Shown piece after piece: positions 1 through 64,000 of a stretch of 64,000 bases of DNA (position 1 is its first letter; the number at the start of each line of letters is the position of its first letter). Source of the stretch: Olleya marilimosa CAM030. Its GTDB lineage: Bacteria; Bacteroidota; Bacteroidia; Flavobacteriales; Flavobacteriaceae. Position numbers and translations under genes: made by a program. The notes beneath the pieces are model-generated. The model was not told where the DNA came from. It made no database searches and saw only the letters and a program-made list of their open reading frames with translations. The stretch covers positions 62,001 to 126,000 of the forward strand of contig NZ_JADR01000006.1 in NCBI RefSeq assembly GCF_000518485.1, written 5' to 3'.

Positions 1-327
1 TTTGGAGACACACCACCTAATAAGGTAAGATTTAAAAAACCAGTGCAACCTAAATTTAAAAAGAAAGACAAAGCAAAGCCTGTCAATTTTGAGATTAGTG
101 CACCTAAAAAACTTAAAAAAGCATCAGAGATTAAAGCTCCTGCTGAAGCTAACTTATTTGGAGGAGAATTAACAGTAGGTAATCGCGTTAAGCATTTAAA
201 ATTTGGTAGAGGAGAAGTCTTAAGTATTGAAGGTAAAGGTGGTGACGTTAAAGCTGAAATTGATTTTGAATTTGGTGGTAAAAAGAAACTTTTGCTACGT
301 TTTGCTAAATTAGAACTAATTGGATAA
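1..327 (+). CDS. UvrD/PcrA-type DNA helicase, C-terminal end (partial)
   Basis: The frame is open from base 1 and ends in TAA at 325-327, so only the last 108 codons of a longer gene are present. A Lys-rich linker is followed by a compact module with VGNRVKHLKFGRGEV and a KKLLLRFAKLELIG ending. This is the Tudor-like tail typical of UvrD/PcrA helicases, which contacts RNA polymerase in studied members. The helicase motor lies outside the window, so the assignment rests on the tail alone. The next gene starts 17 bases downstream on the same strand, so the two may be co-transcribed. Confidence 0.75.
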   Translation, partial: FGDTPPNKVRFKKPVQPKFKKKDKAKPVNFEISAPKKLKKASEIKAPAEANLFGGELTVGNRVKHLKFGRGEVLSIEGKGGDVKAEIDFEFGGKKKLLLRFAKLELIG

Positions 328-344
328 TATTTAAATATTTTATT

Positions 345-965
345 ATGGCAGACTTTATCAGAATTTACGAAGAAAACCCAAATCCTAAGGAAATTAAAAA
401 GGTAGTAAACATCCTAAAAAAAGGAGGACTTATTATTTATCCTACAGATACGGTTTATGGTTTAGGATGCGATATTACCAACACAAAAGCTCTAGAACGT
501 ATTGCTAGAATTAAAGGTGTAAAACTTGACAAAGCCAATTTTTCTTTTATTTGTCACGACCTTAGTAATCTGTCGGACTATGTAAAGCAAATAGATAGTA
601 CAACATTTAAAATATTAAAACGAGCTTTACCAGGACCTTATACCTTTATTTTACCTGGTTCAAAAACATTACCTGCTGCTTTTAAAAAGAAAAAAGAAGT
701 TGGTATTAGAGTGCCAAATAATGCTATTGCTTTAGATATTGTTAAAGCTTTAGGTAATCCAATTGTGTCCACATCTATTAGAGATGATGATACTATTTTA
801 GAGTACACTACAGATCCCGAATTGATTTTAGAAAAATGGAATAACTTGGTGGATTTAGTTATTGATGGTGGTTATGGAGGTAATCAAGGATCAACAATTA
901 TTGATTTGTCAGGTGACGAACCTGAAATAATAAGAGAAGGAAAAGGTAGTACCGAGATTTTTTAG
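345..965 (+). CDS. YciO-like member of the Sua5/YrdC family
   Basis: A 206-residue single-domain protein of the YrdC/Sua5 fold, with the nucleotide-pocket motif YPTDTVYGLG near residues 32-41. Sua5/TsaC enzymes make threonylcarbamoyl-AMP for the tRNA t6A modification. Length and sequence, including the PGPYTFIL segment and the IREGKG tail, fit the YciO branch better. The Lys-x-Arg and Ser-x-Asn pairs important in YrdC appear here as KGV and STS, so Arg and Asn are lost. True TsaC activity is therefore doubtful, and the biochemical role of YciO proteins is unsettled. The gene follows the helicase closely and is bounded downstream by a two-way terminator. Confidence 0.8.
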   Translation: MADFIRIYEENPNPKEIKKVVNILKKGGLIIYPTDTVYGLGCDITNTKALERIARIKGVKLDKANFSFICHDLSNLSDYVKQIDSTTFKILKRALPGPYTFILPGSKTLPAAFKKKKEVGIRVPNNAIALDIVKALGNPIVSTSIRDDDTILEYTTDPELILEKWNNLVDLVIDGGYGGNQGSTIIDLSGDEPEIIREGKGSTEIF

Positions 966-1051
966 TTGATATTTTAAACACATCAACTAACAATCAGATT
1001 ATTTACATCTATCTTAAACGCATGATGTAAAAAACGATAAGATTTTTAAAC

Positions 1052-1085
1052 AAAAAAAAAGCCCAACCTATAATGTTGGGCTTTT
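1052..1085. terminator. bidirectional intrinsic terminator
   Basis: Stem GCCCAAC (1061-1067) pairs with GTTGGGC (1075-1081), with an A9 run before it and a T4 run after it. It lies between the convergent YciO-like and OmpA-like genes and can serve both. Confidence 0.85.
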
Positions 1086-1103
1086 ATATTTCAATTAAAT
1101 GAA

Positions 1104-1964
1104 TTATTTCTCTTTAGATAAACTCTTCATTTCAGTTTCAATCATTTCGTAAAACTGATCAATCTTAGGTAAGATGTAAATCTTAGTTCTTCTGTTAATT
1201 GCTCTGTTTTCAGCAGTATCATTTGGTACTAAAGGTAAATGATCACCACGTCCAGCTGCAATTAATTGCTGAGGTTTAACACCTAAGTCTTGTAATGCTC
1301 TTACAATAGCAGTACTACGTTTAACACTTAAGTCCCAGTTGTCTACTAATACACCACCTTTGTTGTAAGGTACGTTGTCTGTGTGACCTTCTACCATTGC
1401 TTCAAAGTTTGGTTTTCCATTAATAACTGTAGCTACTTTTCCTAAGATTTCGTTAGCTCTAGTAGTAATGTTGTAGCTTCCACTCTTAAATAATAACTTG
1501 TCAGATAAAGAAATGAAAACAACGCTTTTCTCAACATTGATTTCGATATCTGGATCGTTTAATCCAACTTCTTTCTTTAAACTTGTTACTAAAGCTAGTG
1601 TTACACTGTCTTTTTTAGTTAAAGCGTCTTGTAATCTTGTAATTCTTAAGTCTTTTTCTTTTAAACTTTCTAAAGATTTTTCAACATTTTTAGCGCCTTG
1701 AGCAGTTAACATTGTCATATCTTTAGTACTTTCAATCAATGCAAGATTATTTGCTTTCATGTCTGCTAAACGTGCTTGTAATTCTGCAAGACGAGCTGCA
1801 GATGCTGCTTCGTCAGCTAAACAAGAGTTAAGTTTAACAGTTGCTGTGTTCAATAAATCCTGTGTTTCTTTTTGTTTTGCTTCTAATGCAGCAAATTCTT
1901 TTTTAGACACACAAGAGCTTAATAATAGTAGTGCACCTGCACTAAATAAAAGGATTTTTTTCAT
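1104..1964 (-). CDS. OmpA-family outer-membrane lipoprotein
   Basis: Starting at the ATG at 1964 gives 286 residues with a lipoprotein signal (LLLLSSC, Cys18). The open frame extends 12 codons further upstream, but that start would put extra residues before the signal. Residues about 20-115 form a heptad-like coiled coil. The last 130 residues are an OmpA C-terminal domain with GHTDNVPYN and NRAINRRTKI, the Asp and Arg that bind diaminopimelate of peptidoglycan. The protein should be lipid-anchored in the outer membrane and bind the cell wall. A Bacteroidota -7 box (1998-2005, minus strand) lies just upstream, and the gene appears monocistronic. Confidence 0.88.
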   Translation of the reverse strand: MKKILLFSAGALLLLSSCVSKKEFAALEAKQKETQDLLNTATVKLNSCLADEAASAARLAELQARLADMKANNLALIESTKDMTMLTAQGAKNVEKSLESLKEKDLRITRLQDALTKKDSVTLALVTSLKKEVGLNDPDIEINVEKSVVFISLSDKLLFKSGSYNITTRANEILGKVATVINGKPNFEAMVEGHTDNVPYNKGGVLVDNWDLSVKRSTAIVRALQDLGVKPQQLIAAGRGDHLPLVPNDTAENRAINRRTKIYILPKIDQFYEMIETEMKSLSKEK

Positions 1965-1997
1965 AATTTTTAAATGATAAATTAAATTTATACACAC

Positions 1998-2005
1998 CAA
2001 AAGTA
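1998..2005 (-). promoter_or_regulatory. predicted -7 box of the OmpA-like gene
   Basis: Minus-strand TACTTTTG fits the Bacteroidota consensus TAnnTTTG and would place the transcript start about 30 bases before the ATG at 1964. No convincing -33 TTG at standard spacing was seen, so the call rests on one box. Confidence 0.45.
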
Positions 2006-2207
2006 TAAATAATTAAAATGTTAAAATACGCTTTAACAAAACTTTTGCTAAAACTGAAATTTAATTTGGATCAAAAATTAGCTTTAAAATTTTAAAGTTA
2101 AATTTTTAATATTCAATCGTTTAGTTGTCAGTCTGTTGTCAGATTGGGTGTTTTATTAAAATTGAAACGGTTAAGTCAATTAGTAACCTAGTAATAAGAT
2201 TTAAACA

Positions 2208-3191
2208 TTACTTTGTAAACGTTTTGTTTTTTAAAATAAAATAGTCGTAAACTATTGATTTTGTTTGGTAATAGCCAGCTTTTTGCAAGATTGCTTTGCG
2301 CTTTTTTAATAACTCAGGCAAGTGTCTGTAAAAAGATAGGTGTGCTTTTAATATTGCAAATAGGTGATTAGGTTTAAATTCTATTAAAAATTTAAAGGCT
2401 GCAATACCATCTAATATTAATCTAGCTAAGATTAATAAAGTAATGTTTCCTTTGGCATTTTTAGTTAAAGTAAACAAGCTGTTTCTAAAATTTAGATAGG
2501 TTTTTTTAGGACTACTTGCGTCTAATGTTGCTCCACCAACATGATATACTGTGCTATTATTTATGTATTTGGTTAAATAGCCTTTATTATATGCTCTCCA
2601 ACATAAATCAATTTCTTCCATATGGGCAAAATAGGATTTGTCAAATCCATGCAAAGCTTTAAAGGTAGATTGTCTAATAAATAGGCAAGCACCTGATGCC
2701 CAAAAAATGGTTTTGTTGTGGTACTGATTGGTGTCAACTTCAATAGTATTAAAAATTCGACCTCTGCAATATGGGTAGCCATATTTGTCTATAAAACCTC
2801 CTGCAGCTCCAGCGTATTCAAATTTTTCTTTGCTTTTGTAATCTAATATTTTAGGTTGTATAATCGCTGTTTCTGGTTGATTTTTAAAAGTTTCTAAAAC
2901 AGGTACTAACCAATTGGGTGTTACCTCTATGTCGCTATTTAATAAACAGTATATGTCTTCTTTAACAAAAGGAAGTGCATCGTTATAGCCTTTTACATAA
3001 CCTCCATTTTCTGAGTTTTGAATAATTGTAATCTCAGGATATGTAGCTTTAACAAATGCAACAGAGTCGTCTGTTGAGGCATTGTCGGCAACATATATAA
3101 CTGCATCTTGAGAGTAGGACATCACTGATGGTAAAAATTGCTCAAGCAATGCTTTTCCATTCCAGTTAAGTATAACGACTGCTATTTTCAA
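2208..3191 (-). CDS. glycosyltransferase family 2
   Basis: A 327-residue GT-A fold glycosyltransferase. It opens with VVILNWNG, has VADNASTDDS (about 34-43) for nucleotide-sugar binding, and NSD (85-87) in the DxD position. These enzymes transfer a sugar from NDP-sugar to polysaccharide, lipid or protein acceptors at the cytoplasmic face of the membrane. The C-terminal 80 residues are hydrophobic and basic, suggesting membrane association. The start is TTG at 3191: no in-frame ATG exists before the upstream stop, and the MKIAVVILNW N-terminus is standard. It stands alone rather than in a sugar cluster, so its acceptor cannot be inferred. Confidence 0.85.
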   Translation of the reverse strand: MKIAVVILNWNGKALLEQFLPSVMSYSQDAVIYVADNASTDDSVAFVKATYPEITIIQNSENGGYVKGYNDALPFVKEDIYCLLNSDIEVTPNWLVPVLETFKNQPETAIIQPKILDYKSKEKFEYAGAAGGFIDKYGYPYCRGRIFNTIEVDTNQYHNKTIFWASGACLFIRQSTFKALHGFDKSYFAHMEEIDLCWRAYNKGYLTKYINNSTVYHVGGATLDASSPKKTYLNFRNSLFTLTKNAKGNITLLILARLILDGIAAFKFLIEFKPNHLFAILKAHLSFYRHLPELLKKRKAILQKAGYYQTKSIVYDYFILKNKTFTK

Positions 3192-3244
3192 ATCTTTAAA
3201 AAGGCGTTTAGGTGTTAAAACAATTGATTATGACTTAATCTCTG

Positions 3245-3694
3245 CTATTGTTTTTGGTATTCTGGTATGTCTTTTAAAAAGTGGTATTGTTCTGCCTTAA
3301 AATCCATACTGCAATAATAATGATTTAAACCGTTTGTTACCATTAAATAGGTTGCATTTAATGCTAAATTATAGCGTGCTATTTGGTCAAAAGTGTTTTG
3401 TTTTATTTCTATTTTAGGCGCTTTACACTCAACAATTAAATGGATGCTTCCATCTGTATTAAAAATTACAATGTCATAACGTTTTTTTAAATCGTTGACC
3501 TTTAGTTCTTTTTCAACATTAATTAAAGAAATAGGATATTTTTTAACCTCAATTAAATAATGTACACAATGTTGTCTGACCCATTCTTCAGGTTGAAGGA
3601 CCATAAATCTTTTACGTATAACATCAAAAATAGATACTTTATTTTCGTTATTTTTGAATCGAAACACAAACTTTGGAAAGTTTAACTCTTGCAT
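3245..3694 (-). CDS. HSDR_N-like PD-(D/E)xK domain protein
   Basis: A 149-residue protein resembling the N-terminal nuclease domain of type I restriction R subunits (HSDR_N_2 type). The nuclease-fold core appears intact: Asp74 in RYDIVIF, Glu89-x-Lys91 in VECKAP, and Gln104 in FDQIARYN. There is no helicase domain, so it is a stand-alone module and not a restriction subunit. It is divergent from holA across a 70-base gap, and to my knowledge similar small proteins commonly sit beside holA in Bacteroidota. Nuclease activity is an inference; the cellular role is unknown. Confidence 0.7.
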   Translation of the reverse strand: MQELNFPKFVFRFKNNENKVSIFDVIRKRFMVLQPEEWVRQHCVHYLIEVKKYPISLINVEKELKVNDLKKRYDIVIFNTDGSIHLIVECKAPKIEIKQNTFDQIARYNLALNATYLMVTNGLNHYYCSMDFKAEQYHFLKDIPEYQKQ

Positions 3695-3764
3695 TTAACG
3701 GTAATCGGTTTTTTTCAAAGTTAAACTTCAAAAGTCAAAAACCAAATTTTTAAATTTTTTTCCT

Positions 3765-4769
3765 TTGGACGAAGTCAAACAGTTAGTTACTGATATAAAA
3801 AATAAGAAGCTTAAACCTATCTATTTACTAATGGGTGAGGAGGCTTATTACATAGATAAAATATCTGATTTTATAGAAAAAACCGTTTTAACGGAAGAAG
3901 AGCGTGGTTTTAATCAAATGGTTTTATATGGTCGTGATATAACTGTGGATGACATTGTAAGTAACGCAAAACGTTACCCTATGATGGCAGATCGTCAAGT
4001 AGTCATTGTAAAAGAGGCTCAGGACTTGTCAAGGACCATAGACCAATTGGCAGATTATGCTAAAAACCCACAACCTACAACGGTTTTAGTTATTTGTTAT
4101 AAGTATAAATCTGTAGATAAACGTAAGGCAGTTTACAAGGCTATTAAAAAATCAGGTCAAGTTTTTGAGAGTAAAAAACTTTACGAAAACCAAGTACCAG
4201 ATTGGATTAGTCGTGTGTTGTCGCCAAAAGGCTATTCAATAACACCTAAAGCATCACAAATGTTAGTGGAGTTTTTGGGTACAGACTTAAGCAAATTAAG
4301 TAATGAGTTAAATAAACTGCAGATTGTATTACCAAGAGATACGCAAATAACTCCAGATCATATCGAAGAAAATATAGGAATAAGTAAGGATTATAATAAC
4401 TTTGAATTACGTAAAGCTATTGGTGCAAAAAATACAGCACAAGCCTTTAAAATTGTACATTATTTTGCTGAAAATCCAAAGGATAATCCTATGGTTTTAA
4501 CAGTCTCATTATTATTTAGTTTTTTCTCTCAATTATTACATTTACATGGCATGTCTGATAAAAACCCAAGAAGTGTAGCGTCTGCATTACGTGTTAATCC
4601 TTATTTTGTAAACGAATATATTGAAGCTTCACGCAACTATCCAATGCGAAAAGTTAGTCAAGTTATTGCAACCTTACGTGAGTTTGATGGTAAAAGTAAA
4701 GGTGTGGATAGTAATGCTGTGCCACAAGGTGATTTACTTAAAGAGATGTTGGTGAAAATTATGTATTAA
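3765..4769 (+). CDS. holA: DNA polymerase III delta subunit
   Basis: A 334-residue HolA, the clamp-loader subunit that opens the beta sliding clamp. It has the AAA+-like N-terminal region (PIYLLMGEEAYYIDKI), the middle LSNELNKL helix and the C-terminal collar domain ending in LLKEMLVKIMY. The start is TTG at 3765: no in-frame ATG lies nearby, and the MDEVKQLV N-terminus fits the family. Length is normal. It diverges from the HSDR_N-like gene and is followed 28 bases later by a cupin lipoprotein gene. Confidence 0.92.
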   Translation: MDEVKQLVTDIKNKKLKPIYLLMGEEAYYIDKISDFIEKTVLTEEERGFNQMVLYGRDITVDDIVSNAKRYPMMADRQVVIVKEAQDLSRTIDQLADYAKNPQPTTVLVICYKYKSVDKRKAVYKAIKKSGQVFESKKLYENQVPDWISRVLSPKGYSITPKASQMLVEFLGTDLSKLSNELNKLQIVLPRDTQITPDHIEENIGISKDYNNFELRKAIGAKNTAQAFKIVHYFAENPKDNPMVLTVSLLFSFFSQLLHLHGMSDKNPRSVASALRVNPYFVNEYIEASRNYPMRKVSQVIATLREFDGKSKGVDSNAVPQGDLLKEMLVKIMY

Positions 4770-4797
4770 TGTATTATTACTAACTTAACCATACCTT

Positions 4798-5163
4798 ATG
4801 AAGCCCTATTATATACTAGCAATATTACTGTTAAGTTTGTCGTGTAAAACAACACAAAACCTTCCTGATCCATTAGAAGCAGGATGGGAAGGACATAAAG
4901 TTTGCAAAGTATTACAAGACACTAAAAAGCAACGTATCTTAAAGTGTACCTTTCCAGCCAATGTTGGTCATGAGAAGCATTACCACAAACCACATTTTGG
5001 TTATACCTTAGCAGGAAGTACGTTTCAAATTACAGATGCAACAGGTACACGTACTATTCCTGTAAAAACAGGAGTGACTTGGTCTAAATCTAAAATTAGT
5101 CAGCACGAGGTGCTTAATGTTGGAGATAGTACAGCAGTTTATTTAATTATAGAACCTAAGTAG
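4798..5163 (+). CDS. cupin-fold lipoprotein
   Basis: A 121-residue protein with a lipoprotein signal (LLLSLSC, Cys16) and a single cupin barrel. The His-rich strand HEKHYHKPHFG (about 58-68) and His103 are candidate metal ligands, although the usual cupin Glu is not obvious. It should be tethered to a membrane facing the periplasm. No substrate or enzyme class can be assigned. It lies just downstream of holA on the same strand, but the functions are unlikely to be linked. Confidence 0.65.
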   Translation: MKPYYILAILLLSLSCKTTQNLPDPLEAGWEGHKVCKVLQDTKKQRILKCTFPANVGHEKHYHKPHFGYTLAGSTFQITDATGTRTIPVKTGVTWSKSKISQHEVLNVGDSTAVYLIIEPK

Positions 5164-5327
5164 TTAATTTTTTTAACTAAGCACAACAGGTTTTAACACT
5201 TCCACAATTTTATTTAACACTTGATATTAAATCCAAGTTAAACTGGTTTTTAAATTCGTGTAACACTCCTATTTATAGTAATTTAGAGTGAAATTGAATT
5301 ATTAACAACTAAAACCAAAAAAATAAA

Positions 5328-5888
5328 ATGGAAAACTTAGAGAGAAAGAAAGTTGCAATTTTAGCAACCAATGGATTTGAAGAAAGTGAATTAAAAGAAC
5401 CAATGAATGCTTTAAAAGAAGCAGGAGCAGACGTGCATATTGTCTCAGAAAAATCGGGACAAATTAAAAGTTGGGCAGACGGAAACTGGAGTAACAGTTA
5501 TGATGTAGATAAAACTTTAGACCAAGTGTCCCAAGACGATTATAATGCACTAGTATTACCAGGAGGAGTAATTAATCCAGATACCTTAAGGCGTAATGAA
5601 GATGCCATCAGATTTATTAAATCATTTTTTGCAAATAAAAAACCCGTTGCAGCAATTTGTCATGCACCATGGTTATTAGCAGAAGCTGGCGTATTACAAG
5701 GTCGTAAAGTAACTTCATTCAACTCTATTAAAAGAGATTTAGTAAATGCAGGAGCTATGTGGGAAGATAGCGAAGTAGTAGTAGATGAAGGTTTAGTAAC
5801 TAGTCGTAATCCAAATGATTTACCTGCTTTTAATAAAAAATTAATAGAGGAGGTCTACGAAGGTAAACACAATATGCAAACAGCATAA
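5328..5888 (+). CDS. PfpI/DJ-1 family protein (type 1 glutamine amidotransferase-like)
   Basis: A 186-residue single-domain protein with the DJ-1/PfpI triad elements: Glu19 in GFEESE and the nucleophile elbow AAICHAPWLL with Cys111-His112. Family members include deglycases/glyoxalases and stress chaperones such as YhbO, and some were first described as proteases. Length matches the YhbO group. It has its own 164-base upstream region and a strong terminator, so it appears monocistronic. A cytoplasmic carbonyl or oxidative stress role is the usual family role, but the exact reaction is not settled from sequence. Confidence 0.85.
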   Translation: MENLERKKVAILATNGFEESELKEPMNALKEAGADVHIVSEKSGQIKSWADGNWSNSYDVDKTLDQVSQDDYNALVLPGGVINPDTLRRNEDAIRFIKSFFANKKPVAAICHAPWLLAEAGVLQGRKVTSFNSIKRDLVNAGAMWEDSEVVVDEGLVTSRNPNDLPAFNKKLIEEVYEGKHNMQTA

Positions 5889-5911
5889 TTTATTTATAGA
5901 TTGAATTTAAA

Positions 5912-5937
5912 AGCCAACCTTGAGGTTGGCTTTTTTT
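5912..5937 (+). terminator. intrinsic terminator after the PfpI-family gene
   Basis: Stem AGCCAACC (5912-5919) and GGTTGGCT (5924-5931) with a TTGA loop, followed by a T run to 5937. It also faces the end of the convergent gene at 5954. Confidence 0.88.
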
Positions 5938-5953
5938 ATGTTTTAATTTTAAA

Positions 5954-6424
5954 CTACATATCTTCTAATTCAGCAGTATAATCATACTGTAAATCTTCAT
6001 GTAACGCCAATATTTTTTTAGTTATAGCTTCAATATTTCGATCATACAAATTTGTTAAGGTTGTATTTCTAGAGATTGAAGGTTTCATAGCTTTTAGCTT
6101 CTTACAAAAGTATAATAGCAATTCGACTTCAGTCTCTTTATTAAGCGAGTATCTAATGTATTTTTTTGTGTTTCGTAAAATCTTACGTACACTTTTTTTA
6201 ATGTAAAAAAAGCTGTCGGTATTTATTAATTCAAATTGCTCATCAATTTCAGCTTTAACGGTTTCAATATAACCAGCTTCACTATCCGCTTCAAATAATA
6301 AATAAGTTAATAACTCTTTGTTTTCTTTTTTAAAACGTGATAAACGTAAACATAATTCTGCCAATTCTTCATTGGTTTTATGTTTTAATTCTTTACGGAT
6401 AGTAACAACAGATACAGCTTTCAT
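5954..6424 (-). CDS. conserved hypothetical helical protein
   Basis: A 156-residue protein I do not recognise. It is predicted mostly helical and charged, rich in Lys, Glu and Leu, with no signal peptide, membrane segment or catalytic motif. Its ATG abuts the stop of the DUF202 gene (6425-6427), so the two are very likely translated from one mRNA. That suggests a cytoplasmic partner of the small membrane protein, which is inference only. Confidence 0.65.
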   Translation of the reverse strand: MKAVSVVTIRKELKHKTNEELAELCLRLSRFKKENKELLTYLLFEADSEAGYIETVKAEIDEQFELINTDSFFYIKKSVRKILRNTKKYIRYSLNKETEVELLLYFCKKLKAMKPSISRNTTLTNLYDRNIEAITKKILALHEDLQYDYTAELEDM

Positions 6425-6688
6425 TTAAATTTTATAATGTTTTTTTATCGTGCTTTTAACTATTATTAAGCGTACAATACCAATTATTAATATAATAGGA
6501 GCTATTGCTATTAATATGATGCCATACGTTTTTAAATCAGCAAGTAAATCTAATTTAAGTATGGTGATTCCTGTGCCTAAAATCACTAAAAAGGTCCTAA
6601 AATAGGCTAAAAATGTGCGTTCGTTAGCTAATTTGGTTCGCTCAATAGCCAACCAGTCTCTTGTTGTTAAATCGGATTGTTCTATCAT
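6425..6688 (-). CDS. DUF202 small membrane protein
   Basis: An 87-residue protein with the DUF202 signature RDWLAIERTKLANERTFLAY before two hydrophobic helices (about 30-50 and 55-75). The same fold forms the membrane part of yeast polyphosphate polymerase subunits (VTC1), but the bacterial role is unknown. It is the first gene of a two-gene operon and is directly adjacent to the 156-residue helical protein. Confidence 0.82.
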   Translation of the reverse strand: MIEQSDLTTRDWLAIERTKLANERTFLAYFRTFLVILGTGITILKLDLLADLKTYGIILIAIAPIILIIGIVRLIIVKSTIKKHYKI

Positions 6689-6883
6689 AATTTTTTAATA
6701 GATTTTAAAGGTATAAAAAAAGCAGTTATTTATAATGGCTATTATGCATTGTATGTGGTTTATATAGTCTAATTTTTATTATTAACGCTATTTAACGTCC
6801 TGTTAGTAATACTTTAAGTCGGGTTTAACACTGTTTGGATAATGATATTTTATCTTTAAGTAAACCAAAAAAAAGAAATTGAT

Positions 6884-7714
6884 ATGCCATTTATTACAAA
6901 CAAAAACACAACAGAAAACGTAGATATTTTTTATGAAGATTACGGAAAAGGACAGCCAGTAATTTTAATTCATGGTTGGCCTTTAAGTAGGAAATCTTGG
7001 GAACACCAAGTTTGGAAAATTGTAGAGTCAGGCTACAGATGTATATCATACGATAGAAGAGGATTTGGTATTAGTAGTGCACCTTGGAGTGGATACGATT
7101 ATTCTGCGTTAGCTAGTGATTTAAATCAAATTATAACACAGTTAGACCTTGATGATGTTATTATCGTAGGTTTTTCGATGGGAGGAGGAGAAGTTGTTAG
7201 ATATTGTACAGATTTTGGAACAGATAAAGTTGCTAAAACTGCCTTAATAAGTAGTATTATTCCGTTAGTAAAGCAAAAAGAAGATAATCCATCTGGTGTT
7301 GCTGAAAAGGATTTAAAGGATATTCAAAATGCTTTAGAAGAGGATAGAGTAGGCTTTTTAAAAGAATTTTCTAAAGGCTTTTATAACTTTGAAGACAATA
7401 AAGATAAAATTAGTCAGGCACAATTAGATTATGATTTTGTAATCGCTTCACATGCGTCACCAAGAGCTACAATCGAAACTGCTAAAGCATGGATGCACAC
7501 CGATTTTAGAGATGAGTTAAAACATGTAGATGTACCAACATTAATTGTACATGGAGATAGTGATGCTACTGTACCAATTGAGACCTCTGCAAATCAAGCA
7601 GCAAAGGCTATTAAAGATAATGTCTTTACTGTAATTAAAGGTGCTCCTCATGGATTAAATATTACACATAAAGAAGAACTTAATACTATTTTAATAGATT
7701 TTATTAAGTCTTAA
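6884..7714 (+). CDS. alpha/beta hydrolase, chloroperoxidase/esterase type
   Basis: A 276-residue alpha/beta hydrolase. It shows the oxyanion region IHGWPLS (29-35), the nucleophile elbow GFSMGGGE with Ser98, Asp227 in HGDSDATVP and His256 in KGAPHG, so the triad is complete. The GFSMGGGE form is typical of cofactor-free haloperoxidase-like hydrolases, whose natural role is usually ester hydrolysis or perhydrolysis. No signal peptide is present, so it should be cytoplasmic. It is monocistronic, with a terminator right after the stop. Confidence 0.85.
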   Translation: MPFITNKNTTENVDIFYEDYGKGQPVILIHGWPLSRKSWEHQVWKIVESGYRCISYDRRGFGISSAPWSGYDYSALASDLNQIITQLDLDDVIIVGFSMGGGEVVRYCTDFGTDKVAKTALISSIIPLVKQKEDNPSGVAEKDLKDIQNALEEDRVGFLKEFSKGFYNFEDNKDKISQAQLDYDFVIASHASPRATIETAKAWMHTDFRDELKHVDVPTLIVHGDSDATVPIETSANQAAKAIKDNVFTVIKGAPHGLNITHKEELNTILIDFIKS

Positions 7715-7732
7715 CCAAATTATATTACAAAA

Positions 7733-7767
7733 CAAAAAAAGCTCATCTTTTTAGATGAGCTTTTTTT
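7733..7767. terminator. bidirectional intrinsic terminator
   Basis: Stem GCTCATCT (7741-7748) and AGATGAGC (7753-7760), flanked by A8 and T7 runs. It separates the convergent hydrolase and E1 dehydrogenase genes. Confidence 0.88.
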
Positions 7768-7793
7768 ATATACTATTTAAAACCGTTTGCTAA

Positions 7794-10205
7794 TTATCTT
7801 AATTTAGGAAAATTAGCAGGATTAGATTCATGCATTACAGCATAAACAGCTTCAAATACATCTTCAGTTGATGGTTTAGAGAAGTAGTCTCCATCTGTAC
7901 CATAAGCAGGTCTATGTGGTTTAGCAGCTAATGTTTTAGGTTGACTGTCTAAATATTTAAAGGCATTTTGCGTGTTAATTACCTGATCTAATATATATGC
8001 AGATGCTCCACCAGGAACGTCTTCATCAATAACCATTAATCGGTTTGTCTTTTTAATACTATTTACAATGTCATGATTGATGTCAAAAGGTAATAAAGAT
8101 TGAATGTCAATAATTTCTGCATCAATACCAACTTCAGCTAACTCTTTGGCAGCTTGTTGTACTATTCTTAAAGTTGATCCATAAGATACTAAAGTAATAT
8201 CTGCACCTTCTTTTATAGTTTCTACAACTCCAATTGGTGTAGTAAACTCACCTATATTAGAAGGTAATTTTTCTTTTAATCTATAACCGTTAAGACACTC
8301 AACAATTAAAGCAGGCTCATCACTTTTTAAAAGGGTGTTGTAAAAACCTGCAGCCTTAGTCATATCTCTAGGGACTAACACATGTATACCTCTAACTAGG
8401 TTTAAAACGCCTCCCATTTGAGATCCAGAGTGCCATATACCTTCTAGTCTGTGTCCACGAGTACGAATAATTAGTGGTGCTTTTTGACGACCTTTAGTCC
8501 TATAACGTAAAGTTGCTAAATCATCACTAATAATTTGTAAAGCGTATAAGATATAATCTAAATATTGGATTTCGGCAATTGGACGTAAGCCACGCATAGC
8601 CATACCAATACCTTGACCTAAAATGGTTGCTTCTCTAATACCAACATCAGCAACACGTAACTCGCCATATTTTTCTTGTAAACCTTCTAAACCTTGGTTA
8701 ACATCTCCAATGTTTCCTGCGTCTTCACCAAAGACTAGAGTTTCTGGATATTTATTAAAGATGGTATCAAAATTTTCTCTTAATACTACACGACCATCTA
8801 CATCTTCAGCATTGGCGTCATAACTAGGTTTAATTTCTTTAATATGAATGGCAGATGACGAGCTCTCGTTATATAAATCAGAGCTATATAATGGCTGTAC
8901 TTTAGTGAAAAAAGTGTCAATCCATTGTAATAATTGTTGTTTTTCTGCAGAGTTTTCAGAAATCACATAACGTAGTGCTTTTCTTGCAGCTGAAACAGCG
9001 TCTTTTCTATTTGGTTCTCCAATAGCTTTAAGATCGTTAACTATTTTTTCAATAAAAACTTTGTTAGCGCTAGATTTTGCAACATTTGATAGTAGGTTTA
9101 CTAACTCTTCTTTTTCAGCTAAAGCAGGTTTTAGGTAATTGTTCCAAGCTGCTTTTTTAGCTTCTCTAACTTGCTTTTTTATATTTTTTTCAATGGTTTG
9201 TAGTTCTTCGTCAGTAGCAATACTGTTTTCGATTAACCACTCGCGCATTTTTAGGTTACAATCATTTTTAGCTTCCCAGTTTAAACGGTCTTTGTCCTTG
9301 TAACGCTCATGCGATCCAGACGTTGAGTGACCTTGAGGTTGTGTCAACTCATTAACATGTATTAAAACTGGTACATGCTCTTCTCTTGCTATTTTTGCAG
9401 CCTCTTCATAAGTTGCTATTAGATTAGCATAATCCCAACCTTTAACTCTTAGGATTTCGTAACCATTATTATCTTTATCACGTTGAAATCCTTTTAAGAT
9501 TTCAGAGATGTTTTCTTTAGTTGTTTGGTGTCTTGCATGTACAGAGATTCCGTATTCATCATCCCAAACGCTAATTACCATTGGCACTTGTAAAACACCA
9601 GCAGCATTGATGGTTTCAAAAAACAAACCTTCACTTGTACTTGCGTTTCCTATTGTTCCCCAAGCTATTTCATTTCCATTAACAGAAAAATTGGTGGTAT
9701 CAATACCTTTTACATTTCTGTAAATTTTTGATGCTTGTGCTAAACCTAATAATCTAGGCATTTGTCCTGCTGTAGGAGAGATGTCTGAACTTGAGTTTTT
9801 TTGTTTTGTTAGATTTTTCCAGTTTCCGTTTTCATCTACACTATGCGTTGCAAAGTGTCCACCCATTTGTCTACCTGCAGACATTGGTTCTTGAGATAAA
9901 TCTGTATTGGCATATAATCCAGCAAAAAATTGCTCTATTGTTAGCTCTCCAATAGCCATCATAAAGGTTTGGTCACGATAGTAACCTGATCTAAAATCTC
10001 CATTTTGGAAAGCTTTAGCCATAGCTAATTGAGGGACTTCTTTACCGTCACCAAATATTCCAAACTTAGCTTTTCCGGTTAACACTTCTCGACGTCCTAG
10101 TAAGCTACATTCACGACTGGTTACAGCAATGTGGTAATCTTTAAGAACTTCAGTTTTAAAATCTTCAAAAGACAAGTCTTTTTTATTGTTAACTTTTGTT
10201 TGCAT
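7794..10205 (-). CDS. fused alpha/beta E1 of a 2-oxoacid dehydrogenase (branched-chain type)
   Basis: An 803-residue thiamine-diphosphate enzyme joining E1-alpha (about 1-430) and E1-beta (about 480-803). The alpha half has the diphosphate-binding region GTIGNASTSEGLFFETINAA. The beta half has LVFGEDAGNIGDVNQG, the subunit-contact stretch ADVGIREATILGQGIGMA and RGHRLEGIWHSGSQMGG. It would decarboxylate 2-oxoacids and pass the acyl group to lipoyl-E2; the closest named role is 2-oxoisovalerate dehydrogenase. No E2 or E3 gene is nearby. The ATG at 10205 is preferred over the 19-codon-longer frame because the longer start overlaps the promoter at 10226-10257. Confidence 0.85.
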   Translation of the reverse strand: MQTKVNNKKDLSFEDFKTEVLKDYHIAVTSRECSLLGRREVLTGKAKFGIFGDGKEVPQLAMAKAFQNGDFRSGYYRDQTFMMAIGELTIEQFFAGLYANTDLSQEPMSAGRQMGGHFATHSVDENGNWKNLTKQKNSSSDISPTAGQMPRLLGLAQASKIYRNVKGIDTTNFSVNGNEIAWGTIGNASTSEGLFFETINAAGVLQVPMVISVWDDEYGISVHARHQTTKENISEILKGFQRDKDNNGYEILRVKGWDYANLIATYEEAAKIAREEHVPVLIHVNELTQPQGHSTSGSHERYKDKDRLNWEAKNDCNLKMREWLIENSIATDEELQTIEKNIKKQVREAKKAAWNNYLKPALAEKEELVNLLSNVAKSSANKVFIEKIVNDLKAIGEPNRKDAVSAARKALRYVISENSAEKQQLLQWIDTFFTKVQPLYSSDLYNESSSSAIHIKEIKPSYDANAEDVDGRVVLRENFDTIFNKYPETLVFGEDAGNIGDVNQGLEGLQEKYGELRVADVGIREATILGQGIGMAMRGLRPIAEIQYLDYILYALQIISDDLATLRYRTKGRQKAPLIIRTRGHRLEGIWHSGSQMGGVLNLVRGIHVLVPRDMTKAAGFYNTLLKSDEPALIVECLNGYRLKEKLPSNIGEFTTPIGVVETIKEGADITLVSYGSTLRIVQQAAKELAEVGIDAEIIDIQSLLPFDINHDIVNSIKKTNRLMVIDEDVPGGASAYILDQVINTQNAFKYLDSQPKTLAAKPHRPAYGTDGDYFSKPSTEDVFEAVYAVMHESNPANFPKLR

Positions 10206-10225
10206 GTGTAAGGAATTATTTGAAA

Positions 10226-10257
10226 CAAATTTAATCAAAATTTGTCGGTTTAGCAAT
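10226..10257 (-). promoter_or_regulatory. predicted promoter of the E1 gene
   Basis: On the minus strand a -33 ATTG (10257-10254) and a -7 TAAATTTG (10233-10226) are 20 bases apart, which fits the Bacteroidota sigma factor pattern. The transcript would begin some 15-20 bases before the ATG at 10205. Confidence 0.5.
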
Positions 10258-10291
10258 ATCAAAAAATCTTAAAATAATGTGAATTATTCAA

Positions 10292-10318
10292 TAATTAAGC
10301 CTTAATTAGGCTTAATTA
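10292..10318. repeat. inverted repeat between the barrel gene and the E1 gene
   Basis: TAATTAAGCC (10292-10301) pairs with GGCTTAATTA (10309-10318). It lies past the stop of the minus-strand barrel gene. No T run follows on the minus strand, so it is a weak terminator at best; it may stabilise a 3' end. Confidence 0.4.
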
Positions 10319-10358
10319 ATAAATTAATCGCAAAAAAAAGGAATCTGCTAAGAATTTA

Positions 10359-13187
10359 TTAATACCAACGTCTAGTAAATAGACCTAATAAGGTTTTAGG
10401 AGAAAGGGTAACTATAAACCTGATTTTTTCGTCATAATTTGGTTGTGCAATTTCCCAACCTAAATTAGAGTAAATAGGGAAGTATAACTCAAAATAATCT
10501 TCAACTAGATTTAATCTTATACCAGAATCGTAAACAAATTCTGGGCTAAAGTTTTGATTTTTAATAACTCCTGCATCACCATAAAACATAATATACCTCC
10601 AAAGCGTTGCACTAGTGTTAATGGTTGTCATCCATTGATTAGCAAAAGGTTGAGATAGTTTAGATTTAAAACCTCCTTCTGCAATTATAATTTGTTGGCT
10701 TAAAACACCTGTTTGTTCGCTTCGACCTAAGTAATTGTAATCAAATAAATAATCTGTTGGTCTGTCTAAAGCAAAACTAAAAAAGTCAGAATCTTGATAC
10801 GTGTCATTGTATAAAAACAAACCAGAAAAGACCCTTAAATTAAACTGTTTGTTATGTTCGTTTAAGTTTCTAAACTCTAAAGTTGCCGATATTTTACCAA
10901 AGTTTTTAGCAAACTGTACATCTGTAAATAATGACGCGTAGTCTTTTAAATTGTTGTCAACCACTCCATATTTAGCATTAAATACTGAGTATTTAGGCTC
11001 TCCATCTGTTTCAAATTCACCTGTTGGGTCAACTTCTCTATTAATATTAATGTATCTAAAAGATAAAAACTCACGTTTATTATCTCTTAAGTCTTTATGA
11101 TTTCTAAAGTTATAATCAATAAAAGGTGTAAATGAAGTATAGCTTAGGTTTGGAGCGTAATTGTAATAATTACCAGACAATCCATAACGTGTCCTGAAAT
11201 TATCTGTCCCTTCAGGACGTGCATTGTATATTAATGATGCACTACCAACAACTTGATTACTCTTAAATCCATATTTAGGGCTTAATTTGTATAAAAAACG
11301 TTTACTAAGTAAGGTCTTATTATATAATTTTAAGCCTGGAGATAAGCCATCATAAAAATTATATTCAAACTCTGGCATAAAAAAGACTTGATTATAATTT
11401 GGGTCTTCAATGTCCTTAAATAATCTAAATTGCAAAGGTTTATTGGTTAGAAAAAAGCCATTTAATTTTTTATAGTTGTTACGTTGGTTAAATTCTGGTA
11501 TGACGTTATCGTAATTTAAAGCCAATTGATCAACGTTAGTATTGGCTATTGTAATGGTTTTATTTCCGTTAAAACCTTCTATCCATTGTTTAGAAGTAAT
11601 GCTATCGTTTTGTAAAGTAAACAGCGATATAGGCATGGTGTTATCTCTAAGATTTTTAAGTGTAATCTTAATAGAATCTTCTGATTTTTTAATTTTTTTA
11701 ATTTTAAAATCTATCTTTTTGCTAGTGCTAACGTAGTCTTCAAAAAACCAATCTATATTTTTAGAAGTTTTAGACCTTAATATAGTTTCAAAATCCTTTG
11801 GTGTTATTCGTTTTAATTTAGTTTGTTTAACAAAATCACTTAATGTTTTGCTGACAATAGTATCTCCGATATAATCATCTAAATAATTAAGTCCAATAGC
11901 AGCTTTATACTTGTTAGAAATATTTTTGTTGAATTTTAATAACGAATCCTTAGCCATGCCAATAGGTTGGTCAATATTGGTACGTGCCATGTGCATATAT
12001 AAAAACGAATATTGATCGTTAAAATTAAGATCTGCAGCATGAAAGGCTCTAACTCCCCAAACATTTGCTAGTTTACCTAATATTTTTTGGTCTGGATAAA
12101 AGTTTTCGACGTATTTCATTAAATAATATATGTGTATACCATCTAACAACCATTGCTCTTCTCTTGGATTTATTAATAACGTGTTTTCTAAATAAACCTT
12201 TAAAGTGGTTTTAAGTAATTTAAGTTCGTATTGAAAAGTATCCTCAAAAGGTCTAATAAAATCTGGAAGTAGATTTAGTCCGTAAATAGGGTCTTTTTTG
12301 TAATCTATCCACGTTAGCAATACTTTTTCATGAGGATAATCACCTAAATTATTAGTTATAAATTGGGCAACACGGTCTGTTGCAATAGCAACTTCAGCAG
12401 GTTCTAAATTTTCAGTATCAATATTAGATTGGATATTAAAAAAGTCGGTTTCAACAGTATAGTAATCGTTTAGTTTTACTAAAGAAAACTTAGAATTAAT
12501 CCTATCTTTCCCTTTAAAAACAGTAGTTGTGGTATCACCAATTTCATTTTTAAAAATATTTAATTCACTAATAGGCGTAAATTTATTAGGGTAAGTTACT
12601 TTTAGGGTTAAATCTGCTGGCTCTACAAATAAGTCTTCCAAATCTTTATTGCTGTAATAATGCCACGATCCATCAAACACAGCAGGAGTAATGTACCAAA
12701 ACCTAAGATTATAGTCTCCAGAATCTGTAACACCATACCTAGTAAATTTATTATTGGGTATTTGAACTATGTATGTTAGCGTTAAATTATAAGATTGATT
12801 GGGCTGTAAAGGTGTGTTAAGCGCTACCTTAATTACATCTGGATGCTTAATTAAACGTTCAAAAAAAGTCGTTTGATTAGATTGTTTGATGCTTGTTATG
12901 GCAGTATAACCACGATCTTCATTATTTGCAAAATGAAATGTAGTTTTAAACTCGTCTGCAAAACGCTCAGCAAGTGGTGTTGTTTTTGAAGAATAACTAT
13001 GACTCCAATCATTTAAATAAATGGTATCCAAAACCGTGTTACTTTTATTTTGATATTGGATAGTTTGGGTAATATTTATACTGTTTTTTTGAGTGTCAAA
13101 AATGGCATCAATATCAATAATATTTTGGCTTAAAGCCGAAATGCTACTTAATAAAAAACAAATAAAAATATAATAGTTTAGCTTCAA
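10359..13187 (-). CDS. outer-membrane beta-barrel protein with degenerate peptidase-M1-like domain
   Basis: A 942-residue protein with a signal peptide (cleavage near ALSQ, residue 21). Residues about 20-480 follow the M1 aminopeptidase layout, and about 560-942 consist of amphipathic strands ending in FTRRWY, typical of an outer-membrane barrel. The M1 zinc motif HExxH is absent: the region where it is expected reads YLENTLLINPREEQWLLDGI, with Asp near residue 349 where active enzymes have the Glu ligand. Catalysis is unlikely, so a binding or surface role is more plausible. Its ATG overlaps the stop of the upstream nuclease-fold gene by four bases, so they are translationally coupled. Confidence 0.75.
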   Translation of the reverse strand: MKLNYYIFICFLLSSISALSQNIIDIDAIFDTQKNSINITQTIQYQNKSNTVLDTIYLNDWSHSYSSKTTPLAERFADEFKTTFHFANNEDRGYTAITSIKQSNQTTFFERLIKHPDVIKVALNTPLQPNQSYNLTLTYIVQIPNNKFTRYGVTDSGDYNLRFWYITPAVFDGSWHYYSNKDLEDLFVEPADLTLKVTYPNKFTPISELNIFKNEIGDTTTTVFKGKDRINSKFSLVKLNDYYTVETDFFNIQSNIDTENLEPAEVAIATDRVAQFITNNLGDYPHEKVLLTWIDYKKDPIYGLNLLPDFIRPFEDTFQYELKLLKTTLKVYLENTLLINPREEQWLLDGIHIYYLMKYVENFYPDQKILGKLANVWGVRAFHAADLNFNDQYSFLYMHMARTNIDQPIGMAKDSLLKFNKNISNKYKAAIGLNYLDDYIGDTIVSKTLSDFVKQTKLKRITPKDFETILRSKTSKNIDWFFEDYVSTSKKIDFKIKKIKKSEDSIKITLKNLRDNTMPISLFTLQNDSITSKQWIEGFNGNKTITIANTNVDQLALNYDNVIPEFNQRNNYKKLNGFFLTNKPLQFRLFKDIEDPNYNQVFFMPEFEYNFYDGLSPGLKLYNKTLLSKRFLYKLSPKYGFKSNQVVGSASLIYNARPEGTDNFRTRYGLSGNYYNYAPNLSYTSFTPFIDYNFRNHKDLRDNKREFLSFRYININREVDPTGEFETDGEPKYSVFNAKYGVVDNNLKDYASLFTDVQFAKNFGKISATLEFRNLNEHNKQFNLRVFSGLFLYNDTYQDSDFFSFALDRPTDYLFDYNYLGRSEQTGVLSQQIIIAEGGFKSKLSQPFANQWMTTINTSATLWRYIMFYGDAGVIKNQNFSPEFVYDSGIRLNLVEDYFELYFPIYSNLGWEIAQPNYDEKIRFIVTLSPKTLLGLFTRRWY

Positions 13188-14449
13188 TTGACTTTTATAA
13201 ACTTTAAAGGTTGAACGTTAATATTGCTAAGTGAAATGTAATATATTCCGTTTGATAAATACGAAATATCAACGTTAATAGTTTTGTCTTTTATAAAAAT
13301 TGTTTTCACGACCTGACCTAAAGTATTGTAAATCTTTAAGTTATTATTTTCGTGTAAAGCTGTGTTAATTTTTAATTTAAGTAAACTTGTTACCATATTA
13401 GTGCCAATAATCTCAAAAACTGGTTGTTTTAATGTAATCTCAGGTACATTTAAAAAGTTTTGATTGGTTTCTATATTTAAAGTAACGGGAAGGTGGTCAC
13501 TAAAATTGTGTAGTGATTCTCTGATACTTTCAGAGAATAAAGGACCAGCACAATCAGGACTATTAATAGCTACATTCCAACAATTTTCATTGTTATTGTT
13601 GCCAAACACTTGGTAACTACCAGGTGTATACTGTAACTCTGGATTATTAACCATTGAGGTGCTTGTTAGTATAAAATCAAATCTGTCGTCAATACCTCCT
13701 GTTGTACCACCTAAACCAGTTGCTGTTCTGGTAGACTGTGTAAAAACATCAACATAAGTTTGGTTGTTATGCCAACTACCCATCCTATTAGCTGGATCTA
13801 TAAAAGTAATGTTGTTTGAAGGATTAATAAACTCTTGAAAAGCAGGCTCTGAATTAGTGTACACATTAAAATCTCCTGCTAACAAAAAATAGTCAGTGCT
13901 TAAAAAAGTAGAAAGATAGGACGTTAAGTCCTGTGCCATTTGTAGACGTAATTGTTGGTTTTCAGTACCACTTGATGCTTTTAAGTGACAGACAATAACG
14001 TTTAAATATATTGGGTCAGTGTCCTGATTAAGTGTGTTTAATTTTAATTGATAATGGTTAAAGTCTCTATAAATTGTAGTTACTTGATTTTGTCCTTCTA
14101 AACTAAATTTTGTGCTATCAAAATAGATTAAGTTTTGCAAGTCGTTTTGGTCTCCTAAGTTATTATCGCTTGAGTTAAGTGTAAAGTTTGCCATTTGATA
14201 ATTAACATTAATGCTTTGTTGCATCATGTTTAAAATAGCATTTGCTCCAGAGCTGTTATTAAGCTCGCAAACCATAAAAAGGTCTGGTTGGTAATTGGAT
14301 AATATAATGTCTAGCTCATCTAGACGATCACTAGCAGGTTCTTGTAGTGGAAAATTTAATAAATTATAAAACATAGTTTTAAAGGTGTCTTGTGCATAGA
14401 CACCTGAAAAACTAAGTAATATTAATGCGTATAAAATTTTCTTTATCAT
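13184..14449 (-). CDS. secreted endonuclease/exonuclease/phosphatase-fold protein with T9SS sorting tail
   Basis: A 421-residue protein with an N-terminal signal (cleavage after GVYAQ). The catalytic domain is of the DNase I-like EEP superfamily: FYNLLNFP at the start, CELNNSSG with the metal-binding Glu, HLKASSG, AGDFNVY, and NFSDHLPV with the catalytic Asp-His near the end. A C-terminal module of about 75 residues has the type IX secretion pattern (IYNTLGQVVK, LSNGIYYI, KFIKVN). The protein should be exported to the cell surface or medium, where it may cleave nucleic acids or phosphodiesters. It overlaps the barrel gene and follows the LOG gene by eight bases, forming an operon. Confidence 0.85.
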   Translation of the reverse strand: MIKKILYALILLSFSGVYAQDTFKTMFYNLLNFPLQEPASDRLDELDIILSNYQPDLFMVCELNNSSGANAILNMMQQSINVNYQMANFTLNSSDNNLGDQNDLQNLIYFDSTKFSLEGQNQVTTIYRDFNHYQLKLNTLNQDTDPIYLNVIVCHLKASSGTENQQLRLQMAQDLTSYLSTFLSTDYFLLAGDFNVYTNSEPAFQEFINPSNNITFIDPANRMGSWHNNQTYVDVFTQSTRTATGLGGTTGGIDDRFDFILTSTSMVNNPELQYTPGSYQVFGNNNNENCWNVAINSPDCAGPLFSESIRESLHNFSDHLPVTLNIETNQNFLNVPEITLKQPVFEIIGTNMVTSLLKLKINTALHENNNLKIYNTLGQVVKTIFIKDKTINVDISYLSNGIYYISLSNINVQPLKFIKVN

Positions 14450-14457
14450 TAAATGTT

Positions 14458-15147
14458 TTAGAAATTAGGGCTTAATCCATAATCTTTGTAGAAGCTATCT
14501 AAAATATCTACAACTTCTTCTGCTGTATCTACTAAATGTATTAAATCTAAGTCACCTTCGCTAATATTTGCGAAACTATCTAAAAGTGTTGTTTTAACCC
14601 ATCCCATTAAACCTTCCCAAAAGTCAGTACCTACAAGTATAATTGGGAATTTTTCGATTTTATTAGTTTGTATTAAAGTTATCGCTTCAAATAATTCGTC
14701 TAAGGTTCCAAATCCTCCTGGCATCACGACAAAACCTTGGCTATATTTTACAAACATTACTTTTCTAACAAAAAAGTAGTCAAAATTGATGTTCTTGTCA
14801 GAATCTATATATGGATTATCGTGTTGTTCAAAAGGTAATTCTATGTTTAAACCAACAGATGTACCTCCTGCTAAATGGGCACCTTTATTACCAGCTTCCA
14901 TAATACCAGGTCCACCACCTGTAATAACACCATAACCAGCATCAACAATTTTTGACGCAACATTTTCTGCTAACTTATAATACTTGTGGTCTGGTTTAGT
15001 ACGTGCAGAACCAAAAATTGAAACAGAAGGTCCTATGGCACTCATCTTTTCAAATCCATTAACAAATTCTCCCATGATTTTAAAAATCGCCCAAGAATCA
15101 TTTGTTTTTTTCTCATTCCAACCTTTTGGATGTTTTTCTTCTCTCAT
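14458..15147 (-). CDS. LOG family protein (nucleoside 5'-monophosphate phosphoribohydrolase type)
   Basis: A 229-residue Rossmann-fold protein with GGGPGIMEAGNKGA (about 77-90) and the family signature PGGFGTLDE. LOG proteins release a free base from (cytokinin) nucleoside monophosphates, and bacterial members were often mislabelled as lysine decarboxylases. The physiological nucleotide substrate here is unknown. It lies 56 bases after uvrA and eight bases before the secreted nuclease-fold gene on the same strand. Confidence 0.87.
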   Translation of the reverse strand: MREEKHPKGWNEKKTNDSWAIFKIMGEFVNGFEKMSAIGPSVSIFGSARTKPDHKYYKLAENVASKIVDAGYGVITGGGPGIMEAGNKGAHLAGGTSVGLNIELPFEQHDNPYIDSDKNINFDYFFVRKVMFVKYSQGFVVMPGGFGTLDELFEAITLIQTNKIEKFPIILVGTDFWEGLMGWVKTTLLDSFANISEGDLDLIHLVDTAEEVVDILDSFYKDYGLSPNF

Positions 15148-15203
15148 TATATAACTGTTTATTTTCTATTAATTATTTATTGTAAAAGTAACCATTGGGA
15201 TTA

Positions 15204-18035
15204 CTATTTTAATTCTTTCTTTAAAAATTTAGCTGTATAGCTTTTTTTATGTTTTGCAACCACTTCTGGAGTGCCTTCTACGACGACTTGTCCACCACCT
15301 TTACCACCTTCGTAACCAATATCAATTATATGATCTACGGTTTTGATGACATCTAAATTATGTTCTATAATTAAGACAGTGTTTCCTTTATTTGCTAATT
15401 TATTTAAAACAATCATTAACACTCTAATGTCTTCAAAATGTAAGCCTGTAGTGGGTTCGTCTAAAATATAAAAGGTATTACCAGTATCACGTTTACTTAA
15501 CTCGGTTGCTAATTTTATACGCTGAGCTTCTCCACCGGAAAGTGTTGTGCTTTGTTGTCCTAAGGTAATGTAACCTAATCCAACATCTTTAATTGTTTTT
15601 AGTTTTTTATGAATTTTAGGAATGTTTTCAAAAAAGTCAACACCTTCGTTTATAGTCATGTCTAAAACATCACTAATACTTTTTCCTTTATATCTAATCT
15701 CTAATGTTTCGCGATTAAAACGTTTACCTTGACAGGTTTCACATTCTACATACACATCAGGTAAAAAATTCATTTCAATAACACGCAAACCACCACCTTT
15801 ACAGGTTTCGCAACGTCCTCCAGCAACATTAAAACTGAATCGTCCAGGTTTATAACCACGTATCATGGCTTCTGGTATTTTAGCAAAAAGGCTACGGATT
15901 TCGTCAAAAGTTTTGGTGTAAGTTGCAGGATTACTTCTTGGTGTACGACCAATAGGAGACTGATTAATGTCTATAACCTTATCTATATGCTCTAAACCTT
16001 TAATGCTTTTATATGGCATTGGTTTTTTAACACCATTAAAGTAGTGTGCGTTTAAAATAGGGTAGAGTGTCTCGTTAATTAATGTAGATTTTCCGCTACC
16101 AGAGACACCTGTAACACCAATCATTTTACCTAAAGGAAATTTTACAGACACATTTTTTAGATTATTACCTGTACAGCCTTTAAGCTCTAGGAAGTGACCA
16201 TTACCTTCGCGTCGTTTTTTAGGTATTTCGATTTCTCTTTTACCATTCAAATATTCTGCAGTAAGTGTTTTTTCTTTTAATAACTGTTTGGGTGTCCCTT
16301 GACTAATAATTTCTCCTCCATGTTTACCAGCTCTAGGTCCAATATCAATAACATGATCTGCACGTTCTATCATATCCTTATCATGTTCTACCACAATAAC
16401 AGAGTTACCAATGTCACGCAAAGACACAAGGCTATTAATTAATTTTTCGTTATCACGTTGATGTAGCCCAATACTAGGTTCGTCCAAAATATAAAGTACA
16501 CCAACCAATTGCGATCCAATTTGTGTGGCTAATCTAATACGTTGTGCTTCTCCACCAGATAACGATTTTGAGCTTCGGTTTAAAGACAAATAGTCCAAAC
16601 CAACGTCTAATAAAAACTGAAGCCTAGCATTAATTTCTTTTATAATTTCTTCAGCAATTTTGACTTGCTTTTTGGATAAAAATTCGGGTAATTGTTTAAA
16701 CCAAATGGCTAAATCACTAATGTCTTGATTAGCTAATTCAGCAATATTTTTACCGTTTACTTTAAAGTATAATGATTCTTTTTTTAGTCTAGCACCTTGA
16801 CAAACTGGACACTCTATTTTATCCATATAGTCTTTAGCCCAACGTTTTAAAGAGGTTGACTCAGCATTTTTGTATTGATTTTCTATAAAGTTAGCAACAC
16901 CTTCAAAGTCTATTTTATAGTCTCTAGTAATTCCTAAAGTTTTACTTTCTACCGAAAATTTTTCATTACCACCAAACATAATAATTTGTTTAGCTTCTTC
17001 TGGTATTGATTTATATGGATCGCTTAATTTAAAATTATAGCGTTCTGCAATGGTTTCAAATTGTTTAAAAATCCAGCTCTTTTTTTCTGGACCATGAGGA
17101 GCCAAAGCTCCTGTTTTTATGGATAACGTATCGTCAGGAACAATCTTTTTTTCGTTAACTTGATACAGAGTTCCGATTCCATTACAATTATCGCAAGCAC
17201 CTTTAGGCGAGTTAAATGAAAAATTGTTGGGTTCTGGATTTGGGTAAGAAACGCCAGAAGTTGGACACATTAAGCTACGACTAAAATAACGAGCCTCTTG
17301 TGTGTCTTGGTCAATAATCATTAATACATCATCACCATGGTACATGGCAGTATTAATACTTTCGGTTAAACGTTTGTCATTATCAACACCATCATCAATT
17401 TTAAGTCTATCAATTACAATCTCAATATCGTGGTTTTTGTAACGATCCAACTTCATACCTTTAACCAAATCCTTGATTTCGCCATCAGTACGTACTTTTA
17501 CAAAGCCTTGTTTAGCAATTTGCTCAAATAACTCGCGATAGTGTCCTTTTCTAGAACGTACTACAGGAGCTAAAATATTTATACGTTTGCCTTTATAGCT
17601 TGAGGTAATCAATTCTTTAATCTGCTCATCGCTATAGCTCACCATCTTTTCGCCAGTATTATAGCTGTAGGCATCACTACCTCTTGCATATAATAAACGT
17701 AAAAAGTCATAAATCTCTGTAATAGTACCAACGGTTGACCTTGGAGATTTACTGGTTGTTTTTTGCTCTATAGCAATTACAGGAGATAAACCATCAATTT
17801 TATCAACATCAGGACGCTCTAAACCACCTAAAAATTGTCTAGCATAAGCAGAAAATGTTTCGATATAACGACGTTGTCCTTCAGCATATATGGTGTCAAA
17901 TGCTAATGACGATTTACCACTACCAGATAAACCAGTAATAACCACTAGTTTTTCGCGAGGAATGGTCACATCAATATTTTTAAGGTTATGTGCTCTAGCA
18001 CCTTTAACCTCAATGTTTTCTTCAAAATTACTCAT
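15204..18035 (-). CDS. uvrA: excinuclease ABC subunit A
   Basis: A 943-residue UvrA, the damage-recognition ATPase of nucleotide excision repair. Both ABC modules are complete: Walker A GLSGSGKSSLAFDTI near the start and GVSGSGKSTLINET in the second half, with LSGGEAQRI signatures in both. Zinc-finger cysteine pairs CDNCNG, CPVCQG, CETCKG and CETCQG are present. The ATG at 18035 gives the normal MSNFEENIEVKGARAHNLKN start; a frame 17 codons longer is not needed. It is divergent from the 174-residue gene at 18165. Confidence 0.96.
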   Translation of the reverse strand: MSNFEENIEVKGARAHNLKNIDVTIPREKLVVITGLSGSGKSSLAFDTIYAEGQRRYIETFSAYARQFLGGLERPDVDKIDGLSPVIAIEQKTTSKSPRSTVGTITEIYDFLRLLYARGSDAYSYNTGEKMVSYSDEQIKELITSSYKGKRINILAPVVRSRKGHYRELFEQIAKQGFVKVRTDGEIKDLVKGMKLDRYKNHDIEIVIDRLKIDDGVDNDKRLTESINTAMYHGDDVLMIIDQDTQEARYFSRSLMCPTSGVSYPNPEPNNFSFNSPKGACDNCNGIGTLYQVNEKKIVPDDTLSIKTGALAPHGPEKKSWIFKQFETIAERYNFKLSDPYKSIPEEAKQIIMFGGNEKFSVESKTLGITRDYKIDFEGVANFIENQYKNAESTSLKRWAKDYMDKIECPVCQGARLKKESLYFKVNGKNIAELANQDISDLAIWFKQLPEFLSKKQVKIAEEIIKEINARLQFLLDVGLDYLSLNRSSKSLSGGEAQRIRLATQIGSQLVGVLYILDEPSIGLHQRDNEKLINSLVSLRDIGNSVIVVEHDKDMIERADHVIDIGPRAGKHGGEIISQGTPKQLLKEKTLTAEYLNGKREIEIPKKRREGNGHFLELKGCTGNNLKNVSVKFPLGKMIGVTGVSGSGKSTLINETLYPILNAHYFNGVKKPMPYKSIKGLEHIDKVIDINQSPIGRTPRSNPATYTKTFDEIRSLFAKIPEAMIRGYKPGRFSFNVAGGRCETCKGGGLRVIEMNFLPDVYVECETCQGKRFNRETLEIRYKGKSISDVLDMTINEGVDFFENIPKIHKKLKTIKDVGLGYITLGQQSTTLSGGEAQRIKLATELSKRDTGNTFYILDEPTTGLHFEDIRVLMIVLNKLANKGNTVLIIEHNLDVIKTVDHIIDIGYEGGKGGGQVVVEGTPEVVAKHKKSYTAKFLKKELK

Positions 18036-18110
18036 AGCATTTAAGTGTTTTTGTCCAGAAATAGACAAAGCTGTAAAGATACGCATTTTGTAATTCTTTT
18101 AGAAATACAG

Positions 18111-18144
18111 TTTGTTAGGATTTTATTAATTATCACTATTTTTG
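18111..18144 (+). promoter_or_regulatory. predicted promoter of the 174-residue Tudor-like gene
   Basis: TTTG at 18111-18114 and TATTTTTG at 18137-18144 are 22 bases apart, within the Bacteroidota range. The transcript would start some 14-18 bases before the ATG at 18165. Confidence 0.5.
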
Positions 18145-18164
18145 AAATTATAAAAATTACGATA

Positions 18165-18689
18165 ATGGAAATATTAGGAATAGGCTCTAGAATTAACCAT
18201 CCAGAACACGGAAAAGGAGTGGTAACTAACCTTGATAGTAAACACTATTGGGTTACTTTTATTGAAAATGGATTAGAAACCATTGCTTTAAATGATGATT
18301 TTGAAGTTATTGAAGCTGCAGAAAACGAGGTGGATACTATTAGCCTTTTTGATGTAGAAAGTAGCTTGGTTAGAATACTTAAAAAATATAGCGATGTCTC
18401 GGAAATTGTGCCAATTGGCGACAAGTGGAAGGGAGGCATCTTAGAGCTAAAACCAGCCGACAGTAACTTAAAAAGTAAAGCAATAAAAATTGAAGACTTT
18501 TTTCATAAAATTACTATGGTTAGAGACCGATTGAGAGTTATGGAACAAAAAGTTAACTCTAGTAATCTAGAACCATCTGAAAAAGTAGATTTACAACAAT
18601 ACATTACACGTATATATGGAAGCTTAACCACTTTTAATGTATTATTTAAATCCAAAGAACAGCAATTTGTTGGGCAAAAAAGTAAGTAG
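18165..18689 (+). CDS. hypothetical protein with UvrD-tail-like N-terminal domain
   Basis: A 174-residue protein starting at the ATG at 18165, which follows a good promoter. A frame 40 codons longer would overlap uvrA and carries no family signal. The N-terminus GIGSRINHPEHGKGVV closely resembles the Tudor-like tail of UvrD/PcrA helicases, seen also at the left edge of this window. The remainder is mixed, then helical (about 95-165), and is unrecognised. Position beside uvrA and the helicase-like tail suggest a repair or transcription-coupling role, but this is inference. Confidence 0.7.
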   Translation: MEILGIGSRINHPEHGKGVVTNLDSKHYWVTFIENGLETIALNDDFEVIEAAENEVDTISLFDVESSLVRILKKYSDVSEIVPIGDKWKGGILELKPADSNLKSKAIKIEDFFHKITMVRDRLRVMEQKVNSSNLEPSEKVDLQQYITRIYGSLTTFNVLFKSKEQQFVGQKSK

Positions 18690-18711
18690 TAAAACTTGCT
18701 TTTAATTTTAA

Positions 18712-18765
18712 TAAGCAGTATTTAAACATTTAGTTTAAAACTAACTAATGCTAAAATACTGCTTA
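18712..18765. terminator. interrupted inverted repeat, possible bidirectional terminator
   Basis: TAAGCAGTATTT (18712-18723) pairs with AAATACTGCTTA (18754-18765). Inside the loop TTAGTTT (18730-18736) pairs with AAACTAA (18738-18744). It lies in the gap between two convergent genes. The T runs are weak, so termination is plausible but not certain. Confidence 0.45.
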
Positions 18766-18767
18766 AT

Positions 18768-19481
18768 TTATTTTGTGCCTTTTACGTCACCCATATCAAA
18801 ACTAAAAAAGAATAATTGGTGGTTGGTTGGTAACTTTGCATTAGACTCGGTTGTTTTCCAGTCACTCCAAGAGGCTTCTAAACCTCCAATAGGTAAAATA
18901 TCTACCCACATTTTAAATTTTGTAGGCTTATAATTTTCATCTAAAATCCATAAATAAGAATCTCCAGGAGTAGTGCCTCCTTTAGAATATGTAACCAATA
19001 AAGCATCTTTGCCATTATGTTTTACAATGCTTCTAGACGTACCTTGGTCAAACACTTTATAAGGTGCAACTAACCAAAAGGAATCGTTGTTAAAGTAATT
19101 TGTTGCTGTTTGGATAAGCTCTTTTTTATCAGAGGAATTAATTTCCTCTTTATTTACATAAACTTTACTAATAGACGGATTATTAAGGTTTAATATAACC
19201 TTGTTTTTTTTCCAATAGACTTCGCAGTTGTTATTTTTTTTATCCCATTTGTAGTGGTGTTTACCCCTAAATGTCCATTCTAAATTATTAGTAGCCTTGT
19301 AAGCATCGGCATTTAAGGAAATAAGCATTTTATGAGCTAAAATATCTGCTTTTTTAGTTTGATTACCAATAGGTAAATCTTCGTTATATTTAAAGTAAAC
19401 AAACCCAAAAAACAGTAAACTAGGTAATGTAAAAAAGATGATTACTCCAGCTATTATTTTTAATGTTTTTTTTAATTTCAT
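18768..19481 (-). CDS. hypothetical membrane-anchored protein
   Basis: A 237-residue protein with a single hydrophobic N-terminal helix (about 8-30) and a soluble remainder of about 200 residues, rich in Trp, Tyr and Lys, probably beta-rich and periplasmic. Phrases such as NNLEWTFRGKHHYKWDKK and WILDENYKPTKFKMWVD suggest a lipoprotein-carrier-like or outer-membrane-associated sheet, but no family is recognised. It is the third gene of a probable acpH-like/ggt operon, 39 bases after ggt. Confidence 0.55.
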   Translation of the reverse strand: MKLKKTLKIIAGVIIFFTLPSLLFFGFVYFKYNEDLPIGNQTKKADILAHKMLISLNADAYKATNNLEWTFRGKHHYKWDKKNNNCEVYWKKNKVILNLNNPSISKVYVNKEEINSSDKKELIQTATNYFNNDSFWLVAPYKVFDQGTSRSIVKHNGKDALLVTYSKGGTTPGDSYLWILDENYKPTKFKMWVDILPIGGLEASWSDWKTTESNAKLPTNHQLFFFSFDMGDVKGTK

Positions 19482-19520
19482 TAAGTAAAAATTATATTGT
19501 TTTAAAATTTGGTTTAGTGT

Positions 19521-21200
19521 TTAAAATCCAATAGCAGTGTCATCACCACGTTTATCTGCACCACCTTCTAATTGACCATTGTCTAAAACTAAGATGCCAT
19601 CTACTTTACCAATCACATCAGCATTTTTCTCTGTAATAGTATAGCCTTTTTGCTGTAATTGATTAACTAGGTCTTTAGAGAAAGAGTTTGGTTCCATTCT
19701 AATTTGGTCAGGTAACCATTGATGATGAAATCTTGGTGCATTAACAGCTTCTTGCATGGTCATATCATATTCATGCACGTTTAATATAGTTTGCAATACT
19801 GATGTTATTATTGTGGATCCACCAGGAGTCCCTAAAGTCATATATAGTTTGTCGTTTTTTTCTACAATGGTAGGCGTCATGGAGCTAAGCATGCGTTTTT
19901 CTGGTAATATGCTATTAGCTTCTGCACCAATTAATCCATATACATTTGGTACACCTGGTTTGCTAGAAAAGTCGTCCATCTCGTTATTAAAGAAAAAGCC
20001 TAATTCTGAACTATATAACTTTGAGCCATAACCAGAATTTAAGGTGGTTGTTACTGCTATAGCATTACCAAATTGATCGACAATAGAATAGTGCGTGGTT
20101 TCATCACTTTCAATAATGTCAACTTTTCCATGAGAAATAGTACTTGAAGGTGTCGCTTTATCAAAGGAGAAGTTAGCCATTCTGTTTTTTAGGTACGCAT
20201 CACTTAACAATTGGTCATGAGGTATTGTAACAAAATCAGGATCACCTAAATAAAAACTACGGTCTGCGTAAGCACGTCGCTCGGCTTCGGTTATAACCTG
20301 AATACTTTTAAGGCTATTATGCCCAAATTCATCTAAATTAAAATCTTCAATTTGCTTTAATATTTGAGCTAAACAAATACCACCACTTGAAGGAGGTGAC
20401 ATGGATATAATGTTTAAATTATCATATTCAAATGTTATAGGTTTACGCCATATGGCTTGATAACTTGCTAAGTCGTCAACCGTTATTACGCCACCATTAG
20501 CTTGAATAAAGCTTGCTAATTTTTTAGCGGTTTGACCTTTATAAAATTCGTCACGACCATTTAGCATTATGGCTTCCAAGGTTTTTGCTAAGTTTGGTTG
20601 TTTAATTGTATCATTTGCAACCCATTTATTGGCAAACAATATCTGATTTTTGTTGACTTTTAAAAAATCTTCTCTTTTATCTTCTAAAACAGCTTGATCT
20701 TTTTTGGTGACTACAAATCCACGATTGGCAAGATCAATTACTGGCTGCATAATATCTTGGATTGGCAGTGATCCAAATTTTTCGTGTACTTCAAATAGTC
20801 CTGCAATAGTACCTGGTACACCAACTGCTAATCCACCCTTTGTGCTTAAGTCAGGTATAATATTGCCTAAACTGTCTAAATACATGTTTTTGGTTGCTAA
20901 TTTTGGTGCTTTTTCTCGGTAATCTAATGCGCCAATGCTACCATCCTCTAATCTGTAAATCATAAAACCACCACCACCAATATTGCCTGCATAAGGGTAG
21001 CAAACAGCTAATGCTAAATCTGTTGCTATCATGGCGTCAAAGACGTTTCCGCCTTGTTTTAAAATAGAAGTTCCTATTTTAGAAGCTTCTTCTCTAGCGG
21101 AAACAACCATGGCTTGTTTGGTTATCAAACCTTGCTTGGTGTTTTTGTTACAATTAAAAAAGGTAATACAAATTATAACTAGTAAGGTTAGTTTTTTCAT
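19521..21200 (-). CDS. ggt: gamma-glutamyltransferase
   Basis: A 559-residue GGT precursor. The predicted N-terminal nucleophile is Thr368 in ETTHYSIVDQ, where the chain self-cleaves into large and small subunits. Supporting motifs are GGGGFMIYR (about 75-83), PSSGG and ATTTLNSGYGS. It hydrolyses or transfers the gamma-glutamyl group of glutathione and related peptides. A lipoprotein signal (ITFFNC, Cys17) indicates membrane anchoring outside the cytoplasm. Its ATG overlaps the stop of the AcpH-like gene by four bases, so they are coupled. Confidence 0.92.
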   Translation of the reverse strand: MKKLTLLVIICITFFNCNKNTKQGLITKQAMVVSAREEASKIGTSILKQGGNVFDAMIATDLALAVCYPYAGNIGGGGFMIYRLEDGSIGALDYREKAPKLATKNMYLDSLGNIIPDLSTKGGLAVGVPGTIAGLFEVHEKFGSLPIQDIMQPVIDLANRGFVVTKKDQAVLEDKREDFLKVNKNQILFANKWVANDTIKQPNLAKTLEAIMLNGRDEFYKGQTAKKLASFIQANGGVITVDDLASYQAIWRKPITFEYDNLNIISMSPPSSGGICLAQILKQIEDFNLDEFGHNSLKSIQVITEAERRAYADRSFYLGDPDFVTIPHDQLLSDAYLKNRMANFSFDKATPSSTISHGKVDIIESDETTHYSIVDQFGNAIAVTTTLNSGYGSKLYSSELGFFFNNEMDDFSSKPGVPNVYGLIGAEANSILPEKRMLSSMTPTIVEKNDKLYMTLGTPGGSTIITSVLQTILNVHEYDMTMQEAVNAPRFHHQWLPDQIRMEPNSFSKDLVNQLQQKGYTITEKNADVIGKVDGILVLDNGQLEGGADKRGDDTAIGF

Positions 21201-21796
21201 TGTTTGTTGCTTTGTAATGTGTCTAATGTTTGTTTTGAAAAGGTGATTAACTCCTCAAAAAAGCTTGTGAATTCAGTTTCAAATTCACTGTAAAATTCTT
21301 CTAATTCGTTAACAGCTAAATTCATTTTAGAACGGTTTTTAGTACGTCTATTCATGCCTTCCAATACTTTTGTAATGCCTTCAATAGATGCATAACTTAA
21401 CAACCAATTGTCAGCCAAAAGATGAGGTATCATTTTTTGAATTCGGGAAGGTAAGATTTCAAAATTATCCTCTAGCGTATCATAAAAGTCATCCACATAC
21501 TTAGATAAAGGTACATCTGAGTATTTTGACCAGTTTTTTGCTAAATAGTGGTCGTATAAAATATCTACAATTACACCAGAATAATGGCCATAATTTTTAT
21601 GCAATCGTTTGGTGCTTTTTCTTACCGTTGGATGTGCATCGGTAAAGGTATCGATTTGTCTATGTAACAAAATACCAGTTTGGATGTCTTGTGGGTAGTC
21701 TTTGTATTTTTTTCCTCTAATACCATCTGCTATAAAGTTGCCAATGGTAATCATTTTATCGTTTCCGGAAAGATATATGTGTGCAAGAAAATTCAT
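21197..21796 (-). CDS. acyl carrier protein phosphodiesterase family (AcpH-like)
   Basis: A 199-residue HD-like helical protein of the AcpH family. It opens with MNFLAHIYLSG and has GNFIADGIRG, HRQIDTFTDAHP and VDILYDHYLA, whose His and Asp residues bind metal. Characterised AcpH removes 4'-phosphopantetheine from holo-ACP, but many homologues are untested. It is the first gene of the operon leading to ggt and diverges from the acyltransferase gene at 21837. Confidence 0.82.
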   Translation of the reverse strand: MNFLAHIYLSGNDKMITIGNFIADGIRGKKYKDYPQDIQTGILLHRQIDTFTDAHPTVRKSTKRLHKNYGHYSGVIVDILYDHYLAKNWSKYSDVPLSKYVDDFYDTLEDNFEILPSRIQKMIPHLLADNWLLSYASIEGITKVLEGMNRRTKNRSKMNLAVNELEEFYSEFETEFTSFFEELITFSKQTLDTLQSNKQ

Positions 21797-21836
21797 CTTA
21801 TAAATATATGTATTTTTACCCTGTAAATTTTATAAT

Positions 21837-22907
21837 TTGAAGCGATTACCCAATTTAGATGTTTTACGTTTTGTGCTAGCCACATTGGTTTTATTTTTTC
21901 ATTTACCACAATTATGTCGTAATCAGGGACTTCCATACTTTTTGGATGCTCCTGTATTTAATCGAGGTGTAGAAGCAGTATATATGTTTTTTGTCTTGAG
22001 TGGTTTTTTAATTATTAAAACCATTTATAGTGATAAACAGCGCGATGTTTTTTCTATACGTAAGTTTTATATACGTCGTATTTTACGGATAGTTCCGTTG
22101 TATTATTTGATTGTTCTTTTTGGGTTTGTGTTTTATTGGATTATTCTTCCAAAATTAGAAATTCCGATTACAAATAATTACCCTTTATGGGATGGTCTAT
22201 TATTGTCTGTGTTTTTTTTACCAAATGTATTTGCTAAGCTTTACATGCCTGGTGGTATTTTGGAAGTGTTGTGGTCTATTGGTATAGAAGAGCAGTTTTA
22301 TATTATAGTGGCTCCACTCTTATTTTTGGTAAATAAAAATAAGGTTTTACAATTTTTAATAGGACTAACTGGTTTGTATTTTTTAATGTTTCATTTAAGC
22401 TTTTTTAGTTTTCTTAAAAGTTTTAATATGGTCTTTTTCTTTTTGTTTTTTGGCGGAATTGTTGCAATTCTTGAAGAAAAAAATCAGCTTCAATTTTTAA
22501 AAAAGAATAAGATTTACCCATTAATTACAACGGTTTTAGTCCTGTTGTATTTTTTAACAGATACATTTCATACTACAGACACTTATATATTTAATCTTAT
22601 AACCATGGTGTTGTTTGGGTTGTTTATCCATACAATTGCCTATAATAATGTAGGTATTCAAATACAAAATAAATCACTTAATTACTTGGGGCAAATATCT
22701 TATGGATTATATATGTATCATGTAATCGCATTAAACGCTGTAGTTTTCTTATTTTTGAAACTACAAATAGCTACAATTTTGAATGATGGGTTAACTATAG
22801 TTTTAATTTATATGTTAACTTTTACATTTACTTTTATAATGGCACATCTGTCTTATAAATATTTTGAAACCTATTTTTTAAAACTTAAAAACAAATTTAG
22901 AGAATGA
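21837..22907 (+). CDS. acyltransferase family 3 (OafA/YrhL-like) membrane protein
   Basis: A 356-residue integral membrane protein with about ten hydrophobic helices. The family motifs are at the N-terminus: RLPNLDVLRFVLATLVLFFH, with RGVEAVYMFFVLSGFLI and RRILRIVPLYYL. These proteins O-acetylate or acylate extracellular polysaccharide or lipid headgroups. The start is TTG at 21837; the nearby ATG at 21808 is out of frame. Its stop overlaps the ATG of glmM by four bases, linking it to amino-sugar envelope synthesis in the same transcript. Confidence 0.87.
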   Translation: MKRLPNLDVLRFVLATLVLFFHLPQLCRNQGLPYFLDAPVFNRGVEAVYMFFVLSGFLIIKTIYSDKQRDVFSIRKFYIRRILRIVPLYYLIVLFGFVFYWIILPKLEIPITNNYPLWDGLLLSVFFLPNVFAKLYMPGGILEVLWSIGIEEQFYIIVAPLLFLVNKNKVLQFLIGLTGLYFLMFHLSFFSFLKSFNMVFFFLFFGGIVAILEEKNQLQFLKKNKIYPLITTVLVLLYFLTDTFHTTDTYIFNLITMVLFGLFIHTIAYNNVGIQIQNKSLNYLGQISYGLYMYHVIALNAVVFLFLKLQIATILNDGLTIVLIYMLTFTFTFIMAHLSYKYFETYFLKLKNKFRE

Positions 22908-24292
22908 CACTTATAAAATCTATATCAGGAATTAGAGGAACAATTGGAGGAACAGTTGGTGATAATTTAACACCAATAGATGCAGTAAAATTTGCATCAG
23001 CTTATGGTACTTGGTTAAAGCAACAACGTAGTAAATCTGACTACAAAGTAGTTGTTGGACGCGATGCACGTTTGTCTGGAGATATGATTCAAAACTTAGT
23101 AATGAACACTTTAGTAGGATTAGGAATACATGTTGTGGATTTAGGATTATCTACAACGCCAACTGTAGAGATTGCTGTACCAATGGAGCATGCAGATGGA
23201 GGTATTATATTAACAGCTAGCCATAATCCAAAGCAATGGAATGCTTTAAAACTTTTAAATGCCAAAGGTGAATTTTTGGATGGTGCCGAAGGACAGAAAA
23301 TTTTAGAGATTGCAGAGTCTGATAGTATGACCTTTGCAGAAGTTGATGATTTAGGAGAAATTACTAAAAACGATGCTTATATAGATATACATATTGATGA
23401 GGTTTTAGATCTAGAATATGTAAACCAAAAAGCAATACAAAACGCCAACTTTAAAGTAGTAGTTGATGGTGTAAATAGTACAGGAGGAATTGCAATACCT
23501 TTATTATTGGAACGTTTAGGTGTTGAAGCAGTTAAATTATATTGTGACCCAACAGGTCATTTTCCGCATAATCCAGAACCGTTAAAAGAACATTTAGGAG
23601 ATTTATCAAACGAAGTTAAAAAGCATAATGCCGATTTTGGTATTGTGGTAGATCCAGATGTTGACCGATTAGCGTTTATGGATGAAAATGGCGAAATGTT
23701 TGGAGAAGAATACACATTAGTAGCTTGTGCTGATTGGGTTTTAAGTCAAAACCCAGGAAATACAGTAAGTAACATGAGCTCCACTAGAGCCTTACGTGAT
23801 GTCACTGAAAAACATGGAGGAACATACCAAGCTTCTGCTGTAGGAGAAGTCAATGTTGTGACTTTAATGAAAAAAAATAATGCTGTTATAGGAGGTGAAG
23901 GTAATGGCGGAATTATATATCCAGAATCTCATTATGGTCGTGACGCACTAGTTGGTGTTGCTTTGTTTTTAAGCTTATTAGCAGAACGTAAATTAAGCGT
24001 CAGTGAGCTTAGAAAAACCTACACAAGCTATTTTATGAGCAAAAAGAAAATAGAATTAACACCAACTTTGGATGTTGATGCTATTTTAAAAGCAATGGAA
24101 GAAAAGTATAGCCATGAGGATTTAACAACTATTGATGGTGTTAAAATTGACTTTGCAGAAAGTTGGGCACATTTACGAAAAAGTAATACAGAGCCAATAA
24201 TTAGAATTTATACCGAAGCTAAAACCCAAACACAAGCAGATAGCCTAGCAGATAAAATCATTTCAGAAATCAAAACAATCGCTAATATTTAG
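22904..24292 (+). CDS. glmM: phosphoglucosamine mutase
   Basis: A 462-residue alpha-D-phosphohexomutase. The catalytic phosphoserine loop TASHNPKQWNALK places Ser106 as the phosphate carrier. The Mg site DPDVDRL and the sugar-binding GEGNGG loop are present, and the C-terminal SNTEPIIRIYTEA binds phosphate. GlmM converts glucosamine-6-phosphate to the 1-phosphate for UDP-GlcNAc, which feeds peptidoglycan and LPS. Phosphomannomutase activity cannot be excluded. It is translationally coupled to the acyltransferase gene. Confidence 0.88.
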   Translation: MTLIKSISGIRGTIGGTVGDNLTPIDAVKFASAYGTWLKQQRSKSDYKVVVGRDARLSGDMIQNLVMNTLVGLGIHVVDLGLSTTPTVEIAVPMEHADGGIILTASHNPKQWNALKLLNAKGEFLDGAEGQKILEIAESDSMTFAEVDDLGEITKNDAYIDIHIDEVLDLEYVNQKAIQNANFKVVVDGVNSTGGIAIPLLLERLGVEAVKLYCDPTGHFPHNPEPLKEHLGDLSNEVKKHNADFGIVVDPDVDRLAFMDENGEMFGEEYTLVACADWVLSQNPGNTVSNMSSTRALRDVTEKHGGTYQASAVGEVNVVTLMKKNNAVIGGEGNGGIIYPESHYGRDALVGVALFLSLLAERKLSVSELRKTYTSYFMSKKKIELTPTLDVDAILKAMEEKYSHEDLTTIDGVKIDFAESWAHLRKSNTEPIIRIYTEAKTQTQADSLADKIISEIKTIANI

Positions 24293-24318
24293 TAATTTTA
24301 CCTAATAATCAATTAGTT

Positions 24319-25818
24319 ATGTACGTTACAAAAGCCCAAAGAACCGAAAAATCAGAATTAGAAACTTATTTTTCTCAATTTAGACAACACATTGTAGGGA
24401 TAGATCAAGAGTTTGAATCGCCTTATGGTTTACAAAAAATGGTCTATACAGATTGGACAGCTTCTGGACGCTTATACAGACCAATTGAGGATAAATTATT
24501 AAACCAATTTGGACCTTTTGTAGCAAATACGCATACCGAAACAACTGTGTCTGGAACAGCAATGACAAATGCTTACCATAAAGCTAGGCAAATTATTAAA
24601 GGACACGTTAATACAAATGCAGACGATGTTTTAATTGTTGCAGGAAATGGAATGACTAGTGTAGTCAATAAATTTCAGCGTATTTTAGGATTAAAGGTTC
24701 CAGAAAACTTAAGAAAATTTACAACTATACCTGACGAGATACGTCCTGTTGTTTTTGTAACACATATGGAGCACCATTCTAACCATACATCTTGGTTGGA
24801 AACTATGGCTAAAGTTGAAGTTATTCCTGCAGGAGATGACGGATTGTTTAGTTTACAAAATCTTGAAATTTTACTAGAGCAGTATAAAGATTGTCCACTT
24901 AAAATAGCGTCTGTAATTGGAGGAAGTAATGTTACAGGTATTGAAACACCATATCATCAAATTGCAAAATTAATGCATAAAAATGGAGGTGTATGCTTTG
25001 TTGACTTTGCATGTTCTGCTCCTTATGTTAATATTAATATGCATCCAGAAGATGAAGACGAAGCTTTAGATGCTATTTTCTTTTCGCCACATAAATTTTT
25101 AGGAGGACCTGGTACTTCTGGTGTATTAGTTTTTAACAAAAAGCTATATAAAAATATGATTCCTGATTGTCCAGGTGGTGGTACAGTTAGCTGGACTAAT
25201 CCTTGGGGAGAACATAAGTACATAGATAATATAGAAGACAGAGAGGATGGTGGTACACCAGGTTTTTTGCAAACTATAAAAACAGCTTTAGCCATTAAGT
25301 TAAAGGAGCAAATGGGTGTAAAAAATATGTTGGAAAGAGAGCATGAATTGTTACACCAAGTGTTTGCTAATTTAGAGCACGTGGATAATATTAAAATTTT
25401 AGCAGGAGATCAAAAAAAACGCCTAGGAGTGGTTAGTTTTTATATAGAAAATCTACACTTTAACCTTGGGGTAAAATTATTGAATGATAAATTTGGAATC
25501 CAAACACGTGGTGGTTGTAGTTGTGCAGGTACTTATGGGCATTATTTACTACATGTAGACCAAGAGCAATCACATAGTTTGGTTAACGAGATATCTTTAG
25601 GAGATTTAATACGTAAACCAGGTTGGATACGTATGTCAATACATCCAACAACAACTTGTAATGAAATTGATTATGTCTGTGAAAGTTTAATTGCATTAGC
25701 AGAAAATCATGAAGAATGGGCTAAAGATTACGAGTATAACAAGGCAAATAACGAGTTTATCCATAAAACATTTGTGCCAAAAAACGACGTGAGAGTTAGT
25801 GATTGGTTTCAATTTTAA
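24319..25818 (+). CDS. class V aminotransferase / cysteine desulfurase-like protein
   Basis: A 499-residue PLP enzyme, longer than the usual 400 of SufS. Lys259 in FFSPHKFLGGPG should bind PLP, and Asp229 in VDFACSAPY the pyridine nitrogen. A Cys-rich loop RGGCSCAG (Cys400, Cys402) aligns with the cysteine loop of desulfurases. The conserved N-terminus (YTDWTASGRLYRPIE) is characteristic of a distinct branch annotated only as aminotransferase class V. No suf or isc genes are nearby, so participation in Fe-S assembly is unproven. It has its own terminator. Confidence 0.82.
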   Translation: MYVTKAQRTEKSELETYFSQFRQHIVGIDQEFESPYGLQKMVYTDWTASGRLYRPIEDKLLNQFGPFVANTHTETTVSGTAMTNAYHKARQIIKGHVNTNADDVLIVAGNGMTSVVNKFQRILGLKVPENLRKFTTIPDEIRPVVFVTHMEHHSNHTSWLETMAKVEVIPAGDDGLFSLQNLEILLEQYKDCPLKIASVIGGSNVTGIETPYHQIAKLMHKNGGVCFVDFACSAPYVNINMHPEDEDEALDAIFFSPHKFLGGPGTSGVLVFNKKLYKNMIPDCPGGGTVSWTNPWGEHKYIDNIEDREDGGTPGFLQTIKTALAIKLKEQMGVKNMLEREHELLHQVFANLEHVDNIKILAGDQKKRLGVVSFYIENLHFNLGVKLLNDKFGIQTRGGCSCAGTYGHYLLHVDQEQSHSLVNEISLGDLIRKPGWIRMSIHPTTTCNEIDYVCESLIALAENHEEWAKDYEYNKANNEFIHKTFVPKNDVRVSDWFQF

Positions 25819-25863
25819 CTAAGAGAGAAACGTTGTAATTAGGTTTATTCTACTGCATAAAAA

Positions 25864-25897
25864 AACACTCATAATTATATAATTATGAGTGTTTTTT
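25864..25897. terminator. bidirectional intrinsic terminator
   Basis: A perfect palindrome joins AACACTCATAATTAT (25864-25878) to its complement (25879-25893), with T tracts on both outer sides. It sits between convergent genes. Confidence 0.85.
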
Positions 25898-25916
25898 TAT
25901 AACTAATTGTTATTAA

Positions 25917-26807
25917 TTATTTAAAATCTTCTGGAGATTTGTCACGATGTTTCCAACGTTTGTGTGTCCATAAATAATATTGAGGTGCTTCGTGTATTTG
26001 TTTTTCAACCAATTTAAAAAAAGCATCAGTAATCTCGTAATCTTTAAAGTCGTTAGGGTTTTTTGCTAACGTAGTAAAAGTGGTTTCGTAATACCCTCTT
26101 TTAATTCGTTTAACAGCAAAATAAACAACAGCCATATCTAATTGTTTAGCTAATAATTCGGCTCCAGTATGAGCAGGTACATTAATTCCCATAAAATCTA
26201 ACCAATGGTGAGCTTTCCAAGGTTTAGGGCTTTGGTCAGACACAAAACCATTAATGGTTAATTCGCCTTTGTTTTTTGCACGTAATAAGGTGCTAAAAGT
26301 TTCTTTAGTGGTAATTAAATGAGAATTGTATTTGGCTCTAATACGTTTAACAAGCTTATCAAAATACTTGTTTTCTAACTTTTTATACACTGCGTAACCT
26401 TTATGGTTAACATGGTTTTGTAAAATAAAAATCCACTCCCAACTTCCGTAGTGAGCACACATTAATACTATACTTTTATTAGATTTACCATATTGATTAA
26501 CTTCTTCTATATTAGGGAAAGTCATTCGTTTCATCATTTGTTTTTCAGTGATTGTTAAAGACTTAATAGCCTCAACAACCATATCACATAGATGATGGTA
26601 AAATTGTTTTCTAATTACCTTAATTTCTGCTTCAGATTTATTTGGAAAAACAAGGTTTAAATTTTCTTTTACCGTTTTCTTTCTATATCCAATGATATAA
26701 TAGATTAAAACATATAAACCATCAGAAAACGCGTATAAAAGCCTAAAAGGAAGTATAGAAATCAACCATAAAAAAGGATAAATTAAAATATAAGCTAATA
26801 ATTGCAT
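25917..26807 (-). CDS. LpxL/HtrB-type lipid A acyltransferase
   Basis: A 296-residue membrane-associated acyltransferase with an N-terminal hydrophobic helix (about 2-22). The catalytic HxxxxE motif is His119-Glu124 in CAHYGSWEW. The later segments FVSDQSPKP and HTGAELLAKQ match the family's substrate region. It would add a secondary acyl chain to lipid A precursors at the inner membrane; some flavobacterial homologues may act on other lysolipids. It diverges from the rhomboid gene, with back-to-back promoter boxes between them. Confidence 0.87.
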   Translation of the reverse strand: MQLLAYILIYPFLWLISILPFRLLYAFSDGLYVLIYYIIGYRKKTVKENLNLVFPNKSEAEIKVIRKQFYHHLCDMVVEAIKSLTITEKQMMKRMTFPNIEEVNQYGKSNKSIVLMCAHYGSWEWIFILQNHVNHKGYAVYKKLENKYFDKLVKRIRAKYNSHLITTKETFSTLLRAKNKGELTINGFVSDQSPKPWKAHHWLDFMGINVPAHTGAELLAKQLDMAVVYFAVKRIKRGYYETTFTTLAKNPNDFKDYEITDAFFKLVEKQIHEAPQYYLWTHKRWKHRDKSPEDFK

Positions 26808-26820
26808 GAATACTTATTAA

Positions 26821-26850
26821 TTTTGCGAGAGCAAATATATGCTATATTTG
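26821..26850 (+). promoter_or_regulatory. predicted promoter of the rhomboid gene
   Basis: TTTTG (26821-26825) and TATATTTG (26843-26850) are 17 bases apart and match the -33/-7 pattern. The transcript would start about 15-18 bases before the ATG at 26871. Confidence 0.5.
26832..26839 (-). promoter_or_regulatory. predicted -7 box of the acyltransferase gene
   Basis: Minus-strand TATATTTG matches TAnnTTTG 25 bases before the ATG at 26807. It sits three bases from the opposite box at 26843-26850. No clear -33 was seen on this strand. Confidence 0.45.
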
Positions 26851-26870
26851 ACTTAAAGTTAAACTAGATA

Positions 26871-27506
26871 ATGGGTAATTTAAATTTAATAACAATAATA
26901 ATAATTGCAGCCAATGTTATTATCTCTTACAAGGGATTTGAAGATTATGCTTTTTTTGAAAAATATAAATTTAATGTTGGAGCCATAAAAAGAGGCGAGC
27001 AGTTTAGAATATTTACTTCTGGGTTTTTACATGTTAATCAACAACATTTACTATTTAACATGATAACGCTTTACTTTTTTGCTTGGTTGGTAATTGCAAG
27101 GGTAGGCGAAACTAAATTTATAATCATATACTTAATTAGTCTTATAGCAGGAAGTTTATTGTCTTTGGTTTTTAATAAAGATAATTATCACTACAGTGCT
27201 GTTGGAGCAAGTGGTGCAGTTATGGGAGTCATTTATTCTGCTATAATGTTTGACCCTTGGATGGAAATTAACTTTATTATTCCAGGTTGGGTTTTTGGTA
27301 TAGGGTATTTATTGTACTCAATTTACGGGATGAAAAAACAAATAGGTAATATTGGTCATGATGCCCATTTTGGAGGTGCAGTTGGTGGTTATATAACCAC
27401 ATTAATTATCGCTCCATGGTTATTAAAAACTGACTTAACAATGGTTTTAGTTTTAGCAATACCAATTGTAGTACTTTTTATTATGCAAAAGCTAGGTAAA
27501 ATTTAG
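26871..27506 (+). CDS. rhomboid intramembrane serine protease
   Basis: A 211-residue membrane protein with six hydrophobic helices. The catalytic dyad is visible as Ser114 in GASGAVMG and His166 in AHFGGAVGG. HVNQQHLLFNM (about 54-64) is the conserved loop/helix region of rhomboids. It cleaves transmembrane helices within the bilayer; the substrate is not predictable. Its end overlaps the convergent tlpA-like gene by four bases. Confidence 0.9.
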   Translation: MGNLNLITIIIIAANVIISYKGFEDYAFFEKYKFNVGAIKRGEQFRIFTSGFLHVNQQHLLFNMITLYFFAWLVIARVGETKFIIIYLISLIAGSLLSLVFNKDNYHYSAVGASGAVMGVIYSAIMFDPWMEINFIIPGWVFGIGYLLYSIYGMKKQIGNIGHDAHFGGAVGGYITTLIIAPWLLKTDLTMVLVLAIPIVVLFIMQKLGKI

Positions 27507-28015
27507 TTAGTTAAAATTTCGGCAATCTTATCTTCTAAAGCTTTTCCACGTAAGTTTTTAGCAATAATTTTTCCTTCACCATCTAAAATATAAGTTGCAG
27601 GAATAGAGCGTACACCATAAGCTAAAGCAATTGGTTCTTGCCATCCTTCTAAATTAGACACGTGTTTCCAAGTTAATTTGTCTTGCGCAATAGCTTTTAA
27701 CCAACGGTCTTTTTGACCTTGTTTATCTAAGGATATTCCAACAATTTCTAAACCTTTATCGTGGTATTGATTATACATTTTAACCACATTTGGGTTTTCG
27801 CGTCTGCAAGGACCACACCAACTAGCCCAAAAATCTAATACAATTACTTTGGCGTCAACATCATTTAAAGACAAGTCTTTACCATCAGGAGTTGTTGCAG
27901 TAAATGTTGGAGCATAATCACCAATTTCGGTACCAAAAACAAGTGGTTTTGAAGGTTCTTGTTTACAAGAAAAACTTAGAGTAGCAACTAGTAAAAGTAG
28001 TATGTATGGTTTCAT
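27503..28015 (-). CDS. TlpA/ResA-family thioredoxin-like lipoprotein
   Basis: A 170-residue protein with a lipoprotein signal (LSFSC, Cys17) and a thioredoxin fold of the AhpC/TSA-TlpA type. The redox motif is WCGPC (Cys67, Cys70) in FWASWCGPCRRENP, and the cis-Pro is in GVRSIPATYI. It should face the periplasm and reduce disulfides, for example in cytochrome c maturation or secreted proteins. It is divergent from mnmE across a 64-base gap. Confidence 0.9.
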   Translation of the reverse strand: MKPYILLLLVATLSFSCKQEPSKPLVFGTEIGDYAPTFTATTPDGKDLSLNDVDAKVIVLDFWASWCGPCRRENPNVVKMYNQYHDKGLEIVGISLDKQGQKDRWLKAIAQDKLTWKHVSNLEGWQEPIALAYGVRSIPATYILDGEGKIIAKNLRGKALEDKIAEILTN

Positions 28016-28067
28016 GATTTAAATATTTCTTACAAATATAAAATATAAAAATTGAATATTTTATGTC

Positions 28068-28075
28068 TATTTTTG
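28068..28075 (+). promoter_or_regulatory. candidate -7 box directly before mnmE
   Basis: TATTTTTG ends five bases before the ATG at 28080. If used, the mRNA would be leaderless or nearly so. No -33 TTG lies at the standard distance, so the box may be fortuitous in this AT-rich gap. Confidence 0.35.
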
Positions 28076-28079
28076 CATT

Positions 28080-29471
28080 ATGATTTATAACGATACAATT
28101 GTAGCATTAGCAACCGCTTCAGGAGCAGGAGCAGTAGCCATTATTAGATTATCTGGTAAGGATGCTATAGCTATTGCAGACCGCTGTTTTGAGTCTGTAA
28201 AAAGTAATAAAACACTTTTAAACCAAAAAACACATACCATACATTTAGGTCATATTGTGGATAACAAACGTACCATTGACCAAGTTTTGGTTTCGGTTTT
28301 TAAAAATCCAAATTCTTATACAGGTGAAGACGTTGTAGAGGTGTCTTGTCATGGTTCTATTTATATTCAGCAAGAAATTATTCAATTGTTTTTAAGAAAC
28401 GGTTGTAGAATGGCTAATGCTGGAGAGTTTACTTTACGTTCATTTTTAAACGGGAAATTAGATTTAAGTCAAGCTGAAGCTGTCGCAGATTTAATTTCTA
28501 GTGATAATGAAGCCTCACATCAAATTGCGATGCAACAAATGCGTGGTGGTTTTTCTAGCGAGATTGCTAAATTAAGAGCAGAATTAATGAATTTTGCGTC
28601 ATTAATCGAGTTAGAATTAGATTTTGCAGAAGAGGACGTAGAGTTTGCAGATCGAACACAGTTTCAGGCTTTAGTAGAAAAAATAACCTTTGTATTAAAA
28701 CGCTTAATAGATAGTTTTGCTGTAGGTAATGTTATAAAAAATGGTATACCAGTAGCTATTGTTGGCGAGCCTAATGTTGGTAAATCCACACTTTTAAACG
28801 CACTGTTAAATGAAGAAAGAGCCATTGTAAGTGATATAGCAGGTACCACAAGAGATACCATTGAAGATGAGTTAGTAATTAACGGTATAGGCTTTAGGTT
28901 TATTGATACTGCAGGAATTAGAGAAACTAAGGACGTTGTTGAAAGTATTGGAATCAAGAAAACCTTTGAAAAAATGGAGCAAGCCCAAGTGGTTGTACTT
29001 CTTTTTTCTGCTGAAGAATTTAAAACAGAAAGCAAACGATTAAAAATAGAAATTGAAAAAATTAAGAATAAGTTTCCGCTTAAGCCACTATTAATCATAG
29101 CTAATAAGGTTGATACTTTAAATGCAGAAGAATTAGATCGACTAAAGCTTCAGTTTGAAAATGTCCATTTACTATCCGCTAAATCTGGTTTAGGAGTAGA
29201 GGAGTTAAAAGAGAAATTGATTGGTTTTGTAAATACAGGTGCGCTTCGTAATAACGAAACAATTGTGACAAATACAAGACACTATGACTCACTGTTAAAA
29301 GCTTTTGAAGAAATTCAGAAAGTAAAATATGGACTAGAGTCGGGCTTGTCAGGAGATTTATTAGCAATAGATATTAGACAAGCTTTATACCATTTTGGTG
29401 AAATTACTGGTGAAATCACTAGTGATGATTTATTAGGAAATATTTTTGCTAATTTCTGTATTGGCAAATAA
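28080..29471 (+). CDS. mnmE: tRNA modification GTPase MnmE
   Basis: A 463-residue protein of standard length. It has the N-terminal tetrahydrofolate-binding domain (ATASGAGAVAIIRLSG), a G domain with GEPNVGKSTLLN and DTAGIRETKD, NKVD for guanine, and the C-terminal FCIGK with the catalytic Cys. With MnmG it makes cmnm5 or nm5 modification at wobble uridine of tRNAs. It is a single gene here, with no mnmG nearby. Confidence 0.96.
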   Translation: MIYNDTIVALATASGAGAVAIIRLSGKDAIAIADRCFESVKSNKTLLNQKTHTIHLGHIVDNKRTIDQVLVSVFKNPNSYTGEDVVEVSCHGSIYIQQEIIQLFLRNGCRMANAGEFTLRSFLNGKLDLSQAEAVADLISSDNEASHQIAMQQMRGGFSSEIAKLRAELMNFASLIELELDFAEEDVEFADRTQFQALVEKITFVLKRLIDSFAVGNVIKNGIPVAIVGEPNVGKSTLLNALLNEERAIVSDIAGTTRDTIEDELVINGIGFRFIDTAGIRETKDVVESIGIKKTFEKMEQAQVVVLLFSAEEFKTESKRLKIEIEKIKNKFPLKPLLIIANKVDTLNAEELDRLKLQFENVHLLSAKSGLGVEELKEKLIGFVNTGALRNNETIVTNTRHYDSLLKAFEEIQKVKYGLESGLSGDLLAIDIRQALYHFGEITGEITSDDLLGNIFANFCIGK

Positions 29472-29513
29472 GCCTAGTTAATAAGTAAAACAAGTCAGGT
29501 AATTAAAATATAA

Positions 29514-29882
<369 letters not shown>

Positions 29883-30070
29883 TTGTTAATTTTAGGTTTA
29901 GTTAATTTGATCGTACTTTAAAAACGAAAAAAAAAGTGTAAAGTATTTTAAATCATTGAATTAAAGTATTTATAATGATTTGTAAAATAGCCTTAGCTTT
30001 CTGATTATAGCAAGATTGAAAAAAACATTCGTAGTTTTAAATAAATTATTTTATCTTTTAACTGTAAATT

Positions 30071-30091
30071 ATTGATTTTGAATTAATCAAT
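30071..30091. promoter_or_regulatory. palindromic site upstream of the module A signalling operon
   Basis: ATTGATT (30071-30077) and AATCAAT (30085-30091) are inverted and seven bases apart, ending 38 bases before the start of the PAS-protein gene. It could be an operator or the stem of a 5' leader. No protein can be named. Confidence 0.35.
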
Positions 30092-30129
30092 GTATTGGAA
30101 TATAATGTTTTAAGATAACAATTTGTTTT

Positions 30130-31524
30130 ATGAGCGATGCAAACATTAAATTAGCTGAGCAATTACAGAAGCTATATGGGTTTTCGGATAGTTTTATTGA
30201 GTCGCTTCAAGATGGATTAATAATAATAACGCCAAAAGGCGAAATTGTATTAACTAATGATGCCTTAAGTCGTTTAACAGGTTTTGATAAAACAGAATTG
30301 ACAGGAGCATTACTACCTTTCCCTTTTTGGCCACCAGAGTTGCATAAAGATTATAAAATGCTTTTTAATGAGCTTTCAAAAGATCATGTAAAAAGAGAAT
30401 TTAAAATTATCTATATGCACAAAAACGGGAAGCGTTTTCCTGTAACCGTATTTTTTGCAAGTATAAAAAATAATCAAGATAAGGTTATAGCCTACGTTTG
30501 CTTTATTCAAAATATAGCAGATGTTGATTTTAAAGCATTAAACAATCAATCTTGGAATCAAGAAGTTTTCACAATTTTAAATTATCGAAAAAAGTATTTA
30601 GACTTAGTTCTACAGCGTAAAATAAATCAACAACTACAAATTACTTTAAGTAATATATCAGACGGATTTGTCACATTAGATGAAGATTTATGTTACACCT
30701 ATGCTAATAATAAGGCAATTCAGCTAATAGGAAAAAAAGGCGTAGATTTGATAGGCCAAAACATATGGAAAGTTTTTCCTGAGATAATAGGACATCCTTT
30801 TTATAAAGCTTTTTGTAAGGCATTAGAAACCCAATCTACACAATATTTTAAAGGCGAGTTTAAACCCTATGAAAAATGGTTTGATTGTCGATTTTACCCT
30901 TCAGATACTGGAGGTATGTCTATTTATTTTTTAGATATTTCTAATCAAGAAAAAACAGAAGAATTACTATCTGAAAGTAAAAACGATTTAAATGCTATCA
31001 TAAATAACATTGGAGATCCATTATTTGTAAAAGACGAAGAAAGTCGATTGTTAATAGTAAATGATGCCTTTTGTAAAATGTTTGATACTAATAGGCAGCT
31101 TGTAATAGGTAAAACTTTAGCAGAAAAGGTAGCAGAGCAAGAACGAGAAGCTTTTTTAAAAGTCGATACAGAAGTTTTAAAAACAGGAATTGAAAACATA
31201 AGTGAAGAAACCTTAACAGTCAAAAACAGCAATACTAGAACTATTTCTACACGAAAAACTAGATACGTTGATAAAAGTGGAAGTAAATTTATAATTGGTA
31301 CAATTAGAGATATTACTAATCGTAAAAAAGCAGAAATTGAACTAGATCTATATAGGCATCAACTGGAAGAACTTGTTAATAGTAGGACAGAAGAGGTTAA
31401 TATTAAGAATGCCGAACTACAGCGTATGAATAAATTATTTATTGGACGTGAATTAAAAATGAAAGAATTAAAAAATACAATTAAAAAATTAGAAGAAGAA
31501 ATCGATAACTTAAATAAACAATAA
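30130..31524 (+). CDS. multi-PAS sensory protein without output domain
   Basis: A 464-residue cytoplasmic protein with three PAS/PAC repeats (about 20-130, 160-275, 285-410) and a C-terminal coiled coil (about 410-464). There is no H-box, ATPase, REC or DNA-binding domain. It begins a four-gene signalling run, 29 bases before a CHASE histidine kinase. It might deliver a small-molecule or redox signal to its neighbours through PAS-PAS contact. That is inference; similar PAS-only proteins can also be the remains of a shortened kinase. Confidence 0.8.
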   Translation: MSDANIKLAEQLQKLYGFSDSFIESLQDGLIIITPKGEIVLTNDALSRLTGFDKTELTGALLPFPFWPPELHKDYKMLFNELSKDHVKREFKIIYMHKNGKRFPVTVFFASIKNNQDKVIAYVCFIQNIADVDFKALNNQSWNQEVFTILNYRKKYLDLVLQRKINQQLQITLSNISDGFVTLDEDLCYTYANNKAIQLIGKKGVDLIGQNIWKVFPEIIGHPFYKAFCKALETQSTQYFKGEFKPYEKWFDCRFYPSDTGGMSIYFLDISNQEKTEELLSESKNDLNAIINNIGDPLFVKDEESRLLIVNDAFCKMFDTNRQLVIGKTLAEKVAEQEREAFLKVDTEVLKTGIENISEETLTVKNSNTRTISTRKTRYVDKSGSKFIIGTIRDITNRKKAEIELDLYRHQLEELVNSRTEEVNIKNAELQRMNKLFIGRELKMKELKNTIKKLEEEIDNLNKQ

Positions 31525-31553
31525 CACATAATTTTTTTTGATTCTTTTTATAT

Positions 31554-34082
31554 ATGAAGCTTATTCAATTTTATTCAATATTAAAAAAACCATTAGTAGC
31601 AGGCTTTATAACCTTTGCATTATTACTGTTTTTAACGCAATACATAACATTCCAAAAATATTACATTAACGAAAATAATCAGAAAAGAGAAATTGCTAAT
31701 CAAGTAAATTTAATTGAAGAAAAATTACAATCTTTAGTTATGTTTAGTTATTCAGCAACTAAATCCTTGGCATATATAGTAGAAAGAAACGGAATTCCTG
31801 AGGACTTTGACGACATAGCTGTAGAGTTGTTAAACCGTAGTAAGTATTTTGATGTTGTGGAGTTGGTGGATAGTAAAGGATTTATTACTCATGTCTATCC
31901 ATTAAAAGATAATGATGTAATTGGGTATAATATTATAGATAGTAAGGAGGCTAGTAGTGGTGCTTTAGCAACAATTAAAAGAAATGATTTTTTTATAGCA
32001 GGTCCAGTTAACCTTAAACAAGGAGGTATTGGCATAGTTAGTCGCCAACCCATTATTATTGATTATAAATTTGCTGGATTTTCTGCGGTAGTAACCAAAT
32101 TATCAACTTTTTTTAAAGATTTAAATATAGATCCTTCCAATAATAAGCAATATATATATCAACTATCTAGAGTAAATCAAAAGACAGGAGAAGAGGACTT
32201 TTTTTTAGATAATGATGTTTCTGGTTATCAGGCATATGCTGTGCCAATAGAGATGACCTTTGGAGAGTGGAAGCTATATGTTATCCCAACCAAACTAGAT
32301 TTTAATACAGCAATCATTTTTGCTATAATTGGTTTTTTACTTACTTTAATAAGCAGTTTTGGCGTTTGGTATTTTGCAGGACGCTCAGAACGTATTCATA
32401 AATTAATTAACATAGAGCTTAAAAAGCAAAAATCACAATTAAATAAAGTATATCAAACTAGCAGGAATCAGATCAAATTAAGTGAGTCTAACCTTAATAA
32501 AGCCCAGCGTATTGCAAAACTAGGTAATTGGGAGCTTTGTCTAGAAACAAACAAACTAACTTGGTCTAACGAGATGTTTAGAATTTTTAAAAAAAATCCA
32601 AAACATTTTAAAGTTTCACATCAAGCAATGCTGGAAGCTATACATCCGGAAGACAGAGAATTTGTATCAAAAACATACTCAGATTCCATAATAAATAAAG
32701 TTCCATATCGCATTACCTATCGTTTAAAACTTGAAGATAATCAAATTAAATACATAGACGAGCAGTGCGAAACTATTTTTGATAAAAACCAAGTTGCCGA
32801 AAAATCGTTTGGAATAGTTCAGGATATTACAGCGCGAATAAAAAGTGAAGAAGGTCTTAAAAAAAGCGAACTATTGTATCGCAGCTTAACGTCAAACGCA
32901 CCAGTAGCTATATTTAATATTAATCATAAAGGCGAGTGTACTTATGTAAACGAGCATTGGATCAAACTTTCAGGAATAAGCTATGCAGATGCTATGGGTC
33001 AAGGTTGGTTAGAAGCTTTTCATCCAGAGGATAAAAATAAGATAATTGATGAATGGGAAATGGCAATGTCATCAAATATCAAATTTAAAACAGATCTTAG
33101 GTTTAAGGATAATACAGGTAAAATCACATTTTTAACAGTAAAGGCTACAAAACTTTTAGACGAAGAAAATAATGTTTTTGGATATATTGGGATAGCCTCA
33201 GATGTTACAGAAAGAATAAATAACGAGAAAGAATTATTAAAATATAAAAACAATTTAGAGGAATTAGTTAATGTAAGGACAGAAGAGCTTAATGATAGTA
33301 AAGACGCTTTATTAAATTTGCTTGAGGATTTAAATTTTCAATCCTTAGAGTTAGAAAAAGAAAAAGCTAAAGCACAATCTGCAGATTTAATGAAATCCGC
33401 ATTTTTGGCAACTATGTCGCATGAGTTAAGGACACCTATGAATTCTATTATAGGATTTACTGGTATTTTACTTAAAGAGTTAGCAGGACCATTAAACGAA
33501 GAGCAAAAAAAGCAAATCAAAATGGTTAAAAATAGTGGTGAACATTTACTGGGTTTAATTAACGACATCTTAGATATATCTAAAATTGAAGCAGGTAAAT
33601 TAAAAGTGTCTTACAGTAGTTTTGATTATTTAGCATCGTTAGAAAAAACAATTAATTTTTTACAACCGCAAGCATCAGCAAAAGGGATTAAAATATTACC
33701 ACAAATTTCAACCTTAGATATTATTTTAAATAGTGATGAGGTTAGAGTGGAGCAAGTATTGTTAAACTTAATGTCTAATGCCATTAAATTTTCAAAAAAA
33801 GGAACTATTACTATTAAAGTAGATATTAAGGATAACATGCTAATTACTCAAGTTATCGATCAAGGTATGGGTATACACAAAAAGGACATCACTAAACTAT
33901 TTGTGCCATTTACTCAGTTAGAAGGTGGTTTGGATAGAAATCATGAAGGCACAGGTCTAGGCTTGTCAATTAGTAAAAACCTAATTGAAAAATTAGGAGG
34001 TACAATATCTGTAGAAAGTACCTTTGGAGAAGGTAGTAATTTTACCTTTACACTACCTTTAATGCCCTTAGATAATAAATAA
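31554..34082 (+). CDS. CHASE-domain sensor histidine kinase
   Basis: An 842-residue kinase. TM1 (about 13-33) and TM2 (about 260-282) flank a CHASE-like periplasmic sensor. Two PAS domains (about 320-435 and 445-560) and a coiled coil follow. The H-box is SHELRTPMNSIIGF with His623, and the ATPase has GTGLGLSISKN and a GEGSNFTF tail. There is no attached receiver, so phosphate must go to a separate protein. Two REC proteins lie directly downstream, the first after 75 bases. The CHASE ligand is unknown. Confidence 0.92.
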   Translation: MKLIQFYSILKKPLVAGFITFALLLFLTQYITFQKYYINENNQKREIANQVNLIEEKLQSLVMFSYSATKSLAYIVERNGIPEDFDDIAVELLNRSKYFDVVELVDSKGFITHVYPLKDNDVIGYNIIDSKEASSGALATIKRNDFFIAGPVNLKQGGIGIVSRQPIIIDYKFAGFSAVVTKLSTFFKDLNIDPSNNKQYIYQLSRVNQKTGEEDFFLDNDVSGYQAYAVPIEMTFGEWKLYVIPTKLDFNTAIIFAIIGFLLTLISSFGVWYFAGRSERIHKLINIELKKQKSQLNKVYQTSRNQIKLSESNLNKAQRIAKLGNWELCLETNKLTWSNEMFRIFKKNPKHFKVSHQAMLEAIHPEDREFVSKTYSDSIINKVPYRITYRLKLEDNQIKYIDEQCETIFDKNQVAEKSFGIVQDITARIKSEEGLKKSELLYRSLTSNAPVAIFNINHKGECTYVNEHWIKLSGISYADAMGQGWLEAFHPEDKNKIIDEWEMAMSSNIKFKTDLRFKDNTGKITFLTVKATKLLDEENNVFGYIGIASDVTERINNEKELLKYKNNLEELVNVRTEELNDSKDALLNLLEDLNFQSLELEKEKAKAQSADLMKSAFLATMSHELRTPMNSIIGFTGILLKELAGPLNEEQKKQIKMVKNSGEHLLGLINDILDISKIEAGKLKVSYSSFDYLASLEKTINFLQPQASAKGIKILPQISTLDIILNSDEVRVEQVLLNLMSNAIKFSKKGTITIKVDIKDNMLITQVIDQGMGIHKKDITKLFVPFTQLEGGLDRNHEGTGLGLSISKNLIEKLGGTISVESTFGEGSNFTFTLPLMPLDNK

Positions 34083-34157
34083 CATTGTCAAAAATTATTT
34101 TAAATACTAAAAAATAATATATTTATAAAGCTATTACTATTCTTAACATCAAAGCCC

Positions 34158-34538
34158 ATGATGCCTACTATTTTAATAATTGAAGATAACATGCAAAACA
34201 TGTATATGTTATCCTATTTACTGGAAAAAAATCAATATCAAGTACTAAAAGCCAACAATGGTTTTGAAGGACTAAAATTAGCAAGAATAAATAATCCAGA
34301 GATAATATTGGTAGATATACAATTGCCAGATATGGATGGTTATGCAATTTGTGACCAGTTAAGAAATAGTGATTTAGCAAAAAACACGACAATTATAGCA
34401 GTAACCTCATATGCGATGGAAGGTGATAAAGAAAAAGCGATGCAAGTAGGAGCAGATGGATACATAGAAAAACCTATAAATCCCGATACTTTTATAAATC
34501 AAATGCAAGAAGTGTATCTTGTAAAAAACCAGAAATAA
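34158..34538 (+). CDS. single-domain response regulator (REC)
   Basis: A 126-residue receiver with the acidic pocket EDN (9-11), phospho-acceptor Asp53 in LVDIQLPDMDGY, Thr in AVTSYAM and Lys in YIEKPIN. It has no output domain. It lies between the CHASE kinase and the sigma-54 activator and may relay or drain phosphate between them. ATG codons at 34158 and 34161 are both possible starts. Confidence 0.9.
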   Translation: MMPTILIIEDNMQNMYMLSYLLEKNQYQVLKANNGFEGLKLARINNPEIILVDIQLPDMDGYAICDQLRNSDLAKNTTIIAVTSYAMEGDKEKAMQVGADGYIEKPINPDTFINQMQEVYLVKNQK

Positions 34539-34544
34539 ATTGGT

Positions 34545-37500
34545 ATGAAAACAATTTTGATAGTAGATGATGTTTTTGAAAATCTATATTTATTAAGAGT
34601 AATTTTATCACAAGCAGGATATAATGTTGTAGAAGCTAATGACGGTAAAGAGGCATTAGATAAATTAACAGAAAAAAGGATAGACTTAATAATTTCTGAC
34701 ATATTAATGCCAGTAATGGATGGTTATATGCTATGTCAAGCTTGTAAAAAAGATGAAAAACTAAAAGATATACCGTTTGTGTTTTACACGTCAACTTATA
34801 CAGAAAAAGTAGACGAAGACTTTGCCTTAAAACTAGGAGCAGCACGTTTTTTAAGAAAACCAACAGACCCAGATCACATAATAGCTTTAGTACAAAGATT
34901 ATTAGATAAGTCTAACCCTTTTACAAAACCTAAAGATAATACAGAGTTTACAGAAGAAGAAGTTTTAAAACTATATAGTAAACGTTTAATAAGTAAATTA
35001 GAACAAAAAAATTTAGAATTAGAAAAAGAAATAACCGAACGAAACAAAATAGAGTTAAAACTAACTAATGAAAACGCAATATTAGATTTAATAGCCAATA
35101 ACACCTCAATTAAAAAGGTCTTTAATCACATAATACATAACTATCAATTCATACGTCCAGAGTTTTACCTATCTATTAGTTTACTAGATGATGATAAAGA
35201 GCATCTAAAACTTATTTCTGCACCAAACTTGCCAAAGGATTACTGTGCAGCCATTAAAAATTTAAAAATTGGTGAAAATGTAGGGTCTTGTGGTACGTCT
35301 GCTTATTTAAAAAAGCCGATTATAGTGTCAGATATTACTACAGATCCACTTTGGAAAGACTACCAACACTTAACAGTTGGTTTTGATTTAAAATCGTGTT
35401 GGTCAATTCCAATACTGTCAGAGAAAAATGAGGTTTTTGGAACCTTCGCAATCTACAGTAGCAATATAAAAACGCCCACTTTTGAAAATATAAGAGAATT
35501 AAACTCTGCAGTAAGCCTAGCAAAAATGGCTATTGTAAAGTTTAAAATGGCTGAGGAAGTAAAGAAAAAAGAAGAGTCTTATGAGTCCTTAGTAGAGCAA
35601 GCCACAGACGCAATTTTGACCTACACCTATGATGGCGTCATTCATACATTTAATAAAGCAACCTATACAACATTAGGATATACAAAAAAGGAGTTTTTAA
35701 AATTAAAAATTCAAGATTTTATAATTGGAGATGTTATTCAAAATAAAGTAGTTCGAGACGCCATACTTAAAGGCGAAGCTGTTATTTTTGATAGACAGCT
35801 CATGTGTAAAGACCAAACAATAATAGATGTAGAGATTTCGGCAAAACTTCAAAAAGACGGAAAAGTTCTAGCTATAGTGCGTGATGTCTCTGAACGTAAA
35901 AAAGCAGAAGCCAAATTATTAGAAAGCGAGTATAATTTAAGGCAATCCCAAATAGTAGCCAATCTAGGATCATACGCTGTCGATTTAAAAACAATGACAT
36001 GGGATTGTACAGAGCTATTATATCAAATTTTAGGAATAGATGACAACTATGTTAAAACAATAGATAGTTGGATTGATCTTGTTCATATAGAGGACAAAGT
36101 AGAAGTATTAAATTATTTTGAAAGCTGTGTAAAAAACAATAAACGATTTAATAAGGAGTATCGTATTATTCAATTTGATTCCAAAAAAGAAATTTGGGTG
36201 CAAGGTATAGGCGAGTTACTTTTTGATGACAACGCAAACCCTATTAAAATGATAGGGACCATGCAAAATATTTCTGAGCGTAAAGAAGTAGAATTAAAGC
36301 TTCAGAGAAATGAAAAATCTTTATTAGAAGCTCAAAAAATAGCTAAAATAGGTAGCTACTATTTAGATTTAGAGACCAGTTTAGCTCAGGCCTCAATAAC
36401 CTTTAAAGAGATTGCAGGTTTAGAGCAGGAGGATGCCATTTCTCGAAAATTATGGAAAGACATTACACACCCAGAAGATGCTAAAAAAAATAGTGAAGAA
36501 ATTGATAAGTGTATAAAAACTGGAGGTGAGTTTGATTTAGAATATAGAATTTTTTCTAAAACCGATAATAAATTAAAGTGGATACATGGTTTAGGTGAAG
36601 TGTCTTATCAAAACGGTAAACCAAAAAGCTTTTTTGGAACAATACAAGATATTACTGAGCGTAAAACTGCCGAAATTAAAATTCAAGAAAGTGAAAAATC
36701 ACTATCAACCGCTCAAAAAATAGCCAAAATAGGAAGTTTTAATCTTGACCTTATAAACTTGATAGCTAAAACTTCGGATACTTTTAATGATATAGTGGAG
36801 TATGAAACGGATAACAAAATATCTTTTGACTTTTGGAAAAGTATAGTACATCCTGATGACAGAGCAATAATAAAAGATGCAGTAATAAAAAGCGAAAAAC
36901 TAAATCAGAAGTTTGATTTAGAATATAGAATTATTAGTACCAAAACTAAACAGGTAAAATGGATTCATGGTTTAGGAGAGGTGTTTTACGTAGATGATAT
37001 TCCTTCAAGTTTTGTAGGGACTATCCAAGATATTACAGAGCGTAAAAAGGCAGAATTAGACCTTAAAATAGCCAATGAGTTTACTGAAAACCTTGTAATG
37101 TCAATGCAAGAAGGTTTATTAATGGTCGATCTTGAGGGTACTATCATGAAGGTTAATGATTCATTATGTGATATTTTAGGATATACCGAAGCGGAACTTA
37201 TTGGCATGGATTTACCTTATCCTTTTGCAAGGCCAGAGGATTATGAACTCATGATGGAGATTAAAGATAAAGTAGCAAAAGGCCAAGCTCCTTCTTTTCA
37301 GCTAGAATTTATCAGAAAAAATGGAACTAGATTTATAGCATCATTCTTAGCAGGTATTATTTATGATGACCAAGGAGATGTTTTAGCAATTTTTGCAACT
37401 ATAAAAGATATTTCTGAGGACTTAAAAATAAAAGAAACATTAAAACAAATAGCCTTAAAGTCTACTCAGAAAAAAGACGTCATATTAAAATTAGCGACCT

Positions 37501-45301: not shown

Positions 45302-46066
45302 ATGAATAATAATCGTAATAACGAGGATAAAGTCGCTCAAATTAATAAAGTAATAGATCATTACTTTGCGACTAATACAGATAAAGATTGGATACCAGCA
45401 AAAGATATCATGTCTGATTTAATTAATGCAGGTGTTTTTGTGAAAGATCAAAAAAAAGGATTACCACTTAGAAAAATCCTGAGAGCATTAGATAATGAAG
45501 ATAACCTAAAAGCTATACCAAGAGTGCATCCAGAACGTGCAGAAGCAGCAACATATTGGTACTTTTTAAGAGAAGGTGCTACATTTCCTGAAAATGAAAA
45601 TATTAGTACAGTTTCTAAAAAAGACGTTGCTAAAGCTAAACGCGAAAGTACAGACGAGTTTTACATCATAAACTTATGTGATGAGGTTTTAAAGGAAGAA
45701 GCATCACGTAAGCATACCTTTGCTTGGTTGTTTGGAGATATGCATAAAAAAGGTAAAACCAGAACATTGTTACCTGTAGCAGCATTTTATAAAGACGCTA
45801 ATTTAGTAATTGAATTTGCTGAAAGAAAAAATAAAACCGAAGCGCAATTAGCAAAATTAGAACAGTTAACCACAAGTGGTATTACTAGAGGACAACAAAT
45901 AGAAAAGTACAATCATAGAAGAAAAGAAATGATAGCTAAAAAAGATATCAATTTTGTGACTATTGATTACGCTTTATTTGAAACAGATAATAAAGGGAAA
46001 TTAAAACGCAATACTACAGAAGATATAGCATTGCTTAAAAAAATACTTAAAAACTATATTAAGTAA
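45302..46066 (+). CDS. hypothetical protein with possible endonuclease-like fold
   Basis: A 254-residue cytoplasmic protein. The N-terminal 95 residues look like a winged-helix domain ([29 protein letters not shown]). Residues about 135-225 contain [22 protein letters not shown], then [16 protein letters not shown] and INFVTIDY. This order recalls restriction-endonuclease-like folds, with Glu171, Glu174 and Lys176 as candidate site residues, but the first acidic position is Ala (LPVAA). It may bind DNA without cutting it. No neighbour points to restriction or repair. Assignment is tentative. Confidence 0.5.
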
Positions 46067-46091
46067 AAACAGTTTTAAATAATACGCTTTA

Positions 46092-46129
46092 AAAAGGTCT
46101 AATCTAATTACGTATAGGTTAGACCTTTT
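46092..46129 (+). terminator. intrinsic terminator after the nuclease-like gene
   Basis: AAAAGGTCTAATC (46092-46104) pairs with GGTTAGACCTTTT (46117-46129) with one G-T pair; T-rich sequence follows. Confidence 0.75.
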
Positions 46130-46247
46130 GCTTTTTATTATTTTTAGTCTCAGGATAAGTTAAGTTTAAAAGTTAAAGTAGTATGTCAAATAAACAGTTT
46201 ATTATATTTTTAGAGGCTTGTTGTAAAAAATAATAATTCGTTACTAA

Positions 46248-46565
46248 ATGCCAAATAGTATAATTGAGATTAAACGACTAAAGCAATACGCTAATAAAGC
46301 TAGAGCAATCCAAATTTATATAAATAATAAAAAAATAGATACCATTAAAGATGGAGAAACCAAATCTTTTCAGGTGGATCCTATTCAAAATCAAGTGTAC
46401 GCAAAAATTGATTGGTGCAAAACAAAACCACTCAAAATTAACACCAAAGAAAACACAATAACAAAGCTAGAATTAGGATCAAACCTATCTGGCTTTAAAT
46501 TAAAGTTTGCTTTATATTACGTGATTTTTAAAACGTCAGAATATCTGTATTTAAAAAAAATATAA
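46248..46565 (+). CDS. hypothetical small protein, PEGA-like sheet
   Basis: A 105-residue protein without a clear signal peptide. The pattern AIQIYINNKKIDTIKDGETKSFQVDP followed by QNQVYAKIDWCKTKPLKIN recalls small beta-sandwich modules in which a short peptide backbone binds a partner. The C-terminal 25 residues are aromatic and basic. No role is known. It lies 48 bases before the module B histidine kinase and may belong to that operon. Confidence 0.5.
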   Translation: MPNSIIEIKRLKQYANKARAIQIYINNKKIDTIKDGETKSFQVDPIQNQVYAKIDWCKTKPLKINTKENTITKLELGSNLSGFKLKFALYYVIFKTSEYLYLKKI

Positions 46566-46613
46566 GTTGATATTTACAACATAAATTAAACAATTGGTCT
46601 AAAAATAATGTAA

Positions 46614-47702
46614 ATGAATACTACTGAAAAAGCATTAAAAGAACGTATTAAGGAGTTGACCTGTTTGTATGAGGTATCTTCAATAATAGGTAATGCTAAC
46701 GAAGAGTTAATCGAGGATACTTTACAAGCCATAGTGTTTAGTATAAAAAAAGGATTTCAATATCCCAAAAAAACAGACATTCAGATTAATGCTTCTACGT
46801 TAAGCATAGCAACGTGTAATGACGTTAAAAGCAGCATAAGTATTCAGTCTAAAATAAAATTGTTTAATGAAGACAAAGGGACGTTAACCGCTTTTTTAAA
46901 TGAAGCACAATGCACTCAAAACGATTTTTTAAACGAAGAACAATTACTACTAGATAATATAGCACTTAAAATAGGTAGTTTTCTAGAACGTATCGAAATT
47001 CAGAAAAACGAAACCTCTCTTAAACGACAAATGGAACATGCAGATCGTTTAAGTATTTTAGGCGAAATCACAGCTGGTATAGCACATGAGCTAAATACAC
47101 CATTAGCTAATATTTTAGGCTTTGCGGAGTTGCTTAAAGAGGATTTAAAAACAGATATAAAAGCCTCTCAGGATGTAGATAAAATTATTAAAAACGCTAT
47201 ATTTTCCAGAGAAGTTGTTAAAAAGTTAATGTTTTTTGCTTGCGAAATGCCTCAAGAAATGAAGGAAGTAAATTTAGTGCCAAACATTAAAAATGCAATA
47301 AATTTACTAGATGCCACTTTTAGAAAAGAAGAGGTCAAGTATATTGTTAAAATAGAAGAAGAGGCCTTGTTATTGCGTGCAGATCCAATACAATTAACTC
47401 AAATTATTTTCAACTTATTAATTAATGCTATTTATTTTTCTCCAAAGCAAGGGTTGGTTACAATTGAAGCTAAAACCACTAAAAAGGCAATTGTTTTAAA
47501 AATTAAAGACGAAGGTGAAGGTGTTAATCAAGCAGATTTGGATAAAATTTTCCAACCTTTTTTTACTACCAAACCTATTGGTGACGGTTCTGGATTAGGA
47601 CTAAGTGTGGTACATGGTATTGTGGCATCGCACAAAGGGACAATTACCGCAAAAAACAATAAAAATAAAGGCGTTACTTTTACTATTACACTTCCAAAAT
47701 AA
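46614..47702 (+). CDS. soluble histidine kinase of module B
   Basis: A 362-residue cytoplasmic kinase. The N-terminal 120 residues (KELTCLYEVSSIIG) look like a degenerate GAF domain. The H-box is IAHELNTPLANILGF with His158, and the ATPase has GSGLGLSVVHG. There is no membrane segment, so it senses an internal signal. It is nine bases before the NtrC-type regulator, its evident partner. Confidence 0.93.
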   Translation: MNTTEKALKERIKELTCLYEVSSIIGNANEELIEDTLQAIVFSIKKGFQYPKKTDIQINASTLSIATCNDVKSSISIQSKIKLFNEDKGTLTAFLNEAQCTQNDFLNEEQLLLDNIALKIGSFLERIEIQKNETSLKRQMEHADRLSILGEITAGIAHELNTPLANILGFAELLKEDLKTDIKASQDVDKIIKNAIFSREVVKKLMFFACEMPQEMKEVNLVPNIKNAINLLDATFRKEEVKYIVKIEEEALLLRADPIQLTQIIFNLLINAIYFSPKQGLVTIEAKTTKKAIVLKIKDEGEGVNQADLDKIFQPFFTTKPIGDGSGLGLSVVHGIVASHKGTITAKNNKNKGVTFTITLPK

Positions 47703-47711
47703 CAGATATTC

Positions 47712-49040
47712 ATGCAATTACGTAAAGAAAACATACTTATAGTTGACGACGATGTAAATATCTTAGAGTTATTGCAACGTCATTTGCAATCTTGGAATTA
47801 TCATGTGTTTAAAGCAGTTTCTGTTAAAGAAGCAGTTAGTATTTTAAGGGATTCGACTATAGATTTATTAATTACCGATTTAAAAATGCCAGAATTGGAT
47901 GGTTCAGAGCTTATTAAATTTGTGTCGGAGCACTATCCTAAAATGCCAAAATTGGTAGTAACGGGATATCCATCGGTTCAGGACTCATTAGCTGCTATAA
48001 AATCTGGAGTTGTGGATTATTTGACTAAACCATTTACTAAAGACGAGCTTAAAATGGCGTTGGATAAATGTCTGGTAAACTCAGATAGCGTAACGCAATC
48101 TCCTAAAAACTCAATAATTAATAGTGATAAGCCTTACGGCGAAATTATAGGGCATTCCGATAAAATTAATACTGTAATTCAGGTTATTGAACGTGTTAAA
48201 AACAATAAAGCCACTGTTTTTATTAAAGGTGAAAGTGGTACAGGAAAAGAACTAGTTGCGCGTGCCATTCATTATCAAGGTAAATTTTCTAGAGCACCAT
48301 TTATTGCAGTAAATTGTGGTGGCATACCAGAAAACCTATTAGAAGCAGAGTTGTTTGGGTATTTAAAAGGAGCTTTTACAGGAGCAGAAACTAATCGCGA
48401 AGGGTTTTTTCAAGCAGCAAATGGAGGGACTATTTTTCTAGACGAAATTGGTAATGCTTCATTAACAGTGCAATCTAGATTACTTCGTGTGTTGCAAGAA
48501 AAAGAAGTGGTAAAAGTAGGATCTACAAAAGCAGAAAAAGTAGATATACGTATTATAGCTGCGACCAATAGTGATTTACGCGACATGATTCAAAAGCAAA
48601 CTTTTAGGGAAGATTTGTATTATAGATTAACAGTTGTAGAGATTGATGTAGCACCTTTAAGACAGCGCAAAGACGATATTAAATTATTGGTAGATAAGTT
48701 TTTGTTTAAATATGGTGTAGAGTATAAGGATGGCTATGTAAAAATAACTCCAGAAGCTTTAAAAATATTAGAACGTTACAATTGGCCAGGAAATATTAGA
48801 GAACTTGAAAACGTTATCCAACGTGCAGTGATACTTAGTGATAAAACCGTTGAGGTTAGTCATTTACCAGAGCATTTAAAATATACATTGCAAGACGCTT
48901 CGGACACATTACAACCATTAAAAGTCATTGAAAAGCAATACATAGAAAAAGTACTAAGAGCTACAGGAAACAATAAGACCAAAGCTGCTAAGATTCTTCA
49001 AATTGACAGAAAAACTATTCGTCAAAAATTATCCGATTAG
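47712..49040 (+). CDS. NtrC-type sigma-54 response regulator of module B
   Basis: A 442-residue activator of standard NtrC layout: REC with Asp56 (LLITDLKMPELDG), AAA+ with Walker A GESGTGKE near 173, the intact sigma-54 loop GAFTGA near 220, Walker B TIFLDEIG, and a C-terminal Fis-like HTH (NNKTKAAKILQIDRKTIRQK). Phosphorylation by the neighbouring kinase should allow it to activate sigma-54 promoters. The site at 49052-49091 and promoter at 49177 lie directly downstream, suggesting they are its own targets. Confidence 0.94.
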   Translation: MQLRKENILIVDDDVNILELLQRHLQSWNYHVFKAVSVKEAVSILRDSTIDLLITDLKMPELDGSELIKFVSEHYPKMPKLVVTGYPSVQDSLAAIKSGVVDYLTKPFTKDELKMALDKCLVNSDSVTQSPKNSIINSDKPYGEIIGHSDKINTVIQVIERVKNNKATVFIKGESGTGKELVARAIHYQGKFSRAPFIAVNCGGIPENLLEAELFGYLKGAFTGAETNREGFFQAANGGTIFLDEIGNASLTVQSRLLRVLQEKEVVKVGSTKAEKVDIRIIAATNSDLRDMIQKQTFREDLYYRLTVVEIDVAPLRQRKDDIKLLVDKFLFKYGVEYKDGYVKITPEALKILERYNWPGNIRELENVIQRAVILSDKTVEVSHLPEHLKYTLQDASDTLQPLKVIEKQYIEKVLRATGNNKTKAAKILQIDRKTIRQKLSD

Positions 49041-49051
49041 ACTTTTTTTGT

Positions 49052-49091
49052 AGTGGTACATTTTTACTCAGTTGGGTAATTTTGCACCACT
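49052..49091. promoter_or_regulatory. inverted-repeat site, probable enhancer of module B
   Basis: AGTGGTACA (49052-49060) and TGCACCACT (49083-49091) are inverted with one mismatch and 22 bases between. The half-site TGCACCA resembles that of enterobacterial NtrC, though here the halves point outward. It ends about 85 bases before the -24 element of the promoter at 49177, a usual enhancer distance. Confidence 0.55.
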
Positions 49092-49124
49092 TGTAATTTT
49101 TTAGTTTATTTTATAAAATCATCT

Positions 49125-49149
49125 AACCCCTTTATTTAAAGGGGTTTTT
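49125..49149 (+). terminator. intrinsic terminator after the NtrC-type regulator
   Basis: AACCCCTTTA (49125-49134) pairs with TAAAGGGGTT (49137-49146), and the T run reaches 49149. It separates the regulator operon from the sigma-54 promoter. Confidence 0.82.
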
Positions 49150-49176
49150 GCATTTGTGACAGGTTACATTATTCAT

Positions 49177-49192
49177 TTGGCACATGCATTGC
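49177..49192 (+). promoter_or_regulatory. near-consensus sigma-54 promoter
   Basis: TTGGCAC, then five bases, then TTGC: the -24 GG is at 49179-49180 and the -12 GC at 49191-49192, matching TGGCAC-N5-TTGC. Transcription would start near 49204, before the ATG at 49229. The same bases form TTGGCA-N7-TGCCAA, so a palindromic operator is an alternative reading. Confidence 0.7.
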
Positions 49193-49228
49193 CAATAGGT
49201 TGGTATATAGATTATAAATTTTACACCT

Positions 49229-49393
49229 ATGAGTCATTTTAATATTTGTCCAAATTGTATACATCGCAATTATTGTGTATTAACAACCAATAAAAATACT
49301 GTTTGGTCATGTAGCGAGTTTGATGCATTAAAACCAAACCAACCAAATTTAGAACAAGTAAAACAACCAGAACAAGAGTTAGTTTTAGTTTAA
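49229..49393 (+). CDS. 54-residue Cys4 (zinc-ribbon-like) small protein
   Basis: A small protein with cysteines at 7, 10, 16 and 28 (CPNC, YC, SC), suited to bind one zinc or an Fe-S cluster, and an acidic, Gln- and Pro-rich C-terminus. It is the first gene behind the sigma-54 promoter. I recall similar short proteins in other Flavobacteria, which supports a real gene. A regulatory or metal-sensing role is possible, but nothing further can be said. Confidence 0.6.
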   Translation: MSHFNICPNCIHRNYCVLTTNKNTVWSCSEFDALKPNQPNLEQVKQPEQELVLV

Positions 49394-49412
49394 TCCTTTA
49401 ATAGTAAAAGCT

Positions 49413-49550
49413 ATGTTTTTTAACACAATAGTTTCAGTATTTGGCAGCAAAAATTCTTTAGAAAAAAAATCTAATAAAAGCCAAGCTAGAGATAGATATA
49501 TCTCACAAAAATATTACGAAAGATCTATAATCAATCGCTATTTCAAATAA
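49413..49550 (+). CDS. 45-residue basic small protein
   Basis: MFFNTIVSVFGSK is followed by a Lys/Ser/Arg-rich stretch and ends in INRYFK. A short hydrophobic N-terminus and basic remainder could bind membrane or nucleic acid. It lies 19 bases after the Cys4 gene and 19 before glutamate dehydrogenase. The even spacing supports a gene, but no homologue is recognised. Confidence 0.4.
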   Translation: MFFNTIVSVFGSKNSLEKKSNKSQARDRYISQKYYERSIINRYFK

Positions 49551-49569
49551 AAATAACAAACACATTACA

Positions 49570-50874
49570 ATGACAACAGTAACAGCAGATTTGAAAAAAG
49601 TAACAAAAAAAGTACCAGTCAGAGGTATGATGGATAATGTTATGGAGCAGTTTAATAGTGCTGCAGACCATATTAATTTACATCCAAATATTAGAAAAAT
49701 ATTAAGTATCACTAATAATGAAATTTTAGTCAATTTTCCAGTAAAAATGGATAATGGTGATGTTGAGATTTTTACAGGTTATAGAGTGCAACATAATAAT
49801 GCTTTAGGACCATATAAAGGTGGTTTACGTTATCATCCAACAGTAGATATTGATGCAGCTAGAGCGCTAGCAATGTGGATGACCTGGAAAACATCATTAG
49901 CAGGATTGCCATATGGTGGAGGTAAAGGAGGTATTAAAATAGACCCTTCAAAGTACTCGCAATCAGAGTTAGAGCGTATTACAAGACGTTTTACGTTTGC
50001 TTTAGCAGATAATATTGGACCAGAACATGATATTCCTGCTCCAGATGTCAATACTAATAGTCAGACTATGGCTTGGATTGCAGATACCTACATGAGTACA
50101 CGTCCACCAGCAGAACGTACTGCTAATCAACACGTCGTTACAGGTAAACCTGATGCAAGTGGTGGATTAGAAGGACGTGACAGAGCAACAGGTTATGGTG
50201 TGTATTTGTCCATTAAATTTTGGGCAAATAAAACTAATACAAGTTTAGAAGGTAAAAAGTTTATCGTACAAGGTTTTGGTAATGTTGGTTATTGGGCTGC
50301 TCATTTTTTAGAAAAAGATGGCGCAAAAATGGTAGCAGTACAAGATGCTTCTGGTAGTATTCAAAATCAAAACGGATTAAACGTTGAGGATTTATTTAAA
50401 TACAGTCAAATTAACGATGGTAGTATTGTAAACTTCCCAGATTCTAAAATGGTGGATAATAAAAAGTTTTTCACTTTAGATTGTGACATCTGTATTCCTG
50501 CTGCTTTAGGTAACCAAATAACAAAAGAAAATGCACCAAAAATTAAAGCAAAATTAATTGCAGAAGGTGCAAACGGACCAACAAATGTAGAAGGAGAAAA
50601 GATTTTGTTAGAACGAGGTATTACAATTATACCAGACATTTTATGTAATTCAGGAGGTGTCGTTGGTAGTTATTTTGAATGGTTACAAAACCGAAATGGA
50701 GAGATTTGGCAATTGGACGAGGTGATGGCTAAATTGGATAAAAAAATGAAAGAGTCCTTTAATAAAGTATTTGATTATGCAATAAATGAAACTGTGGATT
50801 TACGTACAGCTGCATTTTGTATAGCCATACAACGTATAGAAAAAGCATACATACAAAGAGGTATTTTTCCTTGA
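49570..50874 (+). CDS. glutamate dehydrogenase (Glu/Leu/Phe/Val family)
   Basis: A 434-residue dehydrogenase with the substrate-binding GPYKGGLRYHP (Lys83), Lys107 and catalytic Lys119 in GGGKGG, and the Rossmann motif QGFGNVG. It interconverts glutamate and 2-oxoglutarate plus ammonium, with NAD or NADP. Which cofactor and whether Glu is the true substrate are not certain. Placement behind a sigma-54 promoter, as for nitrogen genes elsewhere, supports a nitrogen or carbon link. Confidence 0.9.
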   Translation: MTTVTADLKKVTKKVPVRGMMDNVMEQFNSAADHINLHPNIRKILSITNNEILVNFPVKMDNGDVEIFTGYRVQHNNALGPYKGGLRYHPTVDIDAARALAMWMTWKTSLAGLPYGGGKGGIKIDPSKYSQSELERITRRFTFALADNIGPEHDIPAPDVNTNSQTMAWIADTYMSTRPPAERTANQHVVTGKPDASGGLEGRDRATGYGVYLSIKFWANKTNTSLEGKKFIVQGFGNVGYWAAHFLEKDGAKMVAVQDASGSIQNQNGLNVEDLFKYSQINDGSIVNFPDSKMVDNKKFFTLDCDICIPAALGNQITKENAPKIKAKLIAEGANGPTNVEGEKILLERGITIIPDILCNSGGVVGSYFEWLQNRNGEIWQLDEVMAKLDKKMKESFNKVFDYAINETVDLRTAAFCIAIQRIEKAYIQRGIFP

Positions 50875-50890
50875 TTTTAAAACACATAAG

Positions 50891-51310
50891 ATGAAGTACG
50901 GAAGTTTAATTTTAGAAAAAAAAGAGTATGTGTACTTAAAGCGTATACTCAATATTTCGGGATATGGAAATGATACTAATGTCACTAAATCTTTAGTAAA
51001 ATTATCTGAAGAGTTAAAGACTGCTCAAATTGTAAATAATGACGAAGTACCAGAAGATATAGTACGTTTTAATAGTATCGTTACTATAGCGTCAGAAAAC
51101 GGTTGGGAAAAGGAGTTACAAGTCGTAATACCAATGGACAAAAACGTGGCACTTAATAAAGTGTCCGTTTTGGCTCCAATGGGAGCAGCACTTTTAGGCT
51201 ATTCAAAAAATGATACTATAGATTGGGATTTTCCTGGAGGTGCACAAAAAATTAAGATTATTGATGTCCAAAAGGAAGAGAGTTTAAAAGGAATTGACAT
51301 ACATATTTAA
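50891..51310 (+). CDS. Gre/Rnk-like C-terminal domain protein
   Basis: A 139-residue protein whose second half (VSVLAPMGAALLGYSKNDTI then DWDFPGGAQKIKI) is the FKBP-like C-terminal domain of GreA/GreB, as in Rnk. The N-terminal coiled coil of a true Gre factor is missing, so it should not rescue arrested RNA polymerase like GreA. It may bind polymerase or other partners during slow growth. It is 16 bases after glutamate dehydrogenase. Confidence 0.8.
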   Translation: MKYGSLILEKKEYVYLKRILNISGYGNDTNVTKSLVKLSEELKTAQIVNNDEVPEDIVRFNSIVTIASENGWEKELQVVIPMDKNVALNKVSVLAPMGAALLGYSKNDTIDWDFPGGAQKIKIIDVQKEESLKGIDIHI

Positions 51311-51321
51311 AACAGATTATT

Positions 51322-51741
51322 ATGAAAACAGAAAACATTCAAATTTTTGATCATGATACAAATGTAGATGTGACCCATAAAATAAATACAATGGAACTAG
51401 ACAATTGGATCAATCACTTAAAATACATAAAAAAAGAACTATCTAATCTAATCAATATTTGTCAAAACGAATTAAAAGATAAGTTAGATGACAAAAGTGT
51501 GGTGGATAGATTTGAGAAAAAAGAAATTGAAAATGAAACGCTTTTAAATGCCCTAAACACCTATTCTAAATCCAGATTAAATATTATCGAATGTGAGGAT
51601 ACGCAATGCGATATGATTTACATAACAGAGCATGAAAGTTACAGACGAAGCTATTTATATCATTTAGATAAATACAGAAGACTTAAAGACGAGTTTTTTA
51701 ATAAAGTACAAGGTAAGTTCACGCTTTTAAAAGTTAATTAA
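51322..51741 (+). CDS. hypothetical coiled-coil protein 1
   Basis: A 139-residue, highly helical and charged protein with no signal or membrane segment. The motif MELDNWINHLKYIKKELSNL begins a long heptad region. It is similar in length and layout to its downstream neighbour (NHWITVLELAVKEFEHF), so the two are probably duplicates. No function is known; it may form a helical bundle with its neighbour. Confidence 0.55.
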   Translation: MKTENIQIFDHDTNVDVTHKINTMELDNWINHLKYIKKELSNLINICQNELKDKLDDKSVVDRFEKKEIENETLLNALNTYSKSRLNIIECEDTQCDMIYITEHESYRRSYLYHLDKYRRLKDEFFNKVQGKFTLLKVN

Positions 51742-51744
51742 TAA

Positions 51745-52131
51745 TTGAATACAGCTTCAGCTTATAAAATAGAATCGCACAGACGTGTATGCTTAGTTAA
51801 AGATTGTAAGGAGACCAATCATTGGATTACTGTACTAGAATTAGCAGTTAAAGAGTTTGAGCATTTTAATAATATTGAAAAACAGCTAATTAAAAATATA
51901 GACACGTCCAATAATATGTTGGCTTTACGCAGAAAATTCACCTTAAGCATGGCTAATTTTTGCAAATATGAACAAGAAATTATAAATGAAATAGAATACG
52001 GAAAAACAGAATATAATGATAGTCGTGCTAAAATACACGAATTAAAAAGACAGCAATATATCCAAGTTATTAAAGAGCTTCATGACTTTAGAATCAAGTT
52101 TTATACCAATTTAGAAAGGTTTAAAAGGTAG
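51745..52131 (+). CDS. hypothetical coiled-coil protein 2
   Basis: A 128-residue helical protein starting at TTG (51745), three bases after the preceding stop. It has the same W-x(n)-L-x(n)-E pattern as coiled-coil protein 1, but sequence identity is low. It ends 81 bases before the UspA gene. A shared complex is plausible only from position. Confidence 0.5.
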   Translation: MNTASAYKIESHRRVCLVKDCKETNHWITVLELAVKEFEHFNNIEKQLIKNIDTSNNMLALRRKFTLSMANFCKYEQEIINEIEYGKTEYNDSRAKIHELKRQQYIQVIKELHDFRIKFYTNLERFKR

Positions 52132-52212
52132 CTAAAAATTGGGTTTTTCAGATATAAAGTGCTGGGTAAGCATAGTCTTAAAAAGTATAATATTAATTTA
52201 AAATGTAACAAG

Positions 52213-53043
52213 ATGAAAAAAATACTGATTCCAACAGATTTTACTTTAAATAGTTTTCAAACTATAGACTATGTACTCAAGCTTTTTAAACATGAGACCT
52301 GTGAGTTTTATTTTTTAAATACGTATTCATATGATGCTAATGGATTAGATGCGATACAATTGCTACAAGCAGATGAAGATTGGTTTGATAAGCCTAAACA
52401 AAATGCACAAAAGCAATTAGGTAAATTGGTAGAACGCTATACGTTAAATTGTAAGGCATTAAATCATCAATTTTTTGCAGTATCAGATTGTTCAGAATTA
52501 TTACTAAGTATTCAAAAAAATATAAAAGATTTAAACATTGACCTTATTATTCTTACTAGCAAAAAGGAGAAAAATCTAGGTAAAAAAACACAAAGTATTG
52601 TTGAAAAAATTAGGTGTTGTCCTGTCTTAATTGTACCACCACATGCAGCAACAAGTAATAAAATTAATATCACAATTGCTTCAGATTTTAAGCAGCAGGT
52701 AAATACCCATCAAATAGATAAATTTTTAAATATTTTAGAAAATACCAATTTAGAAATAACTGTTTTAATACTAGAAAAACAAAACGCATTAAGTGATACT
52801 GCTTCTAACAATCTAGAAGCTATGCTTGACTATCTAAAACAGATATCAGGACACACAGCAGCGTTGCATTACACAGGTGCTTCATATAATTTAAAAGCCT
52901 ATGCGCAATCTCATTTAGATGGCATCATGTGTGTAATTGACAAAAAACCACGCTTGTTAAGAAAAATTGGTGTGTTTAAATCTGACATCTTTTCAACCTT
53001 AAAACAACTTCATACTAATACTGTTTTAACGATTCATCAATAA
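52213..53043 (+). CDS. UspA-family universal stress protein
   Basis: A 276-residue protein starting at the ATG at 52213; a GTG frame 18 codons longer lacks a family match. The first half is a UspA fold: KKILIPTDFTLNSF, DLIILTSKKEKNLGKKTQSIV and CCPVLIVPP. The second half is a degenerate repeat. Two-domain Usp proteins respond to starvation or low oxygen in other bacteria. It is the penultimate gene of the module B operon. Confidence 0.85.
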   Translation: MKKILIPTDFTLNSFQTIDYVLKLFKHETCEFYFLNTYSYDANGLDAIQLLQADEDWFDKPKQNAQKQLGKLVERYTLNCKALNHQFFAVSDCSELLLSIQKNIKDLNIDLIILTSKKEKNLGKKTQSIVEKIRCCPVLIVPPHAATSNKINITIASDFKQQVNTHQIDKFLNILENTNLEITVLILEKQNALSDTASNNLEAMLDYLKQISGHTAALHYTGASYNLKAYAQSHLDGIMCVIDKKPRLLRKIGVFKSDIFSTLKQLHTNTVLTIHQ

Positions 53044-53053
53044 AAATTTTGTT

Positions 53054-53146
53054 ATGAGTAACCGGAAATTTAATGGTCTTATTATTCTTATTACAATTAT
53101 AATTATTGCGTTATTATCATGGATGGTACCACCTCCAATAGTTTAA
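53054..53146 (+). CDS. 30-residue single-pass membrane protein
   Basis: MSNRKFNG followed by an uninterrupted Ile/Leu-rich helix and a PPP-containing end, giving one transmembrane segment with a basic cytoplasmic N-terminus. It starts ten bases after the UspA gene. Short membrane proteins of this kind often modulate larger complexes, but no partner is known. The gene is too short to be certain. Confidence 0.5.
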   Translation: MSNRKFNGLIILITIIIIALLSWMVPPPIV

Positions 53147-53229
53147 AATGTAACATGTTATAAATTATAAGCATTAGTATAGTTTAATTATATAGTATAA
53201 TTTAACCATACAAAGTTGTATATTGCTTA

Positions 53230-56061
53230 ATGCTTAAATTAAATTGTAATAATTGGTATAACTTTAGTAAAGCCTTGATTTTGCTATGTTTTTTTATTGT
53301 ATCCACAAAATCTGATGCACAAGATTTACCTCCAATACAATATTTTTCTCCCAAACAGTACCATGCCGAAAATCAAAATTGGGAAATAACCCAAAGTAAT
53401 AATAAACACATTTATGTAGCAAACTCTAAAGGCTTGTTAGAATTTAATGGGTCAGAGTGGAGTTTGTATCCTTCACCTAATCAAACCATTATTAGATCTG
53501 TAAATGTTGTAAAAGATAAGGTGTACACAGGAAGTTATATGGATTTTGGGTTCTGGACCAGAACAGATGTTGGCGATTTAAAATACACGTCATTATCAAA
53601 AAAAATCCAGAGTACATTATTAGAAGACGAACAATTTTGGAAAATTACACATTTGGAGGATTGGTTATTGTTTCAATCGTTAAGTCGTATTTATATTTAT
53701 AATACTAAAACAGATCAGTTTAAGATAACTACGTCTAAAGCTGGTATAATAAAGATGTTTAAGGTTAATAATACCATTTATTATCAAGACAGAGTAGAAG
53801 GTTTATTAAAATTAGAAAATGGTGTGCCTAAACCTGTGTTACAATCTAATTATTTTGAAAATAAAATAATAGTAGGTGTTTACACTATTAAAAATAATTT
53901 GCTTGTTGTTACTCAAAATCATGGTGTAGTAACTATTAAAAACAATGTAGTTCAAGATTGGGATGTTAATCTAAATCCTCAATTATCAAATTATTCAATA
54001 TATAGTAGTCTTCAGTTACAGGACGCTAGTTTACTGCTAGGAACAATTTCTAACGGAATCATTCAAATAGACGCAAACGGTAAAATTTTTCAAAATATAA
54101 ACCAAGCCAATGGATTAGGAAACAACACCGTTTTGTCTATTTTCCAGGATATAGAAAGCAATATTTGGCTAGCCTTAGATAATGGTATTAACTGCATAAA
54201 TATTAACTCTCCTTTCAGGATTTTTAATGATGATCATGGTGCTTTAGGTACTGTTTACACCTCTTTAATTTATGATAACACACTTTATTTAGGGACTAAT
54301 CAAGGGTTATTTTATAAAAAAATAGATAAACCCGACTTTAAACCAGTAATTAATACTAATGGTCAAGTTTGGAGTCTTAAGATTATTGATAATCAATTGT
54401 TTTGTGGTCACAATTCGGGTACATTTATTATTAATAATAATGTGGCAAAACGTATTGCATCTGTTGAAGGAACATGGGATATTAAAGCAATTAAAGATAA
54501 TCCAAACTTACTAATACAAGGTAATTATAATGGGCTTAATATTTTAGAAAAAAAAGATGGTTTTTGGCAATTTAGAAATAAGATTGAAGGGTTTAATAAT
54601 TCCTCAAGATTTTTTGTCTTTTCAAAAGACGATGAAATATTAGTAAATCATGAATATAAAGGTGTTTTTAAAATAAAAGTTGACCCAGAATATACAAAGA
54701 CAACGCAAATTTCTAAAATTGAAACTCTAGAAAAAGGCTTGTTTTCTTCACTAACAACCAATAACAATACGTTGTATTATGCAACAGAGAAAGGTGTTTT
54801 TAAAAAGCAATTAGAGGATAATGCATTTGTCAAAGACACTATTTTAAGTAATATTTATAAAACTCAAGGCTACTCTTCTGGTAAAATTATAACAGATCAC
54901 GAAAACAATGCATTATGGTTAATCACTCAAAAAGGAGTTAATTATGTAAGTCCAGGTAAATTAAGTACAACACCAGAGGTTACCTTTATAGCTTTGCCAA
55001 ACGCTTTAAGGGAAGGCTTATCAGGATATGAAAGTATTTTTAAACTAAAACCTAATGTGTATCTTTTTGGGACATCAAAAGGCTATATAACTTTAGATAT
55101 TTCTAATTTAAAACCTAAAACTTATCAAGTTGAAATTAATTCAATAAATAAAACACCGCTTCAAAAATCAAAAACGTTAATTAGTTTAAAAGATGACATT
55201 GTCTTTAAAAATAAAGAGAATAACATCGAAATTAAATACAGTGTTGCGGAATATGACAAATATTTAGAAGCGGAGTACGCACACAAACTAGAAGGTTTGT
55301 ATGAGGATTGGAGTACATGGAGTACAAATGCAGAAGTGTTGTATAAAAATTTACCCTATGGTGAATATACCTTTATTGTTAAAGCTAGAGTAGGAGGTGT
55401 AGAGGTGACTAATCAAGACCGTTTTACATTTACAATAGACAAGCCTTGGTTTTTATCCAACATTATGATAATGGTCTATTGTGTGATCGGTTTCATTATT
55501 ATTCTTCTAATAAATTATTTTTATAAACTGTATTACAGAAAGCAAAAAGAAAAATTAGTGCTTAAGTCAAAACGCGAATTAGAGCTTAAAGATTTAGAAA
55601 CTAAACAACAACTAATGACTTTAAATAATGATAAATTAAGACAAGAAATTGATAATAAAAACCGCGAATTAGCAATTTCTACAATGAGCTTAATTAAAAA
55701 GAATGAATTTTTAAATACCATAAAAAGCGAGCTAAATGATAAGGTCGAAAGTGCTAATCTAAAATCTGTAATTAGAATTATTGATAAAAATATTAATAAT
55801 AAAGATGACTGGAATTTGTTTGAAGAAGCATTTAATAATGCAGATAAAGACTTTCTAAAAAAGGTAAAAACTAAACATCCAGCCTTGACATCTAACGACT
55901 TAAGATTGTGTGCTTATCTAAGATTAAATTTATCTTCAAAAGAGATTGCTCCTTTACTTAATATCTCTCCAAGAAGTGTAGAGGTTAAACGATATCGTTT
56001 GCGTAAAAAGATGGAATTAGAGCATGATGTTAATTTAACGGACTACATCTTGAGTATATAG
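53230..56061 (+). CDS. propeller/Y_Y_Y sensor with LuxR-type DNA-binding domain
   Basis: A 943-residue one-protein sensor-regulator: signal peptide, periplasmic beta-propeller repeats (about 30-630, with NIWLALDNGINCIN), a Y_Y_Y domain (about 650-735), one TM helix (about 743-765), a coiled coil, and a LuxR/GerE-like HTH at 885-940 (LSSKEIAPLLNISPRSVEVK). It lacks histidine kinase and receiver parts, so the signal must pass through the membrane directly to the DNA-binding end. It precedes a SusC/SusD pair and probably controls it. Confidence 0.88.
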   Translation: MLKLNCNNWYNFSKALILLCFFIVSTKSDAQDLPPIQYFSPKQYHAENQNWEITQSNNKHIYVANSKGLLEFNGSEWSLYPSPNQTIIRSVNVVKDKVYTGSYMDFGFWTRTDVGDLKYTSLSKKIQSTLLEDEQFWKITHLEDWLLFQSLSRIYIYNTKTDQFKITTSKAGIIKMFKVNNTIYYQDRVEGLLKLENGVPKPVLQSNYFENKIIVGVYTIKNNLLVVTQNHGVVTIKNNVVQDWDVNLNPQLSNYSIYSSLQLQDASLLLGTISNGIIQIDANGKIFQNINQANGLGNNTVLSIFQDIESNIWLALDNGINCININSPFRIFNDDHGALGTVYTSLIYDNTLYLGTNQGLFYKKIDKPDFKPVINTNGQVWSLKIIDNQLFCGHNSGTFIINNNVAKRIASVEGTWDIKAIKDNPNLLIQGNYNGLNILEKKDGFWQFRNKIEGFNNSSRFFVFSKDDEILVNHEYKGVFKIKVDPEYTKTTQISKIETLEKGLFSSLTTNNNTLYYATEKGVFKKQLEDNAFVKDTILSNIYKTQGYSSGKIITDHENNALWLITQKGVNYVSPGKLSTTPEVTFIALPNALREGLSGYESIFKLKPNVYLFGTSKGYITLDISNLKPKTYQVEINSINKTPLQKSKTLISLKDDIVFKNKENNIEIKYSVAEYDKYLEAEYAHKLEGLYEDWSTWSTNAEVLYKNLPYGEYTFIVKARVGGVEVTNQDRFTFTIDKPWFLSNIMIMVYCVIGFIIILLINYFYKLYYRKQKEKLVLKSKRELELKDLETKQQLMTLNNDKLRQEIDNKNRELAISTMSLIKKNEFLNTIKSELNDKVESANLKSVIRIIDKNINNKDDWNLFEEAFNNADKDFLKKVKTKHPALTSNDLRLCAYLRLNLSSKEIAPLLNISPRSVEVKRYRLRKKMELEHDVNLTDYILSI

Positions 56062-56235
56062 CAACACTACAATTAGTTAAAATACCTATACATTACCACA
56101 ACAAACCTAATTTTACTAGTAATTATGGGCTTTATAGATTTAAATGTTAAAATAAGGTTAATGCTTATGTTTAATGAGATTTAGATAATTAAATCGTAAT
56201 TTTTTTATGATGTATGTTTTTTGTTGAGGTTAAAA

Positions 56236-56272
56236 TTATCAAATCAGCATTTTATCTGCATAAATTTGATAA
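56236..56272. promoter_or_regulatory. inverted repeat overlapping the susC-like promoter
   Basis: TTATCAAAT (56236-56244) and ATTTGATAA (56264-56272) are perfect inverted repeats 19 bases apart. The predicted -7 box TAAATTTG (56261-56268) overlaps the right arm. It is a good candidate for the site of a local regulator. Confidence 0.5.
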
Positions 56273-56292
56273 AAGCACAAAAACTTTTAAAC

Positions 56293-59200
56293 ATGAAAAA
56301 AACTTTTTTCTCCTTTTTGTTATTATTAATGGCTTTCTCAGCATTTGCTCAGGAGTATATAATAACAGGAAATGTAACTAGTCAACAGGATGGATTACCT
56401 ATTCCTACGGTTAATATTCTAGTTAAAAACTCATCTAATGGTGTTACCACAGATTTTGATGGTAATTATACCATTAATAAGGTAGCTAAAAATTCAACTT
56501 TAGTTTTTTCCTATATAGGATACAAAACAAAAGAAGTTGTAATTACTAATGGTAATCCTGTTAATGTACAACTAACTGAGGATGTTGAAGCATTAGAAGA
56601 AGTTGTTATTATAGGTTATGGTTCTCAAAAACGAAAAGAAGTCACTGGAGCTGTATCAACGGTATCTAGCGAAACTATTGAAGCGCTTAAACCAACACGT
56701 ATAGAGCAAGCTTTACAAGGTCAAGTGGCTGGTGTTAATATTACATCACAATCTGGTGCACCTGGTAGTGCTTCTAATATCAGAATTAGAGGTGTATCCA
56801 CTAATGGTGACAATAGACCTCTTATATTAGTAGATGGTAATGTTATTGAAGATTTAAGTGTGGTAAATCCAGGAGATATAGAAAGCTATACAGTACTTAA
56901 GGACGCGACAGCAGGTATCTATGGTGTAAGAGCTGCCAACGGAGTTATTTTAATTACTACTAAAACGGGTCGTAAAAATAAGCCAATGACGTTTCAGTAC
57001 GACTCTTATGTTGGTTTCCAACAAACAACAAGAAAAATACCATTATTAAATGCTACAGAGTATGCTTTAATTAAAAACGAAGCAGCTGCAGCTAGCGGAA
57101 GTACTTTACCTTTTCCTGATACTTTTGGATTAAATAGAGGAACAGATTGGCAAGATGAAGTTTTTGAAACTGCGCCAATATTTAACAATGCTATTACAGC
57201 TAGTGGTGGTACAGAAAAATCTACCTATTCATTTGGAGCATCTTTATTAACACAAGATGGTATTATTGGAGGTAGTAAAGCTAATTTTACGCGTTACACA
57301 ACACGTGCTAATTATGGATTAGAGATTATTAAAGATTTAAACTTAAAGGCTAATCTTATATATACTGGGACATTAAGAAAAGCGTTACCAGAAGGTGGCT
57401 TAGGTTCTGTTTTATTTAATGCAGTTAATTTTGCACCAACAGATGCGCCAAGAGACGAAAATGGAGAGTATACGTCTTCAGCTAATTATCCAATAGAGGT
57501 TGTAAACCCATTAAAGCAAATCGAAAATACATTTAACCGAACCAAAGTTGATAAACTAAGTGGTGTTTTTGGTTTAAATTATAAATTTTTAAACGGGTTT
57601 AGTGCGGAAGCTAATTATCAATGGAACTATTCAGAGGTAAGAACTAGAGGACTTAATCCTATAGTCGAGTATGGAAATGGTTCTGTATTTGATAATACCG
57701 AAAATTTACAATTTACAGAAGGCATAAACTTTTTCAGAGATTATACATTTGATGCTTTTGTTAATTATGAAACATCGTTAAATGATGATACTCATAATAT
57801 TAAAGCAACTTTAGGGACGTCAGTTTTTAAATCAACAGGAGATTATTACTTATCTGTTGGAGACGGTATGCCTGAAAATACAATGTTTAGCGATGCAGAT
57901 ATTAATGATGCCACTACCATTACAGATCCTTATGCTCAAATAAGTAATCGCTTTTTCGATTCTAGGTTATTATCCTATTTTGGAAGATTACAATATAACT
58001 ATAAAGGAAAATACCTATTCTCTGCAGTAGTAAGACGTGATGGTTCTACAGCTTTTGGTCCAGAAAATAAATTCGGAATTTTCCCTTCAGGTTCAATTGG
58101 TTGGGTAATCTCTGATGAAGACTTTTTATCAAGTAGTAATACCATCGATTTCTTAAAACTTAGAAGTTCTTACGGAGTTTTAGGTAACGATAGGATTCCT
58201 GGTTTTAGATTTGAATCATTATTAGATGGTGAAGGTGTTTATGTTTTAGATGATGCATTAGCACTTGGTACTGCAGTTGGTGCGATATCTAATCCAGAAA
58301 TTAAATGGGAAGAGCAAAAAGCATTTGATATAGGATTTGAAACAAGATTATTTAACAACAAAGTAGATATTACAGCAGATTATTTTAAACGCACTACAGA
58401 AAATTTATTACTTCCTGTTGAAAGTTCGTTAATATTAGGAGGAGCTGCTCCAGGTTCTGGTAATCCAATTGTTAATGCTGGAACGGTAGAAAATAGTGGA
58501 TTAGAGTTTGCTGTATCTTACAAAGATCAATTATCAGATAATTTCAAGTTTAATATTAGCTACAATATTTCAACTTTAAATAATAATGTAGTTGAAGTTA
58601 ACAATAGCATAGGTTATGAAGTTGGAGGTAGCTTTGGTATTGGTCAAGCAAATCCACCTTCTAGAATGCAAGTTGGACAGCCAATAGGTGTGTTTTATGG
58701 AATGCAAACCAATGGAATTTTTCAAAACCAAGCCGAAGTTGATGCGCATCCATCACAATTAGCTTTAGGTGCTAACGCACAACCTGGAGATTTAAGATTT
58801 GTAGATGTTAATCAAGATGGTGTTATTGATGCAGATGATAGAACATTTATAGGTAACCCAATTCCGGATGTTACAATGGGTTTAAATTTATCATTTGATT
58901 ATAAAAATTTCGATTTTCAAACCTATTTCTTTGCGTCTGTAGGTAATGATATTGTTAGAAACTATGACCGAAACAGTGCCAAAACTAATCTTACAAGTTA
59001 TGTATTAGATAGATGGACTGGTCCAGGAACATCAAACACAGATCCAAGAGTTACAAATAGCGCAACGTCTAATGCAGTTTTTTCTGATTATTTTGTAGAG
59101 GATGGTTCATTCATCAGAGCTCAAAATGTACAATTAGGATATACTTTTAATCAAGATAAATTACAAAATATAGGGTTGGATAATATTAGAGTTTATGCGT

Positions 59201-59343
59201 CTGTAAGTAATGCCTTTACACTAACAAAATACAGAGGTTTTGACCCAACAACATCTAATGGCGCTCCAATTGGAGGTGGAATAGATAGCGGTTTTTATCC
59301 AAACCCAAGAACATTTTTAATCGGAACAAACGTAAAATTTTAA
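56293..59343 (+). CDS. SusC/RagA-type TonB-dependent outer-membrane transporter
   Basis: A 1016-residue transporter starting at the ATG at 56293; the 24-codon-longer frame overlaps the promoter. Layout: signal peptide, carboxypeptidase-regulatory-like domain (about 20-100), a plug with EEVVIIGYGSQKRKEVTGAV and NIRIRGVSTNG, then a 22-strand barrel ending in TNVKF. It imports oligosaccharides with energy from TonB, under the SusD lid. The following genes suggest beta-1,3-glucan oligosaccharides. Confidence 0.95.
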   Translation: MKKTFFSFLLLLMAFSAFAQEYIITGNVTSQQDGLPIPTVNILVKNSSNGVTTDFDGNYTINKVAKNSTLVFSYIGYKTKEVVITNGNPVNVQLTEDVEALEEVVIIGYGSQKRKEVTGAVSTVSSETIEALKPTRIEQALQGQVAGVNITSQSGAPGSASNIRIRGVSTNGDNRPLILVDGNVIEDLSVVNPGDIESYTVLKDATAGIYGVRAANGVILITTKTGRKNKPMTFQYDSYVGFQQTTRKIPLLNATEYALIKNEAAAASGSTLPFPDTFGLNRGTDWQDEVFETAPIFNNAITASGGTEKSTYSFGASLLTQDGIIGGSKANFTRYTTRANYGLEIIKDLNLKANLIYTGTLRKALPEGGLGSVLFNAVNFAPTDAPRDENGEYTSSANYPIEVVNPLKQIENTFNRTKVDKLSGVFGLNYKFLNGFSAEANYQWNYSEVRTRGLNPIVEYGNGSVFDNTENLQFTEGINFFRDYTFDAFVNYETSLNDDTHNIKATLGTSVFKSTGDYYLSVGDGMPENTMFSDADINDATTITDPYAQISNRFFDSRLLSYFGRLQYNYKGKYLFSAVVRRDGSTAFGPENKFGIFPSGSIGWVISDEDFLSSSNTIDFLKLRSSYGVLGNDRIPGFRFESLLDGEGVYVLDDALALGTAVGAISNPEIKWEEQKAFDIGFETRLFNNKVDITADYFKRTTENLLLPVESSLILGGAAPGSGNPIVNAGTVENSGLEFAVSYKDQLSDNFKFNISYNISTLNNNVVEVNNSIGYEVGGSFGIGQANPPSRMQVGQPIGVFYGMQTNGIFQNQAEVDAHPSQLALGANAQPGDLRFVDVNQDGVIDADDRTFIGNPIPDVTMGLNLSFDYKNFDFQTYFFASVGNDIVRNYDRNSAKTNLTSYVLDRWTGPGTSNTDPRVTNSATSNAVFSDYFVEDGSFIRAQNVQLGYTFNQDKLQNIGLDNIRVYASVSNAFTLTKYRGFDPTTSNGAPIGGGIDSGFYPNPRTFLIGTNVKF

Positions 59344-59346
59344 ACA

Positions 59347-60813
59347 ATGAAAAAAATAAAATATATAATCGTCTTTTTAGTTTCGACTTTTACAATTATT
59401 TCGTGTAGTGATGATTTTGTAGATGTCGCTTCTCAAAATGAAAGTTCAGAAAACTATTTTAATTCAGAGCAAGATTATCAAGACGCTTTAATAGGTGCAT
59501 ACGATTTGTTACAATCCACCTATTTAAATGTTATGCTAGGAGAAATTGCATCAGATAACACTCTAGCAGGAGGAGAAAGTGCAACAGATGTTCCAGGAAT
59601 TCAGCAAATAGATGATATGATTCATACACCTAATAACGAGCAATTACGTTCAATTTGGGGCTGGATGTTTGCTGGTGTAAATCGTGCAAATTACATCTTA
59701 GAGTTTCAAGATAAAATAGAGTTTAATGGTAAAGAAAATGTTTTAGCGCAAGCTAGATTTTTAAGAGCCTATTATTATTTTGAGCTAGTGAAATGGTTTG
59801 GAGATGTGCCTTTAATTGTTGATCAACGTTTCTTATTTGGAGACCAATTTGAAGTGGACCGTACACCAAAAGCCCAAGTTTATGCACAAATTGAATTAGA
59901 TTTAATTTATGCAGCAGATAATTTACCATATACTCAAACGCAATTAGGTCGTGTAACTAAAGGTGCAGCAGAGGCTTTATTGGGTAAAGTTTACTTATAT
60001 CAAAATAAATTTGGTGCAGCTGCATTAGTTTTGGAAGACTTAATAAATTTTGGTCCTCATGATTTAGTAGCAGATTATACAACCATTTTTGAAAACGATA
60101 ATGAGAATAGTATCGAGTCTGTGTTTGAAGTACAATATGCCGATTTAGAAGGTGCTGGATTTGGATGTTTACAATGTAGTGAAGGTAACGTAGCTGTTGG
60201 TTTTAACGGAATCCGTAATTATAATGGACCATTGTTTGATTCTGGTTTTAGTTTCAATGTGCCAACTCAAGAAGCTGTGGATGCTTTTGAGAGTGATGAT
60301 CCAAGATTAGAAACCGCAATTTTAGATATTAATGCTTGGGCTACTGCTACAGGAGCAACTTTTGGAACAGGTAATGAGCATACAGGTTATTACAACAGAA
60401 AATATATAGCACGTCAAGGCGATTCTAATATTGGTGATCAAAACTTGACCAATCCTAATAACTACAGAGCTATTAGATATGCAGATGTGTTATTAATGGC
60501 AGCAGAAGCTTTAAATAGAGGGTCTATAGCAGATGACAGAGCTCAAAATTACTTAAATCAAGTAAGACAACGTGCTTTTGGTGATATGGACCACAACATT
60601 ACGGTTACAGGAAGTGCCTTAACAGAAGCAATTTATCAAGAACGTCGTGTGGAATTAGTAGGTGAAGGACATCGTTTTTTCGATTTAGTTAGAACGGGTC
60701 GTGCAGCTTCAGAAATTGATGGTTTTATTTCAGGTAAGCATGAAGTATTTCCTATTCCTCAAATTGAAATAGAATTAACAGGTAATCGTTGGACACAAAA
60801 CTCTGGTTATTAA
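59347..60813 (+). CDS. SusD/RagB-type nutrient-binding lipoprotein
   Basis: A 488-residue lipoprotein (TFTIISCSDDF, Cys20) three bases after susC. It has the SusD opening (NYFNSEQDYQDALIGAYDLL), TPR-like helices, RNYNGPLFDSGFS in the middle and the closing RRVELVGEGHRFFDLVRTGR. It forms the lid over the SusC barrel and captures the glycan at the cell surface. It is co-transcribed with susC. Confidence 0.95.
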   Translation: MKKIKYIIVFLVSTFTIISCSDDFVDVASQNESSENYFNSEQDYQDALIGAYDLLQSTYLNVMLGEIASDNTLAGGESATDVPGIQQIDDMIHTPNNEQLRSIWGWMFAGVNRANYILEFQDKIEFNGKENVLAQARFLRAYYYFELVKWFGDVPLIVDQRFLFGDQFEVDRTPKAQVYAQIELDLIYAADNLPYTQTQLGRVTKGAAEALLGKVYLYQNKFGAAALVLEDLINFGPHDLVADYTTIFENDNENSIESVFEVQYADLEGAGFGCLQCSEGNVAVGFNGIRNYNGPLFDSGFSFNVPTQEAVDAFESDDPRLETAILDINAWATATGATFGTGNEHTGYYNRKYIARQGDSNIGDQNLTNPNNYRAIRYADVLLMAAEALNRGSIADDRAQNYLNQVRQRAFGDMDHNITVTGSALTEAIYQERRVELVGEGHRFFDLVRTGRAASEIDGFISGKHEVFPIPQIEIELTGNRWTQNSGY

Positions 60814-60823
60814 TAAAATAAAT

Positions 60824-62836
60824 ATGAAAATTAAAACACAACATAGCATGAAAAATTTTAAGTACATCCTTAGTTTATTCATAGTAGTAGCATCTATTAT
60901 TGGTTGCTCTCAAGATGATGATTTACCAGATGTTAGTGCTTTACCAGCACCAACTAATGTAGCAGCTGTAATAACAATTGCTCAAGATAATTCTGGTTTA
61001 GTAACCATTACTCCAACAGGAGAAAATGTGGCTAATTTTAGAGTTAATTATGGTGATGACTCTGGTACAGATTCAGGACTTTTAAATCCTGGTCAAAGTA
61101 CTCAAAACACATATTTAGAAGGAACTTACGAAATCGTAATTGCTGCTGCAGGTATTAATGGAAAAACAACTACTGTAGCACAAACTATAGTAGTATCATT
61201 CCAAGCACCAGAAAACTTAGTAGTAACTATCGAGAATGATCCAACGGTGTCTAGACAAGTAAATGTGATAGCTACAGCTGATTTTGCAGTGTCTTATCAA
61301 GTAGAGTTTGGAGACGCAGCAGCAACAGTTTTAACATCTAATATTGGTGACGTAACTTCATTTGTATATGATGAAGCTGGTACTTACACAATTACAGTAA
61401 CAGCTAATAGTGGCTCAGTAGATACTATTTCGTACACAGAAGATTTTGAAGTAACAGAAATATTAGCACCTTTAACTCCAGCTCCAACGCCTCCTAACAG
61501 AGACGCAGGTGATGTTGTATCTATTTTTAGTGATGCATATGCTAACATTACTTTAAACGAATTGCCAACAGTTTGGTCTGCTTCAGGTTTTGAAGCGACT
61601 ACTATAGGTAGTGATAATGTTTGGAGATTAACAAATTTAGATTTTGTAGGTATGGTTAGTAACTACGATAACGGAATAGATGTTTCTGCTATGGAAATGT
61701 TACATATCGATTATTGGGTACCTTCAGGAACTGATAACGAATTATTAGTAAAAATTGTTAACACTATTGATGGTGGTGAAGATGTCGAGTCTTTAGGCGC
61801 AACAGTAGGTGGTTCTTGGCAAAGTATTGATATTGATATGACAGGTTTTGATGGAGGAAACTTGGCAAACACACAAAAAATCACACAAATTTTAATTGAT
61901 GCAGATGTAGTTGCAGATATAGTTTATATAGACAACTTTTACTTTTATAAGCAAAGTGCTACTACTGGAACATTTGATGATGGATTGTTAACTAATGGTG
62001 ATTTTGAAAATGGAAGCGAAGCTTGGATAATTGGTGTAGATGATGCAGCTATTGCTCCTGTAGTTACAAATAGTGGTAATACTTACTACTCTGTAGATGT
62101 AGTTACTGCAGGAAATCCATACGATGTAAACTTAAGTCAAAAAGTTGAAATTATCCAAGGTAATACTTATACACTAACATTTGATGCTTGGTCAGATGTA
62201 AATAGAGCTATTGTTGCAGGAATTGGTTTAAGCGCAGACCCTTGGTCTAATGATTCTCAATCAGTAGACATTACAACTACTAGCACGACATATTCTTTAA
62301 CACTTAGTGCAGCAGATTTTGGAGCTATTGATGCTCGTGTAATCTTTGATTTAGGTGCAGCAGTGGGTATGGTTAATATTGATAATGTGTCTTTAATTAT
62401 TGGTACAGGTAACACTGTAGTTAATGGTAATTTTGAAAGTGGAAGTGAGGCTTGGATTATAGGTGTAGATGATGCATCTATTATACCTGTGGTTACAGTT
62501 GCAGGTAATACATATTATTCAGTAGATGTTACTACAGCAGGAAATTCTTACGATGTAAATCTTAGTCAAAAACTAGAAATAATTCAAGGTAATACTTACA
62601 CACTAACTTTTGATGCTTGGTCAGATGTAGATAGATCAATTATTGCTGGTATTGGTTTAAGTGCAGATCCTTGGTCTAACACTACAGAAACGGTGGATAT
62701 TACAACAACAAAAACAACATACACATTGACTTTAGTTGCAACAGATTTTGGAGCTCCTGATGCTCGTGTTCTTTTTGATTTAGGAGCACAAATAGGTATG
62801 GTTAATATTGATGACGTGTCTTTATCAAGTAACTAG
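60824..62836 (+). CDS. PKD/carbohydrate-binding lipoprotein with duplicated C-terminal module
   Basis: A 670-residue lipoprotein (IIGCSQDDD), or 662 residues if the ATG at 60848 is used. Two PKD-like Ig domains (about 40-125, 130-215) lead to a jelly-roll (about 230-375). Two near-identical CBM4/9-like modules follow (388-527 and 531-670; NGDFENGSEAWIIGVDDA in the first, NGNFESGSEAWIIGVDDA in the second). It should display glycan-binding sites on the cell surface for the same substrate as the SusC/D pair. No catalytic residues are evident. Confidence 0.82.
   Translation: MKIKTQHSMKNFKYILSLFIVVASIIGCSQDDDLPDVSALPAPTNVAAVITIAQDNSGLVTITPTGENVANFRVNYGDDSGTDSGLLNPGQSTQNTYLEGTYEIVIAAAGINGKTTTVAQTIVVSFQAPENLVVTIENDPTVSRQVNVIATADFAVSYQVEFGDAAATVLTSNIGDVTSFVYDEAGTYTITVTANSGSVDTISYTEDFEVTEILAPLTPAPTPPNRDAGDVVSIFSDAYANITLNELPTVWSASGFEATTIGSDNVWRLTNLDFVGMVSNYDNGIDVSAMEMLHIDYWVPSGTDNELLVKIVNTIDGGEDVESLGATVGGSWQSIDIDMTGFDGGNLANTQKITQILIDADVVADIVYIDNFYFYKQSATTGTFDDGLLTNGDFENGSEAWIIGVDDAAIAPVVTNSGNTYYSVDVVTAGNPYDVNLSQKVEIIQGNTYTLTFDAWSDVNRAIVAGIGLSADPWSNDSQSVDITTTSTTYSLTLSAADFGAIDARVIFDLGAAVGMVNIDNVSLIIGTGNTVVNGNFESGSEAWIIGVDDASIIPVVTVAGNTYYSVDVTTAGNSYDVNLSQKLEIIQGNTYTLTFDAWSDVDRSIIAGIGLSADPWSNTTETVDITTTKTTYTLTLVATDFGAPDARVLFDLGAQIGMVNIDDVSLSSN
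61994..62836. repeat. internal tandem duplication of a CBM-like module
   Basis: Two units 429 bases (143 codons) apart, starting near 61994 and 62423, encode modules differing at few positions, especially in EIIQGNTYTLTFDAWSDV. The reading frame is preserved. The similarity suggests recent duplication or gene conversion. Confidence 0.85.
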
Positions 62837-62884
62837 TTATAAATCTATACTTTATTTACAGCAATTAATATTAAAAAATAGAAG

Positions 62885-64000
62885 ATGAAAAATAGATTTA
62901 AAATAATAGCATTTATTCTTGTAACTGCCTTGTTTTCTGGTTGCCAAGAAGAAGACCAAACTTTTGGAAACATAGTTGCACCATCAAATATTGTTATTGT
63001 ACCAGAAATAGTTGGTCAAGATGCAACTAATCCAAATGGAGATGGTAGTGGTGTGGTTAACTTTACAGCAACAGCAGATAATGCATTAAGTTATAAATTC
63101 AGTTTTGGAAATGCAGAGCAAAATGCTCCTTCAGGAGTTACATCATACACGTTTTCAAATTTAGGTGTTAATACATACACAGTAACAGTAGTTGCTTATG
63201 GTACAGGAGGTGTTTCTTCAACAGCTACTATAGATATTGATGTTTTAGCAACTTATGCTCCACCAGCAGATTTATTAAGTGCATTGGTTGGTGATGGTTC
63301 TAAAACGTGGAGAATTAAGTCAGAAAAACAAGCACATTTTGGACTTGGACCAGTGGGTGGTGCTGTTGCAGCAGAATGGTATGCAGCAGGTCCTGGTGAG
63401 AAATCTGCAACAGGTATGTACGATGATCGTTATATTTTTAATGCAGACGGAACATTTACTCATATAGTTAATAGTACGAATGATGATCCTACAGTAGACG
63501 TTACAGGTACTGTTTTTGGAAGAGAACCTTTAATTACAGAGTTAGGTCCACACAGTGAGACTCCTGTTGGTGCAGATATAGAAAATTATCCTTATCAAGA
63601 TTATTCAGAAAACTGGGTAATTACAGCACCTGGTGGAGTAGAAACAATAAACATTACTGGTTTAGGGTTTATTGGATATTATACAGGTGGTGATCATAAA
63701 TATGAAATTTTTAGTCGTGATATTCCAAATGAGTTTACTATTAGAACAACTGATGGTAATAGTGAGTTTGATTGGTGGTTTATAATAACTTCTGAAGAAG
63801 AAGGTGCTACCACAGGATTTGAAACCATTTACACAGATTTACTTTGGTCAGATGAGTTTGATACCAATGGAGCGCCAAACCCAGCAAATTGGACTTACGA
63901 TTTAGGGAATGGAACAGATGGTTGGGGAAACCAAGAAGCACAAACTTACACCAACAATTTAGAGAATGCAGAAGTTATAGACGGAGTATTGAAAATTACT
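62885..64000 (+). CDS. GH16 laminarinase-like lipoprotein (partial, start only)
   Basis: The frame starts at the ATG at 62885 and remains open for 372 codons to the window end. It has a lipoprotein signal (LFSGCQEED, Cys20), a PKD-like domain (about 35-120), a Flavobacterial surface domain (about 130-305), and then LLWSDEFDTNGAPNPANW and WGNQEAQTYTNN, which open a GH16 beta-glucanase. The catalytic ExDxxE lies beyond the window. Such enzymes cut beta-1,3-glucans, such as laminarin, at the surface. It ends the visible SusC/D locus. Confidence 0.85.
   Translation, partial: MKNRFKIIAFILVTALFSGCQEEDQTFGNIVAPSNIVIVPEIVGQDATNPNGDGSGVVNFTATADNALSYKFSFGNAEQNAPSGVTSYTFSNLGVNTYTVTVVAYGTGGVSSTATIDIDVLATYAPPADLLSALVGDGSKTWRIKSEKQAHFGLGPVGGAVAAEWYAAGPGEKSATGMYDDRYIFNADGTFTHIVNSTNDDPTVDVTGTVFGREPLITELGPHSETPVGADIENYPYQDYSENWVITAPGGVETINITGLGFIGYYTGGDHKYEIFSRDIPNEFTIRTTDGNSEFDWWFIITSEEEGATTGFETIYTDLLWSDEFDTNGAPNPANWTYDLGNGTDGWGNQEAQTYTNNLENAEVIDGVLKIT

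Follow-up and report, generated by a model that had tools for sequence, protein, structure and literature searches.

Two neighboring gene clusters of Olleya marilimosa CAM030, analyzed within a stretch of 64,000 nucleotides (the window), are very probably two independent, self-contained sigma-54 control cassettes. From the observed domains, sites, spacing, and conservation of these, we infer a scheme of signal, binding, looping, transcription start, and operon extent. In each module, a phospho-signal involving the kinase and the receiver domain would turn the AAA+ enhancer-binding protein active, and the activator would bind two palindromic operators located just past its own gene. The DNA would loop over about 110 bp, with an IHF/HU-like bend possibly assisting in module 1, which would allow the activator to open sigma-54 RNA polymerase poised at the -24/-12 promoter of the downstream operon. 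The targets of module 1 would be two signalling proteins of STAS-like type and, probably, secreted proteins; module 2 would switch on a stress-type operon encoding a small Cys protein, glutamate dehydrogenase, a GreA/Rnk-like factor, and a universal stress protein.

Both switches are found in many related bacteria, which makes this reading solid, and their operator sequences differ, so that each activator should serve its own neighbor with no cross-activation. The order of activator, repeat, hairpin, promoter, and target, described in an earlier note on this DNA, was confirmed in both modules, with positions right within 1-2 bases (Table 1).

Table 1. Coordinates of the genes and predicted sites of the two modules in the window
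Feature	Position	Strand	Remarks
PAS-repeat protein, upstream of module 1	30130..31524	+	three PAS stretches
Module 1 sensor histidine kinase	31554..34082	+	PAS, HisKA, HATPase_c
Module 1 single-domain response regulator	34158..34538	+	PF00072
Module 1 activator EBP1, 1494 aa	34545..39029	+	REC-GAF-PAS repeats-AAA+ (PF00158)-Fis-type HTH
Module 1 operator A, palindrome AACGGTATTCCGTG	39034..39047	.	putative; pattern search and orthologs
Module 1 operator B, palindrome CACGGAATACCGAC	39074..39087	.	putative; 40 bp from A
Module 1 AT-rich hairpin before T run	39116..39154	.	from sequence; terminator of the earlier note
IHF-like site AATCAATATATTA inside the hairpin	39135..39147	+	41 bp before the -24 T
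Module 1 sigma-54 promoter TGGCATCCGTATTGGT (-24/-12)	39176..39191	+	predicted; sequence and relatives
Module 1 target D1a	39215..39637	+	ATG start; paralogue of D1b by alignment; no Pfam match
Module 1 target D1b, DUF7793	39642..40058	+	predicted SpoIIAA/STAS-like fold
Probable secreted protein	40115..42076	+	T9SS sorting tail weak, under the Pfam cut-off; several relatives have homologues near EBP1
Probable secreted surface protein	42079..43530	+	similar to the 43596..45065 product; no Pfam match
Probable secreted surface protein	43596..45065	+	homologues near EBP1 in several relatives
Module 2 sensor histidine kinase HK2	46614..47702	+	HisKA, HATPase_c
Module 2 activator EBP2, NtrC-type response regulator	47712..49040	+	REC-AAA+-Fis HTH
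Module 2 operator block	49054..49089	.	putative; two 17-bp dyads, 19 bp apart (49054-49070 and 49073-49089)
Module 2 intrinsic-terminator-like hairpin	49125..49146	+	conserved, nearly fixed place
Module 2 sigma-54 promoter TGGCACATGCATTGCC	49178..49193	+	predicted; sequence and relatives
Module 2 target 1, 54-aa protein	49229..49393	+	ATG start; C-x2-C-x5-C and VWSCSE
Module 2 target 2, glutamate dehydrogenase	49570..50874	+	
Module 2 target 3, GreA/GreB C-terminal (Rnk-like) protein	50891..51310	+	
Module 2 target 4, predicted three-helix protein	51322..51741	+	no family match
Module 2 target 5, unknown protein, also present in relatives	51745..52131	+	TTG start uncertain
Module 2 target 6, universal stress protein	52159..53043	+	start uncertain

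Activators and target genes

Both activators contain the sigma-54 activator domain (PF00158; Pfam E-values 2.9e-69 for EBP1 and 8.0e-70 for EBP2). Their translations include GESGTGKE, which we take to be the Walker A motif, and GSFTGA in EBP1 or GAFTGA in EBP2, presumably the GAFTGA loop. The C-terminal Fis-type HTH (PF02954) was detected in EBP2 with E 9.7e-13, whereas the match in EBP1 is weak (E 7.9e-4; 19.5 bits, under the cut-off of 22). The REC-AAA+-Fis layout of EBP2 is common to the NtrC-type sigma-54 response regulators AtoC, ZraR, and NtrC. Its best NCBIfam scores (398/714 bits for AtoC, 393/760 for ZraR, and 394/559 for NtrC) are all under cut-off and would place it outside these named families, and its target operon presumably differs from theirs.

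The structure model of D1b (pLDDT 87.5) has STAS proteins as its top PDB matches, with TM by target length of up to 0.70; the best of them by E-value (8.9e-4) is the single match with E < 0.001. The likeness to SpoIIAA/RsbV-type STAS proteins lies in the fold of the model; sequence identity to the STAS structures 4xs5 and 1th8 is about 10%. A STAS fold is thus predicted for D1b, and D1a is placed there solely by its alignment to D1b. STAS/SpoIIAA-like proteins carry a phosphorylatable serine in a DSxG-type motif and have a cognate kinase. In the alignment of D1a and D1b, the probable site shows a serine by eye (FST/FSN), though not in a DSxG motif. Neither D1a nor D1b had an NCBIfam match up to E 0.1, and the same was true of the Cys protein and the first helical protein; a structure search with the helical protein of module 2 returned no PDB entry with E < 0.001.

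Operators and promoters in related genomes

The repeats behind the activator genes, described in the earlier note as inverted, are conserved in relatives with the same genes, opposite to the outcome that the note had named as refuting its idea: in 17 of 17 EBP1 orthologs, a set grouped after the operator sites had been seen, and in 78 of 80 named module 2 loci. They are better described as pairs of palindromic or dyad-symmetric operators. The predicted module 1 operator starts 4 bases past the EBP1 stop codon and consists of two CACGGWATWCCGTG copies, 39-42 bp apart centre to centre in all 17 orthologs. These copies are inverted in the window genome, but four or more relatives (among them L042, L046, L050, and L051) have them in direct orientation; inversion of the pair is hence not a conserved property. 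The ortholog set was drawn from 27 loci, leaving out L055, which has an N-terminal match only, and nine distant activators (L059-L067), whose HTH sequences differ where read. L068 and L070 represent second fragments of genes included in the count; genome G118 has a second EBP1 copy, L069, which likewise carries the operator pair.

The predicted module 2 operator starts 13 bases past the EBP2 stop codon. Operator and promoter occur together in the 78 named loci mentioned above, and in 68 of 70 loci with sites outside the training set, compared with none of 1600 shuffles and none of 160 coding stretches; since the named genomes are related, these counts are not independent events. The two exceptions are L262, where no promoter lies at the appropriate distance, and L267, whose operator is weak. 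The operator training threshold was passed by 27 of the 30 module 2 loci; L019 and L022 are clearly below it (scores -7.7 and -8.1), while the score of L033, when withheld, was 5.6. At L240, apparently the same region as L019, the operator lies 884 bp past the stop codon. The -24/-12 promoter ahead of the target is conserved in relatives at both modules, and the -12 element of module 1 is TTGG, not TTGC, which counts against the sigma-54 reading.

Operator-promoter spacing

The distance between operator and promoter is almost fixed. In module 2 it shows an SD of 1.08 bp around 89 bp in 75 of 78 loci (86-91 bp), and the exceptions are 99, 99, and 100 bp (3 of 78). In module 1 it ranges from 106.5 to 110.5, mainly about 108.5, with clear exceptions at 96.5 and 120.5, and at L069 it is 111.5 by the later count. 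The clear exceptions in both modules correspond to a shift of about one helical turn. Despite the unrelated operators, the proximal one precedes the -12 element by a similar distance in both modules, about 107-111 bp (the -12 position in the ortholog and training counts runs one base beyond that of the later locus counts).

We tentatively suggest, as a generalization somewhat more likely to fail than to hold, that flavobacterial sigma-54 enhancers are phase-locked, single-target cassettes whose spacing evolves mainly by steps of about one helical turn. If true, these enhancers would be rigid, rotation-sensitive loops, not distance-tolerant ones, with activator, operator, and promoter evolving together as one unit. 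The natural helical-turn steps make it possible to examine the geometry of DNA looping by comparison of genomes. A rather unlikely alternative is that the near-constant spacing reflects evolutionary inertia, with rare indels, and not selection on helical phase. The genomes are related, the spacing at L069 is slightly outside the main class, and spacer identity is 0.44 versus 0.31 expected from composition, so part of the spacer is conserved. However, the flanking gaps in the same module 2 loci are more variable than the operator-promoter spacer (SD 4.1 bp at a median of 11 and SD 3.0 at 39, versus 1.1 at 89), and the helical-turn shift of the clear exceptions likewise argues against inertia.

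Specificity of the activators within the genome

The genome contains one match for RpoN (PF04552, E 4.4e-52) and nine matches for PF00158, of which four are strong (bits > 220). The operator-promoter layout is found at two of these four activators, EBP1 and EBP2. No such layout was detected in 330 bases past the stop codons of the other two (L001 and L004), whose best sigma-54 scores in 500 bases were 10.5 and 11, compared with 13 and 14 in the two modules. The module 1 operator pattern CGGWATWCCGTG has two matches in the 3.34-Mb genome, both at module 1 (reversed-pattern control, one match), and the module 2 operator GGGTAATNNNNCMCC has a single exact match, at module 2. The module 2 half-pattern with one mismatch gave 42 genome matches versus 31 in the control, and degenerate second sites for module 2 may exist elsewhere in the genome.

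Across 149 family genomes, the paired module 1 operator occurs in exactly 10, once in each and always beside an EBP1 ortholog (control, 0; hypergeometric 1.8e-11 against the 17 EBP1 genomes). A composite module 2 pattern, which was too strict and thus insensitive, matched in 3 of the 149 genomes, all at EBP2, with one match in the control. In 11 module 2 loci, the operator is located 132-4900 bp past the activator gene and keeps the usual spacing to the promoter. The proposal of the earlier note that each activator drives its neighbor is therefore well supported by comparative evidence, namely the restriction of strict operators to these two places in the genome, the co-occurrence of operator and activator, and the persistence of the operator with the promoter.

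Many enhancer-binding proteins have several targets. It is nevertheless improbable that the two activators control larger regulons with the neighbor as one target, or that the other two enhancer-binding proteins act at these promoters: the genome-wide scan did yield 51 sigma-54-like sites, but this is close to the control count of 42, which made the scan unusable as a regulon finder, and the strict operators are at the neighbor alone.

Adjacency of the two modules

The two modules lie 8.7 kb apart on one strand. Gene-order comparison, proposed in the earlier note, showed that each module is conserved in Flavobacteriaceae; the succession of module 1 and module 2 was found in Olleya alone (2 of 80 named loci) and is swapped in another genus. 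Among six sampled family genomes with both activators, these are within 13 kb of each other in two (G000 and G029), whose orders are opposite to one another, and on different contigs in the remaining four. In Psychroserpens damuponensis (L192), module 2 is followed downstream by genes resembling those for the module 1 PAS protein and kinase, which are cut off by the contig end, and this locus may be a third case of close modules. Purely incidental adjacency is weakened by these cases. However, it is very improbable that the modules form one coordinated unit or were drawn together for a functional reason, as their order differs between genera, their operators are unrelated, the activators are mostly on different contigs, and no EBP1 or DUF7793 matches were found within flanks of up to 10 kb in the 80 named loci outside the two Olleya loci.

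Hairpins and the IHF-like site

Both hairpins had been taken for terminators in the earlier note. This assignment is supported for module 2, where the terminator-like hairpin is conserved. A conserved terminator was rejected for module 1, where the hairpin overlaps the conserved IHF-like site and none of the 17 spacers passes the terminator rule applied to module 2. Hairpins of at least 8 pairs with a T tail occur in 3 of 17 module 1 spacers versus 36 of 170 shuffles and are thus not enriched. A terminator-like hairpin was seen by eye at the corresponding place in L191. The perfect IHF consensus, WATCAANNNNTTR, is present in 10 of 17 module 1 spacers (2.1% of shuffles), and with at most one mismatch in 14 of 17 (36.3% of shuffles). 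The window genome encodes two HU/IHF-family proteins.

That the repeats themselves act in the RNA, as terminator or 3'-end structures of the activator transcripts, as might be suggested by their start so close to the stop codons and by the 12-bp stem that the module 1 pair could form in the window genome, is largely refuted by the direct module 1 copies and by the 11 module 2 elements that stay with the promoter away from the activator, and has hardly any probability left beside a role as operators.

Comparison with known systems

Two activator-operator-promoter-target chains are thus predicted to base resolution across a family, and they suggest two controlled units: a stress-type operon that includes genes for glutamate dehydrogenase and a GreA/Rnk-like factor, and a combined STAS signalling and surface operon. 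Mechanistically, this is standard sigma-54 control, well known elsewhere, in a phylum that has received little study: going by searchable papers, sigma-54 control in Bacteroidota looks little explored, and our literature search found no paper describing these regulons or modules. The accessible text of PMC12316311, the broadest paper found, predicts sigma-54 targets, names no operators or activators for Flavobacteriia, and cites a Dokdonia MED134 paper for an rpoN regulon.

As far as the accessible text of PMC7962754 describes IHF-assisted sigma-54 promoters, module 1 resembles them in having a predicted IHF-consensus site between operator and promoter, in contrast to module 2, where perfect IHF sites are few (3 of 78). 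The sigma-54 regulons of Desulfovibrio vulgaris, as presented in the accessible part of PMC4641369, belong to another phylum and are similar to the flavobacterial modules in that activators are encoded with their sigma-54-dependent target operons and that conserved palindromic operators emerge from genome comparison. In contrast to the almost fixed distance in the modules described here, the D. vulgaris operators are found at varied distances: some are more than 300 bp away, and others lie downstream of the promoter.

Activators and layout of the two modules

The layout described in the earlier note, two adjacent sigma-54 modules with the same order of sites, is real, and a re-check of the sequence showed that all of its positions were correct within 1-2 bases. 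Both activators, EBP1 and EBP2 (the latter 97% identical to its counterpart in Olleya namhaensis), contain the sigma-54 activation domain (PF00158) and a Fis-type helix-turn-helix (HTH) in the C-terminal region, which in EBP1 scores below the Pfam cut-off. The genome has one match to RpoN and nine to PF00158, and two of the four strong ones (bits > 220) belong to activators with the activator-operator-promoter layout. The repeats are kept in relatives with the same genes, and the proposal that each activator controls its own neighbouring operon is supported at the level of sequence.

Operators of module 1

The module-1 repeat consists of two copies of a palindrome with the consensus CACGGWATWCCGTG. 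Twenty-seven loci were examined for EBP1 operators, and ten were left out as N-terminal or distant matches; the operator pair is present in all 17 remaining orthologs, a set grouped after the sites had been seen. The centres of the two copies are 39-42 bp apart (40 bp in ten), and the proximal centre lies 106.5-110.5 bp upstream of the -12 G in 14 orthologs, 120.5 bp in two and 96.5 bp in one. The pair also occurs at L069 (the duplicated EBP1 of genome G118) and in two Olleya genomes, at distances of 111.5, 107.5, and 108.5 when counted in a way that gives one base less than in the 17-ortholog series. The repeat exists and is conserved, but its description as inverted does not hold generally: the copies are inverted in the window and direct in at least four relatives (L042, L046, L050, and L051), so what is conserved is that each copy is itself dyad-symmetric.

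In the 3.34-Mb genome CGGWATWCCGTG is found solely at the two module-1 operator positions (one occurrence for a control pattern). A search of 149 family genomes for the paired site, its gap set to 30 bp and no more than one mismatch allowed, identified it in exactly 10 of them, one apiece and always adjoining an EBP1 gene (control, 0); the hypergeometric P of this co-occurrence is 1.8e-11, against the 17 EBP1 genomes grouped after seeing the sites. On a piece from G118 (L181) the EBP1 module is present as a tandem duplicate, and an operator pair, a promoter, and a DUF7793 match accompany each of the two copies.

The EBP1 open frame varies from 729 to 1634 aa among the orthologs (L041-L058 except L055), with the AAA+ domain, HTH, operator, and promoter retained. 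All 17 share KPSTLRD in the HTH. Two more distant activators, L060 and L064, have STLRS and related sites, for example CACGATATATCGTG; this pairing of HTH motif and site, seen at two loci only, is a lead to the specificity of recognition.

Operators of module 2 and their spacing

In the module-2 operator block, two dyads of 17 bp (about TGGGTAATTTTNCCCCA) are set 19 bp apart. A weight matrix trained on 27 of 30 loci was run on 80 named module-2 loci from relatives, and any promoter 60-180 bases away from the top-scoring operator was accepted, a range too wide to build a tight distance into the search. Operator and promoter were detected in 78 of the 80 loci (all except L262 and L267) and in 68 of the 70 whose site lay outside the training set; since the genomes are related, these are not 78 independent events. 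Within the first 450 bases past the activator, 71 of 80 loci pass, whereas none of 1600 dinucleotide shuffles and none of 160 coding stretches does; the distance is 116-122 bp in 70 of the 71.

From the operator end to the -24 element the distance is 89.2 bp (SD 1.08, range 86-91) in 75 of 78 loci; the exceptions, at 99, 99, and 100 bp, come from two Gillisia species and one uncultured Ulvibacter. The gap before the operator has a median of 11 bp and an SD of 4.1 (67 loci), and that between the -12 element and the first start codon a median of 39 bp and an SD of 3.0 (69 loci). Spacer identity is 44% (689 equal-length pairs; 31% expected by composition), that of the operator 67%, and that of the promoter 73%. 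In 11 of 78 loci extra DNA separates the activator gene from the operator, whose start is then 132 to 4900 bp past the stop codon; in every one of these loci it is still 87-100 bp upstream of the promoter. The operator therefore travels with the promoter and is not tied to the 3' end of the activator gene. In module 2 the proximal dyad works out at about 110 bp upstream of -12, as in module 1. We read the near-constant spacing as a sign of what may be a fixed loop geometry; that it reflects evolutionary inertia seems rather unlikely.

Between operator and promoter

Of the terminators assigned to the two modules, that of module 2 is the conserved one: a terminator-like hairpin is found in 42 of 78 spacers, in 40 of these within two adjoining 5-bp position bins, versus 3 of 390 mononucleotide shuffles; no hairpin enrichment was found in module-1 spacers of relatives (3 of 17 versus 36 of 170 shuffles). 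Within the module-1 hairpin of the window lies AATCAATATATTA, which fits the IHF consensus WATCAANNNNTTR without a mismatch. With both strands considered, 10 of 17 module-1 spacers have such a perfect site versus 2.1% of shuffles (14 of 17 versus 36.3% with at most one mismatch), and in 11 of 17, seven of them perfect, a forward-strand match with at most one mismatch starts 40-42 bp upstream of the -24 T. Perfect sites are scarce in module-2 spacers (3 of 78). The genome encodes two HU/IHF-family proteins.

Target genes

Genes downstream of module 2 were sought within 7 kb in the 74 named loci whose downstream sequence exceeds 6 kb. The Cys protein is present in 64, glutamate dehydrogenase in 66, the GreA/Rnk-like protein in 72, two unknown genes in 65 and 55, and the universal stress protein in 40. 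The Cys protein, in which C-x2-C-x5-C and VWSCSE are generally kept, has no NCBIfam match; our guess is a metal or Fe-S site. The model of the three-helix protein matched no PDB structure at E below 0.001.

Coordinates and conserved features of two module-2 target proteins
Feature	Position	Characteristics
Small Cys protein, 54 aa	49229-49393	Four conserved cysteines; first gene past the module-2 promoter in most named loci
Predicted three-helix protein	51322-51741	C91, D93, D97, and R108 invariant, C96 nearly so (39 sequences)

In module 1, the predicted structure of D1b is STAS-like (pLDDT 87.5; best PDB match 4xs5, E 8.9e-4), and D1a is its paralogue, with 20-25% identity in alignment. D1b is followed by a PAS kinase and a small receiver protein in four of five relatives inspected. 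The probable secreted protein at 40115 has homologues near EBP1 in 6 (L156, L174, L176, L177, L182, and L183) of 18 long EBP1-matching pieces (L156 and L173-L189). One of these pieces, L185 (9187-9502) from genome G083, has the EBP1 operators and sigma-54 promoter and no DUF7793 match downstream; a strong hairpin with a T tail begins 124 bases past the -12 G. Because of these two features, the promoter could possibly direct a sigma-54-dependent small RNA.

Adjacency of the modules and relation to known systems

The proximity of the two modules is real in Olleya: when the flanks of all 80 named loci were searched (9.9 kb or more on the upstream side of EBP2 in 67 and on the downstream side in 70), only the two Olleya loci gave EBP1 or DUF7793 matches other than EBP2 itself. 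Six sampled family genomes have both activators; these are within 13 kb of each other, in opposite order, in G000 and G029, and on different contigs in G038, G063, G107, and G110. In Psychroserpens damuponensis (L192, 10067-15454), genes for a module-1-like PAS protein and sensor kinase extend downstream of module 2 to the contig end, possibly a third case of the modules together. The gene order in Lacinutrix algicola (L196) is mnmE-u45-HK2-EBP2, with about 0.75 kb from mnmE to u45, where the window holds module 1; in G091 module 1 likewise follows mnmE. Module 1 was probably gained in Olleya next to a resident module 2, but that the modules lie close together in either order deserves to be followed up.

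No description of these particular cassettes turned up in a literature search that included PMC12316311 and PMC4641369; the type of system to which they belong is already known.
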